A stretch of 64,000 nucleotides of DNA from an uncultured bacterium (GTDB taxonomy: Bacteria > Cyanobacteriota > Vampirovibrionia > Gastranaerophilales > Gastranaerophilaceae). Every line of letters starts with the position of its first letter. Within the stretch, counting starts at the first letter, position 1. The DNA lies in NCBI GenBank assembly GCA_902765215.1, contig CACWZA010000003.1:62001-126000 (forward strand). Direction: 5' to 3'. The notes under the pieces were generated by a model that did no database searches, was not told where the DNA came from, and saw nothing but the letters and a program-made list of their open reading frames with translations. Below, piece by piece: positions 1 through 64,000 of the stretch. The translations under genes and the position numbers were made by a program.

Positions 1-15
1 AAGGAGCAAAATTTT

Positions 16-189
16 ATGTGTGAAAATAGCGAAATCAACCGGCTCAAAAATAGTATCATAAACGCAAGAATGATTTTATACGACTTGCAAGTGTTCTTGA
101 AGTACGGCGCCCTTGCAAGTGATTCTAATATTATTGATGATGATTTACAGTTAAACAAAAGCAATGACGATTATTACATATATTTATAG
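16..189 (+). CDS. Small protein of unknown function (57 aa)
   Basis: The reading frame starts with ATG at 16, preceded by a strong ribosome binding site AAGGAG at 1-6, and ends with TAG at 187-189. The product begins MCENSEINRLKNSIINARM and has an acidic, Asp-rich C-terminal part ending IYL. No domain is recognised. The N-terminal half could form one amphipathic helix. The same RBS context (AAGGAGCAAAA) precedes the integrase at 6944, which supports it being a real element gene. Its end overlaps the end of the convergent XRE gene by 6 bp. Confidence 0.6.
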   Translation: MCENSEINRLKNSIINARMILYDLQVFLKYGALASDSNIIDDDLQLNKSNDDYYIYL

Positions 190-387
190 ATTAGAAGGTT
201 TAACATTTAAAGCACGCGCAATTTTGAACACATTTTCAACAGTTGTATTTCTTTCACCGCGCTCTATCATACCAATAAAATTAGGGGACATATCAAGAAT
301 TTCAGCAAGTTCAAGTTGTGTTAGATTATGGTCTAACCTTAAAGCCTTCAAGTGTTTACCAAATTTTTGTAAATCCTTTTTACTCAT
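184..387 (-). CDS. XRE/Cro-CI family HTH transcriptional regulator
   Basis: A 67-residue protein that is almost entirely one lambda-repressor-like helix-turn-helix domain. Residues 9-63 carry the family pattern: LKALRLDHNLTQLELAE, then DMSPNFIGMIERGERN and a terminal helix IARALNV. Proteins of this kind bind operator DNA as dimers and often control lysogeny or excision genes on integrative elements. It is transcribed away from the exported-protein genes to its right, so the 388-500 gap is a divergent promoter region. A candidate minus-strand promoter there reads TTGAGA, 17 bp, TTTATT. No strong Shine-Dalgarno sequence is visible. DNA target and role are inferred from family and position. Confidence 0.85.
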   Translation of the reverse strand: MSKKDLQKFGKHLKALRLDHNLTQLELAEILDMSPNFIGMIERGERNTTVENVFKIARALNVKPSNL

Positions 388-500
388 TTCTACATTTTCG
401 TGTTAATATACACATATATAAATAAACTGACCGTGCGTTTTATTCTCAAAAATGGTTAGTGTGTAAGGATAACAAGACTAAAACTAGGAGAAGTTTACAA

Positions 501-782
501 ATGAAAAAATTATTTATTTTGTTACTAATGATTACAAGTTGCAGCATGGTCTTTGCGGAAGATTTTACAGACAGAATGTTGAGAGAACAAAGAGAATCAT
601 TTAACAGAACTATGGAATATAATCAAATGGTTAACCAAAATCAAAGATTATATGAAATAAAACAGCAAATGGAACAGCAAAATTCTTATAGACCAACTTA
701 TTACAGCAACGACAGCTATCAAAGACCAACTTATGTACAAGATAAACCTTTATATAAGTTTGGAAGTAGTTCAGAATTATAA
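501..782 (+). CDS. Small exported protein, unknown function (93 aa)
   Basis: ATG at 501 is preferred over an upstream in-frame ATG at 459, because AGGAG lies about 10 nt upstream of 501 and the product then starts with a clear signal peptide (MKKLFILLLMITSCSMVFA). Cleavage after VFA by signal peptidase I is the simplest reading. The I-T-S-C segment could also be a weak lipobox, so a lipoprotein is possible. The mature part is short and rich in Gln, Asn, Tyr and Arg, with repeated QRPTY/YRPTYY segments. No known domain. It is followed closely by a membrane protein and a second exported protein, suggesting an envelope-related cargo module. Confidence 0.7.
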   Translation: MKKLFILLLMITSCSMVFAEDFTDRMLREQRESFNRTMEYNQMVNQNQRLYEIKQQMEQQNSYRPTYYSNDSYQRPTYVQDKPLYKFGSSSEL

Positions 783-804
783 ATAAACTAAAAAGGTAGG
801 TAAA

Positions 805-1869
805 ATGTACGAATTTATGGAATTTCTCGGAAATTTTTGCGGGGTAATATTAGACCCTATCAATATAGTTTTACTAATTATCTTAGTAATATTCTTCAAA
901 AGTAAAAGAACAAAACAAAGAGGATTCTTTAAAAATTTAGGAATAATTTTTCTCATTGGTTTTGGAATAAGATTATTATTTTTACCCATAAATATTCATG
1001 CTTCTTCAATGGATTACAGGTATTTTGGAGCAGATACCGCCTTTTTTATTTTATTTTCTAATGCAGTATTTGCAGCACTTATTTATCTTTTTTATTATTT
1101 TTCAAAAATTTTCTTTTATGTCAATATGACGCCAAAGGAAACAAGGGAATATGAAACTAAGAAAAAAAATATTACACTAATTAAAAATTTGGTAGAACGA
1201 TATGAAAATGCTAAGGATTTTGAATGTGCTGATTTTTTATACAGACTTATGATGTTTAGGGATAATAATTATAATTCTATTCAAATTCAAGCATTTTTAA
1301 ACCCTGATGAAAATATTAACTTAATTAAAAGTGCTTTATTAAGTAGTTTGTACAAAAAAATAAAACTACAAAAACTGATAAATCCACAAAATTACACGGC
1401 ACTGGTTTGGTATTATACTTTAAAATCTTATATTGCAGGGGACAATAAAGAACTTATGTATAATTTATGGAAAAATTTAAACCGTGGTTTTGAACTGGCA
1501 AAATCTAAATATATACAAGATAGCAGTAAAAAATTTAATTTTGATAATAGCGGATTTTATCAAATACCTAAAGGAATAGAAGAAAATAAATCTATTAACA
1601 AATTGGATAATAAAACGAATACACTTGTTAAAGATTCAAATAATATAATTGAATTGATAAATTCTAAACTTGAAATAATGAAAGAAAATAATAAAAATTT
1701 AAAAGATAATACTTTTTTAGCTATATGCTATGTGTATGAAGATTTAATACAAGAAGGAAATGAGCAGGATATAAAAAATCTAATAGCTTGTGTGCAAGAA
1801 AACTATCCGGATTTATACGATGACATAATAACGCATATTGCATTAAAATATTCCGGAACTAATTATTAA
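805..1869 (+). CDS. Membrane protein of unknown function (354 aa)
   Basis: The first 110 residues hold three likely membrane segments, roughly residues 13-32 (ending LLIILVIFF), 45-61 (LGIIFLIGFGIRLLFLP) and 75-100 (aromatic-rich, FFILFSNAVFAALIYLFYYF). The remaining 240 residues are Lys/Asn-rich and probably a cytoplasmic helical domain. No catalytic or binding motif was recognised. ATG at 805 follows AAGGTAGG with good spacing. It sits between two exported small proteins with short gaps (22 and 17 bp), so the three are probably one transcript. Base composition is very AT-rich. Function unknown. Confidence 0.7.
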   Translation: MYEFMEFLGNFCGVILDPINIVLLIILVIFFKSKRTKQRGFFKNLGIIFLIGFGIRLLFLPINIHASSMDYRYFGADTAFFILFSNAVFAALIYLFYYFSKIFFYVNMTPKETREYETKKKNITLIKNLVERYENAKDFECADFLYRLMMFRDNNYNSIQIQAFLNPDENINLIKSALLSSLYKKIKLQKLINPQNYTALVWYYTLKSYIAGDNKELMYNLWKNLNRGFELAKSKYIQDSSKKFNFDNSGFYQIPKGIEENKSINKLDNKTNTLVKDSNNIIELINSKLEIMKENNKNLKDNTFLAICYVYEDLIQEGNEQDIKNLIACVQENYPDLYDDIITHIALKYSGTNY

Positions 1870-1886
1870 AATTAAGGGACAATAAT

Positions 1887-2234
1887 ATGAAAAAAATACT
1901 GACAATTTTATTTGCACTTATTTTTTGCACAGGGAGCGCCTTTGCAAAAGACTTAACTATGCACAACACATTGCAAATAAATACGGATTCAGAATTATTA
2001 TTGAGTCATGAGTATTACAAAGGAATTAAGATTAAAAGCATAAAAATTAAGCAGATAGAAATAAATCACGATTCATACATAACCAATGGGGAAGTTTTAG
2101 AAGGCGACCCGAATTCTTTTAGTATTGTAATTGAAATTACAGATATGAAAGGTAATAAAACCGAGTTGTTTGGACACCGCAGCTTGTCGCACGGTGATTA
2201 TATATACTTTGTAACACCTGAAGAAAAAGAATAA
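1887..2234 (+). CDS. Small exported protein, unknown function (115 aa)
   Basis: Starts at ATG 1887 after AAGGGAC, with a classical signal peptide (MKKILTILFALIFCTGSAFA, cleavage before KDLTM). The roughly 95-residue mature part looks like a small beta-rich domain with alternating hydrophobic strands. It includes a paired IKSIKIKQIEI strand and an acidic C-terminus. No family recognised. Third gene of the exported/membrane trio, ending just before the long-range inverted repeat at 2236-2435. Confidence 0.65.
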   Translation: MKKILTILFALIFCTGSAFAKDLTMHNTLQINTDSELLLSHEYYKGIKIKSIKIKQIEINHDSYITNGEVLEGDPNSFSIVIEITDMKGNKTELFGHRSLSHGDYIYFVTPEEKE

Positions 2235-2235
2235 T

Positions 2236-2435
2236 ATTAAAGAGACGCCGTGAACCAAAGAATCAGCTAGTTATACGCTTATAAATATAAGCGTATATTG
2301 TTTTATATTCGTTATTGATTCGTTTACCTTGTCTAAAATATACCAATTTATTCATTTTAAATAATTATGTACGGTTATTTTCTAATAAGTGTGTCAAAAC
2401 CTCTCCTCCTATTAGTAACGGCGTCTTTCTTTAAT
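2236..2435. repeat. Long-range inverted repeat enclosing a stem-loop (non-coding gap 2235-2638)
   Basis: The left arm 2236-2251 (ATTAAAGAGACGCCGT) is the reverse complement of 2418-2435, except for a 2-nt bulge in the right arm. The enclosed 166 nt contain a perfect 11-bp hairpin at 2272-2282/2287-2297 (loop AAAT) followed by a T-rich stretch. This may be a terminator for the upstream exported-protein genes or a folded 3' UTR/RNA. On the minus strand an AGGAGG at about 2403-2410 precedes only a 10-codon frame. A 28-codon hydrophobic ORF at 2367-2453 lacks a ribosome site. No supported gene exists between 2235 and 2638. Confidence 0.5.
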
Positions 2436-2525
2436 AGCAATAACTTCTGTTAAAACTAAGTGTAGAGACCAAATATTTTATTGTTTCAGAATATATATAA
2501 TCAAAATTTTTCTGGGTGTGAAACT

Positions 2526-2540
2526 TTGATCATAGATCAA
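2526..2540. promoter_or_regulatory. Operator-like palindrome TTGATC-ATA-GATCAA
   Basis: A perfect 6-bp inverted repeat with 3-bp spacer, about 100 bp upstream of the winged-helix gene at 2639. Such short perfect palindromes are typical dimeric-regulator sites. It could be bound by the XRE protein or by the winged-helix protein itself. No second copy was seen nearby. Confidence 0.35.
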
Positions 2541-2638
2541 TTCTGCTTGAAATCCTTTTATACATTAGATCATGCGTGCACGGTTGGCTAGATCTCGTTA
2601 ACATAGAAATGGTGGCAAACATCAGAAAGGAAAATTTT

Positions 2639-3031
2639 ATGAGATACAAAATCGGTATTTTAGAATGTAGCAGACCAGAACATGAGATTGATGTCTTTGG
2701 CATGGAGTATGTAATTAAGAAGGCTTTGTACTTGCGCTGGACAGAGAATGTAAGAGTGTGCATTTACAAAGGGATAGAAGTACCTTTAACACTTACACCA
2801 TATGAAGTTCTTTGGAAACTCGCAGAAAATGTATACAAAGCTCACATTGTATGCCCTATTGATAAAGAAAGCGGAACTGCAACCGAATATGAAAGGCATG
2901 TTATTTATGAGATTCGTAAAGCTTTCAGAAAAGCAGGAGTTAAAGAGGACCTAATTATAAAAGAGGAATTTGGGTACAGAATCAATCTTTCAGTTATCCC
3001 CGCAGATTATGTTATAACTTCGCGGAAATAA
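2639..3031 (+). CDS. Stand-alone winged-helix (OmpR/PhoB-type effector domain) protein
   Basis: ATG at 2639 is chosen because AGAAAGGA lies 8-15 nt upstream; an in-frame extension to 2576 has no ribosome site. Residues about 45-128 follow the OmpR/PhoB trans_reg_C pattern: the strand IEVPLTLTPYEVLWKLAENV, then an inserted region, YERHVIYEIRKAFRKAGV in place of the VDVHISRLRKKL recognition helix, and a terminal hairpin EFGYRINL in place of RGVGYRL. There is no receiver domain and no Asp phosphorylation site, so activity would not be phospho-controlled. Its role is probably transcriptional control of element genes; targets unknown. The assignment rests on motif resemblance only. Confidence 0.6.
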   Translation: MRYKIGILECSRPEHEIDVFGMEYVIKKALYLRWTENVRVCIYKGIEVPLTLTPYEVLWKLAENVYKAHIVCPIDKESGTATEYERHVIYEIRKAFRKAGVKEDLIIKEEFGYRINLSVIPADYVITSRK

Positions 3032-3135
3032 AATCACGAGTTTAAGCACGGATTCCTCACTTGGAAATTTTTATAAAAAAGATATGCGTAAAATTTTACG
3101 AGTTAGTAGTATAGCCAAAAGAAAAGGAGAAAACT

Positions 3136-3531
3136 ATGGCAAAGTTTAAAGAAGTAATGACAACGGAAAATTTAAGTGACTACTTGGACCAACATGCAAG
3201 AATTGATGTCCACAATGGACTTGTGTATTTTGGATGCTCACATTGCAAGCAAGAGGCTTTAAAAAAGTTGGAAAGGATTCTTTGTAAAAAGGATTTCGAG
3301 AAAGTTAAGAATTTAGATTTAGAATTTGGAACGTTAATTTTTAACCCGGAAACACATGATATTATGTGCTGTTCCAGACCAAATAGCAATCATGAAGATA
3401 CTCACGCCATAAAACTTGAAGAAGGAATGGTAAAACACTATTTGCAAAATATGGATTATGGGGATTATTTGGAAGCAAAATTTCAAAATGAATTAAAGAA
3501 ATCAAGAGGAGGTAACAATGAACTACTATAG
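3136..3531 (+). CDS. Hypothetical protein upstream of the replication gene (131 aa)
   Basis: ATG at 3136 follows AAAAGGAGAAAACT, an excellent ribosome site. The protein contains Cys pairs CSHC (residues 34-37) and CC (78-79) plus several His, so it might bind a metal, but the pattern matches no family I recognise. Its last 14 nt overlap the start of the primase/helicase gene, so the two are translationally coupled. A replication-accessory role is plausible by position only. Confidence 0.6.
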   Translation: MAKFKEVMTTENLSDYLDQHARIDVHNGLVYFGCSHCKQEALKKLERILCKKDFEKVKNLDLEFGTLIFNPETHDIMCCSRPNSNHEDTHAIKLEEGMVKHYLQNMDYGDYLEAKFQNELKKSRGGNNELL

Positions 3532-6457
3532 TAATGGAGAATTTACAATTGAAGAAGTTGAGAGGAACAATGGGTACCCTCTCAAAAAGACAGGTCCTAA
3601 TCAATATCAAGGGCCATGTGGTTATTGTCGTAAAGAAGGTAGAGACACAAAAGGGGATAATCTACATTTCAATCCTACAAAGGGCTTTTTCTGCGGGGCT
3701 TGTGTTGATAATGAGCACGGAAAACGATTAGCACAGGAAATTGCTGATTCTAAAAAGATTAAAAAACAAATCTACAAAAAAGTAACTGAACTTGGTTACA
3801 CGGAAAAAGACATTGAGAAATACCAAAAAGAATTATTCTCAAATAAGGAAATGCTAAACTTGGTAAAAGGAAAAACAGGTTTAAGCGAAGAAGTTATCCG
3901 AGAAGTAAAAATCGGTTATAGCAAAGACTCAAATGTATTTACCCTGCCTATGATAGCATTAGACGGCTCAATTGTGGGGCTTGAATTCAGAACTCCTGAA
4001 AATGAAAAAGGGAAATTCAAATTCATATGTAAAACTAAAGGCTTTGCTCAAGACCCGAATAAATTATTATGCAAAATCAATTCACCCAAAAAACCTGCAG
4101 AAATTTTTGTTGCTGCAGGATTCAAAGACGGATATGCAGTCTTGCAGGATTTAAAGAACCACGGCAGAGAAAACGATGTTCTTATTGTAACCAATAGCAA
4201 TGGAGAACCTCATACCGCCAAAGCTCTTAAACCTCATATTGATTTTCTCAGAGGGTTTCAAGAAGCTACTATTTGTATGGATAATGACAAAGCAGGAAAA
4301 ACTGCAACTGAAAAAGTTGAGCAATCGATTCCTGTTACTTTCAATATTCTTGACCTGGGAAAACTTTCAGGAATCAATGAATACATAAATGATTTCAATG
4401 ACCTACTGAAATATATGCAGGAACACAATATTACAGAAGATGTTGTTGCAAATAACAAAAAATTATCTGTGCATTCACTTTTGAAAAAATATATCAAATT
4501 CACTAATTCAAAACTGAATCTTACAAAATATGCGGAAGTTGATGAAGGTGATACTGATAAGTTAATCTATTTTGAACCTGGAATATACGCACATCAAGGA
4601 TGTTATTATTCTATAAAATATGATAGTGAAAACAAAAAATTGTTATATGCTCGCAAGTCTAATTTTACAATTGAGATAACTCGAAAAATTGTTTCAAAAT
4701 TCTTTGCATTTGGGTATAACAATGAATACAAACTCGAAATCGTTACTCATCTTGGAGAAAAGACAACTGTACCACAAGTTTTGACTCAAAAAGAATTGTT
4801 GGATTATAGAAACCTGCATGACATCCTAAAATCAAATGAGGTTCATATTAACACATTAACAGAGGTTGAACTTAAAAATGTTGTTTTGGAGGAACTCAAT
4901 AAAAATAAAGAAGAATTGCATATTTACAAGAACCCCTCACTTTTAGAACATAACAAAAAACCATTCTGGGCTTACACAAACGCACTTATTGACTTAACCG
5001 AAGATAAAATTTTGCTACCTGATGATAAAACTACCGATATTATTCAGGCAGACAAAATAAGTTCAATAGCATTAAGAACTGACCGTGGAATGTATGCTCC
5101 TAAATTATACATACCTATATTGAGTTATGATGAATTTGTTAAAGAAAATAAGGATGATGAACTTATTCAAGAGTTTGCGCCTGTGTCAAAAACAATTCCT
5201 GAATTGTTAGCAAAATGCTTGTTTGTAAGTACATTGAGGACTTATAGTAACAGACCTGAGGCATTGCTTGCTCTTGGTACAGCATTAATGAGCCCTTTTG
5301 TAAATCTTATTTTTGATAAAACTATGGGTTATCCTATAAATTTCTTGTATGGTGAAGCTGCAAGTGGTAAAAGTAACTTACTGCAGACTATTGCTTATAT
5401 TTTTGGGTTTGATATGAGAATGCTAAGTAGCGGAAATGATACTGCACTAAATCTATTACACAATATGGAATACTACAGGAATATCCCCCTTTTGTATTCA
5501 GAGGTTGAAGGGTATTTGCAGAGAAATTTTGAACCAACTGTTAAAGCTGTATATGACAGAAATTCTCGCAGAAAAATGAGAGATTATGCTAAAAGCCAAG
5601 ACATCAAAGCAGTCAATGCAACATTGAATTTTGCAAGCAATAATAGGACCTATAGGAATCCTCAAACTGCTACAAGACTTGTTTATACTGAATTCAGAAA
5701 AGATGATTTTATTGTAGAAGAAGCCGCAAAATTCAATAATATCAGAGAGCAATATTTATCTTGCGTCTTACCTGAAATTCTAAAAAACTACAAAGATAAA
5801 AAGGGCTTAATCAAAAAGCTTAGAGCAAATATCAAGATTATTCAAAATCAGAATCCAAAACTTGATTTAAGATGTGTCAATAATATCGCCATTGCAATGG
5901 TAGGTACGGATTTACTATTTACCGCAGCAAACTTTGATAAAGATTATCTTCAAAGTGATGAGATTAAGTTATTCAGATTAAATCTTGAAAATTATACAAA
6001 AGCATATCAGGATATGACACACACAGAGGATGTCTTCGAGAAGTTCTTGCGAATATTCTTACTACTTGCTAAATCCGGAAGAATTCAGTATGGAAGCGAA
6101 TATGTATTTAGTGATAAGAAAAAAGAACTGAGTATCTATGTCAATGGTGTATATCAGCATTTCAAGAAAGAATTCAAACAATCCGAAGATAGCGGTGTTA
6201 TTATTCCTGAAGCCAAAGATATAATGGCTCAGGCACAGAAATTACCATTTGTTGAATATAAAAGTAAAAACTTTGGGAACAACAAAACTCAGCGGGCTTT
6301 AGTAATAACTATTCCTGAAAATGACGAAATGCTTTCATTTATCTTGGAAGAGCTTGTGATTTATCAGGAGGAACTTGCTGAAAGAGAAGGTAGTAAAGAC
6401 CACCCGATTCAGACTCGGTACGCCAAAAACAAATTAGACGAAGCAAATGCAATCTAA
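3518..6457 (+). CDS. Replication protein: zinc ribbon - Toprim-like - P-loop helicase (979 aa)
   Basis: ATG 3518 has AGGAGG five bases upstream. Domains in order are as follows. A CHC2-like zinc ribbon has C34, C37, C59 and C62. A Toprim-like fold at about 190-265 has IFVAAGFKDGYAV and the acidic ICMDNDKAG motif. A long middle region follows. A helicase/ATPase core has Walker A GEAASGKSN near residue 610 and a Walker B-like PLLYSEVEG near 655, resembling DUF927-type helicases of phages and ICEs. It should prime and unwind DNA for element replication. The usual Toprim glutamate (E-G) appears replaced by Ala (A-G). It is followed by an AT-rich repeat region that may be its origin. Family membership is fairly sure; primase activity is not. 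Confidence 0.8.
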   Translation: MNYYSNGEFTIEEVERNNGYPLKKTGPNQYQGPCGYCRKEGRDTKGDNLHFNPTKGFFCGACVDNEHGKRLAQEIADSKKIKKQIYKKVTELGYTEKDIEKYQKELFSNKEMLNLVKGKTGLSEEVIREVKIGYSKDSNVFTLPMIALDGSIVGLEFRTPENEKGKFKFICKTKGFAQDPNKLLCKINSPKKPAEIFVAAGFKDGYAVLQDLKNHGRENDVLIVTNSNGEPHTAKALKPHIDFLRGFQEATICMDNDKAGKTATEKVEQSIPVTFNILDLGKLSGINEYINDFNDLLKYMQEHNITEDVVANNKKLSVHSLLKKYIKFTNSKLNLTKYAEVDEGDTDKLIYFEPGIYAHQGCYYSIKYDSENKKLLYARKSNFTIEITRKIVSKFFAFGYNNEYKLEIVTHLGEKTTVPQVLTQKELLDYRNLHDILKSNEVHINTLTEVELKNVVLEELNKNKEELHIYKNPSLLEHNKKPFWAYTNALIDLTEDKILLPDDKTTDIIQADKISSIALRTDRGMYAPKLYIPILSYDEFVKENKDDELIQEFAPVSKTIPELLAKCLFVSTLRTYSNRPEALLALGTALMSPFVNLIFDKTMGYPINFLYGEAASGKSNLLQTIAYIFGFDMRMLSSGNDTALNLLHNMEYYRNIPLLYSEVEGYLQRNFEPTVKAVYDRNSRRKMRDYAKSQDIKAVNATLNFASNNRTYRNPQTATRLVYTEFRKDDFIVEEAAKFNNIREQYLSCVLPEILKNYKDKKGLIKKLRANIKIIQNQNPKLDLRCVNNIAIAMVGTDLLFTAANFDKDYLQSDEIKLFRLNLENYTKAYQDMTHTEDVFEKFLRIFLLLAKSGRIQYGSEYVFSDKKKELSIYVNGVYQHFKKEFKQSEDSGVIIPEAKDIMAQAQKLPFVEYKSKNFGNNKTQRALVITIPENDEMLSFILEELVIYQEELAEREGSKDHPIQTRYAKNKLDEANAI

Positions 6458-6664
6458 CCGCAATTAGCTTGCAATTTTAAAACGCTTGTATATCAACGCT
6501 TTCGGACAAAAATTGCGAAATTACGTAATTACGAACGAATTAAAAAAATAAAAAATTAAATCGTAATTTTGCAATTTATAACCGAAAACGAACTAAAAGT
6601 TAATAATAACAACTGTTTTAATAATTGCGAATAAAATTACGATAAATTACGAAAGAAGGTAAAA
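6458..6664. repeat. AT-rich region with clustered ATTACG / ATTGCG repeats (possible element origin)
   Basis: Between the replication protein and the excisionase there are about 200 non-coding AT-rich bases. ATTACG or its complement occurs at 6520, 6524, 6528, 6562, 6636 and 6646. They include the palindrome AATTACGTAATT (6519-6530) and a 10-bp tandem AAATTACGA pair near 6634-6652. ATTGCG/GCAATT-type hexamers occur at about 6471, 6512, 6571 and 6624. Clustered iterated sites beside a replication gene resemble iterons of a replication origin. They could also be excisionase or regulator sites. Confidence 0.45.
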
Positions 6665-6832
6665 ATGTTATTAACAGTAAAAGAGACAGCAGAAGTGCTG
6701 AAAATATCGGAATCAACACTATATAGGTGGGTACACCAAAAGAAAATAAACTATATCAAACTTGGAGGACTTAAGTTTGATTCGGATTACATTCAGGAAT
6801 ATATAAAACAACATACGGTTAACTCTGAATAA
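6665..6832 (+). CDS. Excisionase-like small helix-turn-helix protein (55 aa)
   Basis: ATG at 6665 follows AGAAGG with good spacing. The 55-residue product has the MerR/excisionase-type HTH_17 pattern: LTVKETAEVLKISESTLYRWV (split here as LTVKETAEVLKIS and ESTLYRWV), then a basic wing HQKKINYIKLGGLKF and a terminal helix DYIQEYIK. Such proteins bend DNA at att sites and steer the integrase towards excision. It lies directly upstream of the integrase, the classic xis-int order. Some relatives are only transcription regulators, so the xis function is inferred from context. Confidence 0.8.
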   Translation: MLLTVKETAEVLKISESTLYRWVHQKKINYIKLGGLKFDSDYIQEYIKQHTVNSE

Positions 6833-6870
6833 AAATGACCTAAGTCTCTAGCCGTCCCGTAAAAATCCAA

Positions 6871-6904
6871 GTTTGCAAAAGTATGCAAACAGGCTCGCAA
6901 GAGC
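6871..6904. promoter_or_regulatory. Paired inverted repeats between xis and int
   Basis: GTTTGCA (6871-6877) and TGCAAAC (6884-6890) form a perfect 7-bp inverted repeat. GCTC-GCAA-GAGC (6893-6904) immediately follows, a tight hairpin with a GNRA-type loop. They lie in the int leader, 40-70 bp before the start codon. They may be protein sites for Xis/regulator or an RNA structure limiting integrase expression. Confidence 0.35.
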
Positions 6905-6943
6905 TAAGTAACACGTTAAAATTATAATAAGGAGCAAAAAACA

Positions 6944-8059
6944 ATGATAAAAGCAGTTAGACAAAACAAGAAAACAAACAAGTGGGAATACGATTACAAA
7001 GACCTTAAAGGTAAAAGAAAGATTAGAAAAGGCTTTAACACCAGAGATGAAGCTGAAAGAGCATTAGTAAAGCATTATGAAGAATTAAATAAAGGCATAA
7101 ACCCCATAAACAAAAAGACAAGCATCAAAGAAGCAGGCGAATTATATCTTAGGCTTCACGCAAGCACAAACTGCAAACTTTCAACATATAAAACTTATGA
7201 GGGTTACTTAAATAACATCATTGTCCCATTCTTTGGCGATTTGAATATCAATGAAATCAGCCCGATACTTATCAAAGAATTTATGAAACAAATGCAAGAC
7301 AAGGGTAGAGCAAATGCCACTGTAAACAAGTACATTAAATTCATAAGTGCAATTTACAATTTTATGATTGATAGCGATATTACAGTAAGAAATCCTCTTG
7401 TACGCATTAAATCTCTAAAAGAAGTTAAGAACAAAAAGATTCGTGCATTATGTACAGAAGAAGTACAAGCATTATTATCAAAGACAAAACAAGTATATCC
7501 AGACTTCTTTCCCCTTTTGTTTACTGCGTTATTTACCGGCATGAGACAGGGTGAACTTTTTGCACTAACTTGGGATTCGATAAATTGGATTACCAAAAAG
7601 ATTACTATTGATAAAAACTATACCCATGGCACACTCGGGACGCCGAAAACAGGTAAAATAAGGGTGATTGATATGTCTGACGAATTAGCAAAAGTTTTAA
7701 GAGAATGGCGTATGGCTTGCCCTAAAGGTGAAAACAATCTTGTTTTTCCAAACAATGAGGGTAATTATCAAAGTGCAGAAAATATGATGAAGCGCAGATT
7801 TCTCCCTGCGTTAAATAGAGCCGGTATTGATAGAATAAGATTCCACGACCTAAGGCACACATACGCAAGCCTTCTTCTTGCAAACGGTGCCCCGATGAAA
7901 TATGTTCAACACCAGCTTGGACATTCATCAATAACAATGACAATGGATTTATACACTCATTTATTGCCAGAAGTTAATGACAAATGTGTAAACTTGTTGA
8001 ACAGCATTGTAAATCAAGCTATTGAGCCACAAGAAGAAGTTAGAAGATTCGGGACATAG
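6944..8059 (+). CDS. int: Tyrosine site-specific recombinase (integrase)
   Basis: ATG 6944 has AAGGAG upstream. The 371-residue protein has the three-part layout of Tn916/phage integrases. An N-terminal arm-type DNA-binding segment covers about 1-50 (KWEYDYKDLKGKRK). A SAM-like core-binding domain covers about 60-150. The catalytic domain carries all expected residues: R201 (TGMRQGEL), K235 (GTPKTGK), H301 and R304 (HDLRHTYA), H327 (QLGHSS) and nucleophile Y337 (DLYTH). It should integrate and, with the upstream Xis-like protein, excise the element through the tRNA-fMet 3' end. It appears intact. Confidence 0.95.
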   Translation: MIKAVRQNKKTNKWEYDYKDLKGKRKIRKGFNTRDEAERALVKHYEELNKGINPINKKTSIKEAGELYLRLHASTNCKLSTYKTYEGYLNNIIVPFFGDLNINEISPILIKEFMKQMQDKGRANATVNKYIKFISAIYNFMIDSDITVRNPLVRIKSLKEVKNKKIRALCTEEVQALLSKTKQVYPDFFPLLFTALFTGMRQGELFALTWDSINWITKKITIDKNYTHGTLGTPKTGKIRVIDMSDELAKVLREWRMACPKGENNLVFPNNEGNYQSAENMMKRRFLPALNRAGIDRIRFHDLRHTYASLLLANGAPMKYVQHQLGHSSITMTMDLYTHLLPEVNDKCVNLLNSIVNQAIEPQEEVRRFGT

Positions 8060-8077
8060 GGGTAAATTATTATTTAA

Positions 8078-8794
8078 TTATTCTTGTGGAATCTGAACAA
8101 AACTCATCATTGTATGAGGGGTCAAATTTGCTATTTTGGTATCATTTGCACTATATTGCTTTTTTATATAGTTATCGATGTTTGAAACCGATGTAAACCA
8201 AGTAAAATCAGCCGAGCCATAACTACTGCCACACAAAATATAATCTAAATCAGTTAAAGACTTAATAGCTTTTATAAATTCAGTGCAATATAACAAATAT
8301 AATGGCTTTCCACTTTTACTATCAATGTTTCCTAAAACAGTGGTATCTTCTATGCAAAATAAAACTTTTACATTAGATGTATCTGTAATAATTTTTTCTT
8401 TCTTTAAAGTCTCTATATAATCATCTATCTTATTATAATGACTATTTAAACTATTTTTAGCGTTATTTATATAATTTTCAATAGTAAAATCACATTTTAT
8501 TTCATCGTGATATATTTGAATATCATCATTTTTGTTTGGCTTCACATTAGAAGTTCTAAATATTTCTTGTCGGTTTTTGCTGCCTTTTTTATTTTTATAA
8601 GATGAATCAAATTCAAAATGCTCAATTATTAGTACATTATCATCATATTTACAAAAACCATCAGGATGGTCATATGTATTTATTCCTGCTTTAAAATATT
8701 GCAATAGTTTATTGAAATCATTTTCTTGATTGCCTTCATACATAATATCGTGATTCTTTAAAAATTTGTTTACGAACAATGTTAATTCATTCAA
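8078..8794 (-). CDS. Element cargo protein of unknown function, TTG start
   Basis: The longest in-frame ATG is at 8845 but has no ribosome site. A perfect AGGAGG (complement of 8803-8808) lies 8 nt before an in-frame TTG at 8794, giving a 238-residue protein beginning NELTLFVNKFL after the start. No family is recognised with certainty. The segment DNVLIIEHFEFD has the look of a beta-strand with acidic residues as in PD-(D/E)xK-like nucleases, but the Lys motif is not convincing. The gene is transcribed against the integrase and sits between int and the tRNA, the usual site for accessory or defence genes on integrative elements. Two AAAGTTGCAAA copies (11-bp period) precede it and may be control sites. 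Confidence 0.65.
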   Translation of the reverse strand: MNELTLFVNKFLKNHDIMYEGNQENDFNKLLQYFKAGINTYDHPDGFCKYDDNVLIIEHFEFDSSYKNKKGSKNRQEIFRTSNVKPNKNDDIQIYHDEIKCDFTIENYINNAKNSLNSHYNKIDDYIETLKKEKIITDTSNVKVLFCIEDTTVLGNIDSKSGKPLYLLYCTEFIKAIKSLTDLDYILCGSSYGSADFTWFTSVSNIDNYIKKQYSANDTKIANLTPHTMMSFVQIPQE

Positions 8795-8853
8795 AAAGAA
8801 TACCTCCTCAAAGATTTTTGCAACTTTTTTGCAACTTTTGCTCATTTTAGCAT

Positions 8854-8887
8854 AAAAAAAGACTTTCAGAAATCTCTAAAAGCCTTT
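8854..8887 (-). terminator. Rho-independent terminator after tRNA-fMet
   Basis: On the minus strand AAAGGCTTT pairs with AAAGTCTTT (one G-U pair) and is followed by a run of seven T. It lies 8 bp past the tRNA 3' end and would end that transcript at the element boundary. Confidence 0.7.
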
Positions 8888-8895
8888 ATTTTAAA

Positions 8896-8972
<77 letters not shown>

Positions 8973-8993
8973 TTATTAAATTGTTTATGCATC

Positions 8994-9067
8994 ATACTCT
9001 GTCGCAGTCCGGTTCCCAGACTTACCTCTCCTCGGATGATACTTAATCATCCTCGTCGGCAGAGTAT
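8994..9067 (-). ncRNA. Unidentified three-way-junction RNA upstream of tRNA-fMet
   Basis: Closing stem ATACTCTG (8994-9001) pairs with CAGAGTAT (9060-9067). Inside are two hairpins: 9006-9012/9016-9022 (7 bp, triloop, perfect on the minus strand with one U-G) and 9034-9040/9046-9052 (7 bp, 5-nt loop). The linker GAGGAGAGGTAAG is unpaired on the minus strand. A candidate promoter at 9094-9122 would transcribe it into the tRNA. It matches no riboswitch, SRP, RNase P or ribozyme signature I know. The strand is inferred from the promoter; the closing stem extension slightly favours the plus strand. Confidence 0.5.
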
Positions 9068-9093
9068 CCCGCGTCAATACATCTGATACACTT

Positions 9094-9122
9094 ATTATGT
9101 AACGCTAAAAATTTAAAATCAA
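9094..9122 (-). promoter_or_regulatory. Candidate promoter for structured RNA and tRNA-fMet
   Basis: On the minus strand -35 TTGATT (9117-9122) and -10 CATAAT (9094-9099) are separated by 17 bp, each close to the sigma-70 consensus. Transcription would start near 9087. Confidence 0.5.
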
Positions 9123-9233
9123 CCTTTCAAAAACAACAATGTTAAATTTAGTAAAAACAAAGGGGCAAAACTAGCAAATAAATTAGATGTGAAGCGTTAT
9201 ATAACCAAGTGTGGTAATTTGAAAGGAAAATTT

Positions 9234-9617
9234 ATGATATCAGCAATCAATTCACAAGTATCATTTGGTAAAGCAAAAAGTAGATTAGAACAAAAGAAAT
9301 CAGCAAACACAAGAGCAAAACTTGGAGCACAGGCAGGAGTCCTTATAGGTTATAGTGCAGGAATTACTGCAATCAACAAATATGCTATGGGTAAAAGTTT
9401 TGGCTGGAACACAGCAATAAATAATGCAGCAAAAACCTTTGCATCAAGCACAAAAGAATTTTTCGGAGCAGAATTTTTAAAGAACGCAGCGAAAAATTTG
9501 TCATGGACATCAGGTCGCCAAAAACTGCTCGCAGGAGCAACCCTACTTGCTATCGGAGCATTCGTAAAAGTCAGCGAACACTTTGCGAAAAAACAGGGCG
9601 AATTAAATGCTGCATAA
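9234..9617 (+). CDS. Orphan protein with N-terminal SFGK motif (127 aa)
   Basis: ATG 9234 is preferred (GAAAGGA upstream) over an in-frame ATG at 9189. The product begins MISAINSQVSFGKAKSRLEQ; the short S-F-G-K segment near the N-terminus recurs in other orphan proteins of this window (15594, 19438, 29229). Residues about 30-50 (LGAQAGVLIGYSAGITAI) and about 100-120 (LLAGATLLAIGAFVKV) are glycine-rich hydrophobic helices that could insert in a membrane. No enzymatic motif. A Rho-independent terminator follows, so it is probably monocistronic. Function unknown. Confidence 0.65.
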   Translation: MISAINSQVSFGKAKSRLEQKKSANTRAKLGAQAGVLIGYSAGITAINKYAMGKSFGWNTAINNAAKTFASSTKEFFGAEFLKNAAKNLSWTSGRQKLLAGATLLAIGAFVKVSEHFAKKQGELNAA

Positions 9618-9644
9618 TAGCAGCCGAATACAATATTTTAAAAT

Positions 9645-9677
9645 AAAAAAGCACTCAAACCACACGGGTGCTTTTTT
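9645..9677 (+). terminator. Rho-independent terminator
   Basis: AAAAAAGCACTC pairs with GGGTGCTTTTTT (loop AAACCACAC), giving a stem with A-tract and T-tract flanks. It ends the 9234-9617 gene and could work in both directions. Confidence 0.8.
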
Positions 9678-9770
9678 AATTGTAAAAATTATAAACATAT
9701 AAATTTACATGCAGACAGGTTTGAGATAGCATGATTATACATTTATGAATTACAGATTAAGGAGTTTTAT

Positions 9771-10586
9771 ATGAAAAAGGTTTTAATTTCTTTATTTGTC
9801 CTGTTGGCAGTAACAATGCAGGTTTATGCTGCAACATGGACAGCAAAAGACAGAGTTGCAACAGTCGGAAAACAGATTTTAACTAAAAATAAAATCACAA
9901 CAAGCATAACATTTAAGGTTGTTGAAGGGGTCGCAGACAACTCGGAATCTGCAAAAACAAAAATCATTAACATCAGCACAGATGACCTTCAATATGCAGG
10001 CAACGACAACGAAGTTGCCGCTGTAATCTCAAACGAATTAGGTCACATTATATGCTGTCATACAGATAAGGCAAAAGTAAGAAACCTTATACTCGGTTCA
10101 ACAACGGATCCGAATAACACTATTGCAAACGCGGCAAACAGCAGCTTTGTAACCTCAAAAATCTCACAAAAAGAGGAAGAAGAAGCAGATGTCACAGGCG
10201 TAAATCTTATGATAACAGCCGGCTATAACCCGCTTGCGCTCATCGTTTGGGTAACAAAACAACCGGGTTCAACTATGGATATCCTGAAATCAAGACCAAA
10301 TAACTTTGACAGAGCAATGGTAACATTCAAATACTTAACTTATGCATATCCGTCAAAGGTTAAAGCAGGATATTCCTGCCAAGAATACAGAACCTTCTTG
10401 GCAGCAGCAGAACCTGCTATGAAGAAACTTACCAAGACAAAGAGAAAAGTAGCTAAATTCAATAAGGAACAACAAAAACTTATTGATGAAAGAAAAGCCG
10501 ATTTAGAAAGATACAAAGCAAACGGCGGACTGAATGGTTGGGGTATCACCTACGACTGGTTAACAACAAAAGAAGAAACAAAATAA
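9771..10586 (+). CDS. Exported M48-like metalloprotease homologue with degenerate HExxH (NELGH)
   Basis: ATG 9771 follows TAAGGAG. The signal peptide (MKKVLISLFVLLAVTMQVYA, cleavage near A20/A21) sends the protein to the periplasm. The region VAAVISNELGHIICCH aligns with the LAAVLAHEIGHVVARH zinc helix of M48 peptidases (BepA/HtpX type). The downstream EEEEADVTGVNLMITAGYNP matches the third-ligand helix (ExxxD; E136 and D140). The first zinc-ligand His is Asn88 (N88-E89-L90-G91-H92). The enzyme is therefore likely inactive or altered in zinc binding, perhaps an envelope chaperone. The C-terminal 60 residues are basic and helical. A hairpin at 10594 follows. Confidence 0.75.
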   Translation: MKKVLISLFVLLAVTMQVYAATWTAKDRVATVGKQILTKNKITTSITFKVVEGVADNSESAKTKIINISTDDLQYAGNDNEVAAVISNELGHIICCHTDKAKVRNLILGSTTDPNNTIANAANSSFVTSKISQKEEEEADVTGVNLMITAGYNPLALIVWVTKQPGSTMDILKSRPNNFDRAMVTFKYLTYAYPSKVKAGYSCQEYRTFLAAAEPAMKKLTKTKRKVAKFNKEQQKLIDERKADLERYKANGGLNGWGITYDWLTTKEETK

Positions 10587-10593
10587 AATTAAA

Positions 10594-10612
10594 CCCTCCC
10601 CAAAAGGGAGGG
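10594..10612. terminator. GC-rich hairpin between M48-like gene and rsmI
   Basis: CCCTCCC (10594-10600) pairs with GGGAGGG (10606-10612), loop CAAAA. The plus-strand tail is CTAAATTTA, not a clean T-run, so termination may be partial. rsmI begins 20 nt later with its RBS (GAGGGGAA) right after the stem. Confidence 0.5.
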
Positions 10613-10632
10613 CTAAATTTATGTGAGGGGAA

Positions 10633-11436
10633 ATGCAAAGACAATTTCAATTATACATAGTACCAACCCCCATTGGGAACATGGACGACATTACCTTGAG
10701 AGCAATCGAGGTACTAAAAAATGTCGACATAATTGCGTGTGAGGACACAAGAACAACACAAAATATCCTGAACCATTACAATATTAAAACAAAAACCGTT
10801 TCATACCATAAATTCAATGAAAAAAGCAAATCAGACGAAATTATATCAATTATCAAATCAGGTAAAACACTTGCACTGGTATCAGATGCAGGCACCCCAA
10901 TGATATGTGATCCGGGTAGTGTGTTATTAAAGGAATTGTATAAAAACGACATTTCAGTAACCTCACTTGCAGGCCCTTGTGCAGTTACTACCTTCCTTTC
11001 ACAAGTGCCGAGAGATAACGAATATTTCACCTTCGTCGGGTTCTTCCCAAAAACATCACAAAAAGCAGAAGAACTTCTGGGCAGATTTTCAGACACAAAC
11101 CTTGTATTTTATGAATCGCCAAACCGTATTCTTGATACACTCCGCTTAATAAAAGAATACAGAGGAAATATAAAAGTCGCATTGGGAAGAGAACTCACAA
11201 AACTGTTTGAAGAAATTGTGATTGACACGGCAGATAATATAATTGAGCATTTTAAAGACGGGATAAAAGGCGAAATTGTGTGTATGGTTTATGCCTCTGA
11301 CGATACAAACATAGATACAAAAACAAAAATCAAACAACTGAAAGACAAAGGATTTAAGTCAAAAGAAATAGCAACAATACTTTCAACACTTTATAATTTA
11401 AACAAAAATGATGTATATAAATTAACAATGGAGTAA
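10633..11436 (+). CDS. rsmI: 16S rRNA (cytidine1402-2'-O)-methyltransferase
   Basis: 267 residues, normal length for RsmI of the tetrapyrrole-methylase-like superfamily. Signature motifs are intact: VPTPIGNMDDITLRAIEVL at the N-terminus, ACEDTRTTQNIL, and the SAM-loop VSDAGTPMICDPG. The enzyme 2'-O-methylates C1402 of 16S rRNA using SAM, tuning decoding in the P site. ATG 10633 has GAGGGGAA just upstream. The C-terminal extension (KQLKDKGFKSKEIATIL) is the small helical domain seen in many members. Confidence 0.95.
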   Translation: MQRQFQLYIVPTPIGNMDDITLRAIEVLKNVDIIACEDTRTTQNILNHYNIKTKTVSYHKFNEKSKSDEIISIIKSGKTLALVSDAGTPMICDPGSVLLKELYKNDISVTSLAGPCAVTTFLSQVPRDNEYFTFVGFFPKTSQKAEELLGRFSDTNLVFYESPNRILDTLRLIKEYRGNIKVALGRELTKLFEEIVIDTADNIIEHFKDGIKGEIVCMVYASDDTNIDTKTKIKQLKDKGFKSKEIATILSTLYNLNKNDVYKLTME

Positions 11437-11442
11437 TTATCT

Positions 11443-11471
11443 TTGCAAATTTAGTATGTTGACGATACAAT
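11443..11471 (+). promoter_or_regulatory. Candidate promoter of the HgdB-like gene
   Basis: TTGCAA (11443-11448) and TACAAT (11466-11471) are 17 bp apart, 20 nt before the start codon at 11491. CGATACAAT also occurs in the promoter at 35621-35648. Confidence 0.5.
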
Positions 11472-11490
11472 AGTTTCAGGAGTGTTAAGC

Positions 11491-12567
11491 ATGGAAAATG
11501 TGATTAAGGACGACAAATATATAGGGATACCGAGAGGTATGTCATACTACGAACATTATCCGTTCTGGTTCGGGTTCTTTAATGCATTGGGAATAAGGGT
11601 TATACTCTCAGACAAAACAACCAAACAAACGGTTTCAAAAGGGGCAGCACTTGTAGTTACGGAAACATGCCTTCCTATAAAAATATTTGTAGGTCATGTA
11701 GTTGAACTGCTTGAAAAAGGCGTTAAAAGAATCTTTGTTCCGTCTATACAATCTATTGCTCCAAAGATTTATAACTGCTCAAAAATCAGAGGACTCCCTG
11801 ATTTAATCAGAAATATTATAAAAGAAGATTTTGAACTTGTAGAACCTACTATTGATAAGTCAGAAAAGAACCAGGGGTTTTACGAACTTCTTAAGGGAAG
11901 TGTAAAATGCTTTGGTATAACGGATTTTGAAATCATAAGAAAAGCATCAAAAGAAGGCTGGAAACTTTATAACAACTTCCACACAATGATGAGAAACGGA
12001 ATTTCTTATAAAGAGGCACTTAAAAACGCACTAAACGGCAAAATTATATTAAAAGAAGACGACAACGAATACCCGATTAATGTTGCACTCGTGGCGCACG
12101 GTTATGATGTGTTTGACGATCAGGCATCAATGAAAATTTTTGATAAACTCAAAAAAATGGGTGTTAAAGTATTCTCGTCATGCCGTTTAACGGATGAACA
12201 AAAGATCGAAGGGTTAAACACCTTAAACCAAAAAATGTACTGGGCTAACGAACTTGATATGACAGGTACTGCAGGTCATTATTTGAAAGACAACAACATC
12301 GACGGACTTATTACTGTTAACTCATTTGGTTGCGGCCCTGACTCGCTTATGATTGAAAAAATCGTAAGAAAAGCAAAAGATTACAACAAACCGCTTTTAT
12401 GCCTTACAATAGACGAACACACAGGTGAAGCAGGGTTTGTAACAAGACTGGAAGCATTTGTAGACATGCTCTACAGAAAAAAACATATTATTCAGAAAAA
12501 TTCTAAGAAAACTAAAAGCGAAGCATTTATTCCGCAGACTAATATCTGCGAAAATATCGGGGTTTAA
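11491..12567 (+). CDS. 2-hydroxyacyl-CoA dehydratase (HgdB/DUF2229-like) family protein
   Basis: ATG 11491 is taken (AGGAG at 11478-11482). The 358-residue product starts with the family pattern YIGIPRGMSYYEHYPFW, followed by ALGIRVILSDKTTKQTVSKG and VTETCLPIKIFVGHV. It resembles the DUF2229 part of acyl-CoA dehydratase activase-related proteins, with conserved Cys residues (TETCLP, NSFGCGPDS) that may hold an iron-sulfur cluster. Such proteins occur in anaerobes, often as single- or multi-domain homologues of 2-hydroxyglutaryl-CoA dehydratase components. No activase (BadF/HgdC) gene lies beside it, so its substrate is unknown. Confidence 0.8.
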   Translation: MENVIKDDKYIGIPRGMSYYEHYPFWFGFFNALGIRVILSDKTTKQTVSKGAALVVTETCLPIKIFVGHVVELLEKGVKRIFVPSIQSIAPKIYNCSKIRGLPDLIRNIIKEDFELVEPTIDKSEKNQGFYELLKGSVKCFGITDFEIIRKASKEGWKLYNNFHTMMRNGISYKEALKNALNGKIILKEDDNEYPINVALVAHGYDVFDDQASMKIFDKLKKMGVKVFSSCRLTDEQKIEGLNTLNQKMYWANELDMTGTAGHYLKDNNIDGLITVNSFGCGPDSLMIEKIVRKAKDYNKPLLCLTIDEHTGEAGFVTRLEAFVDMLYRKKHIIQKNSKKTKSEAFIPQTNICENIGV

Positions 12568-12568
12568 T

Positions 12569-13381
12569 TTAAGCTTTTGCGCTTATAACCCTGTCTATTC
12601 CCGCTAAATCTTTTATAACTACTATCTCTTTATAGTTGTTATCTTCAAAGTATGATTTTACGATATCGGACTGATTTATACCCAATTCAAAAACAATATA
12701 TCCGCCCTCATTCAGATAGTTTTTCCCCTGTTCAATAATCTTTTTATAAAATTCTGTTCCTGTTTCTTCGGATGTAAAAAGGGCAGTTTTCGGCTCAAAC
12801 GAAACCTCTTTTTGAACCTCTGTGTCTTTTGGTATATAAGGCGGGTTTGAAATTATTAAATCAAACTTACCTTCTATATTTTCAAACAAATCAGATTCAA
12901 CAAAGTTTATTTTTTGGAAAAGATTTTTCGCATTATCTTTTGCAACCGCCAATGCACGGGAAGAAAAGTCGCTCGCTATCACATTACACCCCGATTGAGA
13001 AAGAGTACAGGCAATACAACCTGAGCCCGTACCAATATCCAAAGCAGATTTCAGGCCGTTCTTTTCAATAATATCAAGGGCGTGACGGACAACAATTTCC
13101 GTTTCATCACGCGGAATAAGAACATCGGGGGTAACTTTATAAAAATTACCCATAAAGTATGCCTTGCCAATAATGTACTGAATCGGCTCCCTGGTTTTTG
13201 CCCTCTGCTCTGCTTTTTGTCTGACAATTTTTAATTTTTCATAATCGAGAGGTTTACCCATAATAATATCTTTAGCGGAATAATTACAAAAATGCTCAAT
13301 CAGCATTTTTACTTCTTTTGCCGCTTCTTGAGGTTCAATCCCCGCTGATACCAATACTGACACTATTTCCTGAATGTTCAT
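12569..13381 (-). CDS. prmC: Peptide chain release factor N5-glutamine methyltransferase
   Basis: 270 residues with the HemK/PrmC signature: SAM motif LDIGTGSGCIACTL, the catalytic NPPYIP tetrapeptide (SNPPYIPKDTEV), TPDVLIPRDETEIVV, and an N-terminal helical domain. It methylates the GGQ glutamine of RF1/RF2. The N-terminus overlaps the end of the upstream orphan gene by 47 bp, and a weak RBS (GAGAGAA) lies inside that gene, so translation is probably coupled. It is the last gene of the leftward cluster from 14065. Confidence 0.95.
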   Translation of the reverse strand: MNIQEIVSVLVSAGIEPQEAAKEVKMLIEHFCNYSAKDIIMGKPLDYEKLKIVRQKAEQRAKTREPIQYIIGKAYFMGNFYKVTPDVLIPRDETEIVVRHALDIIEKNGLKSALDIGTGSGCIACTLSQSGCNVIASDFSSRALAVAKDNAKNLFQKINFVESDLFENIEGKFDLIISNPPYIPKDTEVQKEVSFEPKTALFTSEETGTEFYKKIIEQGKNYLNEGGYIVFELGINQSDIVKSYFEDNNYKEIVVIKDLAGIDRVISAKA

Positions 13382-13853
13382 TTAAAATTCTCTCAATCTC
13401 ATTCCTGACATCAAGTTTTGATAATTCCTCAATGTTCTTCTTTTCAATACTATATTTTTTACACAAACGCTCGTAATAATAAAGTTGTTTTTTTGTAGGT
13501 GGTTCTTTTGACATCTTCACTTCCTGCAAAAACTTTCGTTTTTTCTTATCATATTCTTTTTGTTTTTTGATAAACGGCTCCTGCGATTTTTTGTAGTCGT
13601 AATACTTCTTGCAGGCTTTAATATACTCTTTTGTTTCAGAAATAAAAGTATCATCACAAAGATAATTTTCAAGGAAATGAAAACGCGAAGCGTTTAACTT
13701 CAGGTAATAATCCTGTTCTTCTGCAAACTCATCATAAATTTCATCTACACTTAGTTCTAAATGTTGTTTAGAATACGAACGCAGAAAAGTACATAACATA
13801 CTTTTCTGCGTTTTATCAAAATAATTATATATTCTCTGTTTTATTGAGTACAA
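13335..13853 (-). CDS. Hypothetical protein, Lys/Tyr-rich (172 aa)
   Basis: Almost entirely charged and helical, with probable coiled-coil segments (YYDYKKSQEPFIKKQKEYDK). The C-terminal region PPTKKQLYYYERLCKKYSI followed by SKLDVRNEIERIL resembles the T-x-x-Q-x-x-x-L ... A-x-x-x-I-x-x-L pattern of small DUF3072-like modules, but this is a loose likeness. It is followed directly by prmC (overlapping) and preceded by a 67-residue orphan 8 bp away, so the three are probably co-transcribed. Function unknown. Confidence 0.65.
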   Translation of the reverse strand: MYSIKQRIYNYFDKTQKSMLCTFLRSYSKQHLELSVDEIYDEFAEEQDYYLKLNASRFHFLENYLCDDTFISETKEYIKACKKYYDYKKSQEPFIKKQKEYDKKKRKFLQEVKMSKEPPTKKQLYYYERLCKKYSIEKKNIEELSKLDVRNEIERILNEHSGNSVSIGISGD

Positions 13854-13861
13854 TTTACCCT

Positions 13862-14065
13862 CTATTTTAAGCCGTCTTTAATTATATCCTTGATGGTAAA
13901 TTTTTTCTGAGAATGTCTGAATGCATGAAGTTTTGATAATAAATCATTCTTAACAGGATCAGACTGATATACTCTGTCTACAGATTTTGTTGAATTTTCC
14001 CCTGATGTATCAACACCATAGTTTTCATTAACAATAAGTTTCATTTTCTCGCTCTCTTTTGACAT
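13862..14065 (-). CDS. Hypothetical small protein (67 aa)
   Basis: ATG 14065 has GAGGAAC upstream on the minus strand, and a good promoter lies 70-100 bp further up. The product begins MSKESEKMKLIVNENYG. Its first half is polar and probably disordered; the C-terminal part (HSQKKFTIKDIIKDGLK) is basic and helical. No family recognised. First gene of a probable operon with the 172-residue orphan and prmC. Confidence 0.6.
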   Translation of the reverse strand: MSKESEKMKLIVNENYGVDTSGENSTKSVDRVYQSDPVKNDLLSKLHAFRHSQKKFTIKDIIKDGLK

Positions 14066-14136
14066 TTGTTCCTCTGTGTATATATAAAGTATATCCTCTT
14101 AAAAAAATTGCCTTTTTTGTATTCCTAATATTAAGT

Positions 14137-14164
14137 ATTGTAACAAACTGTAAAAATCTGTCAA
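14137..14164 (-). promoter_or_regulatory. Sigma-70-type promoter for the 14065 gene and prmC
   Basis: On the minus strand a perfect TTGACA (14159-14164) and TACAAT (14137-14142) are 16 bp apart, the best-matching -35 box in this part of the window. Confidence 0.65.
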
Positions 14165-14205
14165 GAGGCAAACTCGAAAACACAGCACAGACAAGACTTA
14201 AAGCA

Positions 14206-14676
14206 CTACTTATGATATGTTTCATTATTTAAAATTTTAAAAGCACGGTATATTTGTTCAACTAAAATCAGTCTTGTAAACTGGTGCAAAAAAGTCATTT
14301 TAGAAAGACTTAATTTAAAATTAGCACGGGCAGAAACCTTACCGGATAACCCGCAGGATGAACCTATAACAAACACAAGCTCTGATATTCCGTCGTTTGT
14401 TATATCAGATATTTTTTGCGCAAGTTCTTCTGAGGATAACTGTTTTCCGTTAATTTCAAGGGTAACGACATAATCGGCAGGTTTTATTAAGGACAATATT
14501 TTATCACCCTCCTGCTCAAGCACTCGTTCCGTAAGGTTTTCATCCTTAATCTCAATCGGCTGCAATTCAACTATATCTAATGAAGTATAAGGAGTTAAAC
14601 GCTTTAAAAACTCATCTATACCCTCTTTCAGGAATTTTTCTTTAATTTTACCGAGTGCGATAATCTTAATTTTCAT
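14206..14676 (-). CDS. rlmH: 23S rRNA (pseudouridine1915-N3)-methyltransferase
   Basis: 156 residues, the usual length of this SPOUT-class trefoil-knot enzyme. It has MKIKIIALGKIKEKF at the start, VTLEINGKQLSSEELA, ELVFVIGSSCGLS at the SAM knot, and LSLSKMTFLHQFTRLILVEQIYRA ending in YHK (written in parts; the family hallmark). It methylates pseudouridine 1915 in helix 69. The knot glycines usually read IGGxxG; here IGSSCG, a mild deviation. The start overlaps the end of mscS by 11 bp. Confidence 0.95.
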   Translation of the reverse strand: MKIKIIALGKIKEKFLKEGIDEFLKRLTPYTSLDIVELQPIEIKDENLTERVLEQEGDKILSLIKPADYVVTLEINGKQLSSEELAQKISDITNDGISELVFVIGSSCGLSGKVSARANFKLSLSKMTFLHQFTRLILVEQIYRAFKILNNETYHK

Positions 14677-15505
14677 CTTTTCTCACATAAACAGTTCTTG
14701 ACGGGAAGGCAAAAGCGAGTCCGTTTTCTCTGAATCGCTTAAGCACGGTTTTATAAAGTCTGTCTTTTATTGCCAAAAATGTCATCCAGTCATTTGTCGT
14801 TGTATTAGCAATCAACTGGAGCTTTATTGAACAATCGGAAAGCGCAGATACTCTTGCAATATAATTATTCTGCATATCTTCATCATTCTGTGCTATATCA
14901 CGCAATATACTGAGCCCTTCCTCAATTTTTTCGTCAGTCGTATCATACTCAATATCAAAGGTTTCTATCAGCCTGAAAAACTCAGATTCACTTCTGTTGT
15001 GGACGATAGTATCAGCTGTAATATTGTTCGGAATAGTAATAAGAGTATTTGCCAAAGTTCTGATTTTTGTTGAACGGAAATTAACCGTTTCAACAATACC
15101 TTCAACATTGTTTATTGAAACATAATCGCCAATTTTATAAACTCTGTCTGACATAATGGATATTGAACCTAAAACACTTGCAAGCATTTCCTTTGCGGCA
15201 AGCCCGACAGCCAAACCGGTTATTCCGAGACCTGTAATAAGTGATGTCAGAGAATATCCTCTGCACTGTAAAAACGAACCCAAAATCAAAATTACAACAA
15301 TTACTTTTACAAACTTTGACATAAAAAGTAAGATACTCAGCAAACTTGTATTATTTGAATTATCATAAATTCTCTGTTTTATATTCACAACCGCATTGTC
15401 AATAACATACATAACCCCGACAAGAACGAGGAAATGCGCAAGAATCTGCGATAACAAATCAGAGTTTTTTACAAAAAAATTAGAAATATGTGATATAAAT
15501 TCCAT
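14666..15505 (-). CDS. mscS: MscS-family mechanosensitive ion channel
   Basis: The ATG at 15505 (MEFISHISNFF) is preferred because GGAG sits 6 nt upstream; an in-frame ATG at 15535 has no RBS. The protein has three transmembrane helices, the last carrying the pore-lining Gly/Ala pattern LGITGLAVGLAAKEML. A beta domain follows (DYVSINNVEGIVETVNFRST, then TIPNN) and a C-terminal alpha-beta region. At about 279 residues it is a standard small-conductance channel that releases solutes on hypo-osmotic shock. It is followed directly by rlmH. Confidence 0.9.
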   Translation of the reverse strand: MEFISHISNFFVKNSDLLSQILAHFLVLVGVMYVIDNAVVNIKQRIYDNSNNTSLLSILLFMSKFVKVIVVILILGSFLQCRGYSLTSLITGLGITGLAVGLAAKEMLASVLGSISIMSDRVYKIGDYVSINNVEGIVETVNFRSTKIRTLANTLITIPNNITADTIVHNRSESEFFRLIETFDIEYDTTDEKIEEGLSILRDIAQNDEDMQNNYIARVSALSDCSIKLQLIANTTTNDWMTFLAIKDRLYKTVLKRFRENGLAFAFPSRTVYVRKDEN

Positions 15506-15593
15506 CGTGCGCTCCATTTTATATTTTACTGACATAATTTAACCATAATCAAAGGAATATAGCAAAAATATATTTTATACGCATTAAATAAAT

Positions 15594-16232
15594 ATGAACA
15601 TCATAAGCAGCTGCTACAAAACCCCAATATACAAAAATACCGCGACTATCACACCTTCTTTCAAGGGGAATGAGATTCAAACACTTACGCACACAAATAT
15701 TGGGAGCTGTCTTGAAGGGTATATAGGAAAAATACGAGTAAGAAAAGGGGACGGAAGCGAGAATTTCCTCAACATATTCAAGAAACGACTCTGTGATGAT
15801 TATGAAAATTATTTGGCAAAAAACGATGCTGATCAGGTTATAGGAGAAATCAGTCTTGCTATAAGAAGATTCACGACAAACCAATGCTGGGGTTTCAATA
15901 GAAATCCAAACCATGTTTTTGTTACGGAATTAAGGAACTACTCAAACCCGACTACCCCTTATTACAAAAACGGGCTTGAATATCACAAGGACATAGGCAC
16001 AAGATTACTCCAAATAGCACAGAGAAGAAGCGATGAGGCACAATGTCAGGGTAATATTAAACTTATAGCAAAGAACGAATCAAAAGACTGGTACAAAAAA
16101 GTAATCGGTATGACAGAAGAATTTCCTCCCGAACAAAATCCTCGTTTTGGATTTAATATACACAACCAAAATTCAATGATTTTGCCACCGCATGCAAAAG
16201 AGCCCTTATCAAGATTACAGGGCGGGTTATAA
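15594..16232 (+). CDS. GNAT-fold acetyltransferase-like protein with SFKG motif (212 aa)
   Basis: The N-terminal 30 residues include TPSFKGNEIQ, the S-F-x-G motif shared with other orphan proteins here. Residues 95-175 resemble a GNAT domain: the VIGEISLAI strand, a helix after EYHKDIGTRLLQIAQRRS in place of the acetyl-CoA-binding motif A, then NIKLIAKNESKDWYKKVIGM matching motif B (L.A...S...YyK.GF). The substrate is unknown, and the R/Q-x-x-G-x-G/A loop is imperfect. Preceded by a short non-coding gap and followed by the cobalamin riboswitch region. Confidence 0.55.
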   Translation: MNIISSCYKTPIYKNTATITPSFKGNEIQTLTHTNIGSCLEGYIGKIRVRKGDGSENFLNIFKKRLCDDYENYLAKNDADQVIGEISLAIRRFTTNQCWGFNRNPNHVFVTELRNYSNPTTPYYKNGLEYHKDIGTRLLQIAQRRSDEAQCQGNIKLIAKNESKDWYKKVIGMTEEFPPEQNPRFGFNIHNQNSMILPPHAKEPLSRLQGGL

Positions 16233-16439
16233 GCCGTTGGTATATACTAAATATGTGCATTTTTAACAAAATAAAACAATATTAATAATTGTAAAAAATA
16301 CAATTTATTTTTACAAAGTTTAATAAAAACCCAAAACGCATAACAAACCTAAATTATCACTAATTTTAGAAAAACAAAAATCATCCGTATGGTTGAAGCA
16401 TGGTTTTCTTCACTTAACAAGAATAATAATTAATGATAA

Positions 16440-16560
16440 AATTTTGAAATAGAAAAAAGTTTAACAAGGAAAGCATGGTGAAAGTCCATCGCTGGTCCGC
16501 AGCCGTGAAAGTCGGAATACTTGGGAAATTGGGATAATACTTGCGAGACTGAGGAGATTT
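16440..16560 (+). promoter_or_regulatory. Cobalamin (B12) riboswitch upstream of nrdD
   Basis: The 330-nt gap 16233-16567 contains the conserved core of an adenosylcobalamin aptamer. TTTAACAAGGAAAGCATGG matches the TTAATAGGGAA..GGTG segment, then GTGAAAGTCC, CTGGTCCGCAGCCGTGAAAG (consensus CTGTCCCGCAACTGTGAA), and a 3' part with ACTGAGGAGATT before the start codon. The GAGGAG near 16551-16556 is also the likely nrdD ribosome site, so ligand binding could hide it. The outer 5' stem may extend back to about 16390. No exact boundaries can be set by eye. Confidence 0.85.
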
Positions 16561-16567
16561 TAAATTT

Positions 16568-18859
16568 ATGGAAGAGACAACTGCAAAAAATGGCGAAGTT
16601 GTTGGGTTAAACAACATATCGTCCAACGTAACAAATTCAATCAAGGGAGCGACGGTTAAAAAGACCGAGGAAGAATGCTTCGTAAACTCAAATGATGTAT
16701 CAAAGGTTGTGGACATAGGATCAAAACTATCAACCGACAACATCCACATCGTTAAAAAAGACGGGACATTAGAGGACTATGATATTACAAAGGTAGTAAA
16801 GGCGATTAAGAAATCTGCAGCAAGAATGCTTATCGAATTAACGACAGACGAAATTAACAGAATTTGCAACCTTGTAAACAAAAGTGTATTAAATTTGGGT
16901 TACAGCAACATTGAAATTATAAAAATTCACAGCATTGTTGAAAGTGCTTTAGAAGATGTAAACCCAAAAGTAGCAAAGAGCTACAGAGATTACAGAAACT
17001 ACAAAATTGACTTTGTAACTATGCTAGACAAAGTTTACAAAGAAAGTCAAAAGATTATGTATGTCGGAGACAAGGAAAACTCAAACTCTGACTCTACATT
17101 AGTTTCAACAAAACGCTCACTTATCTTCAACCAGTTAAACAAAGAATTGTACAAAAAATTCTTCCTTAATGTTGAAGAATTACAGGCAGCGCGTGACGGT
17201 TACATCTATATCCACGATATGGCAGCAAGACGCGACTCTATGAACTGTTGCTTGTTTGATATAGGGAATGTACTCAAAGGCGGTTTTGAAATGGGTAACC
17301 TTTGGTACAACGAACCTAAATCACTGAGAGTTGCTTTCGATGTAATAGGCGATGTAACAATGGCTGCAGCAGGGCAGCAATACGGTGGTTTCACCTTGCC
17401 GGAAGTTGATAAAGTGCTTGCACCTTATGCAGAAAAAAGTTATCAGACTGCTTACGAAAAATATGTTCTTATGGGTGTAGATTTTGAAAAAGCAAGAGAA
17501 CAGGCACTCAAAGATGTAGAAAGAGAATTTGAACAAGGTTTCCAAGGCTGGGAGTATAAGTTCAATTCCGTAGCATCATCAAGAGGTGATTATCCGTTCA
17601 TCACAGTTACAGCAGGCTTAGGAACGGGTGAATTTGAAAAAATGGCATCTATGATTATGCTTAATGTAAGAAAAGAAGGTCAGGGCAAATCAAGCTGCAA
17701 AAAACCTGTTCTTTTCCCTAAAATAGTTTTCTTATACGATAAGGAACTTCACGGAAAAGGAAAAGAACTAGAAGATGTATTTGAAGCAGGGTTAGAATGT
17801 TCAAGAAAATCAATGTATCCTGACTGGTTATCATTATCAGGTGAAGGTTATGTTGCAAGCATGTACCAGAAATACAAAAAAGTTGTTTCTCCAATGGGTT
17901 GCAGAGCATTCTTATCACCTTGGTTTGAAAGAGGCGGCATGAAACCGGCTGACGAAAACGATATTCCTGTATTTGTCGGCAGATTTAACATTGGTGCTAT
18001 AAGTCTTCACTTGCCTATGATTTATGCTAAGGCTAAAAAAGAAAGCAAAGACTTCTATGAAGTTCTCGATTACTACATGGATATGATCAGAAACCTTCAC
18101 AGAAGAACATTAGATTATCTCGGGGAAATGAGAGCATCTACAAACCCTCTCGCATACTGCGAAGGCGGGTTCTATGGCGGACACCTCGGTTTCCACGATA
18201 AAATCAAACCATTGTTAAAATATACAACAGCATCATTTGGTATCACTGCTCTTAACGAACTTCAGGAAATTCACAACGGCAAATCAATTGCCGAAGACGG
18301 GGAATTTGCTCTTGAAGTTATGAGATATATCAATGATAAAATCAATAAATACAAAGAAGAAGACGGTTACTTATATGCAATTTACGGAACTCCTGCAGAA
18401 AACCTTTGCGGACTTCAAATTCAGCAATTCCGTAAAAAATATGGTATTGTAGAAAATGTATCAGACAGAGGATACATCTCAAACAGTTTCCACTGCCACG
18501 TTTCAGAAGATATCACTCCTATCGAAAAACAAGACCTCGAAAAGAGATTTTGGGACTTGTTAAACGGCGGGAAAATACAGTATGTAAGATACCCGATTTC
18601 GTACAACAAAGAAGCCGTAAAAACATTAATCGAACGCGCAATGGATATGGGATTCTATGAAGGTGTTAATATGTCACTTTCATACTGTGACGATTGCGGA
18701 CACGAAGAATTAGATATGGATGTATGTCCAAAATGCGGCAGCAAAAACCTTACAAAGATTGACAGAATGAACGGTTATCTTTCATATTCTCGTGTTAAAG
18801 GCGATACTCGTCTTAACGAAGCAAAAATGGAAGAAATTAAAGACCGTATTAGTATGTAG
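16568..18859 (+). CDS. nrdD: Anaerobic ribonucleoside-triphosphate reductase (class III)
   Basis: 763 residues. An N-terminal ATP-cone at about 57-145 (IVKKDGTLEDYDITKVVKAI) gives allosteric control. The central barrel has SMNCCLFDIGNVLKGG, and the C-terminus has a Cys4 zinc site (CDDC...CPKC) and the glycyl-radical motif RMNGYL with G736. It reduces ribonucleoside triphosphates to dNTPs under anaerobic conditions after activation by NrdG, encoded just downstream. The first 50 residues form a polar extension before the ATP-cone. ATG 16568 follows the GAGGAG of the upstream cobalamin riboswitch, so expression is expected to fall when B12 is plentiful. Confidence 0.96.
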   Translation: MEETTAKNGEVVGLNNISSNVTNSIKGATVKKTEEECFVNSNDVSKVVDIGSKLSTDNIHIVKKDGTLEDYDITKVVKAIKKSAARMLIELTTDEINRICNLVNKSVLNLGYSNIEIIKIHSIVESALEDVNPKVAKSYRDYRNYKIDFVTMLDKVYKESQKIMYVGDKENSNSDSTLVSTKRSLIFNQLNKELYKKFFLNVEELQAARDGYIYIHDMAARRDSMNCCLFDIGNVLKGGFEMGNLWYNEPKSLRVAFDVIGDVTMAAAGQQYGGFTLPEVDKVLAPYAEKSYQTAYEKYVLMGVDFEKAREQALKDVEREFEQGFQGWEYKFNSVASSRGDYPFITVTAGLGTGEFEKMASMIMLNVRKEGQGKSSCKKPVLFPKIVFLYDKELHGKGKELEDVFEAGLECSRKSMYPDWLSLSGEGYVASMYQKYKKVVSPMGCRAFLSPWFERGGMKPADENDIPVFVGRFNIGAISLHLPMIYAKAKKESKDFYEVLDYYMDMIRNLHRRTLDYLGEMRASTNPLAYCEGGFYGGHLGFHDKIKPLLKYTTASFGITALNELQEIHNGKSIAEDGEFALEVMRYINDKINKYKEEDGYLYAIYGTPAENLCGLQIQQFRKKYGIVENVSDRGYISNSFHCHVSEDITPIEKQDLEKRFWDLLNGGKIQYVRYPISYNKEAVKTLIERAMDMGFYEGVNMSLSYCDDCGHEELDMDVCPKCGSKNLTKIDRMNGYLSYSRVKGDTRLNEAKMEEIKDRISM

Positions 18860-18876
18860 GGGTAAATTTAGTTTTG

Positions 18877-18936
18877 AAAAGTGTAATAGCGATTATATGG
18901 GGTAACATCTTATCCCTTCGCTATTAACACTTTTTA
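18877..18936 (+). terminator. Hairpin with T-run between nrdD and nrdG (attenuator or partial terminator)
   Basis: AAAAGTGTAATAGCG (18877-18891) pairs with CGCTATTAACACTTTT (18919-18934) with a single bulge. Inside lies a second stem GGGGTA/TATCCC. The outer stem ends in TTTTT. It sits 15 nt before the nrdG start and would lower nrdG transcript relative to nrdD or protect the mRNA end. Confidence 0.65.
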
Positions 18937-18949
18937 CGGGAGAAAATTT

Positions 18950-19441
18950 ATGAATTATCATAATATAACAAAAGATGATATGCTTAATGGGGACGGTTTG
19001 AGAGTCGTTTTATGGGTTGCAGGCTGTAACCATTGCTGCAAAAACTGTCAAAACCCTGAAACATGGGATGTTGGCGGTGGAATACCATTTGATGAAGATG
19101 CAGAAAAAGAATTATTTGACGATTTAAGCAAACCACATATATCAGGGATAACTTTCAGCGGCGGAGACCCGCTCCACCCGTTTAATCGTTCTGAGGTTTT
19201 CAGACTGATTAACAAATGTGCTTCGGAATACCCTGATAAGACGATTTGGCTCTATACTGGTTACAAATGGGAAGAAATAAAAGACCTTGACGGGGTTGAT
19301 AAGATAGATGTACTTTGTGATGACGAGTTTGTTCAGGAACTGAATGACAACAATATTCAATGGGTTGGAAGTACAAACCAACGAGTTATTGATGTCAAAA
19401 AGACCTTTGAAACAGGGGATGTAGTCTTACACGTTAGTTAG
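18950..19441 (+). CDS. nrdG: Anaerobic ribonucleotide reductase-activating protein (radical SAM)
   Basis: 163 residues. The CxxxCxxC cluster motif is C26-x3-C30-x2-C33 (CNHCCKNCQNPETWD). GITFSGGDPL is the SAM-binding glycine motif, and IWLYTGYKWEEI is typical of NrdG. It uses a 4Fe-4S cluster and SAM to create the glycyl radical on NrdD. ATG 18950 follows GGGAG. The last 4 bp overlap the convergent orphan gene. Confidence 0.95.
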   Translation: MNYHNITKDDMLNGDGLRVVLWVAGCNHCCKNCQNPETWDVGGGIPFDEDAEKELFDDLSKPHISGITFSGGDPLHPFNRSEVFRLINKCASEYPDKTIWLYTGYKWEEIKDLDGVDKIDVLCDDEFVQELNDNNIQWVGSTNQRVIDVKKTFETGDVVLHVS

Positions 19442-19809
19442 AATTTTTTAATCATTGCTTTGAATTTCTTCAAAAGTGCCAAATCATGGGCATCATTAGT
19501 GGCGGGGATAATTTGACCTTTTTTAATTTTCCCGACCTTTATTTCGTTGTATTGATTACCGTTCAGCTGCTTTGTTACTCTGAAAGTTGAACGGCGCAAA
19601 AGGTTATCAGCAAAGAACATTTCTCTGGTATTAAAATATTGGTACGAATATGCTTCGTTCCCGTATTTAATTTTCTCAACAACAGGCGAGATAACATTAT
19701 TTTCCTGCTTTGAAATTGTTTTTGTAACTATCTCATCATTACACGAATACTTTTTTGTGTACAAATAACTGTTTTTACCGAAATTAAATACTCTTGAAAA
19801 ATCTTGCAT
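19438..19809 (-). CDS. Orphan protein with NFGK motif (123 aa)
   Basis: Begins MQDFSRVFNFGKNSYLY; the N-F-G-K segment echoes the S-F-G-K/S-F-K-G motif in other orphan proteins of the window. The rest is basic and beta-rich, ending in a Lys-rich helix (LALLKKFKAMIKKF). Preceded on the minus strand by CAGGGGGAT. It converges with nrdG and is separated from the upstream lipid A operon by a terminator at 19866-19894, so it has its own promoter. Function unknown. Confidence 0.6.
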   Translation of the reverse strand: MQDFSRVFNFGKNSYLYTKKYSCNDEIVTKTISKQENNVISPVVEKIKYGNEAYSYQYFNTREMFFADNLLRRSTFRVTKQLNGNQYNEIKVGKIKKGQIIPATNDAHDLALLKKFKAMIKKF

Positions 19810-19865
19810 AATATCCCCCTGTCAGTTAATTATATAACGAACAAGAAAAAATAAATTTGCCAATA

Positions 19866-19894
19866 AAAAAAGGAAGTATAAAACTTCCTTTTTT
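19866..19894. terminator. Bidirectional Rho-independent terminator after fabZ
   Basis: AAAAAAGGAAGT pairs perfectly with ACTTCCTTTTTT (loop ATAAA). It ends the leftward hldE-lpxD-lpxC-fabZ operon. Confidence 0.85.
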
Positions 19895-19917
19895 ATATGT
19901 ATTTACTGTGATTTCAC

Positions 19918-20358
19918 CTATTTCATAGCAACAGTCAAATCTGCTTCAACAACAGTTTTACCGTCAACAGAACCTGTCGCATGACATTTAGCGATAGGAC
20001 CTTTAGCCTTTGTCAATTCTATAAACATATCGAGTCTGTCACCGGGACGGACAATATTTTTAAATCTGACATTATCAACACCTGCAAACAAAGTCAATTT
20101 ACCGTTATACTCAGGTAAAGCACAAAGTATAGGTGCTGAACATTGAGCCATAGCCTCAATCTGTAAAACTCCCGGCATAATAGGGTTACCAGGGAAGTGA
20201 CCTTGGAAAAATTCTTCATTCATTGTGAGGTTTTTATACCCCTTAGAATATTTACCCGGAACACATTCCGTAATTCTATCCACTAATAAAAACGGATATC
20301 TGTGCGGAATCATATCCATGATTTCCATCACATCAAAACTTAAAGTTTCTTCACTCAT
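19918..20358 (-). CDS. fabZ: 3-hydroxyacyl-[ACP] dehydratase
   Basis: 146 residues of hot-dog fold with the FabZ signature: IMDMIPHRYPFLLVDRI, then FFQGHFPGNPIMPGVLQIEAMAQ (split: FFQGHFPGNP / IMPGVLQIEAMAQ), with catalytic His in GHFPGNP and the helix Glu in IEAMAQ. It dehydrates 3-hydroxyacyl-ACP in fatty acid elongation, supplying acyl chains and sharing precursors with lipid A. Strong AAGGAG upstream. It lies 10 bp after lpxC, the lpxC-fabZ pairing seen in many Gram-negative lineages including cyanobacteria. Confidence 0.96.
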   Translation of the reverse strand: MSEETLSFDVMEIMDMIPHRYPFLLVDRITECVPGKYSKGYKNLTMNEEFFQGHFPGNPIMPGVLQIEAMAQCSAPILCALPEYNGKLTLFAGVDNVRFKNIVRPGDRLDMFIELTKAKGPIAKCHATGSVDGKTVVEADLTVAMK

Positions 20359-20368
20359 ACTTATCTCC

Positions 20369-21208
20369 TTATTTTGTTTTTACTAACTTATCCTTGAGCA
20401 CCTTTGCTGTTTTAATATGAACAGCATGCCCTGCTTCTTTCACCAAAATCTGACATTTCATATCAAGAACAGAAACGCCGGTTTGGTAAATATCGCCGAA
20501 CAAATCCAATATTTTGTGTTTTATCGGCTCTTTATCTGATCTTAAATCTACCGTATACCCTTCGTCAGTAAGCCCGAGAGTGTTATCAATCGTAACCCCC
20601 TGAGCAAAACCAAGCATCTGATATTTTTTCAAATCTTTGTAGAACCCAAAAGTTCTGGCTTCGATAATTTCCTCTATATTTTTCTTATCAAACGATACCC
20701 ACTGATTGTGCAAATCTTTATGGTCATAATTGACAGAATATGTGATATTTAAATCATCATCCGGAAGAATAACCATACTTGTCTTACCGTTAAGATAATA
20801 AACAGGCTCAGACACCGTATACTTATCAGGCTTTTTGTCAGCCTTAACCCCTGCTTCATTAAAAAGTCTTATCCACTCTTTTGCACTGCCGTCAAAAATC
20901 GGAAATTCTTCCTGTGACAAATAAACATCAAGTGAGTCAATTCTCAAGATAGAACAGGCAGCCATAAAATGTTCACAAAGTCCTGCTTTATACTTATAAC
21001 CGCCAAGCAGAGTTCTGTGTTCACGACTTCCCAGCGTAACATAGTGTTCAGTTGAAATGACATTTTCAACACACGCTTCAAAAGGTTTACCCTCTTTAAC
21101 GAAAAGACGTATTTTACCGGTATGAGAAGGTTTAATTACAACTTCACAGTCGTAATTCTTCATCAATGTATTACCTTTTGTATGAATTTCATTGTTTATT
21201 GTTGTCAT
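20369..21208 (-). CDS. lpxC: UDP-3-O-acyl-N-acetylglucosamine deacetylase
   Basis: 279 residues, slightly shorter than the usual 300. Zinc-ligand and active-site segments are present: GLCEHFMAACSILRI (first His), PIFDGSAKEWI, PIKHKILDLFGDIY (second His and Asp) and AGHAVHIK near the end. It performs the committed step of lipid A synthesis, deacetylating UDP-3-O-acyl-GlcNAc. The start at 21208 keeps the N-terminal beta strand needed for the fold (IHTKGNTLMKNY). Third gene of a leftward envelope operon. Confidence 0.95.
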   Translation of the reverse strand: MTTINNEIHTKGNTLMKNYDCEVVIKPSHTGKIRLFVKEGKPFEACVENVISTEHYVTLGSREHRTLLGGYKYKAGLCEHFMAACSILRIDSLDVYLSQEEFPIFDGSAKEWIRLFNEAGVKADKKPDKYTVSEPVYYLNGKTSMVILPDDDLNITYSVNYDHKDLHNQWVSFDKKNIEEIIEARTFGFYKDLKKYQMLGFAQGVTIDNTLGLTDEGYTVDLRSDKEPIKHKILDLFGDIYQTGVSVLDMKCQILVKEAGHAVHIKTAKVLKDKLVKTK

Positions 21209-21251
21209 TTTAAAACCAACCTAAACCCTCTCAGAAACATAATCTTTCGGA

Positions 21252-22349
21252 CTATGCCTCAGATGAGTGTTCGCTTTCAAAAGCAGACAAAAGCGGTTCA
21301 TATTTTCTGAACTTCTTAATAAGTTCGCCTGCATCCTTCATAATCTTCAGATTTTTAATAAATTCTTTTCTTGGAACGGCAGGAGCACCGACAACGATTG
21401 ATTTTTCAGGGAAGCTCTTTGTTACACCCGCTTTAGCGGCAATAATAGAATCTGCCCCAATCTTAATATGGTCTGCTAAACCTGCCTGACCTGCCAATAC
21501 AACTCTGTCGCCGATTTCGCAACTGCCTGCAATACCGACCTGTGAAACAATCATACAACCCTTGCCTATTTTACAGTTGTGACCGATCATAACAAGGTTG
21601 TCAATTTTTGTATTGTCACCGATAGTCGTATTTTCAATAGTACCTCTGTCGATAGTTGTATTAGCACCGATTTCAACATTGTTACCGACAACAACTGAAC
21701 CTAAAGAATTGATTTTAAAGATAACATGTTCAGCACCTGTATCTTTAATTTCGCCATCTTTTCTTGCCTGCTCAATGTTGTTAGGGTTTTCAGTAACGAA
21801 ACTGAATCCGTCAGCACCAAGTGAAACACCGTGATGCATAATACATTTATCACCAACGATAACTCTGTCGCCTACATTTACACCCGGATGGAAGAAACAA
21901 TCAGCACCGATTTTTGCATTGTTGCCGATATAACAATTAGCCATGATTGTTGTGTTATCACCAACAACAGCACCTTTAGCCAAAACAACATTTGCACCGA
22001 GAGAAACATTTTCCCCGACTGTTGCTTCAGGGTGAATAACTGCTGTAGGGTGAATACCTTCATTTGTCTGAGGTGCTTCATAGAACATAGTTATTAACTT
22101 CATCATTGCCAAACGCGGTCTTTCAACCTCAATTGTTGAGAACCCGTCAATGTTAACCCCCAAAGGAACAAGTGCTGCGTGCGCTTTTGTTTTTGAAAGG
22201 TTTTCAATTTCTTCTTCACCCAAAGCCAATGCCAAAGTGTGTTCATCAGCCAAAAGCGGCGGTGCAATTTTTGTAATAGACACATCTGCAGACTTTGTTA
22301 ACATACCGTCTGTAACTTTTGCAATTTGTTCTAATGTAAACGACTTCAT
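21252..22349 (-). CDS. lpxD: UDP-3-O-(3-hydroxyacyl)glucosamine N-acyltransferase
   Basis: 365 residues with an N-terminal uridine-binding domain and a long left-handed beta helix of hexapeptide repeats (IHPTAVIHPEATVGENVSLG, VVGDNTTIM, IGNNAKIG). The catalytic region HHGVSLGADGFSF and the MIGHNCKIGKGCMI turn are typical. It adds the N-linked acyl chain in lipid A synthesis after LpxC. AGGAG precedes ATG 22349, 9 bp after the hldE-type gene. The C-terminal helix (LKIMKDAGELIKKFRKYEPL) matches LpxD trimer tails. Confidence 0.95.
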   Translation of the reverse strand: MKSFTLEQIAKVTDGMLTKSADVSITKIAPPLLADEHTLALALGEEEIENLSKTKAHAALVPLGVNIDGFSTIEVERPRLAMMKLITMFYEAPQTNEGIHPTAVIHPEATVGENVSLGANVVLAKGAVVGDNTTIMANCYIGNNAKIGADCFFHPGVNVGDRVIVGDKCIMHHGVSLGADGFSFVTENPNNIEQARKDGEIKDTGAEHVIFKINSLGSVVVGNNVEIGANTTIDRGTIENTTIGDNTKIDNLVMIGHNCKIGKGCMIVSQVGIAGSCEIGDRVVLAGQAGLADHIKIGADSIIAAKAGVTKSFPEKSIVVGAPAVPRKEFIKNLKIMKDAGELIKKFRKYEPLLSAFESEHSSEA

Positions 22350-22358
22350 TTTAAACTC

Positions 22359-22832
22359 CTAACTTTTATCACTAATTTTGTTAATAACATTTGTTGTGGA
22401 TTTACCCTGAACAAACTCTATGAACTCAACTTTTATATTATTTTTGAGCATAATGTCGCGTTCAGGAAGGGTATCCATATTATAGTCAGCCCCTTTTGTG
22501 TACACATCAGGCTTAATCTCGTCTAAAAGCATAGCAGGACTGTCCTCATCAAACAGAACAACAAAATCAACACAACTCAAAGCTGTCAGGATTTCCGCTC
22601 TGTCTGCTTCATTATTTATCGGACGGCCTTCGCCTTTTATACTTCTGACTGATTTATCAGAATTAAGTAAAACTATTGAATAATCAGCGAAAGATTTTGT
22701 TCTCTGCAAATATCTCACATGACCGACATGCAAAATATCAAAACAGCCGTTTGTTGCAACAACCGTTTTACCCGCATCGTGGAGGTTTTTAACAAAATCT
22801 GCTATACTCTTTCTACTTATTACCTGTCCCAT
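22359..22832 (-). CDS. rfaE2: D-glycero-beta-D-manno-heptose 1-phosphate adenylyltransferase (RfaE2/HldE C-domain type)
   Basis: 157 residues of nucleotidyltransferase alpha/beta-phosphodiesterase fold. The HxGH motif is in GCFDILHVGHVRYLQ, followed by LNSDKSVRSIKGEGRPI and ADRAEILTALSCVDFVVLF. It transfers AMP to heptose 1-phosphate in the ADP-heptose route to the LPS inner core. It is the stand-alone cytidylyltransferase-like half; no kinase (RfaE1) gene is in this window. First gene of the lipid A operon, with a promoter ending 19 bp upstream and an AGGGG ribosome site. Confidence 0.9.
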   Translation of the reverse strand: MGQVISRKSIADFVKNLHDAGKTVVATNGCFDILHVGHVRYLQRTKSFADYSIVLLNSDKSVRSIKGEGRPINNEADRAEILTALSCVDFVVLFDEDSPAMLLDEIKPDVYTKGADYNMDTLPERDIMLKNNIKVEFIEFVQGKSTTNVINKISDKS

Positions 22833-22850
22833 AATTACCCCTATGTGTAA

Positions 22851-22879
22851 ATTATACCAAAGTGGTAAAAAGGGGTAAA
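22851..22879 (-). promoter_or_regulatory. Promoter of the rfaE2-lpxD-lpxC-fabZ operon
   Basis: On the minus strand -35 TTTACC (22874-22879) and -10 TATAAT (22851-22856) are 17 bp apart, with an extended TGG before the -10. The same layout (TTTACCCC ... TGGTATAAT) is found upstream of ribE. The predicted leader is only about 12 nt. Confidence 0.65.
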
Positions 22880-22989
22880 TGAATATGTTACGGAATGTTA
22901 CGGAATAAACGGTTTTTAAGGGGTAAAAGTCAGCAAATTAATTTATTTTTGAACATTAATAAAATACGCATCTAAATGAAAGGTCAAAT

Positions 22990-23457
22990 ATGATAACCCC
23001 TATATGGTTTGTTCCCAAAAGAAGAATATTAAAAGTTGTTCAGGAAAGAACGCAGGAAACTATGCAATATGTGAATATTGACAGCTCTGTAAAGGCAGGG
23101 GATAAGGAATTGTTGAGCGGATATAAAGAATCACTTGCAAGATTTGCTCAAAGACACAATGTTGCAATAAACTTTAAAACAGCTGAAGGGAACAACAGTT
23201 CAACCCTTATTGATGTTTATAAAACACATCTGACCCCTAAGGCAATAGAAAGAAAAAATCAGGGGAACTGGTTTCTTGTAACACCAGAATACAGAGGTGA
23301 AATCAAATTACCGGACAAAAATAAAGACGATTACTGTAAAGCACTAAAAGAAATGATAAAAGAAGTCGCAAACACAGTAACAGATAATATTAACTCTAAA
23401 AAATATCCGCATCAGATACGACATGAAAACAAGTATTTCAAACCGGGTGACAAATAA
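22990..23457 (+). CDS. Hypothetical protein (155 aa)
   Basis: ATG 22990 follows GAAAGGTC. The product is mixed alpha/beta and basic, with no signal peptide or recognised motif. It contains YVNIDSSVKAGDKELLSGY and a C-terminal helix EMIKEVANTVTDNI. It is isolated between divergent and convergent operons and has its own terminator. Codon use is like its neighbours, so it is probably lineage-specific rather than recently acquired. Confidence 0.6.
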   Translation: MITPIWFVPKRRILKVVQERTQETMQYVNIDSSVKAGDKELLSGYKESLARFAQRHNVAINFKTAEGNNSSTLIDVYKTHLTPKAIERKNQGNWFLVTPEYRGEIKLPDKNKDDYCKALKEMIKEVANTVTDNINSKKYPHQIRHENKYFKPGDK

Positions 23458-23487
23458 AAAAACGGGCACGAAAAATGCCCGTTTTTT
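23457..23487. terminator. Bidirectional Rho-independent terminator
   Basis: AAAAAACGGGCA pairs with TGCCCGTTTTTT (loop CGAAAAA). It ends both the 22990 gene and the leftward oad operon. Confidence 0.88.
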
Positions 23488-23503
23488 AGTTATTATATAA
23501 AAT

Positions 23504-24670
23504 CTATTTGCATAATGCCAAAAGCACACCTGCTGCTACGGCTGAACCGATTACACCCGCAACATTCGGGCCCATAGCATGCATAAGAAGGAAGTTTTGA
23601 GGGTTTTCCTCTAAACCAACTTTGTTAGATACTCTGGCAGCCATAGGTACTGCTGATACACCTGCCGAACCGATAAGCGGATTGATTTTTTCTTTTGAAC
23701 AAAGGTTCATAAGTTTTGCCATCAAAACCCCGCCTGCAGTAGCAAGTGAGAAGGCGATTATACCTAATACCAAAATCTTTAAGGTTTCAAGCGTTAAGAA
23801 GTGGTCAGCTGAAAGTTTTGAGCCGACTGCCAAACCTAAAAAGATAGTGATAATGTTAATAAGTGCGTTTTGCATAGTGTCTGATAATCTGTCAACTACA
23901 CCACATTCCTTACACAAGTTACCGAAGGTCAACATACCAACCAACGGGCACGCATCAGGAAGAAGAATTGCACAAAGCAACAATACAACGAGAGGGAAAA
24001 CTATCTTTTCGCGTTTAGAAACCTCTCTTAATTGTTTCATTTGGATAACTCTTTCTTCTTTAGTTGTAAGCAATCTCATAATAGGCGGCTGAATAACAGG
24101 AACCAATGCCATATATGAATATGCCGCAACTGCGATTGCAGGAAGCAAGTGCTCTGCAAGTCTTGATGTAACAAATATTGATGTAGGGCCGTCAGCACCA
24201 CCGATAATACCGATTGCGCCTGCTTCAGATAAATCAAAACCGAGACACAATGCCAAAAGTAACGCACCGAAGATACCAAACTGAGCAGCACCGCCTAAAA
24301 GTGCTGTTTTAGGGTTAGCAATCAACGGGCCGAAGTCAGTCATTGCACCAACACCCATAAAGATAATCAACGGGAAAATACCGATGGCAGGGTCAATCCC
24401 CACTTTATAAACAAATGCCTGAAAACTGTGATCGCATGGGAAGTTTGCAATCAAACCACCGAAAGCGATAGGAACAAGAAGCAACGGTTCAAACTGTTTC
24501 TTGATACCAAGCCACAATAAAAACAAACATATAACAACCATAATAGGCATACCGTAAGCATGTAGAAATGCTTCTACACCGTTCATACCCGGTTCAGGCT
24601 GCTGAATAAAATTCATTATCCCTGTTGAATGCCATAAGGAGTTTAAACCGCTTTGTATATCAATACTCAT
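23504..24670 (-). CDS. oadB: Na+-pumping decarboxylase beta subunit (oxaloacetate decarboxylase type)
   Basis: 388 residues of a polytopic membrane protein with the family hallmarks: [20 protein letters not shown], the [13 protein letters not shown] Na+/carboxybiotin site, [18 protein letters not shown], and the closing [18 protein letters not shown]. It decarboxylates the carboxybiotin delivered by the alpha subunit and exports two Na+ per cycle. It follows oadA by 10 bp. Methylmalonyl-CoA or glutaconyl-CoA pumps have closely similar beta subunits; the adjoining alpha subunit favours a pyruvate/oxaloacetate-type substrate. Confidence 0.93.
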
Positions 24671-24680
24671 TTTATCCTCC

Positions 24681-26474
24681 TTAACTCAACAAGACTAATT
24701 CTTGTTCATTAACAACCTTATCACCCTGAGAAACTAATACAGACTGAACTGTACCTGCTTTTGGTGATTTAACTTCGATTTCCATCTTCATTGCTTCAAG
24801 AACCAAAAGTACATCACCTTCAGAAACCTCTGTTCCTTCTGTTGCTTCAATTCTCAGTACATTACCCGGAACGCCTGCCTTAACCGCTTCACCATCACCT
24901 GAAGAAGCAGCCGCAGGAGCTGAGTCTATGCCTTCTTTAACATTTATGTCATAAGTTTTACCGTTAACAGTTGCTTTATCACCGTCAAGTTTAACTGCAT
25001 AGTTTTTACCGTTAACTTTAACTGTATATTCATTACCGCCTGCAGAAACCGTAGAAGCTTCTTTTGCAGGTTCATTCTTTCTTACACCTATAACACCGTT
25101 ACCCTGTAAGAACATAATACCTTTTTCCTTACAAGCGGCAGAGATAAAGATGTTTTCGTCATTAACTTCAAGTTGTGCATCGAGCAATCTCTTAGTTGCT
25201 GCTTCAATACCTTTTGTAACATCTTTATCGTTCAGGTCAACAACAGTTTCTGTTGTAGGTTCAAGCCCGAGTTGTTCATGAGCAATTTTAACGATTTCAG
25301 GATCAGGTTCACAAGGTGTTTTACCAAAGTAACCGAGAACCATTTTCCCGTAACCTTCTGCAATCTTCTTCCAGTTACCGAACATAACATTATTGAATGC
25401 CTGTTGGAAATAGAATTGTGAAACAGGGGTAACTGATGTAGCGAAACCGCCTTTTTCAACAACTTCTTTCATAGCTGCAACAACTTCAGGGAATCTGTTC
25501 ATAACCCCGTTATCTCTCATCATCTGAGTATTAGCAGTCAACGCACCACCAGGAAGCGGTGAAGAAATAATCATAGGGTTAACAGCCAATGCTTCAGGCG
25601 GGAGGAAGTAATCTTTCATACATTCCTTAAATATTTCTTCTGTTTCAAGAATCTTGTTAATATCGATACCCAAATCATATTCAGAACCTTTGAGTGCGTG
25701 CCACATAGAAACGATATCAGGTTGAGCAGTACCGCCTGAAACAGGTTTCATAGATAAATCGATACCGTCAGCACCGCCTCTTAATGCTGCCAAATATGCA
25801 GCCAAGCCTGTGCCTGCTGTTTCGTGAGAGTGGAATCTGATGTGAGCATCTTCACCCAAGATTTCACGGGTTCTCTTGATTGTCTGATAAACCTTTTCAG
25901 GTGCAGATGTACCTGATGCATCTTTAAATGCAACACTGTCAAACGGAATACCTGCATCAAGAATGTTTCTCAAAACTTTTTCATAGAAAGCAACATCGTG
26001 AGCACCTTCACAACCGATAGGAAGTTCCATCATAGTGATTGTTACTTCGTGCTTAAGTCCGTTGTCTTTTATACATTGACCCGAATATATAAGGTTATTT
26101 ACATCGTTTAATGCATCAAAGTTTCTGACGGTAGTAACACCGTGTTTTTTGAACATTTTAGCGTGTAAGTTGATGATGTCACGCGGTTGAGAATCAAGAC
26201 CTACAACATTAACCCCTCTTGAAAGAGATTGAAGGTTGATGTCAGGCCCTACGGCTTCTCTGATTTTGTCCATTGTTTCGAAAGCATTTTCTCTGCAATA
26301 GAAAATCGGTGACTGGAATCTTGCACCGCCTGCTGTTTCAAAATGTTTAATACCCGCATCAACAGCAGCCTGTAATGCAGGGATAAAATCGTCTACGAAT
26401 ACTCTTGCCCCGTATACGGACTGAAACCCGTCGCGGAATGATGTATCCATAACTTTAATTAGTTTTTTAGCCAT
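24681..26474 (-). CDS. oadA: Decarboxylase alpha subunit: carboxyltransferase plus biotin carrier (oxaloacetate decarboxylase type)
   Basis: 597 residues. The N-terminal TIM-barrel carboxyltransferase (about 1-300) begins [16 protein letters not shown] and contains [13 protein letters not shown] and [18 protein letters not shown]. The helical PYC_OADA domain follows. A linker rich in Ala/Ser/Gly leads to a C-terminal biotinyl domain with EAMKMEIE, biotin on K563. The barrel segment [18 protein letters not shown] differs from the textbook EVWGGATFD, so substrate preference could be shifted from oxaloacetate. Downstream of the gamma-like subunit and biotin ligase. Confidence 0.92.
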
Positions 26475-26502
26475 CTTTATATCCTCTTATAATGTAATAA
26501 TT

Positions 26503-26739
26503 CTACTTTTGAGCAACTGCAGCAGCAATAGCAACTGCAATGGCATCATCATTGTTGCTTACCGGAGATTTTCCGCTTGTACCTTTTGTATTTGCTCCTG
26601 CTTCAGGGAAAATTTCGTTCAGTTTTAAAACACAAACTGACATAATGTTCATAGACAGGATAAGGGTGCATAAGAACAGTAAAACCGTACCCATACCGAT
26701 ACACATCAGTGCCAAGCCCTCGCTTAATATTTCGTTCAT
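26503..26739 (-). CDS. oadG: Na+-pumping decarboxylase gamma-like subunit
   Basis: 78 residues with a single N-terminal membrane helix, EGLALMCIGMGTVLLFLCTLILSM (split here only for reading), the OadG pattern. A polar linker and Ala-rich tail AIAVAIAAAVAQK follow. It anchors and assembles the alpha and beta subunits. ATG 26739 overlaps the birA stop by 4 bp (ATGA), so translation is coupled to the biotin ligase. Confidence 0.88.
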   Translation of the reverse strand: MNEILSEGLALMCIGMGTVLLFLCTLILSMNIMSVCVLKLNEIFPEAGANTKGTSGKSPVSNNDDAIAVAIAAAVAQK

Positions 26740-27458
26740 ACTATATCTCCTATGTAATATATTTTGTTGTTGTCATCTTCTTTTAGTACAAGAGAGCCCT
26801 CGTCCGTAACCCCCGTTGCTACTCCCTGATGTATTTCCCCAAGCACATTTATGGTGATTTCTTTACCTAAAAACATTGCTCGTTTTTCATAGTCATTTTT
26901 TATAAACGGAAACCCATCAGCTATAAATTCATCATATAACAAACAAAATTTTTCTAAAAGTTTTTTGAGGAAAATTTCCTTATTTACGCATGCCCCTATC
27001 TCATTAAAAATCGAGGTTGCGGGCTTATCAATCAGAGCGAGTTTTTCGCTCGTAGTGTTGAGATTCACCCCGATTCCGAGAGCAAGACCAAAGAATTTTC
27101 CGCCGTGAGTTGTACCTTCTGCAAGTATCCCGGCAACTTTTTTCCCGTTTATTAAAACATCATTCGGCCACTTGATTTGGGGGTTAAGGTTATATTCTTC
27201 CTCTAAAAGCATGGATAAAATTACGGATAAATACTGAGTCAGATTCGGAAAGTTTGATATTTCTTTTTCATTTTTTGGTTTTAGAACAATTGTAAGAAAA
27301 AGGTTATCTTCACCCGTATCCATCCATTTGCGCTCCAGTCTGCCTCTGCCTGAGGTTTGCCTTTGGGCATACACAGCAGTCATATGCTCAAGTTGTGACA
27401 TATTCTTTTTGGCATAATCATTTGTGGAATTTATTTCTTCTAAACGGATAGTTTTCAT
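26736..27458 (-). CDS. birA: Biotin--[carboxyl-carrier] ligase (no HTH domain)
   Basis: 240 residues. The family motifs are RQTSGRGRLERKW, FLTIVLKP, IKWPNDVLINGKKVAGILAEG (KWPNDV with the catalytic Lys) and FGLALGIGVNLNT. There is no N-terminal winged-helix, so it is a group I ligase without repressor function. It forms biotinyl-AMP and attaches biotin to carrier lysines. It is the first gene of birA-oadG-oadA-oadB, so the ligase is made with its own substrate, OadA. Confidence 0.94.
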   Translation of the reverse strand: MKTIRLEEINSTNDYAKKNMSQLEHMTAVYAQRQTSGRGRLERKWMDTGEDNLFLTIVLKPKNEKEISNFPNLTQYLSVILSMLLEEEYNLNPQIKWPNDVLINGKKVAGILAEGTTHGGKFFGLALGIGVNLNTTSEKLALIDKPATSIFNEIGACVNKEIFLKKLLEKFCLLYDEFIADGFPFIKNDYEKRAMFLGKEITINVLGEIHQGVATGVTDEGSLVLKEDDNNKIYYIGDIV

Positions 27459-27490
27459 ACATAATATTTTATAATAAAAGCAACAAAAAA

Positions 27491-27513
27491 GAAGGCTGTT
27501 TTATACAGCCTTC
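27491..27513 (-). terminator. Rho-independent terminator after the 27870 gene
   Basis: GAAGGCTGT pairs with ACAGCCTTC (loop TTTAT); on the minus strand it is followed by TTTTTTG. It separates the orphan gene from birA. Confidence 0.8.
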
Positions 27514-27534
27514 CTTTATATAATAACATTTTAA

Positions 27535-27870
27535 TTATGCGTTAATTCCGCCTGATGAAGCACTGCTAACCGCACTAACTGCAGATGATGATTCTGATGA
27601 TGAAGTTTGGCTTGTTGCAGCCTGTGCTTCCGCTACATTAGCAAAACCATAAGATTGAGCCATTTTTTCTGTTGATTTTTGCAGATTCATTAAATCTTCA
27701 ACTGTACCATTCTTATGCTCAATTGGATTTGCTACTTTATTTTCTTTTACGGTATTCTTGGCAATTCTGGTTTCATCATATTCATCAAGTGATGAATTTG
27801 TTTCTTCTGCCTTCAGATTAACCGGAGTAGTACTTGTGAATGCACTATAGTTAATTGCATCTATTTTCAT
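27535..27870 (-). CDS. Hypothetical Ser/Ala-rich protein (111 aa)
   Basis: Excellent ribosome site (AAAAGGAG) before ATG 27870. The N-terminus is MKIDAINYSAFTSTTPVNLK. The middle is acidic and Lys-rich with a helical segment MNLQKSTEKMAQSYGFANVAEAQ. The C-terminal 30 residues are almost only Ser, Ala, Val, Thr and Gly. It resembles small, partly disordered secreted or structural proteins, but no signal peptide is seen. It has its own terminator. Function unknown. Confidence 0.65.
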   Translation of the reverse strand: MKIDAINYSAFTSTTPVNLKAEETNSSLDEYDETRIAKNTVKENKVANPIEHKNGTVEDLMNLQKSTEKMAQSYGFANVAEAQAATSQTSSSESSSAVSAVSSASSGGINA

Positions 27871-28130
27871 TTTAAAAAATCTCCTTTTCGTGTTACATTA
27901 TTGCATACTATTCAAAACATATCAAGATTTTTTTTTGCTACCACAAAACTAAAATATTTTTTATAACAAATTTATATCCGAGGAAATTTCCTAAAATTAC
28001 AAAAACACACCCAACCACAAATATATCAAGAAACCTTAAAATTTGAATGTGGAATATATTTATTATTATATTAACAAATGTAAAATTTTTGACTTTCCAT
28101 GCTCCATGAATTTGGAAAGTGTAGTATACT

Positions 28131-28200
28131 CATGACTATCAACTATCCCAAATCTCCTCCCAAGATTATGAAATACTAGCTGCAGAACGCAGCTTTTTAT
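28131..28200 (+). ncRNA. Candidate small regulatory RNA with CCUCC loop
   Basis: The 352-bp gap between two leftward genes (27871-28222) has a plus-strand terminator AGCTGC-agaac-GCAGCT followed by TTTTATTTT (28178-28200) with no plus-strand gene before it. Upstream is a small hairpin AATCT/AGATT showing CCTCCCA in its loop, plus an ATCCC stretch just before. A -10-like TATACT lies at 28125-28130 and an inverted repeat at 28092-28099/28113-28120. Anti-Shine-Dalgarno C-rich loops are known in sRNAs such as RsaE and cyanobacterial Yfr1. No -35 was recognised, so expression is unproven. Confidence 0.5.
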
Positions 28201-28222
28201 TTTGCCTGTTTTTAGGGAAAAA

Positions 28223-29182
28223 CTACCCAATGAGATACTTCTTCTTTAAATCTGATATTTTAGAATAAGACGCTTCAACGCAATTTCTTATCTCATCATC
28301 AGTTTCAGCAAGCCTTGCGATATCCTCGATAACATTAAGGGTTTCATCAGAGGCATCACGATAGATAAAGAGGTTTATCCCTGCCTTTATTCCCATAACA
28401 CATGCCTGAGTCATCCCGTATTTTGCAACCCCCTTCATAAACATATCGTCAGAAATAACCACACCGTTAAACCCGAGAGTTTTTCTCAAATAATCGATAC
28501 AGTTTTTACTCAGCGATGTCGGGATAACCTCATCATCAAAACACGTGCAATACAGATGAGCAACCATTACCGCCTCAACCCCCTTTTCAATAGCATGCTT
28601 AAAAGGATAAATGTGAGTTTTTTCAAATTCAGGTAAACCAAGATTTATCTGTGGAAGTTCCTTATGTGAGTCCTTATCGGCATCACCGTGCCCCGGGAAA
28701 TGCTTTACAACGGGAATAATTTTCTTTTCCTTATAAACTCTTTGAACAATATCAAACCCTTTAATAACATCCTCAGGGCTGTCAGAAAATGCCCTTTCCC
28801 CGATAATCGGGTTATCAGGGTTAGAATTAACATCCAGACACGGTGCAAAATTCATATTGATACCATACTTTAAAAGTTCATCAAGCATAACCCCTGTCTG
28901 GGTTGTTAAAAACTCCTCACCCGATTCAAACGCATCTTTAGGACTCTTAAACCTCGGATGAAGGTTTTCTGTCCTCTCTACTCTGCCGCCCTCCTGATCA
29001 ATAGACAAAAACGGCGGATATTTCGCCACTGATTTAATATTATTTATAAGCTCGGTAAACTGAGACTCCGAATCTATATCACGGGTAAAGAAGATAACCC
29101 CGCCAAGCCCGTTAGCAAGCTCATAATCAAGATTTTTCCCCGTTCCCGTTATAAACATCTGAAATACTTTATCTCTCAACAT
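28223..29182 (-). CDS. nagZ: Beta-N-acetylhexosaminidase, GH3 family
   Basis: 319 residues, cytoplasmic (no signal peptide). GH3 markers are LSIDQEGGRVERTENL, MNFAPCLDVNSNPDNPIIGERAFS, the KHFPGHGDADKDSH loop that carries the catalytic His-Asp dyad of NagZ, and FNGVVISDDMFM with the nucleophile Asp. It removes N-acetylglucosamine from anhydro-muropeptides in cell-wall recycling. Stands alone between orphan genes. Confidence 0.93.
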   Translation of the reverse strand: MLRDKVFQMFITGTGKNLDYELANGLGGVIFFTRDIDSESQFTELINNIKSVAKYPPFLSIDQEGGRVERTENLHPRFKSPKDAFESGEEFLTTQTGVMLDELLKYGINMNFAPCLDVNSNPDNPIIGERAFSDSPEDVIKGFDIVQRVYKEKKIIPVVKHFPGHGDADKDSHKELPQINLGLPEFEKTHIYPFKHAIEKGVEAVMVAHLYCTCFDDEVIPTSLSKNCIDYLRKTLGFNGVVISDDMFMKGVAKYGMTQACVMGIKAGINLFIYRDASDETLNVIEDIARLAETDDEIRNCVEASYSKISDLKKKYLIG

Positions 29183-29228
29183 AAGAGAATTATAACTCCT
29201 GAGATAAAATTGTTCAAATTGTGAATAA

Positions 29229-30665
29229 TTATGCTAACCCCGGATCTACATCTGATTTAAACAACAGTTTTCTCAAAGCGAATTGGGTTTGAGGTAATGC
29301 AACTGCAAGGAGCGAACTACTGATTGCAATGTTTGTAAGAATACTTGCTGATTTTGCACCAAGTGCTTTCTTAGCATAATTCACAACAGTTTTTGTAGCA
29401 GCCTTTTCACCTTCTGCCAACTGAACACCGTTCATTGTTCTTGCGTTATCCTTAAAGGTTCTCATTTGTTCAGCAAGTTTGAACACTTTTTCGGTATCAA
29501 CATAGCATCTAGGATCTCTTACACCTGATTTGAGGAAGGAAACCTTACCCTGTTGAGCCGCAATTTTTGAGAATAATGATTTAGGGTTCTTGTCCAAAAA
29601 TTCAATAACTTCTTCCTGAGATTTCGGAAGTTCAAGTTTATCTGAGCGGACAAGTGCCAAAAATCTCTTATTAGCCATAATCTTAGGATCAAGTGCAGGG
29701 TTTATGCCAAAAGTCTTTGTTATTCCTTTATCAAGTGCTTTATCAATCTGTTTTGGAGCAACAAAGTTGAGGTACATCATGCCTGCCACACGAACCCCGT
29801 TTTCAATGGCTTCATTTTTTCTTCTTGAAGTTCCGACTCTGCCTAACCCTAAGCCGCCGTCAGTCATTGCCATTTTTTGTTGTTGTGTCAAACCTGTCAT
29901 AAAGGATGCAAAACCTTTGAAGGACGGTTTGTTGTCTTTCTTAAGCCCTCTCATGGAATCAAGAGAGTCAAATTTGTTTTCTCTGTTTCCGTTATAAAGG
30001 TTGTTGTAATTTATTGCCGCATCTTTATCAGATGTAACAACATCAAGTTTAGCGCCCAAATTCTTATTATATTTTTCTTTGTCTGCAAGATATCTTTCAG
30101 GAATAAGTCCTTTCTTAACATCTCTGTCAAACAGGTAGTTAGTAAGAGCAAAATTAGATTTTGGTAGAACAAACCCCATTAGCGCAACAGGTATAGCAAT
30201 CGCAGCGGTATATTTAGCGACTGTCATTTTTCTGAACAGGTTTCTGTTAGCCTTTGCCTTCTTCAGGTCTTCCACCGCCTCAATAACATCAAGCGATTTA
30301 TTATCGGCAAACTTTTCTATATTAATATCAGCACTCTGTTGTGCTCTGTCAATATCGCTCATTGCGTTCTTATTTTCATCAAGGAGTTTAAAGTTAACTT
30401 TTGAACTTAACCCCTTTTTGTCGATTAGTCGGTTGCAAATCATTTCAACAGCAGGAACACCGCCCAGCCATATAGCAGATGAGCCGTATTCATCAATAAT
30501 TCTCTCTCTGGTTGCGTGTTTGGCCATAATAGCAGATTCTTTTGCATTCTGATTATAGGTCTGTGCGACCTTTGTAGGGGCTTCAATACCGCAGTCACGC
30601 ACCAACAGTGGGGCGAAACTGTTATTATTTCCTATCGCGGATATTGTATTTATTAACATTGACAT
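29229..30665 (-). CDS. Orphan membrane-associated protein with SFKG motif (478 aa)
   Basis: No known family. Possible membrane segments are at about 150-170 (YTAAIAIPVALMGFVLP) and at the C-terminus (ILTNIAISSSLLAVALPQTQFALRKL). Both carry a P-x-x-x-F-A-L-x-x-x-L-F pattern, suggesting an internal duplication (LPKSNFALTNYLF versus LPQTQFALRKLLF). The central part has KPSFKGFASFMTGL, another copy of the S-F-K-G motif. AAGGAG precedes ATG 30665, and a long leader with a stable hairpin lies upstream. Probably lineage-specific; function unknown. Confidence 0.65.
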   Translation of the reverse strand: MSMLINTISAIGNNNSFAPLLVRDCGIEAPTKVAQTYNQNAKESAIMAKHATRERIIDEYGSSAIWLGGVPAVEMICNRLIDKKGLSSKVNFKLLDENKNAMSDIDRAQQSADINIEKFADNKSLDVIEAVEDLKKAKANRNLFRKMTVAKYTAAIAIPVALMGFVLPKSNFALTNYLFDRDVKKGLIPERYLADKEKYNKNLGAKLDVVTSDKDAAINYNNLYNGNRENKFDSLDSMRGLKKDNKPSFKGFASFMTGLTQQQKMAMTDGGLGLGRVGTSRRKNEAIENGVRVAGMMYLNFVAPKQIDKALDKGITKTFGINPALDPKIMANKRFLALVRSDKLELPKSQEEVIEFLDKNPKSLFSKIAAQQGKVSFLKSGVRDPRCYVDTEKVFKLAEQMRTFKDNARTMNGVQLAEGEKAATKTVVNYAKKALGAKSASILTNIAISSSLLAVALPQTQFALRKLLFKSDVDPGLA

Positions 30666-31024
30666 TTTTAACGATTCTCCTTATAAGATAACTTCCTCAA
30701 CCAAACTTTTCCCGAAGAAACTATCCTATAAAACCGGCTACACCAAATTACATAGTCCCTTCGGGTTTCTATGTAAATGATGATGTTCAGTTGTTAGGTA
30801 AAATTTAATCATTAAAAATCCTTTAACTTTTTTGTATCTTAACATATAAATATTATTTTTCAACAACCTTTAATGATTTGCTATTACTAACCACTTTCTG
30901 CAACGCTTCTAAAGAATTAAATTTGCCAAAAAATAAGAGTTTATTTACATTTTGTTAACATGGCATTGTTAAGAAAAGAATTTTTTGCCATTTTATGGTA
31001 AACTTAATTAACAGGAGAGATTTA
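30666..31024. promoter_or_regulatory. Divergent intergenic region with leader hairpin
   Basis: This 359-bp gap separates divergent genes. TTACATAG (30748-30755) pairs with CTATGTAA (30769-30776) around an inner CCC-TTC-GGG stem, about 85 nt upstream of the leftward gene; it would be part of its 5' leader. The rightward gene has AGGAG at 31013-31017. I saw no complete consensus promoter, and no gene in the gap. Confidence 0.4.
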
Positions 31025-31966
31025 GTGATTATTGACAGAGCAAAAAAAAGATCGCCAAGAGAAGCATTTGGCAAGGCCTTGGTCGAAATTGGAAAAACTA
31101 ATAAAAACATCGTCGCACTCGATGCTGACTTGTCTGCATCTACTCAGACAAAACTGTTTGCGAAAGAATTTCCTGACAGATTTTTTGATGTAGGGATAGC
31201 AGAACAGAGTCTGATTGATACTGCCGCAGGACTTTCTGCTACGGGCAAAATTCCGTTCGCAGCAACTTTTGCCGTATTTGCGACAGGCAGAACCTATGAC
31301 CAGATAAGAAATACCGTTTGCTACTCTAATTTCAATGTAAAAATCATCGGCACACACGGTGGGGTTACGGTTGGCGAGGACGGTGCTACCCATCAGGCAT
31401 TGGAAGATGTGGGATTAATGGCTAATCTCCCGAACATGCATGTTATTGTTCCTGCCGATTATGCAGAAACTTACGCAGCCGTAAAATATGCTGCAGAACA
31501 CGACGGGCCTTATTACATCAGAGTAGCAAGAGCAAGCCTTCCTGATGTATTTGAGGACGGAACAGAAATTTCGCCAAAGGGAAAACTTATAAAAGAAGGA
31601 AAAGATATAACATTAGTTACTAACGGTGAAACCTTACAGGAATGTATAGATGCTGTTAACGAACTCCAAGACAAAGGAATCGATGCAGAACTGATACACC
31701 TTCCTTTCGTAAAACCGTTCGACAAAGATATTATTATTAACTCCGCTAAGAAAACAGGATTGGTTGTTACTGTCGAAAATCACTCAATAAAAGGTGCTCT
31801 CGGCAGTGCAGTTTGTGAAACACTTTCTGAAAACTATCCTACAAAAGTTGTCAGAATAGGCACAAACGACTGTTTCGGCGAAAGCGGAACAGCATCGGAG
31901 TTGCTCAAAAGATTTGGGCTTGATGCAGACAGTATAGTTAAGAAAATAGTTGAGATAAAGAAATGA
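31025..31966 (+). CDS. Transketolase C-terminal subunit (split transketolase)
   Basis: GTG 31025 is preferred since AGGAG lies 7 nt upstream; an in-frame ATG at 30995 has no RBS. The 313 residues hold only the pyrimidine-binding and C-terminal domains: VALDADLSASTQTKLF, FDVGIAEQSLIDTAAGLS (Glu that activates TPP), THGGVTVGEDGATHQALEDV and a C-terminal VTVENHSIKGALGSAV. The TPP/Mg-binding N-terminal half must be another gene; it is not in this window, as the gene upstream is divergent. It works in the pentose phosphate pathway. Translationally coupled to ftsE by a 4-bp overlap. Confidence 0.92.
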   Translation: MIIDRAKKRSPREAFGKALVEIGKTNKNIVALDADLSASTQTKLFAKEFPDRFFDVGIAEQSLIDTAAGLSATGKIPFAATFAVFATGRTYDQIRNTVCYSNFNVKIIGTHGGVTVGEDGATHQALEDVGLMANLPNMHVIVPADYAETYAAVKYAAEHDGPYYIRVARASLPDVFEDGTEISPKGKLIKEGKDITLVTNGETLQECIDAVNELQDKGIDAELIHLPFVKPFDKDIIINSAKKTGLVVTVENHSIKGALGSAVCETLSENYPTKVVRIGTNDCFGESGTASELLKRFGLDADSIVKKIVEIKK

Positions 31967-32637
31967 TACAATTAAGATCAGTTACAAAAAAATACAAAAA
32001 CAATTATGCACTTAAGCATGTTGATTTAGATATTCCGTCCGGAGATTTCGTTTTTGTAACGGGTGCTTCAGGGGCAGGAAAATCTACCTTATTAAAGTTA
32101 TTATACAAAGAAGAAGTGCCTACAAGCGGAACAGTTTTGATTGGCGGTATCAACATCGCTAACCTCACACCTAACAAGGTTCCTAACCTTAGAAGATGTA
32201 TGGGTATTGTGTTCCAGGACTACAAACTTCTTCCTAATATGTCAGTCTATGACAATGTTGCCTATGTTATCAGAACATTAGGTATAAGCAACAAGGAAAT
32301 TCGTCAGCGTGTTATTGGTGCATTAAAAGTTGTCGGACTTTTAGAAAAAAGAAACTCAAGACCGACAGAATTGTCAGGCGGTGAACAACAAAGAGTAAGT
32401 ATTGCAAGAGCAATCGTTAACGGCCCGCCGCTTTTGATTGCCGATGAACCGACAGGGAACCTTGACCCGCAAAACTCATTGGAAATTATGCAGATTTTAG
32501 ACCAGATTAACAAACGAGGGATTACTATTATCGTGTCTACTCACGACAAGAATATGGTTAACTACTTTAGAAAAAGAGTTATTACCCTTGACAGCGGTGA
32601 AATCATCAGAGATGAGAAAGAGGGTACTTATGAGTAG
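31963..32637 (+). CDS. ftsE: Cell division ATP-binding protein FtsE
   Basis: 224 residues. Walker A GASGAGKS at 34-41, Q-loop GIVFQDYKLLPNMSVYDNV, signature LSGGEQQRVSIARAI, Walker B LLIADEPTGNLD and the switch His in VSTHDK are all intact. With FtsX it forms the type VII ABC complex that activates septal peptidoglycan hydrolases. Starts in the stop of the transketolase gene and overlaps the ftsX start by 8 bp. Confidence 0.95.
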   Translation: MIQLRSVTKKYKNNYALKHVDLDIPSGDFVFVTGASGAGKSTLLKLLYKEEVPTSGTVLIGGINIANLTPNKVPNLRRCMGIVFQDYKLLPNMSVYDNVAYVIRTLGISNKEIRQRVIGALKVVGLLEKRNSRPTELSGGEQQRVSIARAIVNGPPLLIADEPTGNLDPQNSLEIMQILDQINKRGITIIVSTHDKNMVNYFRKRVITLDSGEIIRDEKEGTYE

Positions 32638-33535
32638 AAAACAAGCGATAAAAAATCAGGTTAAAGAATATATGCCTAAAGACTGGCTGACTGATATCAG
32701 AATTATTTACAGAATAACAATGGAAGCAGTCAACGATATCAAAAGAACAGGCTTTATGAATGTTATTATTATAACAACTATGGCGGCAATTCTGTCCATC
32801 TTTGGGGCCCTTTTTCGCTCAACCTTATCTATGGCACAGTTTGCTCAGGAATTAGGGTCAATCTTAGAGGTGTCAGCATATCTTAATGATAACGCACCCG
32901 CTAAAACGCTGGCAGATAAGTTCTCACATATTGACCATGTTGTTTCAGTAAGGGTACACCCGAAAGAACAGGGCTGGAAAGATTTGAGAAAGGTTATTGA
33001 TTTGCCGAACATTAGTAACCCTCTGCCTGATACTTTAAGAATTAAAGTTGATGATATTGATCATATTGACAGCGTAATAAAAACTGTTAAGAAAGACCCG
33101 GGGGTTGAAAGCACAAACTACCCTGAAACCCTTGCAAAACGGTTACAAATTATAATACATGTTGTTAATACCACAACAATTGTGGTTACGCTGATTGTCG
33201 CTATGCTGACAATCACCATAATTAATAATACTATCCAGCTGGTTATCCAGTCCAGAAAAGACGAGATAGAAATCATGCGGCTTATGGGGGTTAGCAACTG
33301 GTATATCCGAATACCGTTTGTATTACAGGGAGCATTTTACGGCTTCGCCGGTGCAATCATTGCACTTGTACCACTCCATTTTGTCCAGTCGCTGTTAGCG
33401 AAAATGAGCAACTTCTTCCTGATACAGACACCACTTATGACCGAAAGCATGGTTGTTATCACACTTCTCGGCATCGGTATCCTGTTTGGGGCATTGGGAA
33501 GTCTGCTTTCTATCAAAAAGCACTTATTAGTATAG
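32630..33535 (+). CDS. ftsX: Cell division protein FtsX
   Basis: ATG 32630 (MSRKQAIKNQ, GAGGG upstream) is chosen over 32588, which would lie deep in ftsE. 301 residues with the FtsX layout: a first membrane helix (VIIITTMAAILSIFGALF), an extracellular domain at about 70-170 (LEVSAYLNDNAPAKTLADKF), and three C-terminal helices, with VQSRKDEIEIMRLMGVSNWYI as the coupling loop. It transmits FtsE ATP hydrolysis to cell-wall hydrolases. Confidence 0.94.
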   Translation: MSRKQAIKNQVKEYMPKDWLTDIRIIYRITMEAVNDIKRTGFMNVIIITTMAAILSIFGALFRSTLSMAQFAQELGSILEVSAYLNDNAPAKTLADKFSHIDHVVSVRVHPKEQGWKDLRKVIDLPNISNPLPDTLRIKVDDIDHIDSVIKTVKKDPGVESTNYPETLAKRLQIIIHVVNTTTIVVTLIVAMLTITIINNTIQLVIQSRKDEIEIMRLMGVSNWYIRIPFVLQGAFYGFAGAIIALVPLHFVQSLLAKMSNFFLIQTPLMTESMVVITLLGIGILFGALGSLLSIKKHLLV

Positions 33536-33544
33536 AGAACACTT

Positions 33545-34084
33545 ATGTTAAACACAGATAACACAGTTTTCTTCGTCATTGATGTGCAGGACAGACTCGT
33601 CGGCATGCTTAAAAACAGCGAAGAAATAGCAAAAAACAATTCAATTTTGACTAAAACCGCCAAAATTTTGGGCGTTCCCACTATTGCAACGGAACAATAC
33701 CCGCAGGGGCTTGGCTCAACCATTTTAGAGGTAAGAGAAAACCTTGACCAATCAAACATATTTGAAAAAGTCACCTTTTCAGCTCTCGAAGTTGACGGAA
33801 TTAAACAAAAATTATCAGAACTTGGCAGAAAAAATATTGTTCTGACAGGGATAGAAACCCACATCTGTGTTTACCAGACAGCACTCGCTTTAATAGAAAA
33901 CGGCTACAATGTTTATGTTGTTAAAAATGCCGTTTCAAGCAGAAAAACAAAAGATTACAGAACGGCACTCGAACTTATGCGTGATTTCGGGGCAAAACTG
34001 ACTTGTGTCGAAACAGTCCTGTTTGAGCTTTTAAAATCGTCAAAACACCCTAACTTTAAAGAAATTCAGGCACTCATAAAATAA
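33545..34084 (+). CDS. Isochorismatase-family cysteine hydrolase
   Basis: 179 residues with the catalytic triad residues D13 (FVIDVQD), K75 (FEKVTFSA) and C108 (ETHICVYQTA), and the cis-peptide loop before C108. Closest in feel to YcaC-like/nicotinamidase-related hydrolases of unknown substrate. It lies 9 bp after ftsX and is probably in that transcript, with no obvious link to division. Confidence 0.88.
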   Translation: MLNTDNTVFFVIDVQDRLVGMLKNSEEIAKNNSILTKTAKILGVPTIATEQYPQGLGSTILEVRENLDQSNIFEKVTFSALEVDGIKQKLSELGRKNIVLTGIETHICVYQTALALIENGYNVYVVKNAVSSRKTKDYRTALELMRDFGAKLTCVETVLFELLKSSKHPNFKEIQALIK

Positions 34085-34135
34085 TCAGGTTTACAAAAAC
34101 TTTACTGTTTAACTTGGTTATACTACCATAGATTT

Positions 34136-35590
34136 ATGAACATTGATTCTTATATTGACAGCATGCTGTCACCGATAGCCGATAAAGTATCAGGAGTAAT
34201 CTTCTCCTCAGTAACAATTGGCGGTGTAAAGATTGAGTTTATCGTTGCACTCCTGATTTTTGCTGCAGTATTTTTCACCATAAGAACAAGATTTATCGGG
34301 TTTTGGGGATTCAAACACGCAATCGAGTTGATAACAAAGACCTTTGAACACAAATCTGACGGGTTTGAGAGAAAGAAAAAAGGGGAAGTATCTTCTTTTC
34401 AGGCACTTAGTGCAACGATATCAGCATCAGCAGGGATAGGAAACATCGCCGGTTCTGCGGCAGCCGTATCAATTGGGGGTCCCGGGGTTATCTTTTGGAT
34501 AATTATTGCAGGACTCTTTTCTATGGCATTAAAATATTCAGAAGTTCTTTTAGGGCTCAAGTTCAGACAAACAAACCCTGACGGTACTGTATCAGGCGGC
34601 CCTATGTATTACATTATTAACGGGTTAAGAGCACCTTACATAAGAAAATATGCACCAATTCTTGCAAACATATACGCAGTCTGCTGTCTTTTTGCAATGA
34701 TAGGAGGCTGGAATCTGTTTCAAATTAACGCAATGACTTCTCAGATAACAGAAATTACAGGAGCAGAAAACAGTATCTTCTATAACAACGGCTGGGCTAT
34801 CGGGGTTATTGTAGCAGTAATAACCTGGTTTACAATAATCGGCGGGATAAAATCAATCGGTAAGTTTACATCAAAAGTAACTCCGCTGATGTGTACACTG
34901 TATATTTTCAGTGCGTTCCTTGTATGTTTGCTAAACATACACCATATTCCTGAAACAATAAAACTGATTATAACAGAAGCATTTACCCCAAAAGCAGTAC
35001 AAGGCGGAGCTGTTGCCTGTATGTTATGGGGGTTCAGACGGGCAATGTTTGCAAACGAAGCAGGTCTCGGAACTGCGCCTATTGCATTCTCAGCCGTTCA
35101 CACAAACAAACCTGTTTCGCAGGCATTTATATCTATGCTTCAACCTTTCGTTGATACGGTAATCGTAAGTGCCGCAACAACATTTGTCATCGTTGTATCT
35201 AAACAATACCTTTTAGTTGACGGACTTGCGGGGATAGAATTGACCTCAAAATCGTTCGGAACAATTTGTCCATTCTTCCCTATTCTGCTCACGATTATGG
35301 TATCCTGTTTTGTATTATCCACTATGCTTTGCGGATCATATTACGGTGTTAAAGCGTGGACATTCCTTTTCGGCGAAGGAACAGGAAAGACAAGAATGTT
35401 TCAGGCTATCTATTGTATTTGTATCATAGCGGGTTCTGCTATGAATTTCCAAAGTATCATAAACCTGTCTGACGGGGTAACACTTTTCTTATGCGTTCCA
35501 AACCTTATTGCAGTATTTGCACTCTCAGGAATAGTCATAAAAGAAACCAAACGCTACTGCAAGAGATACGGGGTTGGTATCTACAAATAA
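34136..35590 (+). CDS. Alanine/glycine:Na+ symporter (AGCS family)
   Basis: 484 residues, about 11 membrane helices. Family markers are GEVSSFQALSATISASAGIGNIAGSA (conserved Na+/amino acid site, written in part as SATISASAGIGNIAG), GGPGVIFW, VSGGPMYYI and RRAMFANEAGLGTAPIAFS. It imports Ala, Gly or a similar small amino acid with Na+, and would use the gradient made by the oxaloacetate decarboxylase pump. No clear ribosome site is visible before ATG 34136; a -10-like TATACT lies at 34119-34124, so the leader is very short. Confidence 0.93.
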   Translation: MNIDSYIDSMLSPIADKVSGVIFSSVTIGGVKIEFIVALLIFAAVFFTIRTRFIGFWGFKHAIELITKTFEHKSDGFERKKKGEVSSFQALSATISASAGIGNIAGSAAAVSIGGPGVIFWIIIAGLFSMALKYSEVLLGLKFRQTNPDGTVSGGPMYYIINGLRAPYIRKYAPILANIYAVCCLFAMIGGWNLFQINAMTSQITEITGAENSIFYNNGWAIGVIVAVITWFTIIGGIKSIGKFTSKVTPLMCTLYIFSAFLVCLLNIHHIPETIKLIITEAFTPKAVQGGAVACMLWGFRRAMFANEAGLGTAPIAFSAVHTNKPVSQAFISMLQPFVDTVIVSAATTFVIVVSKQYLLVDGLAGIELTSKSFGTICPFFPILLTIMVSCFVLSTMLCGSYYGVKAWTFLFGEGTGKTRMFQAIYCICIIAGSAMNFQSIINLSDGVTLFLCVPNLIAVFALSGIVIKETKRYCKRYGVGIYK

Positions 35591-35620
35591 AATTTATCCC
35601 ATATTCATTATAAAAATTGC

Positions 35621-35648
35621 TTGAAGCTCTATATTTTTACGATACAAT
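35621..35648 (+). promoter_or_regulatory. Promoter of the dicarboxylate symporter gene
   Basis: TTGAAG (35621-35626), 16 bp, TACAAT (35643-35648). The start codon follows 21 nt later. Confidence 0.5.
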
Positions 35649-35669
35649 TATATAAGAGGGAAGTGCATT

Positions 35670-36956
35670 TTGAAAAATTCAGTTTTAACAATTTGGATAT
35701 TAATAGCTCTTGTAGCAGGTATAATCGTAGGTGCTGTTGCGCCTGAATTTGCCGTTAGAATGCACCCTCTGGCAACAATCTTCTTGAGAATGGTCAAGAT
35801 GATTATTGCACCACTTTTATTCGCAACATTAGTTGTCGGTATCGCAGGACACGGTGATGTCAAGAAAATTGGAAGAGTCGGGATAAAAACAATTCTGTAT
35901 TTTGAAATTGTAACTACCCTTGCCCTTTGTATCGGGTTGATAGTTGCAAACTTCACAAACCCGGGGGTTGGTACAAAACTGACCGCAAACCTTCCGCACC
36001 TTGATGAAATATCACAGGTTTCATCAACCTTGTGCCACCACACTTTTAGCGAATTTTTCACAAATATGTTCCCGACAAGCGTTATACAATCTATGGCAGA
36101 GGGGAATTTACTTCAGATAGTAATCTTCTCTATCTTCTTTGCTCTTGCTATTTGCACAATAGGCAAAAAAGCTAAACCTGTTATGGATTTGTTAAACTCC
36201 GTTTGTCAGATTATGTTTAAATTTACGGAATTTGTTATGCTGTTCGCTCCAATAGGTATTTTCGGGGCAATATCATACACCGTGGGCTCAAACGGAATAA
36301 GTGTGTTAAAGAATTACGCAAAAATAATCTTCTCGCTATATTTTGCACTATTCATATTTATTGTACTTGTGCTATTTATAGCGTGCAGAATTGTTGGGAT
36401 ATCTTTAAAATCACTTATACAGGCAATTGAAGAACCTGCACTTTTAGCATTCACAACTGCAAGTTCAGAAGCAGCACTTCCAAAAGCAATGGAAATAATG
36501 GAAAAATTTGGGGTACCAAAATCAATCGTAGGGTTTGTTATGCCGACAGGTTACACCTTCAACCTCGACGGAAGCACCCTTTATTTAGCGATAGCGATTA
36601 TTTTCTGCGCACAAATTGCAGGGGTTGATTTGGCTATAGAACAACAGCTCATAATAATGTTTGCACTTATGGTTACAAGCAAAGGTATCGCAGGCGTTCC
36701 GAGGGTTGCCCTCATTGTACTTGCAGGAACTTTGACAAGTTTCCATATCCCGATTTTAGGGGTTGCTATTCTGCTCGGTATAGATCAATTACTTGATATG
36801 GGAAGAACAACAGTCAACCTGATTGGAAACTGCGTTGCTACAGTAGTTATTGCCCGTTGGGAAAATGAATTTGATTACACTAAAATGAATGAATATATAG
36901 CATCTAGCGCTGAAAAACTTGAAAGTAAGCCGTATTTAGATGACTCAGTAGACTAA
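35670..36956 (+). CDS. Dicarboxylate/glutamate:Na+(H+) symporter (DAACS family)
   Basis: 428 residues beginning at TTG 35670 (AGAGGGAAG upstream; no ATG fits). DctA/GltP features are FLRMVKMIIAPLLFATLVVGIAG, the serine-rich loop AFTTASSEAALPKAME, GYTFNLDGSTLYLA (cation and substrate site) and LGIDQLLDMGRTTVNLIGN. It takes up C4-dicarboxylates, aspartate or glutamate. Malate or aspartate import would feed the oxaloacetate decarboxylase pump, which is a reasonable inference. Followed by ileS 19 bp on. Confidence 0.92.
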   Translation: MKNSVLTIWILIALVAGIIVGAVAPEFAVRMHPLATIFLRMVKMIIAPLLFATLVVGIAGHGDVKKIGRVGIKTILYFEIVTTLALCIGLIVANFTNPGVGTKLTANLPHLDEISQVSSTLCHHTFSEFFTNMFPTSVIQSMAEGNLLQIVIFSIFFALAICTIGKKAKPVMDLLNSVCQIMFKFTEFVMLFAPIGIFGAISYTVGSNGISVLKNYAKIIFSLYFALFIFIVLVLFIACRIVGISLKSLIQAIEEPALLAFTTASSEAALPKAMEIMEKFGVPKSIVGFVMPTGYTFNLDGSTLYLAIAIIFCAQIAGVDLAIEQQLIIMFALMVTSKGIAGVPRVALIVLAGTLTSFHIPILGVAILLGIDQLLDMGRTTVNLIGNCVATVVIARWENEFDYTKMNEYIASSAEKLESKPYLDDSVD

Positions 36957-36975
36957 ACATTATAAGGATAAAACA

Positions 36976-39789
36976 ATGACAACAGAAGAAAAAGTTGAAT
37001 ACAAAAAGACATTAAATCTGCCTCAGACAACACTTGCCATGAGAGCAAATGCAACGGTCAGAGAATTAGAAATACAAAAGTTTTGGGAAGAAAACGATAT
37101 TTATAACAAAATAATCGAACAACGCGACAAGAAAAATTCGTTCATTCTTCACGACGGCCCTCCATATTTGAGTTCCGAAAAGATTCACGTTGGTACGGCT
37201 TTGAACAAAATTTTGAAAGATATTTTAATCAAATACAAATCTCAAAAAGGTTTCTATGCACCTTATGTTCCGGGATATGACGGACACGGCCTGCCTATCG
37301 AAAATGCTGTTGTCAAAAAAATTAAAGGCGGTCGTCACGCAATTACTGAAACAGAATTAAGAGCAAAATGCAGAGAGTTTGCACACAAGAATTTAAAAGG
37401 ACAAGAAAACGAATTTAAGAGATTAGGGGTACTTGGGAACTGGGAAAACCCATATCTTACAATAAACCCTGAATACGAAGCAGAACAGGTAAGAGTCTTT
37501 GGCGAAATGTACAAAAAAGGCTACATTGAAAAAGGTTTGAAACCTGTATACTGGTGTGCTTCCTGTGAAACAGCACTTGCTGAAGCAGAAGTTGAATATG
37601 CTGATATTTCATCTGCTTCAATATATGTAAGATTTAAATTTGACGACGAAGATATAAGCAAAATCTTCAACCCACAGGGGAAAAATGTTTATGCAGTTAT
37701 CTGGACAACAACCCCTTGGACAATTCCTTCAAATATGGCAATCTCTATGCACCCGAGATATAATTACACCTTCTTTGAATATAAGAGTGACTATTATGTT
37801 GTTGCACAAGACTTGCTGGAATCATTCCTTGAAGATGTTGAATGGGATGAAAACGATATCAAGGTTGTCGCAACCTGCAAGGGTGAAGATTTAGAAATGA
37901 TGGAAACTCAACATCCTCTTGTTAACAGAAAATCACCTATTATTCTTGGCGAACACGTTACATTAGATGCAGGTACAGGTTCAGTCCATACCGCTCCGGG
38001 ACACGGTTTAGAGGACTATGAAGTAGGTTGCAAATACAATATTGAAGTATTTTCACCACTTGATGCTTCAGGGAAATGGACAGATGTTGTAGGTATTCCT
38101 GAACTCATTGATGTACCTTATTACAAAGGTAACGAAATGGTTATCGAAATGCTTGAAGCTAACGGTTCATTACTAAAACGTCAGGATATAAACCACAGCT
38201 ATCCGCATTGCTGGAGATGTAAACACCCTGTTATTTACAGAGCAACACCGCAATGGTTTGTTAAGGTAGATAAATTCAGAGATAAAACTCTTGAGGCTAT
38301 CCACGGGGTAAAATGGATACCTGCAAGCGGAGAAAACAGAATCGGAAACATGGTAGAAGGGCGTTCTGACTGGTGTATATCCCGTCAGCGCGCGTGGGGT
38401 GTTCCTATCCCTATTTTCTATTGCGAAGACTGCGGAGAGGTTATCTGCACAGACGAAACAATCGAAAATGTTGCTAAAATGTTTGAAAAAGAAAGCTCTG
38501 ATGCGTGGGTAAAATACACGGCAGAAGAACTTTTACCGCAAGGGTTCAAATGTCCTAAATGCGGTAAGACACATTTCCGCAAAGAAAAAGACATTATGGA
38601 TGTTTGGTTTGATTCAGGTGTATCCTGGAGAGCAGTTGTTGAAAAACGCGCAGACGAATTAGGACACACTCCTGTTGATTTATACCTTGAAGGTTCAGAC
38701 CAGCACAGAGGCTGGTTCCAATCATCACTTTTGACATCCATTGCGACACAGGATAAATCACCTTATAAGAGTGTTTTAACTCACGGTTTTGTATTCGGGG
38801 AAGACGGCAGAAAGATGTCTAAGTCTTTAGGTAACTACATCAGACCTGATGATATTATCAAAAACTATGGTGCTGATATTTTAAGACTTTGGGCAGCGTC
38901 CGTTGATTACAGAAATGACATCAAAATCGGGAACAATATTATAGGACAACTTGCAGAAATCTTTAAGAAAACAAGAAACACCGCAAGATTCCTGATGGGT
39001 AACATCTTTGATTTTGACCCTAAAAAAGACTATGTATGCTATTCTGATTTAAAACTTATAGACAAATTTGCACTTCACAAGTTGAACAAACTTGTTGCAG
39101 AAGTAACTGAAGCATTTGAAAACTATGAGTTTTATAAATACTTCCAAAGCTTACAGAACTTTGCTGCGGTTGATTTGAGCTCATTCTACCTTGATATTGT
39201 AAAAGACAGACTTTATACAGCGGGCAAAAAATCGCTTTCAAGACGCGCCTGCCAAACTGTACTGTATGAAATTTTACATACCTTGGTAAGAATCTTGGCA
39301 CCTGTAATGCCTCATCAGGCAGAAGACATCTGGCAAAATATGCCTGATATGCACAAGAACGGTATTATCAGCGTTCTGCTTACAAACTGGGCTAAAACAG
39401 ATACAACTTGGGATAATCCATCTCTTGAAAACAGCTTCAATAAGATATTGAAGGCAAGAGAGGTTGTAACAAGAGCAATAGAACCGCTCAGAGCAGACAA
39501 AAAAGTAGGCAGCTCGCTTGAAGTCGGGGTTTATATAAAGGCAGAGGACGATAAGGCATTAAAACTTGCAGAAAACGACCTTGCTGATATCTTTATAACC
39601 TCGCAGGCATATTTAACACAGGACGCACCTGCGGATATCCTGAACGAACACACTGAAGAAGGGTTGACTGTTTGGGTTGTAAAAGCAGAAGGCGAGAAAT
39701 GTGAACGCTGCTGGAAGTTCCGAAAACTCGGCGAACACGCAGGCCACGAAACATTATGCTCAGACTGCTACGAAGCAATTAACGAATAA
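36976..39789 (+). CDS. ileS: Isoleucyl-tRNA synthetase
   Basis: 937 residues, class Ia, bacterial type with C-terminal zinc finger (CERCWKF...CSDCYEAI). The editing domain has TTPWTIPSNMAIS and GTGSVHTAPGHGLEDY. KMSKS is canonical (K613-S617). The HIGH box region is unusual: GPPYLSSEKIHVGTALNK instead of GPPYANGxIHIGHALNK, giving H71-V72-G73-T74 and a one-residue insertion. Since it is the only ileS seen and otherwise intact, it is presumably active. AAGGA precedes ATG 36976. A strong terminator follows. Confidence 0.96.
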   Translation: MTTEEKVEYKKTLNLPQTTLAMRANATVRELEIQKFWEENDIYNKIIEQRDKKNSFILHDGPPYLSSEKIHVGTALNKILKDILIKYKSQKGFYAPYVPGYDGHGLPIENAVVKKIKGGRHAITETELRAKCREFAHKNLKGQENEFKRLGVLGNWENPYLTINPEYEAEQVRVFGEMYKKGYIEKGLKPVYWCASCETALAEAEVEYADISSASIYVRFKFDDEDISKIFNPQGKNVYAVIWTTTPWTIPSNMAISMHPRYNYTFFEYKSDYYVVAQDLLESFLEDVEWDENDIKVVATCKGEDLEMMETQHPLVNRKSPIILGEHVTLDAGTGSVHTAPGHGLEDYEVGCKYNIEVFSPLDASGKWTDVVGIPELIDVPYYKGNEMVIEMLEANGSLLKRQDINHSYPHCWRCKHPVIYRATPQWFVKVDKFRDKTLEAIHGVKWIPASGENRIGNMVEGRSDWCISRQRAWGVPIPIFYCEDCGEVICTDETIENVAKMFEKESSDAWVKYTAEELLPQGFKCPKCGKTHFRKEKDIMDVWFDSGVSWRAVVEKRADELGHTPVDLYLEGSDQHRGWFQSSLLTSIATQDKSPYKSVLTHGFVFGEDGRKMSKSLGNYIRPDDIIKNYGADILRLWAASVDYRNDIKIGNNIIGQLAEIFKKTRNTARFLMGNIFDFDPKKDYVCYSDLKLIDKFALHKLNKLVAEVTEAFENYEFYKYFQSLQNFAAVDLSSFYLDIVKDRLYTAGKKSLSRRACQTVLYEILHTLVRILAPVMPHQAEDIWQNMPDMHKNGIISVLLTNWAKTDTTWDNPSLENSFNKILKAREVVTRAIEPLRADKKVGSSLEVGVYIKAEDDKALKLAENDLADIFITSQAYLTQDAPADILNEHTEEGLTVWVVKAEGEKCERCWKFRKLGEHAGHETLCSDCYEAINE

Positions 39790-39796
39790 ACAAAAA

Positions 39797-39820
39797 GGCT
39801 CTCTCTCGAGAGCCTTTTTT
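39797..39820. terminator. Rho-independent terminator after ileS
   Basis: GGCTCTC pairs with GAGAGCC (loop TCTC), flanked by AAAAA and TTTTTT. Confidence 0.88.
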
Positions 39821-39843
39821 AAAGAATAATTTTACACAAAGAC

Positions 39844-39872
39844 TTGAAAACAGTAAAAAAGTATTTTATACT
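39844..39872 (+). promoter_or_regulatory. Promoter of the tmRNA gene
   Basis: TTGAAA (39844-39849), 17 bp, TATACT (39867-39872), ending 30 bp before the mature 5' end of tmRNA. Confidence 0.65.
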
Positions 39873-39902
39873 GAAATTAGTCGAACAATGAAATATGAAT
39901 AT

Positions 39903-40311
39903 GGGGATGTTTTGGATTTGACAGGGTGATCGATTAAATCAAGCTGCGAGTCCGAGCGCTGTTCTCGGTTATCAACGAGCAAACCAAATTAAACGCTGAA
40001 AACAACGTTGTAGATGCAACTGCAGCTTTCGCTGCACGTAGAGCTTCAGCTCTTGCTGCCTAATTACGCAGTATGCAACCCGTAAGTTTTCCACCTTGCC
40101 GATGCTTATGGGCCACTATGCAAGGACAAGGCTGTGACAGTAGTAGCAGTCCCAAGATTACTACCGAAGGTTTGTTTATCCGCAAAATAAACTGTGGGTA
40201 AATGTTGGTTAGGTATCTTCCCAAGTTTACCCGAGATAATAAGATGCTACGCCCGTAGATGTTTGCTTTAATCCATTTTGGACGTGGGTTCGAGTCCCAC
40301 CATCTCCACCA
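39903..40311 (+). ncRNA. ssrA: Transfer-messenger RNA
   Basis: 409 nt. The 5' GGGGATG pairs with CATCTCC before ACCA at the 3' end; GGTTCGAGTCCC is the T arm and GGATTTGACAGGG the conserved 5' part. The tag frame starts at GCT 39995 and ends with TAA at 40061-40063, encoding 22 residues that begin AENNVV and end FAARRASALAA. The tag RNA holds two hairpins: TGCAGC/GCTGCA at 40021-40036 and AGAGC/GCTCT at 40040-40053. It rescues stalled ribosomes with SmpB. The mature one-piece form is intact. Confidence 0.97.
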
Positions 40312-40347
40312 TATTCATATATTTGTCGATAATTGCAGAGGGGAAGT

Positions 40348-41601
40348 ATGTTTAGACTTTTTTCATTTATATATGACATTTTAGCAACAATATGCTTTAT
40401 ATTATTTTATCCGTTTGTTGCAATATCAAGACTTCATACAGGAAAAGACACAGGAACCCGAAAAATAAAACTGGGACTATTCAAGAAACCAGAACTTAAA
40501 GAAAAAGTCATCATGTTCCACGCAGTATCTGTCGGGGAAGTTCTGTCATTAGAAAAGCTCATTCAAAAGGCACATCAAACCTTCCCGCAATATTCAATCG
40601 TTCTCACAACGGGAACAAAAACAGGGCAGGAGCTGGCACACAAAAAGTATGCCGAAATAACCGATTTTATCACATATTTTCCGTTTGATTTTCCTTACGC
40701 AATAAACAATTTTCTTAATAAAATTAACCCTGATATGGTTATTATTGCTGAAACGGAATTATGGCCTGATTTTGCAATCCAGTGTAAAAAACGCAAACTT
40801 CCGCTTGTTATTATCAACGGCAGAATATCAGATTCTTCATACGGTTCATACAGATTATTAAAACCGTTTTTCGCGCTGATACTTAACCTGTACACTCAAA
40901 TATACACCCAAAGCGAATTGGATAATGAAAGATTTATTTCCCTGGGGAACAAACCTGAAAACACGCAAGTTATGGCAAACCTGAAATTTGACATAGAAAA
41001 AGTAGACTCTGATATAGACCTGAAAAATTGGGATAACAGAGTGTTTATAGCAGGGAGCACACACTCGGGCGAGAATGAAATAGTTTTGAGAACCTATTCA
41101 AAACTAAAAGAAAAACACAGCGATTTAAAAATGATACTCGCACCCCGCCACATGGAACGCATACCTGAAATAGAAAATTTACTTAAAAACTACAATTATT
41201 CAACGGGTTACCGCTCTAAAAACGATACTTTTGAAAACAATGACATAATAATTCTTGATACCTTCGGGGAACTCAAAAAGAGTTATGCAATATCAGATAT
41301 AGCCTTCATCGGGGGCAGTTTCAACAAAACAGGCGGACACAACCCGCTTGAGGCAACGATATACAATGTTCCGACTATTACAGGTCCAAACATAAAGAAT
41401 TTCAGAGATATTTACGGCATTTTGACTCGTTCAAACGCATCAAAACTTGTCAAAACAGAAAAAGAGTTTTATAACACAATTGATGAACTTTTGTCTGATA
41501 ACACAAAACTGCAGGATATGATAAATGCCTGCAAGACTGTTTTTGATGCACAAAAAGGTGCAATTGATTTCGTAATAAACAAGATAAACGAATTTATCTA
41601 A
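40348..41601 (+). CDS. waaA: 3-deoxy-D-manno-octulosonic acid transferase
   Basis: ATG 40348 has AGAGGGGA upstream. 417 residues with an N-terminal membrane anchor (about 3-22) and a GT-B fold: MFHAVSVGEVLSLEKLI, TTGTKTGQELA, INGRISDSSYGSYRLLKPFF, and IAFIGGSFNKTGGHNPLEA near the CMP-Kdo site. It transfers Kdo to lipid A precursor. Located 36 bp after tmRNA and away from the lpx operon. Its end overlaps the convergent nitroreductase by 8 bp. Confidence 0.94.
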   Translation: MFRLFSFIYDILATICFILFYPFVAISRLHTGKDTGTRKIKLGLFKKPELKEKVIMFHAVSVGEVLSLEKLIQKAHQTFPQYSIVLTTGTKTGQELAHKKYAEITDFITYFPFDFPYAINNFLNKINPDMVIIAETELWPDFAIQCKKRKLPLVIINGRISDSSYGSYRLLKPFFALILNLYTQIYTQSELDNERFISLGNKPENTQVMANLKFDIEKVDSDIDLKNWDNRVFIAGSTHSGENEIVLRTYSKLKEKHSDLKMILAPRHMERIPEIENLLKNYNYSTGYRSKNDTFENNDIIILDTFGELKKSYAISDIAFIGGSFNKTGGHNPLEATIYNVPTITGPNIKNFRDIYGILTRSNASKLVKTEKEFYNTIDELLSDNTKLQDMINACKTVFDAQKGAIDFVINKINEFI

Positions 41602-42481
41602 AAACATTGAAATACAATCGTTTTATTGCCTGCCATAAAGAAAGGTCTTTAATTTGCCCCTTTACGCTTGTGATATTGTATTCTTCAGGCTGAGCACTTC
41701 TTGTATATTTCACATCAGGTATACCAAAGAGCATAGCATAAGCAACTCTGTATCCTTCAGGCACTTCAATATATTCAGAGAGCTCAGGGAACATTTTAAA
41801 ACAGTAATACGCAAACCCGCACCAAAGAGTGCCAACCCCCATAGATTGAGCATATAGGTCGAAATAAGACAACGCAATAAGCGGATCTTCTTTTTTACAG
41901 TGCGCATCAGCAGGAACAGAAACGATTACCATATGTGGAGCGCCTCTAAAAACAACATCATGTCCGTCAGCGATTGCACCCCTCAGGGATGCAATATGCG
42001 GATGAGTTTTTTTAACCACAGGATTAGCCAAAACATCAACCAGTTTTGTATTCACATGGTTTCTGATATGATCCATAACCTCAATATCATCAACAAAGGC
42101 AAAATGCAGTTTATGGAAATTCACCCCCGTAGGTGCATACTTTAACATATCTTTTAATTTATTCATTCTCTCTGAATCAAGGTTTTCAGGTTTATAATGT
42201 CTAATACTCCGTCTTGATTTTATAAGAGATAACAACTCTTCAGAATTGATACTACCAATATCTGCAGAATCATCAGGATTTTTACCCCAAATACTCAAAG
42301 CACCTGTCGGACAAACTGCAAGACAATGCTGACACTTGATACAGTTATACTCTTTGCCTTTGACGAATTGAGGAATTTTTGACTCCTCATTAAGTTCAAG
42401 ACAATGCACAATGCAGTCTTTTACACACATACCACAATGAACGCATTTAGCTTCATCAATTTTCAATTCTGCAATATTCAT
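41594..42481 (-). CDS. Ferredoxin-nitroreductase fusion protein
   Basis: 295 residues. The N-terminal 60 residues hold two 4Fe-4S motifs, C13-C16-C19-C23 and C47-C50-C53-C57. A nitroreductase-fold FMN domain follows, with the SRRSIRHYKPENL start, MLKYAPTGVNFHKLHFAFV and MGVGTLWCGFAYYC. Electrons could pass from the clusters to FMN. Such proteins are common in anaerobes; substrate unknown. Separated by a small gap from the trk genes on the same strand. Confidence 0.88.
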   Translation of the reverse strand: MNIAELKIDEAKCVHCGMCVKDCIVHCLELNEESKIPQFVKGKEYNCIKCQHCLAVCPTGALSIWGKNPDDSADIGSINSEELLSLIKSRRSIRHYKPENLDSERMNKLKDMLKYAPTGVNFHKLHFAFVDDIEVMDHIRNHVNTKLVDVLANPVVKKTHPHIASLRGAIADGHDVVFRGAPHMVIVSVPADAHCKKEDPLIALSYFDLYAQSMGVGTLWCGFAYYCFKMFPELSEYIEVPEGYRVAYAMLFGIPDVKYTRSAQPEEYNITSVKGQIKDLSLWQAIKRLYFNVFR

Positions 42482-42508
42482 AACAACCCCTGTTTATTTA
42501 ATTTTGTC

Positions 42509-43975
42509 CTACCCTTTTGAAAAACTCCAAAAATCTTTTTCAAAAAACGCAAGGAACGGAATCAATTCTAATCTGCCAATCAGCATATCAACAATAATAA
42601 TTATTTTTGACATAGGGTGCAGAGTTTCGAATCCGCCCATTGGTCCGATTACATTCCCAAAAGCAGGTCCTATATTACCGATAGCAGAAACGCTGCCTGA
42701 TACACCAATCACAACATCCTGTTCAAGTATTGCAATAACCACAACAGATGCTGCAAACAAAGCCAGATAAAAAGACACAAACATTACTGTTTGCGACAGA
42801 ATATCACGGGCGATAATATTATTATCTATTTTTACATTTAAAACTGCACTCGGATGGATAATCTTTTTTACTTCATTTTTCATAATTTTTGCAATCAAAA
42901 CCCAACGGGCAATCTTAACCCCGCCTGAGGCAGAACTGGCACAACCACCAGTAAACATTGCAATAAACAAAAGAATCTTTGTTGTAAAATGCCACTGTGA
43001 ATAATCAGCACTGACACTACCCGTTGATGTCATAATAGAAATAACCTGATACATTGAATGTGTAATCGCACCGAAAATATCGTAATTATCATTTAGAATC
43101 AATGATGTACAAACAAGAGCAGATATCCCCAAAAAGATAAACAGATACGCCCTAAACTCCTCACTTTTAAACAAAATTAGCGGATTAAACTTTGTTAAAG
43201 CTTTAAACTGTAAACTAAAGTTCGCACCCGACAAGAAAATAAAGATAAGTACAATCCAAGTTATATACATGGAATTATACCCCATAATACTTTCACCGTT
43301 CGGAGAAAAACCGCCGGCCGATAAGGTTGACATGCTATTACATACAGCATCAAACAAAGGCATCCCTGCAATATACAAAAGCACAACTTCCAAAGAGGTC
43401 AGGAACATATATATCTTCCAAAGCGAAGATGCCGTGCTCCTGATTCGGGGAGTAAACTTTTCCTCTGTAGGCCCCGGAGATTCAGCAAAAAACATCTGTC
43501 TGCCTGCTACGGCAAACTGCGGCAAGATTGCGACGAACATGACAATAATCCCCATACCGCCAACCCATTGAGTAAACGATCTCCAGAAGAATACCGCCTT
43601 CGGGTAATCCATATTCGCGTTTATTGCTGCACCTGTGGTTGTAATACCTGATACAGATTCAAATACAGCATCAATTAACGGTATATTAAAAAACAGATAA
43701 GGTATTGCCGCAATTACCCCTGCCAAAATCCAAACCATAACGACAATAAACAAACATTCACTCTTTTTTATATCGTTCAAGTTTTCTATTTTCGCAGACC
43801 TGTGTCCTAATTTACAAAGCAAACTTAAACCGAAAGCAAACACAGAACTAACCGCAAAAGGAAGAATTGAATCATACTGATGATATATAAGCGCAATTAA
43901 CACAGGTGCAAACACCATAAGTGCAATACATTTCAGAATAATTTCAAAAGCGTATGCTAAATGCGTTAATCTCAT
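42509..43975 (-). CDS. trkH: Trk-type potassium uptake protein, membrane subunit
   Basis: 488 residues, with four pore-loop repeats readable: SGITTTGAAI, STLSAGGFS, MTSTGSVSADYS and SASGGVKIARW. The fourth has Ala-Ser instead of the usual GS(T)G pattern. Together with TrkA, encoded 1 bp upstream, it imports K+. The spacing (ends 43975, previous gene stops 43977) indicates an operon trkA-trkH. Confidence 0.94.
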   Translation of the reverse strand: MRLTHLAYAFEIILKCIALMVFAPVLIALIYHQYDSILPFAVSSVFAFGLSLLCKLGHRSAKIENLNDIKKSECLFIVVMVWILAGVIAAIPYLFFNIPLIDAVFESVSGITTTGAAINANMDYPKAVFFWRSFTQWVGGMGIIVMFVAILPQFAVAGRQMFFAESPGPTEEKFTPRIRSTASSLWKIYMFLTSLEVVLLYIAGMPLFDAVCNSMSTLSAGGFSPNGESIMGYNSMYITWIVLIFIFLSGANFSLQFKALTKFNPLILFKSEEFRAYLFIFLGISALVCTSLILNDNYDIFGAITHSMYQVISIMTSTGSVSADYSQWHFTTKILLFIAMFTGGCASSASGGVKIARWVLIAKIMKNEVKKIIHPSAVLNVKIDNNIIARDILSQTVMFVSFYLALFAASVVVIAILEQDVVIGVSGSVSAIGNIGPAFGNVIGPMGGFETLHPMSKIIIIVDMLIGRLELIPFLAFFEKDFWSFSKG

Positions 43976-43976
43976 A

Positions 43977-45320
43977 CTAATTCACCTTAAAAAACTCTTT
44001 CAGTTGAGGTGCATTTTCACCTGTGGTAAAGATAATCAGTACATCACCCGATTTAACAGAAGTGTCACCTTTTGGAATAATAATTTTATTTCTTCTCTGA
44101 ATAATGCTAATAACAGCCTTAACAGGCAGATGCAGGTCCATAATTCTGATATTATTAAATCTTGAATCATTAACAGCAATTTCTATAATTTCACCTTTAC
44201 CCTGCTCTACCGTTGCAAGAATGTCAACCTTACTGCCCAAAACAATACTTTTGACTTCGTTTAGTGCGGCAATTTTATCTGACAATGCTATATCAATACC
44301 GACTCTTTCAAAAAGCGGAATATTAGCATTTTTTGAAACTCTTGATATGACGCGTTTAACGCCTAATTGTTTAGCAAGCAGAGAACACAAAAGATTCTTT
44401 TCATCGTTGTTGGTTACACTAACAACAACATCACTTGCAGAAATATCCTCCTCATTCAAAAGCGCCAAGTCAGTACCGTCACCATTTATAATCAGGGTGT
44501 CAGAGAGTGTTTCCGATAATTTTTCACATCTTTGGGTATCTCGTTCAATGATTTTTACATTTATTCTTGCATCTTCGAGATTATCTGCAAGCATTTCCCC
44601 GACATTTCCGCCGCCAATTATTGTAACCTTTTTAGTCACCCCTTTTTCGTGGAAAAATCTACCCGCAAGTTTATCTAATGAACGGGAAAGCCCCATAAAT
44701 ATAGCTTTGTCATCAGCGGCAAAAACAGTATCACCGTTTGGAACAATCAATTCGGTATCCTTATTTATACCGACAATCAGAGTATCCCGCGGGAACTCAC
44801 ACTCTTTAACCTTTTTATCAACAAGAACAGAGTTCTCTTTTATTCTGTATTCAAGCAATCTTGCTCTGCCGTTTGCAAAATTTTCAACATCTAATGCCTC
44901 TGATACGGTAATTATTCTGAAAATATCTTGTGTCAGAAGTTCTTCAGGCCAGATAATATCATCAATATACAAATCAGAGATAAAATCACTGTCCTTAGTT
45001 AAACCAAGAGATGTTTTATATTCTTTTTTTCCAACAAAACACAGTGTTCTTAACCCTGACATGCGTTTTGCGGTAAGACAAGCAACTATATTAACCTCAT
45101 CTGATTCGGAACACGCCAAGAACAAATCAGCATCTTTTATGCCTGCCTGCTTCAGCACATCAACATTTGGAGCTTCCCCAACAACAAATCCTATATCAAG
45201 TTTGGAAAAATTGTTAGTAAAGTTCTCCTCTTTATCTATTATCGTGATGTCGTGATCTTCAAAGAATTCTGTTGCAATCAGACACCCGAGTTCACTTGCC
45301 CCATAAATTACTATATTCAT
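43977..45320 (-). CDS. trkA: Trk potassium uptake NAD-binding peripheral subunit
   Basis: The start at ATG 45320 (MNIVIYGASELGCLIA) matches the family N-terminus; a TTG 18 bp further up is the only alternative, and neither has a clear RBS. About 447 residues with two RCK units, each with a Rossmann glycine motif (YGASELG and VTIIGGGNVGEML) and TrkA-C domains. It binds NAD/NADH and gates TrkH. First gene of trkA-trkH. Confidence 0.93.
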   Translation of the reverse strand: MNIVIYGASELGCLIATEFFEDHDITIIDKEENFTNNFSKLDIGFVVGEAPNVDVLKQAGIKDADLFLACSESDEVNIVACLTAKRMSGLRTLCFVGKKEYKTSLGLTKDSDFISDLYIDDIIWPEELLTQDIFRIITVSEALDVENFANGRARLLEYRIKENSVLVDKKVKECEFPRDTLIVGINKDTELIVPNGDTVFAADDKAIFMGLSRSLDKLAGRFFHEKGVTKKVTIIGGGNVGEMLADNLEDARINVKIIERDTQRCEKLSETLSDTLIINGDGTDLALLNEEDISASDVVVSVTNNDEKNLLCSLLAKQLGVKRVISRVSKNANIPLFERVGIDIALSDKIAALNEVKSIVLGSKVDILATVEQGKGEIIEIAVNDSRFNNIRIMDLHLPVKAVISIIQRRNKIIIPKGDTSVKSGDVLIIFTTGENAPQLKEFFKVN

Positions 45321-45382
45321 TCCTAAAATATATATCAAAGGGGGAAATAAGTCAAAGTATTAAGCGGCAAAATATAAACCTG

Positions 45383-46009
45383 TTATGAATCACTATTTAT
45401 ATGTTTTATATGCTTATATATGTACAACACGCCAAGTATCAGGCACACAGAAATTATAGCAGCATCAAACTTGTGCCAAATATGTTTTAAAGTATGAACA
45501 TTTTGACCGAGCTTTATCCCGACATATACAAGTATATAACTCCAGATCAACGAGCCTAAAAAAGTTAAAGTAAAAAAGGTGCGTTTTCTTGCTCTTAATA
45601 TACCTGCCGGCAGGGAAATAAATGTTCTTATCACAGGAAGCATTCTGCACAAGAAGAATGCCCAATCACCATATTTATCAACCCATTTATCAGCGTCGTC
45701 CAAATCTTTTTTAGATACCAAAACATATTTTCCGTACTTTTCAAAGAAGGTTCTGCCGCCAAAATACCCCAAATAATATGAAGGAATTGAACCCAAAACA
45801 CAACCTACTGCGCCGAAAATCGCCGCAACATGAATGTTAGGAATTTTACCTATCGTTACAAGATACCCCGCAAACGGCAAAATCGCCTCACTCGGAAGCG
45901 GAATATTACAAGACTCTATTGCCATAAGAATACTTATCCCAAATGCCCCGAAAGTTGTTATAAATTTTTCTATAAATGCTACTAATAATGCTAATAACTG
46001 TTCAACCAT
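45383..46009 (-). CDS. DedA family membrane protein
   Basis: 208 residues. Family features are FGAFGISILMAIESCNIPLPSEAILPFAGYL (core ESCNIPLPSEAILPFAGYL), FGGRTFFEKYGKY and FLCRMLPVIRTFISLPAGILR. DedA proteins are undecaprenyl-phosphate or phospholipid flippases/transporters of the inner membrane. The start overlaps the end of the PDZ-radical SAM gene by 19 bp. Confidence 0.92.
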   Translation of the reverse strand: MVEQLLALLVAFIEKFITTFGAFGISILMAIESCNIPLPSEAILPFAGYLVTIGKIPNIHVAAIFGAVGCVLGSIPSYYLGYFGGRTFFEKYGKYVLVSKKDLDDADKWVDKYGDWAFFLCRMLPVIRTFISLPAGILRARKRTFFTLTFLGSLIWSYILVYVGIKLGQNVHTLKHIWHKFDAAIISVCLILGVLYIYKHIKHINSDS

Positions 46010-47259
46010 TCAACCAATTCTCCAACTGAATACTGTTCCTTAATTATAATAAATTCTTTACCCGTTTCTCTGCGGACATAGTCCAAATCTTTGCCGTCCA
46101 AAAACAACTCTGAAAACGGTTTTAACATAATTGACGGGATAACAATGTAGTCTGCATCAGAATCTTTAACTGTCCTTATTAAATCATCAGATGTAATCAA
46201 CCCCGCAACAGTGATATTTTCACCCCAATAATCAGATCTGACGGCTCTCACATCACAAGTCAGATTCTCAATCTTATTTAATTTTTGTGCAATGTATTCC
46301 AAAGCACTGCGCCCCGCGTACGATGCAGCAAAAGTCAACGATACAGGCTTAGATACCCTATTTGGAAGCTCTAAACTGTCAAAATCATCGATTAACATTC
46401 TGATTGCACCGACACCGTCATCCAGCTGACAAAACGAACCATAATACTCAGCAGGAGGGATATCCTCTCCGGCCAGTAAAAAGAACTCGTCAGAACAACA
46501 CACCTTTTTATAAGGTTTTGAAATCCTCAAGGTTTCCTTTGCAACCTTTTCATCAACCCGTTTCAAAAGGTTATCCTCTCTGTATGTGGTGATACCAACG
46601 GGAACAATTGCAACAGAAAGCAGGCAATCGCCAAAGGTATCCAAATCTTTTAGTGTTCTCTCTAATTCGGCTCCGTCATTATACCCCGGACAGAGAACGA
46701 TTTGTGCGTGGAACGGAATATCCTGTGATTTAAACCACGACAATTCTTCCATAATCTTTGCAGAATTTGGATTCTTTTGCATCTTTACCCTTAATTCGGG
46801 GTTAGTTGTATGCACCGAAACATAAAACGGGCCGAGATGCATTCTAGAAATACGTTCTTTATCTTTTTCCGTCAGGTTTGTTAGTGTTATATATGTACCC
46901 TGCAAATATGATAATCTGTAGTCATCATCCTTTATATACAAGGTATCACGCAAACCTTCAGGCTGCTGATCCACAAAACAGAAGATACATTTATTCAGGC
47001 AAGGATGAATCTTGTCAAAAACGGCACTCTCAAAGATTATACCCAAATCTTCATCATAATCTTTCTCAAGCTCAATTTCTTCTATTTCCCCATTTTTCTT
47101 TTGTATAGCAATAGTCAATTCTTCACTGTTTACATAAAACCTGTAATCAATTAAATCAGAGAGCTCCTGACCGTCAACGGATAACAAAATATCACCCTGC
47201 TCAATTTCCAGCTCTTCTGCTATCGAGCCCTCAACAACCCCACTAACTATTGCCGGCAT
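45991..47259 (-). CDS. PDZ - radical SAM protein (DUF512 family)
   Basis: 422 residues. The N-terminal PDZ-like domain is at 1-65 (AEELEIEQGDILLSVDG). A radical SAM-like cluster motif C87-x3-C91-x2-C94 sits in HPCLNKCIFCFVDQQP. The C-terminal DUF512 domain follows, with PYKKVCCSDEFFLLAGEDIP and FAASYAGRSALEYIA. The family is widespread in cyanobacteria and Firmicutes; its reaction is unknown. Overlaps padR by 17 bp and dedA by 19 bp, so padR-DUF512-dedA is one transcript. Confidence 0.92.
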   Translation of the reverse strand: MPAIVSGVVEGSIAEELEIEQGDILLSVDGQELSDLIDYRFYVNSEELTIAIQKKNGEIEEIELEKDYDEDLGIIFESAVFDKIHPCLNKCIFCFVDQQPEGLRDTLYIKDDDYRLSYLQGTYITLTNLTEKDKERISRMHLGPFYVSVHTTNPELRVKMQKNPNSAKIMEELSWFKSQDIPFHAQIVLCPGYNDGAELERTLKDLDTFGDCLLSVAIVPVGITTYREDNLLKRVDEKVAKETLRISKPYKKVCCSDEFFLLAGEDIPPAEYYGSFCQLDDGVGAIRMLIDDFDSLELPNRVSKPVSLTFAASYAGRSALEYIAQKLNKIENLTCDVRAVRSDYWGENITVAGLITSDDLIRTVKDSDADYIVIPSIMLKPFSELFLDGKDLDYVRRETGKEFIIIKEQYSVGELVEWLNSY

Positions 47260-47764
47260 TCTTTTCCAGCCTTTCTATCAGGTCATACATATTCTTATAT
47301 TCACATACTGAATTATCTAAAACCATTCTGCCAGTGTAGTTGTCATCATAATCACCTGCAGACAATATCGCTTCCGCCTGAGTTTTCAACTTCAAAACCT
47401 CTGCCTTAAGCACCTTGCACAATTCCTTTTTATCTTCAGAGGTGAGAATATCAAGACAGGTCAACTTTATCTTTATTTCAGGGAATAACTGAATAGGGTT
47501 TTTACTTGGTTTAGACTTCAGTTTATCAACCAAAAACCCTTTTCCCTGCGGGGTTATTGAATAATAAAAATAAGGTTTCCCGCCTTCAGTAAAAAACTTA
47601 TCTGATTTAACAAAAGACTTCTTTTCAAGTCTTTTCAGGGCAGGCTGAATTGTACCAAAACTGGGATTAGTTATATACCCAAACAGTTTGGATACAGTCT
47701 TTGATATCCCGTACATTGTACTCTGACCTTTTAATAAAATGTATAGAATTAAAATCTCGTGCAT
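47243..47764 (-). CDS. PadR family transcriptional regulator
   Basis: 173 residues. The N-terminal winged helix has the PadR pattern ILILYILLKGQSTMYGIS, FGTIQPALKRLEKKSFV and YSITPQGKGFLVDKL. The C-terminal half is an alpha-helical dimerisation arm (KELCKVLKAEVLKLKTQAEAI). Probably a repressor of its own operon with the DUF512 and DedA genes. No operator was recognised. Confidence 0.9.
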   Translation of the reverse strand: MHEILILYILLKGQSTMYGISKTVSKLFGYITNPSFGTIQPALKRLEKKSFVKSDKFFTEGGKPYFYYSITPQGKGFLVDKLKSKPSKNPIQLFPEIKIKLTCLDILTSEDKKELCKVLKAEVLKLKTQAEAILSAGDYDDNYTGRMVLDNSVCEYKNMYDLIERLEKNAGNS

Positions 47765-47858
47765 AGGTATATTATAGCACGAATTATTGTTTAGGGGAAA
47801 ACGAAGAATTGTAGAAATTTTTGATTTCTTACAAATATAAGTAAGGGTTAATCATACA

Positions 47859-47887
47859 TTTACCCCTAATTATCTTTATGGTATAAT
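47859..47887 (+). promoter_or_regulatory. Promoter of ribE-ribBA, predicted to give a leaderless mRNA
   Basis: TTTACC (47859-47864), 17 bp, TATAAT (47882-47887) with TGG before the -10. The ribE ATG starts at 47894, where transcription should begin. No Shine-Dalgarno and no FMN riboswitch sequence is present in the 47765-47893 gap. Confidence 0.7.
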
Positions 47888-47893
47888 AAAACT

Positions 47894-48520
47894 ATGTTCA
47901 CGGGAATAATAGAAGAGATTGGAACCGTAAAATCAATCTCAACAGATAAAATCACAATCAATTGTTCAAAAGTACTAAAAGACAGCAAACTCGGAGACAG
48001 TATTGCGGTAAACGGGGTTTGCCTTACAATTACAGACATTATATCTGACGGTTTTACGGCAGATATCTCACCCGAAACATTAAAAGTAACAAACTTATCC
48101 GATATAAATTCAGGTGATATTGTAAACCTTGAACGAGCACTCACACTTTCATCAAGACTCGGCGGACATATAGTTTCAGGGCATATTGATACAGTAGGCA
48201 AAGTTTCTAAACTGTCAAAATTTAATGATTTTTATGAACTTACGGTTAATTTTTCTGAAGAATATTCAAAATACATCATAAAAAAAGGCTCAATAACCGT
48301 GAACGGTATAAGCCTGACAATTGCAGAGTGCGGAAAAGACTTTGTTACAATTGCCGTCATTCCTCACACTTTTGATATGACTGTATTAAAAGAGGTTAAA
48401 ACAGGCTGTAATGTTAACCTTGAATTTGATATTTTGGCAAAATATGTTGAAAAAAATTTATCATCAAGCAATAATAGCAATATCTCACTCGATTTTTTGG
48501 CACAAAACGGGTTTGTATAA
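47894..48520 (+). CDS. ribE: Riboflavin synthase alpha chain
   Basis: 208 residues with the duplicated lumazine-binding barrel. Repeat one is MFTGIIEEIGTVKSI and GDSIAVNGVCLTITDI; repeat two is SGHIDTVGKVSKL and GSITVNGISLTIAECG. It dismutates two 6,7-dimethyl-8-ribityllumazine to riboflavin. The ATG lies 6 nt beyond a TATAAT box and lacks an RBS, so translation from a leaderless mRNA is likely. ribBA follows 11 bp on. Confidence 0.95.
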   Translation: MFTGIIEEIGTVKSISTDKITINCSKVLKDSKLGDSIAVNGVCLTITDIISDGFTADISPETLKVTNLSDINSGDIVNLERALTLSSRLGGHIVSGHIDTVGKVSKLSKFNDFYELTVNFSEEYSKYIIKKGSITVNGISLTIAECGKDFVTIAVIPHTFDMTVLKEVKTGCNVNLEFDILAKYVEKNLSSSNNSNISLDFLAQNGFV

Positions 48521-48531
48521 GGAGTTATAAG

Positions 48532-49746
48532 TTGGATAACAATGAGTTTAAATTTAATACGATAGAGGAAGCCTTAGAAGATTTCAAAATGGGCAAGCCT
48601 GTAATTGTTGCAGATGACACTGACAGAGAAAACGAAGGTGATTTAATTTGTTCTGCGCAAACAGTAACTCCTGAAGTTATCAACTTTATGGCAAAGGAAG
48701 CAAGAGGTTTGATTTGTCTTGCTATGTCACACGAAATAGCAGAAAAACTTGAACTTCCGCAAATGGTTGAACAAAACACCGAGAAAATGAAAACAGCATT
48801 CACTTTAAGTGTAGATGCTTCTGAAAAATACGGTGTAACAACGGGGATATCTGCATTTGACAGAGCAAAAACAGTTGAAGTTGCAATTGCGCCCGATGCT
48901 CAACCGTCAGATTTAAGAAAACCGGGGCATATGTTCCCTTGCGTTGCAAGACACGGCGGTGTACTTGTAAGAACAGGACACACCGAGGCTGTCGTTGATA
49001 TGGCTATTCTTAGCGGGCACCGTCCTGCGGGTGTTATGTGCGAAATAATGACAGAAGACGGCCACATGGCTCGCCGCGACGAACTGAAAAGCTTTGCAGA
49101 AAAACACAATCTTAAATTCATAACAGTAGCAGATTTGATTGCATACAGACTGAAATCGGAAAAACTTGTTTCAAGAGATGCAGTCGCAGAATTACCGACA
49201 ATGTTCGGTATGTTCAAAGTATACGGCTACACAAACAAATTAACGGGACAAGAACATATTGCCGTTGTAAAAGACGACGGTTCAGACAAAATTCCGCTTA
49301 TTCGTGTACACAGCGAATGTTTTACGGGCGATGTTCTCCACAGTCTGAGATGCGACTGTAATGCACAACTCCACGCCGCACTAAGAATGATTGAAGAACA
49401 CGGCAAAGGCGCTGTTGTTTATATGAGAAATCACGAAGGCAGAGGAATTGGGCTTGTAAACAAAATCAAAGCTTACAGTCTGCAGGATAAAGGGCAGGAT
49501 ACAATTGAAGCAAATTTATCACTCGGATTCCCTGTTGATTTAAGAGATTACGGGGTCGGGGCACAGATTATTCTCGATTTAGGGTTCAACAATTTTAATC
49601 TTTTAACAAACAACCCTAAAAAGATTGTCGGCCTGACAGGATACGGACTTACAATAAATGATGTTATTAATATAAGAACAGATATAAACGAGTATAATGA
49701 AAAATATATGATGACAAAGAAAGAAAAAATGCATCATATGTTATAA
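48532..49746 (+). CDS. ribBA: Bifunctional DHBP synthase / GTP cyclohydrolase II
   Basis: 404 residues from TTG 48532 (AAGGAG 7 nt upstream). The N-terminal RibB domain has VIVADDTDRENEGDLICSA and RTGHTEAVVDMA; the C-terminal RibA domain has RVHSECFTGDVLHSLRCDCNAQL (zinc Cys: C-x-SLRCDC), YMRNHEGRGIGL and QDTIEANLSLGFPVDLRDYG (split). It supplies both entry substrates of riboflavin synthesis. Operon with ribE; ribD and ribH are elsewhere. Confidence 0.96.
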   Translation: MDNNEFKFNTIEEALEDFKMGKPVIVADDTDRENEGDLICSAQTVTPEVINFMAKEARGLICLAMSHEIAEKLELPQMVEQNTEKMKTAFTLSVDASEKYGVTTGISAFDRAKTVEVAIAPDAQPSDLRKPGHMFPCVARHGGVLVRTGHTEAVVDMAILSGHRPAGVMCEIMTEDGHMARRDELKSFAEKHNLKFITVADLIAYRLKSEKLVSRDAVAELPTMFGMFKVYGYTNKLTGQEHIAVVKDDGSDKIPLIRVHSECFTGDVLHSLRCDCNAQLHAALRMIEEHGKGAVVYMRNHEGRGIGLVNKIKAYSLQDKGQDTIEANLSLGFPVDLRDYGVGAQIILDLGFNNFNLLTNNPKKIVGLTGYGLTINDVINIRTDINEYNEKYMMTKKEKMHHML

Positions 49747-49780
49747 TATATCAGGAAACCTCAATAAGGATAAAAAGGAA

Positions 49781-50764
49781 ATGCAAGAGTATAAAATAGA
49801 AAGTTTAACAAAAGATAAGGCAGTATTATTCAAGGGAGTGTACTCAGACTTTGCAAACAAAGCAATATCAGAGTACAAATTTGAACTTCCGCCTCTGCCG
49901 TTTGAAGAATTTGTCGATGCAGTTTCAGAAGGATTAATCAAATGTTTAGTTCTTTATGAAAACGAATTTCCGACAGCATTTCTTGTTTATACGACTGCAA
50001 TATCAGAATCTATTGAATTAAATATGATTCACTGTCTTGGAAGTGAGGACTTAACAGAAAAGAGAAAAGCACTTCTTAGCGAATTTTTGGAAAGAACAAA
50101 AGATTTAAGAAAAAAATCTGTAGTATGCTACCCAATGATGGGTTCACAGGGTGATTTCACAGGGGATATCGCACACTTTGGGTTCAGATTTATCGGACTT
50201 GCAGTACTCAGATTCCTTATGAACGACGAACAGTCAAACCTTATATATGATAAAGCTGAACTTTCACATATGGGTTATCAGATGCGTGTCGCGCCTTGGG
50301 ATAATTCATACAAAAAAGAGGCAATAAAAGTAATACACCAAAACTTCAAAGAAACATCAGATGCCCTGTTTGATACCCGTTTCAAAACAATGCAGGGAAC
50401 AGAAGACATTATCGATAAAATTCTTAATAACATCTACGGGGAATTTCTGCCTGAAGCTACTTCCGTATTACTTCACCTGGAAAAACCTGTCGGTTTTGCA
50501 TTCACAAATGTAACAGGCGGCAAAATAGCAAATATTCCGCTCGTTGCGATAAACAAAGAATACAGAGGAAAAGGTTATTCAGAACATTTACTCAAACGCT
50601 CAGTCGGAGTAATTAAAACCTGGGCTAATAACGGTGCACACGATTACACAGAGGTCAATGTCACAACAGAAACCGATAATTACGGCGCACTAAAAATGTA
50701 CAGAAATGTTGGCTTCAAAGAAGACTACTCATATACACAGGCATACATGCCTGTAAGCAAATAA
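49781..50764 (+). CDS. GNAT family acetyltransferase (probably tandem domain, 327 aa)
   Basis: The C-terminal domain (about 175-325) has clear GNAT motif A IPLVAINKEYRGKGYSEHLL and motif B VNVTTETDNYGALKMYRNVGFKED. The N-terminal half looks like a degenerate second GNAT domain (KGVYSDFANKAISEYKFELP, then TAFLVYTTAISESIELNMI). Two-domain GNATs of this length act on small molecules or peptides; substrate unknown. Follows ribBA by 34 bp and may be co-transcribed. Confidence 0.82.
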   Translation: MQEYKIESLTKDKAVLFKGVYSDFANKAISEYKFELPPLPFEEFVDAVSEGLIKCLVLYENEFPTAFLVYTTAISESIELNMIHCLGSEDLTEKRKALLSEFLERTKDLRKKSVVCYPMMGSQGDFTGDIAHFGFRFIGLAVLRFLMNDEQSNLIYDKAELSHMGYQMRVAPWDNSYKKEAIKVIHQNFKETSDALFDTRFKTMQGTEDIIDKILNNIYGEFLPEATSVLLHLEKPVGFAFTNVTGGKIANIPLVAINKEYRGKGYSEHLLKRSVGVIKTWANNGAHDYTEVNVTTETDNYGALKMYRNVGFKEDYSYTQAYMPVSK

Positions 50765-50790
50765 GGGTAAGTTTTTAAAGCTTTTTAAAC

Positions 50791-52032
50791 CTATTTTTCA
50801 AAAGTGAAGCCGTCTTCTTTCATACGGGTAAGACATTCTCTGATTTTTTCTTCAGAACATACTATTGAAACTCTGAAGAACCCTTCGCCGTAGGTACCGT
50901 ATGCGTGCCCAGGAACAGCAATAATACCTGATGTTTTCATTAAATCATCAGTAAATTCTTTTGCTGTTGCGTATCTTGGTGGGATAGGCATCCAGAGATA
51001 AAAAGTTGTATTTGGCACATAAAAATCAGGCCAGCCCAACTCTTTAACACCCTGAACAAAGATATCTTGTTTTCTTTTTAATTCCTGATTTGCAAGTCTT
51101 GTATATTCATCACCCTCAGGTGAGTTTAAAATCTCAGCACAGGCAACCTGTAACGGTTTATAAATACCGTTATCAATTGTTGATTTTAGCACGCATAACT
51201 CATCAATTGCTTCCGAGTTACCGCATATCCAGCCTAATCTTGCGCCTGTCATTGCAAACGGTTTTGAAAAACTGTAAAATTCAACGGCAACATCTTTTGC
51301 CCCTTCAAATTCTAATATACTGAAAGGTCTGTCATTGTCGTCAAAATATAAATCGGCATAAGCAGCATCAGACATCAACACAACCTTGTGTTTTTTACAG
51401 AAATCTAATACGTGCTGATAATATTCTCTTGTTGCAGTAGCGCCCAACGGGTTATTCGGATAATTGATAATTACTGCCTTAACCTTATCCGCTCTGCCGC
51501 CCTGCTCTATATAATTATCCCAAACCTCATCAAGATTCGGCATATAAGAATTTTCAGGTGTAAGAGGGATAGGAAAAGTTTTTCCGCCTGCAATACCTAC
51601 CATTTGTCCGTATGATGCATACCCCGGATCAGGAACAAATACTACTTCCTGTTCTGCTTCATCAATTGTTGGCATAATTAATGCTCTGAGGAAGTTTGCA
51701 AGCCCTTCCTTAGAACCGATTAATGATGCTATTTCTTTTTTAGGGTCTAATTCAACCCCAAAACGCCTTTTCATATATTTAGCGATTTCTTCAAGGAAGA
51801 AAGCTTCCCCTCTCGGTATTGAATACAAATGTATTCCATCCTCATCGAGAGCGGTTTTAAGTCTGTCCAACAACTTTTTAGGCGGATTAGCCGTAGGAGC
51901 GCCCATTGATAAAAATATCGGAGCTCTGCCCTTTGCTTCCAATTCAGGTCTTAGCTTGTTAGCTGCTGCCTTAATCTGAAACATAATATATGTAGTCATT
52001 GATTTTACATAGTCGTTGAATAACTCTCTCAT
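50791..52032 (-). CDS. Class I/II PLP aminotransferase, LL-diaminopimelate aminotransferase-like
   Basis: 413 residues of fold-type I aminotransferase. Markers are IFLSMGAPTANPP, IHLYSIPRGEAFF, IINYPNNPLGATATREYY, the PLP lysine in YSFSKPFAMTGARLGW, and a C-terminal FFRVSIVCSEEKI. The NYPNNPLGA and SFSKPFAMTGARLGW patterns fit DapL-like enzymes, used by cyanobacteria for lysine and meso-DAP, but aspartate or alanine aminotransferases are close. It stands next to nadE, which gives no pathway clue. Confidence 0.85.
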   Translation of the reverse strand: MRELFNDYVKSMTTYIMFQIKAAANKLRPELEAKGRAPIFLSMGAPTANPPKKLLDRLKTALDEDGIHLYSIPRGEAFFLEEIAKYMKRRFGVELDPKKEIASLIGSKEGLANFLRALIMPTIDEAEQEVVFVPDPGYASYGQMVGIAGGKTFPIPLTPENSYMPNLDEVWDNYIEQGGRADKVKAVIINYPNNPLGATATREYYQHVLDFCKKHKVVLMSDAAYADLYFDDNDRPFSILEFEGAKDVAVEFYSFSKPFAMTGARLGWICGNSEAIDELCVLKSTIDNGIYKPLQVACAEILNSPEGDEYTRLANQELKRKQDIFVQGVKELGWPDFYVPNTTFYLWMPIPPRYATAKEFTDDLMKTSGIIAVPGHAYGTYGEGFFRVSIVCSEEKIRECLTRMKEDGFTFEK

Positions 52033-52103
52033 TAAAAAACCTTTCTTTGCTTGGTGCTAATTATATCTATTCATATCCCAACCATAAAAATTATACACAA
52101 TAA

Positions 52104-54137
52104 TTATAATTTGGCAACTTCCCTCAATTTTCTCACTATATCTGACTTATCAGTACCTTTATAATTAATATGTGAAGAAGTTATCGGCTGTTTATAATCA
52201 TATTTATTAATTGATCTTGATTCAACAATAACAGATGGTGGCAATATAGACCACTTATAGAGTGATGTTGCCATTCTTCTGTAAAACTTATTCAGCCACT
52301 CAGTCTTTTCTTCCTTTGTGACCTTGTTATTTTTTTCATATAAAAATTCTGAATCAATCATATCCTGATAATATTCGTGTTTATTTTCAATACGCCAAAT
52401 CACTTCATCAAGAAATTCATACGGCATAAGCGCATCTTCCGCGATCAGAGGTTTTCCAGTTTTCTCATCAATTGCGAGTTCTGCCCCCGGACGTTTCAGA
52501 ATAATCGCCTCAGGAATTGCATTCTTTTCTGCCCTATTTATATTCATCCAACGAGCAAAAGCAAATAACTTCGTTTTAGGCACATCAGCAATTGGTGCAA
52601 ACCCGCCTGACATATCACCGTTTATGGTTGCATAACCCATATAAAGCTCAGATTTATCAGATGTTGCAATAGGTACACAACTAGCAAATTCATTTGCTAT
52701 CCCCCAAAGATACATTGCGCGTGAACGCGCCTGAATGTTATCTTGTGTGAACGACTTTTCGTATCTGCAGTCCCATTTTGACTCAACCTGAGAAAATAAA
52801 TCGTCAAACATACGGTTTGTAGTATCAACCATATCTTTTATCGGCATTTCCGCAAAGTTTATACCGAGATTTGCCGCAAGCAGTTCAGCATCAGACCTGC
52901 TTTCTTTACTTGTAATCTTTGATGGCATACTAACCCCGAAAACATTTTCTTTCCCGAGGGCATCTGCAAGCAGGACAGCACATACTGTTGAATCGAGTCC
53001 GCCTGATAACCCAAGACAAGCGCGTTTTAAACCGTTTTTCTTAAAATAATCTCTGATACCCTGAATTATTGTTTTATAAGTTCGTTCTAAGTCGTTTTCA
53101 TAGTCTAAAGTAAACTTCTTTTCCTCTGTAAGAGATTTTTCGAGCCCCTTGGTCAACGGATAAATCTTCCCTAAACCCTTAACAGGGTTCACAATTAAAA
53201 ACTGTTCCTCAAAAGATTTAGCTCTTGCAAGCAAAACCCCGTCTTTATCAAAGACACGGCTTGAACCGTCAAAAGAGCTGTTATCAATAGCACCAACCTG
53301 ATTAAGATACACAACAGGCACCCCATAATTCTCTGATATAAAAGAAAGCATATTGTGTTTCAACTGCTCCTTCTTAGCACGGCTAGGGGATGCCGAACAG
53401 TTTATAAATACATCAGGATTTTCTTTTGACAATTCTTCTATCGGATCAATTCCATACAGAGTAGAAGAAAAGAAAGTCTTATTATTCCAGCAATCCTCAC
53501 AGATTGAAAAACCATATCTCACATTATTAATAAGGTTAGTTTTTTCACACTCACATACATTCTCTTCATCAAACATACCGAGTGTTTCTGGAGGTTGAGC
53601 CCCGACAACCGGTGACGGTTCAATATACCTGTAATCATTAAATTCAGAATAGTTTGGCAACAACGATTTTCTGACAATCGAGCGAATTTCACCGCCCGAT
53701 AAGATTGCCAAAGAATTATAATATTTTTTTCCCGTTTTGTTTTCGTATTTTCGCGGCTCGACAAACCCGACAACAGCAGTCGTAGTTGTCGTCAATTTTG
53801 CAATCTCTTTCAGCCACTTAATATTTTCATCAACAATAATCGGATGTCTGTCTATAGTATCTTCTATCGGATACCCCATTATGGACAATTCAGGGAACAA
53901 TACCATATCAAGCCCGATTTGGGTGGCATAAGAAATATATTTCATTATTTTCTTTGCATTGTATTCAATATCCCCCGCAATAGGGTTTAACTGAGCCATC
54001 CCGACAGAACCTTGTCTGTAATCAGAAAGAAGTTCTCTGAGTTCGGCAACAACAGGGGCAATATCAGTATCTTTATCCTTCCCCTGAAGAATTTTATCTG
54101 CAATTTCCGACAATTCAAATATTCGATTAGTGTCCAT
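52104..54137 (-). CDS. nadE: Glutamine-dependent NAD+ synthetase
   Basis: 677 residues. The N-terminal nitrilase-type glutaminase has the triad E83 (LFPELSIMGYP), K157 (RKSLLPNYSEF) and C213 (SICEDCWN). The C-terminal synthetase has the PP-loop CLGLSGGLDSTVCAVLLADAL (SGGLDST near residue 390) and ATSDKSELYMGYATINGDMSGG (split: SDKSELYMGY, GDMSGGFAPIADVPK). It amidates deamido-NAD using glutamine. AAAGGGGAT precedes ATG 54137. Confidence 0.95.
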   Translation of the reverse strand: MDTNRIFELSEIADKILQGKDKDTDIAPVVAELRELLSDYRQGSVGMAQLNPIAGDIEYNAKKIMKYISYATQIGLDMVLFPELSIMGYPIEDTIDRHPIIVDENIKWLKEIAKLTTTTTAVVGFVEPRKYENKTGKKYYNSLAILSGGEIRSIVRKSLLPNYSEFNDYRYIEPSPVVGAQPPETLGMFDEENVCECEKTNLINNVRYGFSICEDCWNNKTFFSSTLYGIDPIEELSKENPDVFINCSASPSRAKKEQLKHNMLSFISENYGVPVVYLNQVGAIDNSSFDGSSRVFDKDGVLLARAKSFEEQFLIVNPVKGLGKIYPLTKGLEKSLTEEKKFTLDYENDLERTYKTIIQGIRDYFKKNGLKRACLGLSGGLDSTVCAVLLADALGKENVFGVSMPSKITSKESRSDAELLAANLGINFAEMPIKDMVDTTNRMFDDLFSQVESKWDCRYEKSFTQDNIQARSRAMYLWGIANEFASCVPIATSDKSELYMGYATINGDMSGGFAPIADVPKTKLFAFARWMNINRAEKNAIPEAIILKRPGAELAIDEKTGKPLIAEDALMPYEFLDEVIWRIENKHEYYQDMIDSEFLYEKNNKVTKEEKTEWLNKFYRRMATSLYKWSILPPSVIVESRSINKYDYKQPITSSHINYKGTDKSDIVRKLREVAKL

Positions 54138-54303
54138 TTTATCCCCTTTGTTTTATAATAACACAAAGGGATGATTTGAGAAATTATTGATTTTAGCCGA
54201 ACACAATTAATTTATTAAAAAATATTAAGAAAACTAAAATTTTTGGGCAAAAAAATATTTTCCCACACATTATAGGGGTGTAACAGTTTTAAAGGCAATT
54301 TAT

Positions 54304-55113
54304 ATGAATGTAGGTATAAACGACAATATAACAGCATTATACCAAGTACAACAAGCAGCAATTAACCAAAATAAGCTTAACGATTGTGCAGGCAGTTGTG
54401 CACCTGCAAACACAACCAAAGCAAACTCTGAACCTTCTAAACTCGAAAAGATTGGGGCAGGGGTTGGTTCAACGCTTGGTGTAATTGGCAGTTTGATGTT
54501 ATTAGCAAAACTCAGCAAGTCGAAAAACTACTCTATAAACCCTTTAAAAATGTTTACGGGGAACATTAAGAATTCCTTCATAGCCGAAACGAAATATAAA
54601 ACCAAAGAAATTGTTACAATCGGTGCAGGTTCAATACTTGGCGGACTTGCAGGCGGAGCACTCTTCGGCAAGAAAGAAGATTCCAATGCTCGACTGAGAG
54701 AAGGAATCGTACAGATTGCGAACATATCTGCTCCAATTGCACTTGTACAGGCTTTGAGCTGGGGCGGAAACACACTGACAAGCAAATTAATGCCTAACTG
54801 GTGTGCTTCAAAAAACCTATTCAAGCAAGCAGTCACCAAATTACCTGCGACAGCCGGTGCAATGGCAGGCCTTATTACAGGTATGATTATCGGAAACAAA
54901 CTTTCTAACAAGTTCAACGAAAAAGTCTTCCACAAAAAAGATGACAGACCTGTAAAATGGAAAGATTTTTCAGCACACGCAGATGACATCGGGGTTGCGG
55001 CAACATTCATCGCACCTGATAATATCATCACGGAAAGCATATCAAGATTAATCCCTGCAGCACTGCTGGTAGCAGGATATGAAACAGGCATCAAAAAAGA
55101 ATCAGTTGAATAA
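54304..55113 (+). CDS. Orphan glycine-rich membrane protein (269 aa)
   Basis: Begins MNVGINDNITALYQVQQ. Several Gly/Ala-rich hydrophobic helices follow: GAGVGSTLGVIGSLMLLAKL, TIGAGSILGGLAGGALFG, ATAGAMAGLITGMIIGNKL and IPAALLVAGYETG. Glycine-zipper-like patterns of this kind occur in pore-forming or membrane-associated proteins. No known family. A 141-bp gap separates it from the TpsB-like gene. Similar Gly/Ala-rich helices occur in the orphans at 9234 and 61803, suggesting a family-like expansion in this genome. Confidence 0.65.
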   Translation: MNVGINDNITALYQVQQAAINQNKLNDCAGSCAPANTTKANSEPSKLEKIGAGVGSTLGVIGSLMLLAKLSKSKNYSINPLKMFTGNIKNSFIAETKYKTKEIVTIGAGSILGGLAGGALFGKKEDSNARLREGIVQIANISAPIALVQALSWGGNTLTSKLMPNWCASKNLFKQAVTKLPATAGAMAGLITGMIIGNKLSNKFNEKVFHKKDDRPVKWKDFSAHADDIGVAATFIAPDNIITESISRLIPAALLVAGYETGIKKESVE

Positions 55114-55254
55114 TATTAAAGAAAATAGTACAATCGTATTGTAAAAAATATTAAGAAACTGAAAAATTTTACTGGACTTAATATCTTGAAGTTATATCAT
55201 TGTATTGGAAAATCGAAGATATTAATAACAGATAGTAAATAGTAGTACAGCAGT

Positions 55255-57024
55255 ATGGGAAAGAAACAAATGAAAAGCAATAAATTTTTAATTATAGCTG
55301 TAGCATTAATGTTAGCAATGCCTTTATCAGCAAAAGCAGATGCTCCTATTAACACAAACGGGGCAGGCATTTATAACCCGATGAACAGACAGCAGTTTAT
55401 CGATATTGAAAAAGAAAAACGCATTAACCAACCATTAGAAGCGGATGATAACATCAGCGAAGACTTTATAATGGATGTTGAAAAAGACTACTTTAAAGAC
55501 GGTGTTATTTACAACCCTCACTTTAAAGTAAACGAAATTATCTGGGAAGGTAACACAAAGGTTAAGAATGAATCGCTTGATACTTTAGGCGAAGAAGTTA
55601 CAGGCAGAGAAATCTATTTTGAAGATTTGGTAAGACTTGCACACAGAGTTACAAAATATTACCAGTCTAAAGGTTTCTTAACAAGTTACTGTTTTATCCC
55701 TTCTCAAAACATCAAAAATGGTGTTGTTACAATGTGTATCATTGAAAGTAAAGTTGATAACATTGAAATCGAAGGTAACCGTTGGGCTCGTAAATGGTAT
55801 TTAAAAAATATCGTAATGGGTAAAAACGGTGTTAGAGAAGGCGATGTATTCGATGCAAAAGCACTTCAGGGCGCACTCAGAGAAATCAATGAAGAAAACT
55901 ATATTGAAGCTCAATCTATCGTATCAAAGAAAGATGATGCTACAGTATTAAAATTAGACGTAAAAGACAGATTCCCACTGAAATTCAACTTCGGCTGGGA
56001 TGATTACGGCAGAAAATATACGGGTGAACAAAGAGCAAACTTCTTACTCGGTTTAGACAACGTAACCGGGTTTGGGGATAAAATCTATGGCGGAACAATC
56101 CTTGCAAGTCACTCAACAGGTGTTATGGCAGGTTATTCAATTCCTATAAGCCCATACGGAACAAGATTATCATTTGACTTCTCTAACTCAAACATCAATC
56201 TTGGCGGCCCTTACAAGTTTTTAAATGTAAAAGGTAAAGCACAAAGTTACGCATTAAGAATTTCACACCCGCTCATTGAAAATGCAAAAACAAGTTTAGT
56301 AGCATATACAGGGATAGACTTTGTACACGCTGAAACACAAGCAAAGAAACTCAATGCTACATTATCTGACTATAACTTAATGGTTCTCAGATCAGGTTTA
56401 CACGGTATGAGAGATGATAAAAACGGTAGATGGATTGGGAACTTTGGTGCAGATGTTGGGCTTCCTGGCGCAACAAAAGGTGAAGTACACGGTCCTCAAG
56501 GGGTATTCGTTAAATTCATCGCCGGTGTAACTCGTGTTCAAAGATTATTCGGCAGAACAATCGGTATTGTTAGAGTTAACGGTCAATACACACCTAACAA
56601 ACTTTACAACGCAGAACAAATGCAAATCGGTGGTCCTTACACACTCAGAGGCTACCAACCTGCTGAACTTATCGGGGACTGGGGTGTAACAGGTACAGTT
56701 GAAGTCAGAACTCCAATACCGGGATTAAGACACATTTTACCTAACAAACTCAAATTCATTGATGACAAAGTCAGACTTGCAGCATTCTATGATTTTGGTT
56801 TTGTAAAAGAACACAATCACTTGTATGATTATCCGCAAAACTTCTTACACAGTGTAGGTTTTGGTTCTTACATAAGTCTTACAGACTGGATGTCATTACA
56901 ACTCGGTGTTGGTATTCCTATAGGTAAAAAATACTATGGCGAAAATAGTGCAAGATTCTACTTCGGACTTAACTCTGAATTTGATAACTTGATTCCTAAA
57001 AAGAGCCACGCAGAACGATTATAA
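55255..57024 (+). CDS. TpsB/Omp85-type outer-membrane pore with POTRA domains
   Basis: 589 residues. The signal peptide is at about 6-28 (FLIIAVALMLAMPLSAKA). POTRA-like domains cover about 80-240: VNEIIWEGNTKVKNESLDTL and VDNIEIEGNRWARKWYL. A C-terminal beta barrel has alternating aromatic strands and the L6 hallmark GGPYTLRGYQP. It ends in a strand SARFYFGLNSEF plus a short polar tail. ShlB/FhaC-type pores export large TpsA proteins; no TpsA with a TPS domain follows. Start may be ATG 55255 or 55270. Confidence 0.82.
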   Translation: MGKKQMKSNKFLIIAVALMLAMPLSAKADAPINTNGAGIYNPMNRQQFIDIEKEKRINQPLEADDNISEDFIMDVEKDYFKDGVIYNPHFKVNEIIWEGNTKVKNESLDTLGEEVTGREIYFEDLVRLAHRVTKYYQSKGFLTSYCFIPSQNIKNGVVTMCIIESKVDNIEIEGNRWARKWYLKNIVMGKNGVREGDVFDAKALQGALREINEENYIEAQSIVSKKDDATVLKLDVKDRFPLKFNFGWDDYGRKYTGEQRANFLLGLDNVTGFGDKIYGGTILASHSTGVMAGYSIPISPYGTRLSFDFSNSNINLGGPYKFLNVKGKAQSYALRISHPLIENAKTSLVAYTGIDFVHAETQAKKLNATLSDYNLMVLRSGLHGMRDDKNGRWIGNFGADVGLPGATKGEVHGPQGVFVKFIAGVTRVQRLFGRTIGIVRVNGQYTPNKLYNAEQMQIGGPYTLRGYQPAELIGDWGVTGTVEVRTPIPGLRHILPNKLKFIDDKVRLAAFYDFGFVKEHNHLYDYPQNFLHSVGFGSYISLTDWMSLQLGVGIPIGKKYYGENSARFYFGLNSEFDNLIPKKSHAERL

Positions 57025-57059
57025 TAACAGATAGACCACTAGGTAGGAGGAAATATAAA

Positions 57060-57410
57060 ATGGCAATAGAGGCAATCAGATCAATAAAGACTGTTATTGC
57101 AAGAACGCTGAACGCAAAAAAAGCAGAAGCAGTTGCAACAAAAACAGCAAAAGATGGCGAAGCATTAATGGCAGCAGGTCAGGATGCATCAGCTAACTAC
57201 AACAGAGCAATGGTTACTGCTCCAACATACAAAAAGCCTTCAATGGAAAAGGCTAACATCGGTAAGACAGAAACAAGAGCAGCTTCAGGCGGCGACGGTT
57301 TCGATCCCGGATTCGATCCGGAAGGCGGAGATTTCCCTAGCAGCAATTCAAGAGCTTACTCAGATTTTGAAAGAGAAGTTAGCGGTCTTATCGACGATAT
57401 GGGTTTTTAA
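57060..57410 (+). CDS. Small paralogous protein A with DGFDPGFDPEGG segment (116 aa)
   Basis: GGAGG precedes ATG 57060, 35 bp after the TpsB-like gene. The N-terminal half is a basic amphipathic helix with LMAAGQDASANYNRAMV. Then come AASGGDGFDPGFDPEGG, a short Ser/Asn linker and the terminal helix YSDFEREVSGLIDDMGF. No signal peptide and no known family. It shares about two thirds of residues with the next gene, and the central motif is nearly identical at DNA level, so they arose by tandem duplication. A terminator follows. Confidence 0.75.
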   Translation: MAIEAIRSIKTVIARTLNAKKAEAVATKTAKDGEALMAAGQDASANYNRAMVTAPTYKKPSMEKANIGKTETRAASGGDGFDPGFDPEGGDFPSSNSRAYSDFEREVSGLIDDMGF

Positions 57411-57438
57411 TAAACAAATAACATAACTCAAAATAAAA

Positions 57439-57472
57439 CACTCACGCGAAACAGCGTGGGTGTTTTATTTTT
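57439..57472 (+). terminator. Rho-independent terminator after paralog A
   Basis: CACTCACGC pairs with GCGTGGGTG (one G-U; loop GAAACA), followed by TTTTATTTTT. Confidence 0.82.
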
Positions 57473-57487
57473 GGTAGCATGCCAAAA

Positions 57488-57558
57488 TTATGTAACAAAA
57501 TGTAACTAATAAAAAACTTAAGTAGCAACAAAAATTTTGAGGCACGTTAAAGCATATG
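57488..57558 (+). promoter_or_regulatory. Upstream region of paralog B with conserved blocks
   Basis: TTATGTAACAAAATGTAAC (57488-57506) and AGCATATG (57551-57558) recur with nearly the same spacing (63 versus 62 bp) upstream of the 58131 gene. A shared regulator or promoter type is likely. Confidence 0.45.
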
Positions 57559-57599
57559 TAAGCAGAAAATAATACTAAATTTAAGGAGGAATAATAATT

Positions 57600-57971
57600 A
57601 TGAAATTAGTATCAATGTCAGCAGTAAAAGATTTAGCAATAAAAGCATTAAATCCTAGAAAAGCAGATTTAGCAGCAAAAGAAGCTGTAAAAGGTGGCGA
57701 AGAATTAATGGCAGCAGGTCAAGATGCATCTGCTAACTATGGTAAAGCAATGGTTTCAGCACCTAAGTTCGAAAAACCTGCTATGGAAAGAGCAAATATC
57801 AAGAGATGTGAAACAAAAGCAGCTTCAGGCGGCGACGGTTTCGATCCTGGATTCGATCCGGAAGGCGGCGGATTCCCTTCAGCAGCTGGTAGAGCATACT
57901 ATGATGGCGGTAGAGAATACAGTGACTTCGAAAGAGAAGTTAGCGGTCTTATCGACGACTTAGGATTTTAA
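57600..57971 (+). CDS. Small paralogous protein B with DGFDPGFDPEGG segment (123 aa)
   Basis: AAGGAGG precedes ATG 57600. Same layout as the preceding gene: basic helix with LMAAGQDASANYGKAMV, then AASGGDGFDPGFDPEGG, a Gly/Tyr linker (AYYDGGREY) longer than in A, and EREVSGLIDDLGF at the end. It has its own upstream region and terminator, so the two copies can be expressed separately. Possibly a secreted or surface-bound substrate, or a small adaptor of the neighbouring pore or hydrolase; this is speculation. Confidence 0.75.
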   Translation: MKLVSMSAVKDLAIKALNPRKADLAAKEAVKGGEELMAAGQDASANYGKAMVSAPKFEKPAMERANIKRCETKAASGGDGFDPGFDPEGGGFPSAAGRAYYDGGREYSDFEREVSGLIDDLGF

Positions 57972-57998
57972 TCAATAATTAAAACAAGGTTTTAAACG

Positions 57999-58030
57999 GG
58001 CTGTTCATTTGAACAGCCTGTTTTTTATTT
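57999..58030 (+). terminator. Rho-independent terminator after paralog B
   Basis: GGCTGTTC (57999-58006) pairs with GAACAGCC (58011-58018), loop ATTT, followed by TGTTTTTTATTTTT. Confidence 0.85.
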
Positions 58031-58037
58031 TTAAAAC

Positions 58038-58107
58038 TTATGTAACAAAAAGTAAAACATGACTAAAGTTTCCCTGATAAATGTCGTAAACACATTTATA
58101 GCATATG
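58038..58107 (+). promoter_or_regulatory. Upstream region of the 1041-aa hydrolase gene with the same blocks
   Basis: TTATGTAACAAAAAGTAAA (58038-58056) and AGCATATG (58100-58107) match the blocks before paralog B. They end 23 bp before the GTG start codon. Confidence 0.45.
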
Positions 58108-58130
58108 GAATTATATGGAGCTATGTGTAA

Positions 58131-61100
58131 GTGTCAGAAGTAGGAAAACTGATAAAAAGTAATAATATTACTTGGTCACAAGTGGAGTTGTATCTGAGGC
58201 AGCAGAATATTGATTCAGGTACTATTAATATGCTGCATACAATATTTGACACAGAAGCAAACAGTGTAAGCACTTATACCCCTGCATCCATACAAATGGG
58301 CGATTTCAATATTTATGACAGCACTGACTGGGGTGCATACCTTGAGGGAGCAGATAATGTTTTTCAGGAGGCAAACTACATACCGCGTTCAGATGGCGGA
58401 AACTCAGATTCCGTAGATATTTCATCAGCGAATTTAAATTTACTGAGAAATGCAATTAATGGAATTGTCCAAAACGGCAACACGGGTTATTCGTATGATT
58501 ATACAAACTATTATAATGATTCAAGATATCCTGACGGCAGTTATGTTATCCCGATTCAAATAGGACAATACCCACTGAACGGGACAAACCCTTATGCAAA
58601 CCTAAATCAGCAATACACTGTTCAACAAAACTATAATATGGGGGCAAACCCGTATTACAGACCATATGGAGTAAATTTCGGAACTCAAATACAGCAAAAT
58701 CAGGCGGGGCTGCCAACCTTTGTAAACCCTCAGCAAAATGTCACAAGAACTAAAAAAGAATACCCTAACCTGCTTAAAAAAAGAATTGAAGAACTAATTA
58801 AAAATAATGAAGACTTTACAATAAATGAAGTTCAAAACAGGTTTATACTGACAATAACATCAGGGGAACGACTTGAAAAATCTAACCTTAAATACATAAG
58901 ATATGTTCTTGATGATAAGGGCAAACTTATCACGCAAAGCCTTCTCCATAATGACGGAAAACAAAAGGATGCTTTCTTTAAAGGCGGAAGAAGGATTATT
59001 GAGCACGATTCAGAGATCGAGCCTAAATGGGTTCAGTTTGCTGATGACTTTATGAAAACTAATCCGTCAGAAAATGCATCAATTGAATATAACAAAGACT
59101 CAAAAGAATATACAATAACCCAAACAGATGCCAGAGATGAAAACATAGAAAAAATTGTAACAATTATGTCCGAGGAACCTGTCGTTCCGACTAACGGAAA
59201 AACCGACAAAAAAGAAAACTACGCAAAAACACAAACCATAACCTACAAGGATGGCAAGGTTGTCACATATATCTATGAAAACGGAAATATTACAAGAAAA
59301 CGCGTAGAGAAAGAATCGGATGCCGCTAAGACAGAAGAACCAGATAACACGGAAGAAAGCAGAACAACTGAGGACAAACAGGAACCAAAGTTAAAACTCA
59401 GAACTCCTACCAAAATAAAATTTAAACTTCCAAAGGATGCACCGATGGGAGCAAGAATATTTACAAGCACGCTCTGTAATCAAAAAGGGGAACTGATGAA
59501 GCTCCTCAATATAGACAGCGATAAATATAATATGCTTGCAGAAACTGCAGTAGGTATCGCAGGCAAAGAAACCCAAATGGACAGCTGGACCCCAAGAAGA
59601 AATGTTAAACAGGCAGGTATTGAAATACTCGGGGTAGATAGCAGAAACTGGTCTATGGGGATGACACAAATCAGATTTAAAGAATTCTATAAAAACCCGC
59701 CTCAAAACAAAACACAGGAAATACTCAAAAAACAATTTGATAAAGTCGGGATAACAAAACCTGAAGATTTGAACAATCAAAAAAATGCGGCTATCGCAAC
59801 AATGATAATACTCGCAACCTTAGATAAGGAACTTGATGCACGACCTTATCAGGATGGCGTTAAAAAAGCTGAAGAACTGACTGTAACAAAGAGCGGCTGG
59901 GAACTGGATAAAAACGGTATCGCACAGCATACGGGTAACACAAAACCTTGGCAAAACAAAATAACAAGACAAGATGAGTTATGGCTCTTGTGGAACAATA
60001 AAAAGGGCAGACAGATACTCAAAAACGGTACCTTCAAACCACAAAGCGACCCTTATATGAATGTTGCATCAAAATACACAAAGAAATACGAACTCGTTGA
60101 AGATGCAATGTCCAGAAAACTTGCAGAACAAAAAGAAAAAGAACTTATCAAAAAGGATATTGAAAACACACCTTATAAGAATATGGGTATCAACGGCCCG
60201 ATGGGTAGTGTTGTATTTATGCCGGGCATGTACAAAGACAACAAAGACCAGATTAACACGGATAAAGAAATCAAAACACTTAAAGACAGACTCAAAAAGA
60301 AAAATATCAATAGTGATTTGATATCAAAACTCACTAAAGCAATTAAAAATCAGGAACTCGGTTTTGAATTCGGCTTAACCGAACAAGAAATTGATTCCCT
60401 GACAGATTCAGATATAAAACTGCTGCTCACACACCTTAATAAGGTTAAAAACACAATAGGCGGCGAGATTGAAACATCTGACGGTATTACGACAAAAGAA
60501 GCAAAAGCTTTAAGAGAACAATTCGGCTACGATATCAGTAAGGCGGAGGACAATTTCAGACAAGAATACCTGACAAAACATAGTCCGACCTACGAAACAA
60601 GTGCAGAAAACCCGAGAGTACTCAGAGGATTCTCGACTGCATCAAACCAAACTAACTATGTAACCGCAAGCGGAAAACGACGCGGCTTCCAGCATCAAAA
60701 GGCACTTGGTGTCAATACAAGTACAACTAACGGTACAATCAGAAAAACAGACGAAATACTTGCAAGAGCGGCACACAATGTTGTATCTAAAAATCCGTCA
60801 AACTCTTCGGGCGAATGTTTGACAGGAGTAAAAGAAGCAATGAAAGAAGCCGGTATTGATGTATCAGGTATGGCAAAATACGGCAGCGTTCCGAAATATG
60901 CACTCAACTGGTTTGAAGAAATGGCGTCAAAAGGCGTCTTCACGAAGGTTGAATATGTAAGTACGAGCAGCGACAAATCAAGAGCAATAACTGATGCAGA
61001 TATTCCGAGATTACCTGCAGGGTACTTCGTAATCTTCGTTCCGGGTGAAGGATACGACAATCAGGCAGGTCACATAGCAATTACAAACGGAAACGGACAA

Positions 61101-61256
61101 GGATATTCAGATTCAACCGACAACCTTGCTTGGGGAAGATATACTACAAGCAGAAGTGACTCAGGTAAAGGTGAGCACAGTAAATTCTATGTATACAAAC
61201 TCTCCGACAAGTGGAGTGTCGATGCAGCAACGGGGAAATTAAAGCTTAATATGTAA
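58131..61256 (+). CDS. Large protein with lysozyme/transglycosylase-like and CHAP-like domains (1041 aa)
   Basis: GTG 58131 with GGAG 10 nt upstream. Regions in order: a polar N-terminus without signal peptide, with IYDSTDWGAYLEGADNVFQEA; an Asn/Gln/Tyr-rich stretch at about 110-210; beta-rich repeats at 250-390; and an acidic linker. A lysozyme-like domain covers about 440-640 (ETAVGIAGKETQMDSW with a candidate catalytic Glu, then NWSMGMTQIRFKEF as in SLT S-x-G-x-x-Q-I). Next is a helical region. The CHAP/NlpC-like domain covers about 885-1030 (SSGECLTGVKEAM with Cys near 895, AGHIAITNGNG with His near 979). It should cut glycan strands and peptide stems. How it leaves the cytoplasm is unclear. 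Confidence 0.7.
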   Translation: MSEVGKLIKSNNITWSQVELYLRQQNIDSGTINMLHTIFDTEANSVSTYTPASIQMGDFNIYDSTDWGAYLEGADNVFQEANYIPRSDGGNSDSVDISSANLNLLRNAINGIVQNGNTGYSYDYTNYYNDSRYPDGSYVIPIQIGQYPLNGTNPYANLNQQYTVQQNYNMGANPYYRPYGVNFGTQIQQNQAGLPTFVNPQQNVTRTKKEYPNLLKKRIEELIKNNEDFTINEVQNRFILTITSGERLEKSNLKYIRYVLDDKGKLITQSLLHNDGKQKDAFFKGGRRIIEHDSEIEPKWVQFADDFMKTNPSENASIEYNKDSKEYTITQTDARDENIEKIVTIMSEEPVVPTNGKTDKKENYAKTQTITYKDGKVVTYIYENGNITRKRVEKESDAAKTEEPDNTEESRTTEDKQEPKLKLRTPTKIKFKLPKDAPMGARIFTSTLCNQKGELMKLLNIDSDKYNMLAETAVGIAGKETQMDSWTPRRNVKQAGIEILGVDSRNWSMGMTQIRFKEFYKNPPQNKTQEILKKQFDKVGITKPEDLNNQKNAAIATMIILATLDKELDARPYQDGVKKAEELTVTKSGWELDKNGIAQHTGNTKPWQNKITRQDELWLLWNNKKGRQILKNGTFKPQSDPYMNVASKYTKKYELVEDAMSRKLAEQKEKELIKKDIENTPYKNMGINGPMGSVVFMPGMYKDNKDQINTDKEIKTLKDRLKKKNINSDLISKLTKAIKNQELGFEFGLTEQEIDSLTDSDIKLLLTHLNKVKNTIGGEIETSDGITTKEAKALREQFGYDISKAEDNFRQEYLTKHSPTYETSAENPRVLRGFSTASNQTNYVTASGKRRGFQHQKALGVNTSTTNGTIRKTDEILARAAHNVVSKNPSNSSGECLTGVKEAMKEAGIDVSGMAKYGSVPKYALNWFEEMASKGVFTKVEYVSTSSDKSRAITDADIPRLPAGYFVIFVPGEGYDNQAGHIAITNGNGQGYSDSTDNLAWGRYTTSRSDSGKGEHSKFYVYKLSDKWSVDAATGKLKLNM

Positions 61257-61258
61257 GA

Positions 61259-61480
61259 TTATAATTTAAGTCCGCAGACTTTTCCTCTTGTACCGAGCAA
61301 AATACTTGCAACTCCAAGTACAGAAACACTAATTATATAAGACAACTGTTTCATGCCCTTACCATAATCAGGTTCAATTTTCGGTTCTATTTTCGGGGGA
61401 GTTATTATTCTTTTTGTTGGAACAGAGGTTGAAGGAACGGCATTAGAGTATAATGCTGGTGCACATGGTAAAACTCTCAT
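61259..61480 (-). CDS. Small single-span membrane protein (73 aa)
   Basis: AAAGGAG precedes ATG 61480 and a good promoter lies upstream. The N-terminal 40 residues are Pro/Thr-rich (PTKRIITPPKIEPKIEPDYG). They are followed by one membrane helix (QLSYIISVSVLGVASILLG) and a short basic tail ending CGLKL. Convergent with the 1041-residue hydrolase gene, stops 2 bp apart. Unknown function; its position between the hydrolase and another membrane protein suggests an envelope role. Confidence 0.65.
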   Translation of the reverse strand: MRVLPCAPALYSNAVPSTSVPTKRIITPPKIEPKIEPDYGKGMKQLSYIISVSVLGVASILLGTRGKVCGLKL

Positions 61481-61518
61481 AACACACTCCTTTCTGTGTT
61501 CTACTTCACAACACTGAT

Positions 61519-61547
61519 ATTATAGACCATGTTTTTTAATTTTTCAA
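61519..61547 (-). promoter_or_regulatory. Promoter of the small membrane protein gene
   Basis: Minus strand: TTGAAA (61542-61547), 17 bp, perfect TATAAT (61519-61524), 38 bp before ATG 61480. The rest of the 61481-61802 gap is AT-rich and holds no supported gene. Confidence 0.65.
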
Positions 61548-61802
61548 CCCCTTTTATTAAAAAATTGGCAGATTGTTTTTTAAAAAATAGCCATATTATT
61601 TTTAAATATTTAAAAAAGTGTGTAAAAACAACACTTGATTGCATTTTATAACGACTTTTGGTAAAATATACAGGTAGGATATTTGGCATAAAAAAATCCG
61701 ATGGTTTTACAAGTTAACGGAAGTATTGTTAAGAAAACGATACATTGTAGCATCATTACCCGATTTTGTGTATAAGTATTCTATAAGGTGAAGGAGGATG
61801 TA

Positions 61803-62306
61803 ATGCTCGTACAACCAGTTTATTCAACTTCTGTAGACTATACCGGAAAAGTAATGAAAACCGATAAAGGGAATTCGTACGAGAAATCTAATGTCGGCAA
61901 AGCTACAGGCTTGGTAGCAGGACTGGCTCTTGCAGGCGGACTTATGCACTCTCAAATAAAATCACTTAAAACAATTAGCGGTAAAAAGAATTTAATCGGA
62001 AGTTTTCATATCAACGGAAAGTCGCTGAATGATGTTGAGCCGAGAGTAATTATACATAACTCCGAAGGCCATATTGTTCCACCGGAAGGCGGAGTCTCAC
62101 AACGCACGAAAAAGATAGTAAAAGAGTTTAAGCAAACTCTGGCATACTGGGGTGCAGGCATCACTGCCATAACAACGGGACTGGGAGCAATTGCAGATAC
62201 AAGTATCACATCAGTCAGAGCAAAAGAAGCGGATCTTCCGCAAAGAAAAATATTTGGAAAAACTATAGGTGCTTCTCAGCGAAATCAAAATCCTCAGGGA
62301 ATGTAA
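61803..62306 (+). CDS. Orphan protein with Gly/Ala-rich helix (167 aa)
   Basis: ATG 61803 with AAGGAGG five bases upstream; a GTG at 61788 would start before the ribosome site. Begins MLVQPVYSTSVDYTGKVMK. It has two possible membrane segments, ATGLVAGLALAGGLMHS and YWGAGITAITTGLGAIADT, separated by a polar domain (KKNLIGSFHINGKSLNDVEP). No known family. Its last 44 bp overlap the convergent ispD gene. Similar in style to the 54304 and 9234 orphans. Confidence 0.65.
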   Translation: MLVQPVYSTSVDYTGKVMKTDKGNSYEKSNVGKATGLVAGLALAGGLMHSQIKSLKTISGKKNLIGSFHINGKSLNDVEPRVIIHNSEGHIVPPEGGVSQRTKKIVKEFKQTLAYWGAGITAITTGLGAIADTSITSVRAKEADLPQRKIFGKTIGASQRNQNPQGM

Positions 62307-62943
62307 TTTTTATATTAGATTCATCACCTTTAGTTGTGTACACTTTTGCTAAACCATATTGCATAATCAACCCGCAATCATCGGTAACGATACAATTTTT
62401 ATCGTTATTAGCGAGTTCATGAGCCTTTTTAATCAGAGAAAGTTTAAAACATTGAGGGGTTTGAGCTCGTTTCAATAACGCTCGTTTCGGAACATCAACT
62501 ATTTCACCATCCTCAGCGGTAACATAAATTGTATCGGTTGAATCAATAGCCACACATACAGCCGACTTTGTTTCCAGCTCTTTTATGCAGTTATTTATAA
62601 TCTCGTCCGTAATCAACGGACGAACACCATCGTGAATAAGAACATTACACTCATCATAACCAATTGAATTTATACCATTATAAGAACTGTCCTTACGGGT
62701 TTCACCGCCTGCTAAGACATTGACAACCTTTGAAGCGGGATAAGTCAATAACAATTCTTTCACTTTATCAACATATTCAGAATTAGTGACAACAACAATG
62801 TCATCAATATTTGTATTATTCTGAAATTTTGAAATTGTATGCATCAAAAGCGGTTTGCCTTTTATTTCCGCAAACTGTTTTGGGTAACCGAGCCCGCAAC
62901 GGGAACCCGTACCTGATGCCAATATTAATGCCACATTCTTCAT
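62263..62943 (-). CDS. ispD: 2-C-methyl-D-erythritol 4-phosphate cytidylyltransferase
   Basis: 226 residues of nucleotidyltransferase fold. Motifs are VALILASGTGSRCGLGYPKQF, GKPLLMHTISKF, VLAGGETRKDSSYNGI, VLIHDGVRPLITDEII and RAQTPQCFKLSLI. It makes CDP-methylerythritol in the MEP isoprenoid pathway. The closely related ribitol-phosphate cytidylyltransferase (TarI) cannot be fully excluded, and ASGTGSRCG departs from the common AAGxGxRMG. Monocistronic, following a terminator. Confidence 0.85.
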   Translation of the reverse strand: MKNVALILASGTGSRCGLGYPKQFAEIKGKPLLMHTISKFQNNTNIDDIVVVTNSEYVDKVKELLLTYPASKVVNVLAGGETRKDSSYNGINSIGYDECNVLIHDGVRPLITDEIINNCIKELETKSAVCVAIDSTDTIYVTAEDGEIVDVPKRALLKRAQTPQCFKLSLIKKAHELANNDKNCIVTDDCGLIMQYGLAKVYTTKGDESNIKITFPEDFDFAEKHL

Positions 62944-62965
62944 AGCTATACTTTACAACAAAAAA

Positions 62966-62993
62966 GTCCTCTCATAAAGAGAGGACTTTTTTT
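62966..62993. terminator. Rho-independent terminator after rubrerythrin
   Basis: GTCCTCTC pairs with GAGAGGAC (loop ATAAA), flanked by AAAAA and TTTTTTT; it works in both directions between the rubrerythrin gene and ispD. Confidence 0.88.
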
Positions 62994-63007
62994 AAGAATT
63001 ATATTTC

Positions 63008-63550
63008 TTAACCGAAATATCTCTTTAACAAACCGTCAAAGCCTTTGCCGTGACGAGCTTCGTCTTTTGCCATTTCATGAACAGTATCATGAATAGCATC
63101 ATAGCCTAATTGTTTTGCACGAGTTGCGATTGCCAACTTACCTTCACAAGCACCATGTTCAGCTTCTGCACGAAGTTCGAGGTTCTTCTTAGTTGAAGGT
63201 GTAACAACTTCGCCAAGCAATTCAGCGAACTTAGCTGCGTGTTCTGCTTCTTCAAAAGCATATCTCTTATATGCTTCAGCGATTTCAGGATAACCTTCTC
63301 TTTCCGCAACTCTTGACATTGCAAGATACATACCTACTTCAGAACATTCACCGGTAAAGTGTGCTCTTAAACCTTCCATAATTTCAGCATCTTCAACAAC
63401 ACCGTCACCTACTTTGTGTTCGCAGGCATAAACTTTTTCAGCACCTGCTACAATTTTATTAAAGGTTTTAGCCTTACAAACCGGACATTCATCAGGCTGA
63501 ACATCTGCTTCTGTTGACCAACCACATACTGTACATACAAATTTTGCCAT
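63008..63550 (-). CDS. Rubrerythrin with N-terminal rubredoxin-like domain
   Basis: ATG 63550 ([24 protein letters not shown] upstream) is preferred over 63574. 180 residues. The N-terminal rubredoxin-like Fe site is CTVCG...CPVC, followed by the di-iron four-helix bundle with [32 protein letters not shown] and [13 protein letters not shown]. The rubredoxin-first order is that of reverse rubrerythrins, which reduce hydrogen peroxide in anaerobes. Next to a ferritin gene, fitting an oxidative-stress and iron pair. Confidence 0.93.
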
Positions 63551-63612
63551 TTTTAAATTCCCTTTCCTATACAAATATTGCCACTATTTCTATAATTTAT
63601 TTATACCTTCCG

Positions 63613-64000
63613 TTAGCCGATAACAGGAGGATTAAACACTCTTGTACTCAAATCTTTATCTAACAACAATAATGCTTTTTTATCGTCACCGATAAGTTTA
63701 AGAGTTTGCAAAAGTCCGCCGACATTTGCTTCTTCTTCAACCTGTTCTTTCAAATACCAGTTGAGGAATGAAATTGCAGCTCTGTCTTTTACTTCTTCCG
63801 CAACATCCATCAAAGCATTAATTCTTGATGTAACAAATTCTTCGTGCTTTAAAACATGTTCAAACACTTCGAGCGGAGTAGAACCTTCCACAACAGGTTT
63901 ATCAATTGCTCCGAGTTCAACCTGTCCGCCGCGTTCGTGCAGGTAATCATACATACCCATACCATGTGCTCTTTCTTCCTGAACCTGTACATCAAACCAG
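63613..64000 (-). CDS. Bacterial non-haem ferritin, partial (N-terminus beyond window)
   Basis: The frame is open to the right edge and ends at 63613. The 13 codons before the first ATG seen (63960) read WFDVQVQEERAHG, which matches ferritin helix B (EExxH ferroxidase residues), so the true start lies outside the window. Then come YDYLHERGG, FEHVLKHEEFVTSRINALM and FLNWYLKEQVEEEA with further ferroxidase Glu residues. It stores iron and detoxifies ferrous iron. About 130 residues are visible of a usual 165-175. Confidence 0.93.
   Translation of the reverse strand, partial: WFDVQVQEERAHGMGMYDYLHERGGQVELGAIDKPVVEGSTPLEVFEHVLKHEEFVTSRINALMDVAEEVKDRAAISFLNWYLKEQVEEEANVGGLLQTLKLIGDDKKALLLLDKDLSTRVFNPPVIG

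Follow-up and report, generated by a model that had tools for sequence, protein, structure and literature searches.

A candidate anti-Shine-Dalgarno small RNA conserved across the Gastranaerophilales, with a probable RNA antagonist in five genera

Introduction

The DNA analysed here is a stretch of 64,000 nucleotides (the window) from an uncultured member of the Gastranaerophilaceae, in which the gap between two leftward genes ends in a Rho-independent terminator on the opposite strand. What does this orphan plus-strand terminator, present at 28178-28203, terminate? The first-pass annotation proposed a small RNA (sRNA) directed against Shine-Dalgarno (SD) sequences, within 28092-28200, and compared its C-rich motifs with those of Yfr1 in cyanobacteria and RsaE in Firmicutes. 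On the evidence presented below, which is drawn from sequence comparison and prediction, there is roughly a two-in-three probability that 28137-28203 (+) encodes a trans-acting sRNA of ~64 nt, conserved in the order, that blocks ribosome sites and is antagonised by a second RNA in five genera.

Organization of the sRNA locus

The proposed sRNA gene (28137..28203, plus strand), which specifies a transcript of ~64 nt and is the unit conserved in the order, is flanked by a 111-aa gene without a Pfam family (27535..27870, minus strand) and a GH3-family, NagZ-like gene (28223..29182, minus strand; Pfam PF00933). The latter adjoins the sRNA only in its own genus among the loci examined. The promoter contains a -10 box, TATACT (28125..28130, plus strand), whose position is kept in relatives, where the box reads TACAAT, TAAAAT or TATCAT; no good match to a -35 element was found in the window. 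Judging from the position of the -10 box, transcription would start at ~28137, and the transcript would end at ~28200. The core of the sRNA, AUCAACUAUCCCAAAUCUCCUCCCAAGAUUAUG (28138-28170, plus strand), contains a first C-rich element, CUAUCCC (28143..28149, plus strand, with AUCCC itself at 28145-28149), which is predicted to be single-stranded and reads AUCCCC in most relatives. It is followed by a small hairpin, AAUCU-CCUCCCA-AGAUU (28151..28167, plus strand), with a C-rich loop on a 5-bp stem, and in the predicted fold both the 5' end of the sRNA and the loop CCUCCCA are unpaired, AAUCU and AGAUU forming the stem. The CCUCCCA loop with AUCCC beside it, the feature that had first suggested an sRNA, is therefore found as described. 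The invariant core UCUCCUCCC (28153..28161, plus strand) is present in 127 of 128 loci, many of which were gathered via the core motif itself, so that 100% figures, including the conservation of UCUCCUCCC, arise partly by construction. The unit closes with the terminator, AGCTGC-AGAAC-GCAGCT-TTTTTATTTT (28178..28203, plus strand), made of a 6-bp stem and a U tail.

The coordinates first given call for one correction. The hairpin at 28092-28120 precedes the likely start, has no counterpart in relatives and is probably not a part of the sRNA; a fold over 28092-28200, which takes in this hairpin, gives a z of about -2.6. Two further RNA features were seen in the window: a hairpin at 27487-27517, lying between one gene that ends at 27535 and another that starts at 27458, is scored as a terminator on either strand, and a tmRNA gene is located at 39903-40311 (+; Rfam RF00023).

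Conservation and distribution

A search for the core beside a terminator in related genomes, suggested by the first-pass annotation as a check, gave a clear answer. With BLAST, a 126-nt stretch used as query against 58 relatives recovered the core in 56 of them at a loose E-value, and strongly in most genera. With a covariance model of the core, CUAUCCC(C)AAAUCUCCUCCCAAGAUUAU was detected across the order, in 308 of the 383 genomes searched and in 44 of 52 genera, with E-values down to 5e-14; such a recurrence is far above chance. Named matches with the full unit are mostly Candidatus Gastranaerophilales or Melainabacteria, including GWF2_37_15, and in other families of the order CCCAAATCTCCTCCCAA is kept while its surroundings vary. 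Moreover, 189 distinct stretches fit a loose version of the motif, and a terminator then follows in 128 of these distinct loci, as opposed to 3.6% when the downstream sequence is shuffled. The remaining stretches are chance matches in other phyla, antagonist loci (see below) in reverse orientation, and a small number of genuine loci whose long-looped or offset terminators escape a simple terminator scan.

The manner in which the unit varies is also informative. In 30 aligned loci from the BLAST set, which is less affected by ascertainment through the core motif yet also favours the core, 19 columns are invariant, all of them inside the core, and the flanks are variable. The position of the terminator is conserved while its sequence varies between genera, the stems differing widely and staying self-complementary (AGCTGC/GCAGCT, AAGTCGCA/TGTGACTT, AAGCCGT/ACGGCTT and others), and a -10-like hexamer, matching in four or more of its six positions, lies upstream at a near-fixed distance in 123 of the 128 distinct loci. 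Within the core, UCUCCUCC is invariant, and the AAUCU/AGAUU stem around it is broken in some genera and altered in family f3. Loss of CCUCC from conserved hairpins had been named as the outcome that would speak against the sRNA; the opposite is seen, in that CUCCUCC is kept without change and it is the hairpin that differs between loci. The flanking genes, in turn, change between genera among the loci examined: nagZ and mutS, aroQ, a glycosyltransferase and a spermidine-synthase-like gene, an rsgA-like, a deoD-like or a secG-like gene (Pfam was run on the neighbours in the window only, and names elsewhere were read from translations). The core, the promoter position and the terminator are thus kept while the flanking genes change, and the proposal of a stand-alone small RNA gene at this locus is strongly supported by the comparison.

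The sRNA appears to be restricted to the order. Outside it, the covariance model yielded no convincing core, neither in the other class orders nor in photosynthetic cyanobacteria, and the weak matches there, at best E 0.017 in the former and 0.002 in large cyanobacterial genomes, are taken as chance. Several genera of the order, among them g22, g27, g48, g9 and g3 of the main family as well as g52, have no strong match to the model though their genomes are nearly complete, which may reflect loss of the sRNA or its replacement by another RNA. Since it is absent from several genera (e.g. g22, g27 and g48), the sRNA is not essential to the order. Three records labelled Fusobacterium or Brachyspira (L170, L195 and L196) contain the Gastranaerophilales sRNA, so that these MAGs are likely to be mixed or to bear the wrong label. 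Among phage sequences, the sRNA occurs on one viral contig, the 40-kb IMG/VR contig IMGVR_UViG_3300010163_003650, where the full sRNA and its terminator are present (L485, 1823-1841); this may be a provirus edge or misassigned host DNA.

A second RNA complementary to the core

Another small RNA, with a promoter, hairpin and terminator of its own, is encoded in five genera and bears GGGAGGAGAUUUGG, a complement of 14-16 nt to the sRNA core that is interrupted in one genus. Its loci first came up in a pattern scan for the sRNA core, as stretches whose reverse strand reads UUUGGGAGGAGAUUUGG-loop-CCAAAUC before a terminator. A pattern written for this element matched 20 genomes of the order among 286, each of them in g6, g50 or g20, while a reversed control pattern matched 1 genome; the pattern was found in no viral contig. 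A covariance model built for this RNA scored strongly in ~25 genomes of g6, g20 and g50 and led to further copies in g13 and g49, those of g49 having an interrupted complement (GGGAGAGAGAUUUGG or GGGAGAGGAGAUUUGG). There is usually one copy per genome. The promoter T(T/G/A)(C/T)ACA-17-TT(T/A)AAT is found in 19 of 20 loci, mostly as TTCACA or TGTACA and TTTAAT or TTAAAT separated by 17 nt. The only invariant parts of the RNA are the core complement and the closing arm of the hairpin; its loop, flanks and terminator vary. The energy gained by the predicted duplex with the sRNA is -20 to -24 kcal/mol, and shuffled antagonists give means of -5 to -7. By these predictions, the second RNA is probably a sponge for the sRNA, and an independent RNA complementary to the motif, as expected for a C-rich sRNA with a sponge, is present in g6, g20, g50, g13 and, with the interruption, g49.

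Neither the pattern nor the covariance model found the antagonist in the window's own genus, and a weak match to the model in that genus comes from the sRNA's own antisense strand. Elsewhere, in the MAG 'uncultured cyanobacterium SRR7188236_bin.56' (L217, ~700-820, minus strand), TTTTGGGAGGAGATTTTGGGGA is followed by a minus-strand terminator, possibly an antagonist RNA of another design. In addition, CATGC/CATG and TGTAAC words are repeated 20-60 nt upstream of the sRNA, in and around its promoter, in most genera (L017, L018, L020 and many others), and CATG words also precede a part of the antagonist loci, a pattern that might be expected if both RNAs answered to a single transcription factor.

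Possible targets and mode of action

The sRNA is most likely a trans-acting anti-SD regulator, a role read from the complementarity of its core to mRNAs. UCUCCUCCC is complementary to AGGAGA/GGAGG ribosome sites and also to the antagonist that other genera encode. The ribosome sites in the window's genome are of the AAGGAGA type (AAGGAG/AGGAGA), and therefore UCUCCU pairs with them. In the mechanism that we propose, the exposed C-rich elements, AUCCC(C) and UCUCCUCCC, would pair with purine-rich ribosome-binding sites of this type, and the pairing would hold back translation of some mRNAs. In the five genera, the second RNA, with UUGGGAGGAGAUUUGG in its hairpin, would pair with the sRNA core and thereby titrate or destabilise the sRNA.

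Target prediction, for which ~60% of the window's genome and, in one relative, 400 kb were read, supports this in part. Among 1082 genes, pairing at <= -14 kcal/mol was predicted at 155 start codons vs 53 gene interiors, and is thus about three times commoner at start codons. The enrichment is fully explained by UCUCCUCC (CUCC) alone, because equally many targets are predicted when the flanks are shuffled with UCUCCUCC kept. In 135 ortholog pairs from two genera, a comparison of low power given that it spans ~60% of one genome and 400 kb, no conserved regulon was found: start-codon complementarity of at least 8 nt is kept in 0 pairs, no more than with permuted flanks. Hence the anti-SD action first proposed agrees with the motif, the AAGGAGA sites and the complementary antagonist, but the predictions single out no specific target.

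As for individual genes, a 10-nt match at HU in the window's genome is not kept in the relatives read, and HU was set aside. The ribosome site of nrdD (window 16568), GAGGAGATTT(G), is a 10-11 nt complement of the core that persists within the window's genus and also in G023; nrdD of G014 has the 10-nt GGAGGAGATT, and most other genera have not kept the match. These sites make nrdD a weak candidate target. This gene (16568-18859, +) encodes a class III ribonucleotide reductase and is located directly downstream of an AdoCbl-II (B12) riboswitch (16457-16530, +), with a likely nrdG (18950-19441, +) after it. The cobalamin riboswitch beside the own-genus site may constrain that site anyway.

One may argue that the RNA is real and conserved but does not regulate chosen mRNAs, its C-rich core being instead a protein-binding site or sponge, or a global decoy of the ribosome that resembles the anti-SD. 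A core of ~22 nt that is almost unchanged, with no visible conserved regulon and a motif resembling the anti-SD of 16S rRNA, speaks for such a role. Nevertheless, we consider it unlikely, since five genera have an independent RNA in which only the core complement and the closing arm are invariant, which points to RNA-RNA pairing.

Relationship to Yfr1, RsaE/RoxS and Yfr10

The regulatory reading of the sRNA invites comparison with several known RNAs. Yfr1 is 54-69 nt long, has an ultraconserved C-rich motif with CUCCUC and a 3' terminator, and pairs near start codons, and Yfr2, a second sRNA nearly complementary to the Yfr1 motif, blocks Yfr1 (PMC2190773, PMC6778093, PMC6974561). In Bacillales, the C-rich sRNA RoxS/RsaE acts by pairing with ribosome sites and has a sponge of its own, RosA (PMC8216469, PMC9217828). 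In Yfr10 of marine picocyanobacteria, the C-rich motif is displayed in a loop closed by a stem and does not lie between two stems (PMC6778093).

Like Yfr1, the Gastranaerophilales sRNA is short, ~60-70 nt from its inferred start to the U tail, in keeping with the 54-69 nt of Yfr1, and ends in a Rho-independent terminator. One may therefore ask whether Yfr1 was present in the ancestor shared with photosynthetic cyanobacteria and diverged into the present sRNA. The lineages are sisters, and both have a short RNA of similar size with a terminator, a shared CUCCUC and an antagonist (PMC2190773, PMC6778093). However, the Gastranaerophilales core is UCUCCUCCCAA with a second element, AUCCCC, and not the ultraconserved ACUCCUCACAC of Yfr1, which was found in 18 of 18 cyanobacteria and is absent from three Gastranaerophilales (G000, G013 and G028) and from 13 of 15 other Vampirovibrionia; the two occurrences examined in the remaining pair of genomes lack a Yfr1-like fold. 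Moreover, Yfr1 has two stem-loops around 16-20 unpaired nt, and canonical Yfr1 loci recovered from cyanobacteria as a control do show both, whereas the Gastranaerophilales sRNA has only the terminator hairpin and the small motif hairpin, with its core in the loop of the latter, in the 5' part of the RNA, and no 5' hairpin. The genomic settings differ as well: Yfr1 is usually located between guaB and trxA, and the neighbours here are nagZ/mutS and others, depending on the genus. In contrast to Yfr2, the antagonist was found in five genera only and usually occurs once per genome. Canonical Yfr1, with its undecanucleotide and 5' hairpin, was thus not found in the Gastranaerophilales genomes tested, and descent from a diverged Yfr1 appears improbable.

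Similarities to the other RNAs are likewise partial. As in RsaE/RoxS, the C-rich AUCCC and UCUCCUCCC are complementary to AAGGAGA ribosome sites, but there is no match to the curated Rfam family and the phylum is different. The combination of a C-rich sRNA with an RNA bearing the complement of its motif is shared with RoxS/RosA and Yfr1/Yfr2, the duplexes in the present case being predicted ones. As in Yfr10, the C-rich motif is in the loop of a stem, although that of Yfr10 is the Yfr1 undecanucleotide and not the Gastranaerophilales core. The comparison drawn in the first-pass annotation with Yfr1 and RsaE is therefore apt for C-rich motifs complementary to ribosome sites, and fails for the defining features of Yfr1 and for an Rfam match.

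Strand and coding potential

Both window neighbours are leftward and GGGAGGAG, on the minus strand, resembles a strong ribosome site, so that the functional transcript could in principle be on that strand, with GGGAGGAG as its ribosome site or as an element in the 3' UTR of a leftward gene; this is very improbable, since in relatives whose neighbouring genes and orientations differ, it is the plus strand that bears the -10 box and the U tail. A short peptide, for which a 15-codon frame is open in the window (ATG ACT ATC AAC TAT CCC AAA TCT CCT CCC AAG ATT ATG AAA TAC TAG), is scarcely credible, because the ATG precedes the likely transcript start and because the core, owing to single-base insertions within it (ATCCC/ATCCCC, AAATC/AAAATC), occurs in each of the three frames relative to upstream ATGs when loci are compared. 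The core is therefore non-coding. No Rfam match was obtained for the sRNA in the window or for the homologous loci, also at a relaxed threshold. An order-wide core with no Rfam family and no conserved frame thus argues for an undescribed sRNA family.

Implications

The Gastranaerophilales, or 'Melainabacteria', are a common, mostly uncultured gut group, for which no described sRNA was found in the literature or in Rfam. An RNA so conserved likely controls something central in these bacteria. It is conceivable, as a tentative proposal whose chances we put a little below even, that this non-photosynthetic sister group of the cyanobacteria independently built a circuit like that of Yfr1/Yfr2, in which an order-wide, SD-reading sRNA was later joined by a clade-specific antagonist kept by complementarity to the core. 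The presence of the sRNA throughout the order, with a few genera lacking it and five having the antagonist, offers a natural comparison for finding its targets. The two RNAs would add a further C-rich anti-SD sRNA with a dedicated RNA antagonist to the pairs Yfr1/Yfr2 and RoxS/RosA.
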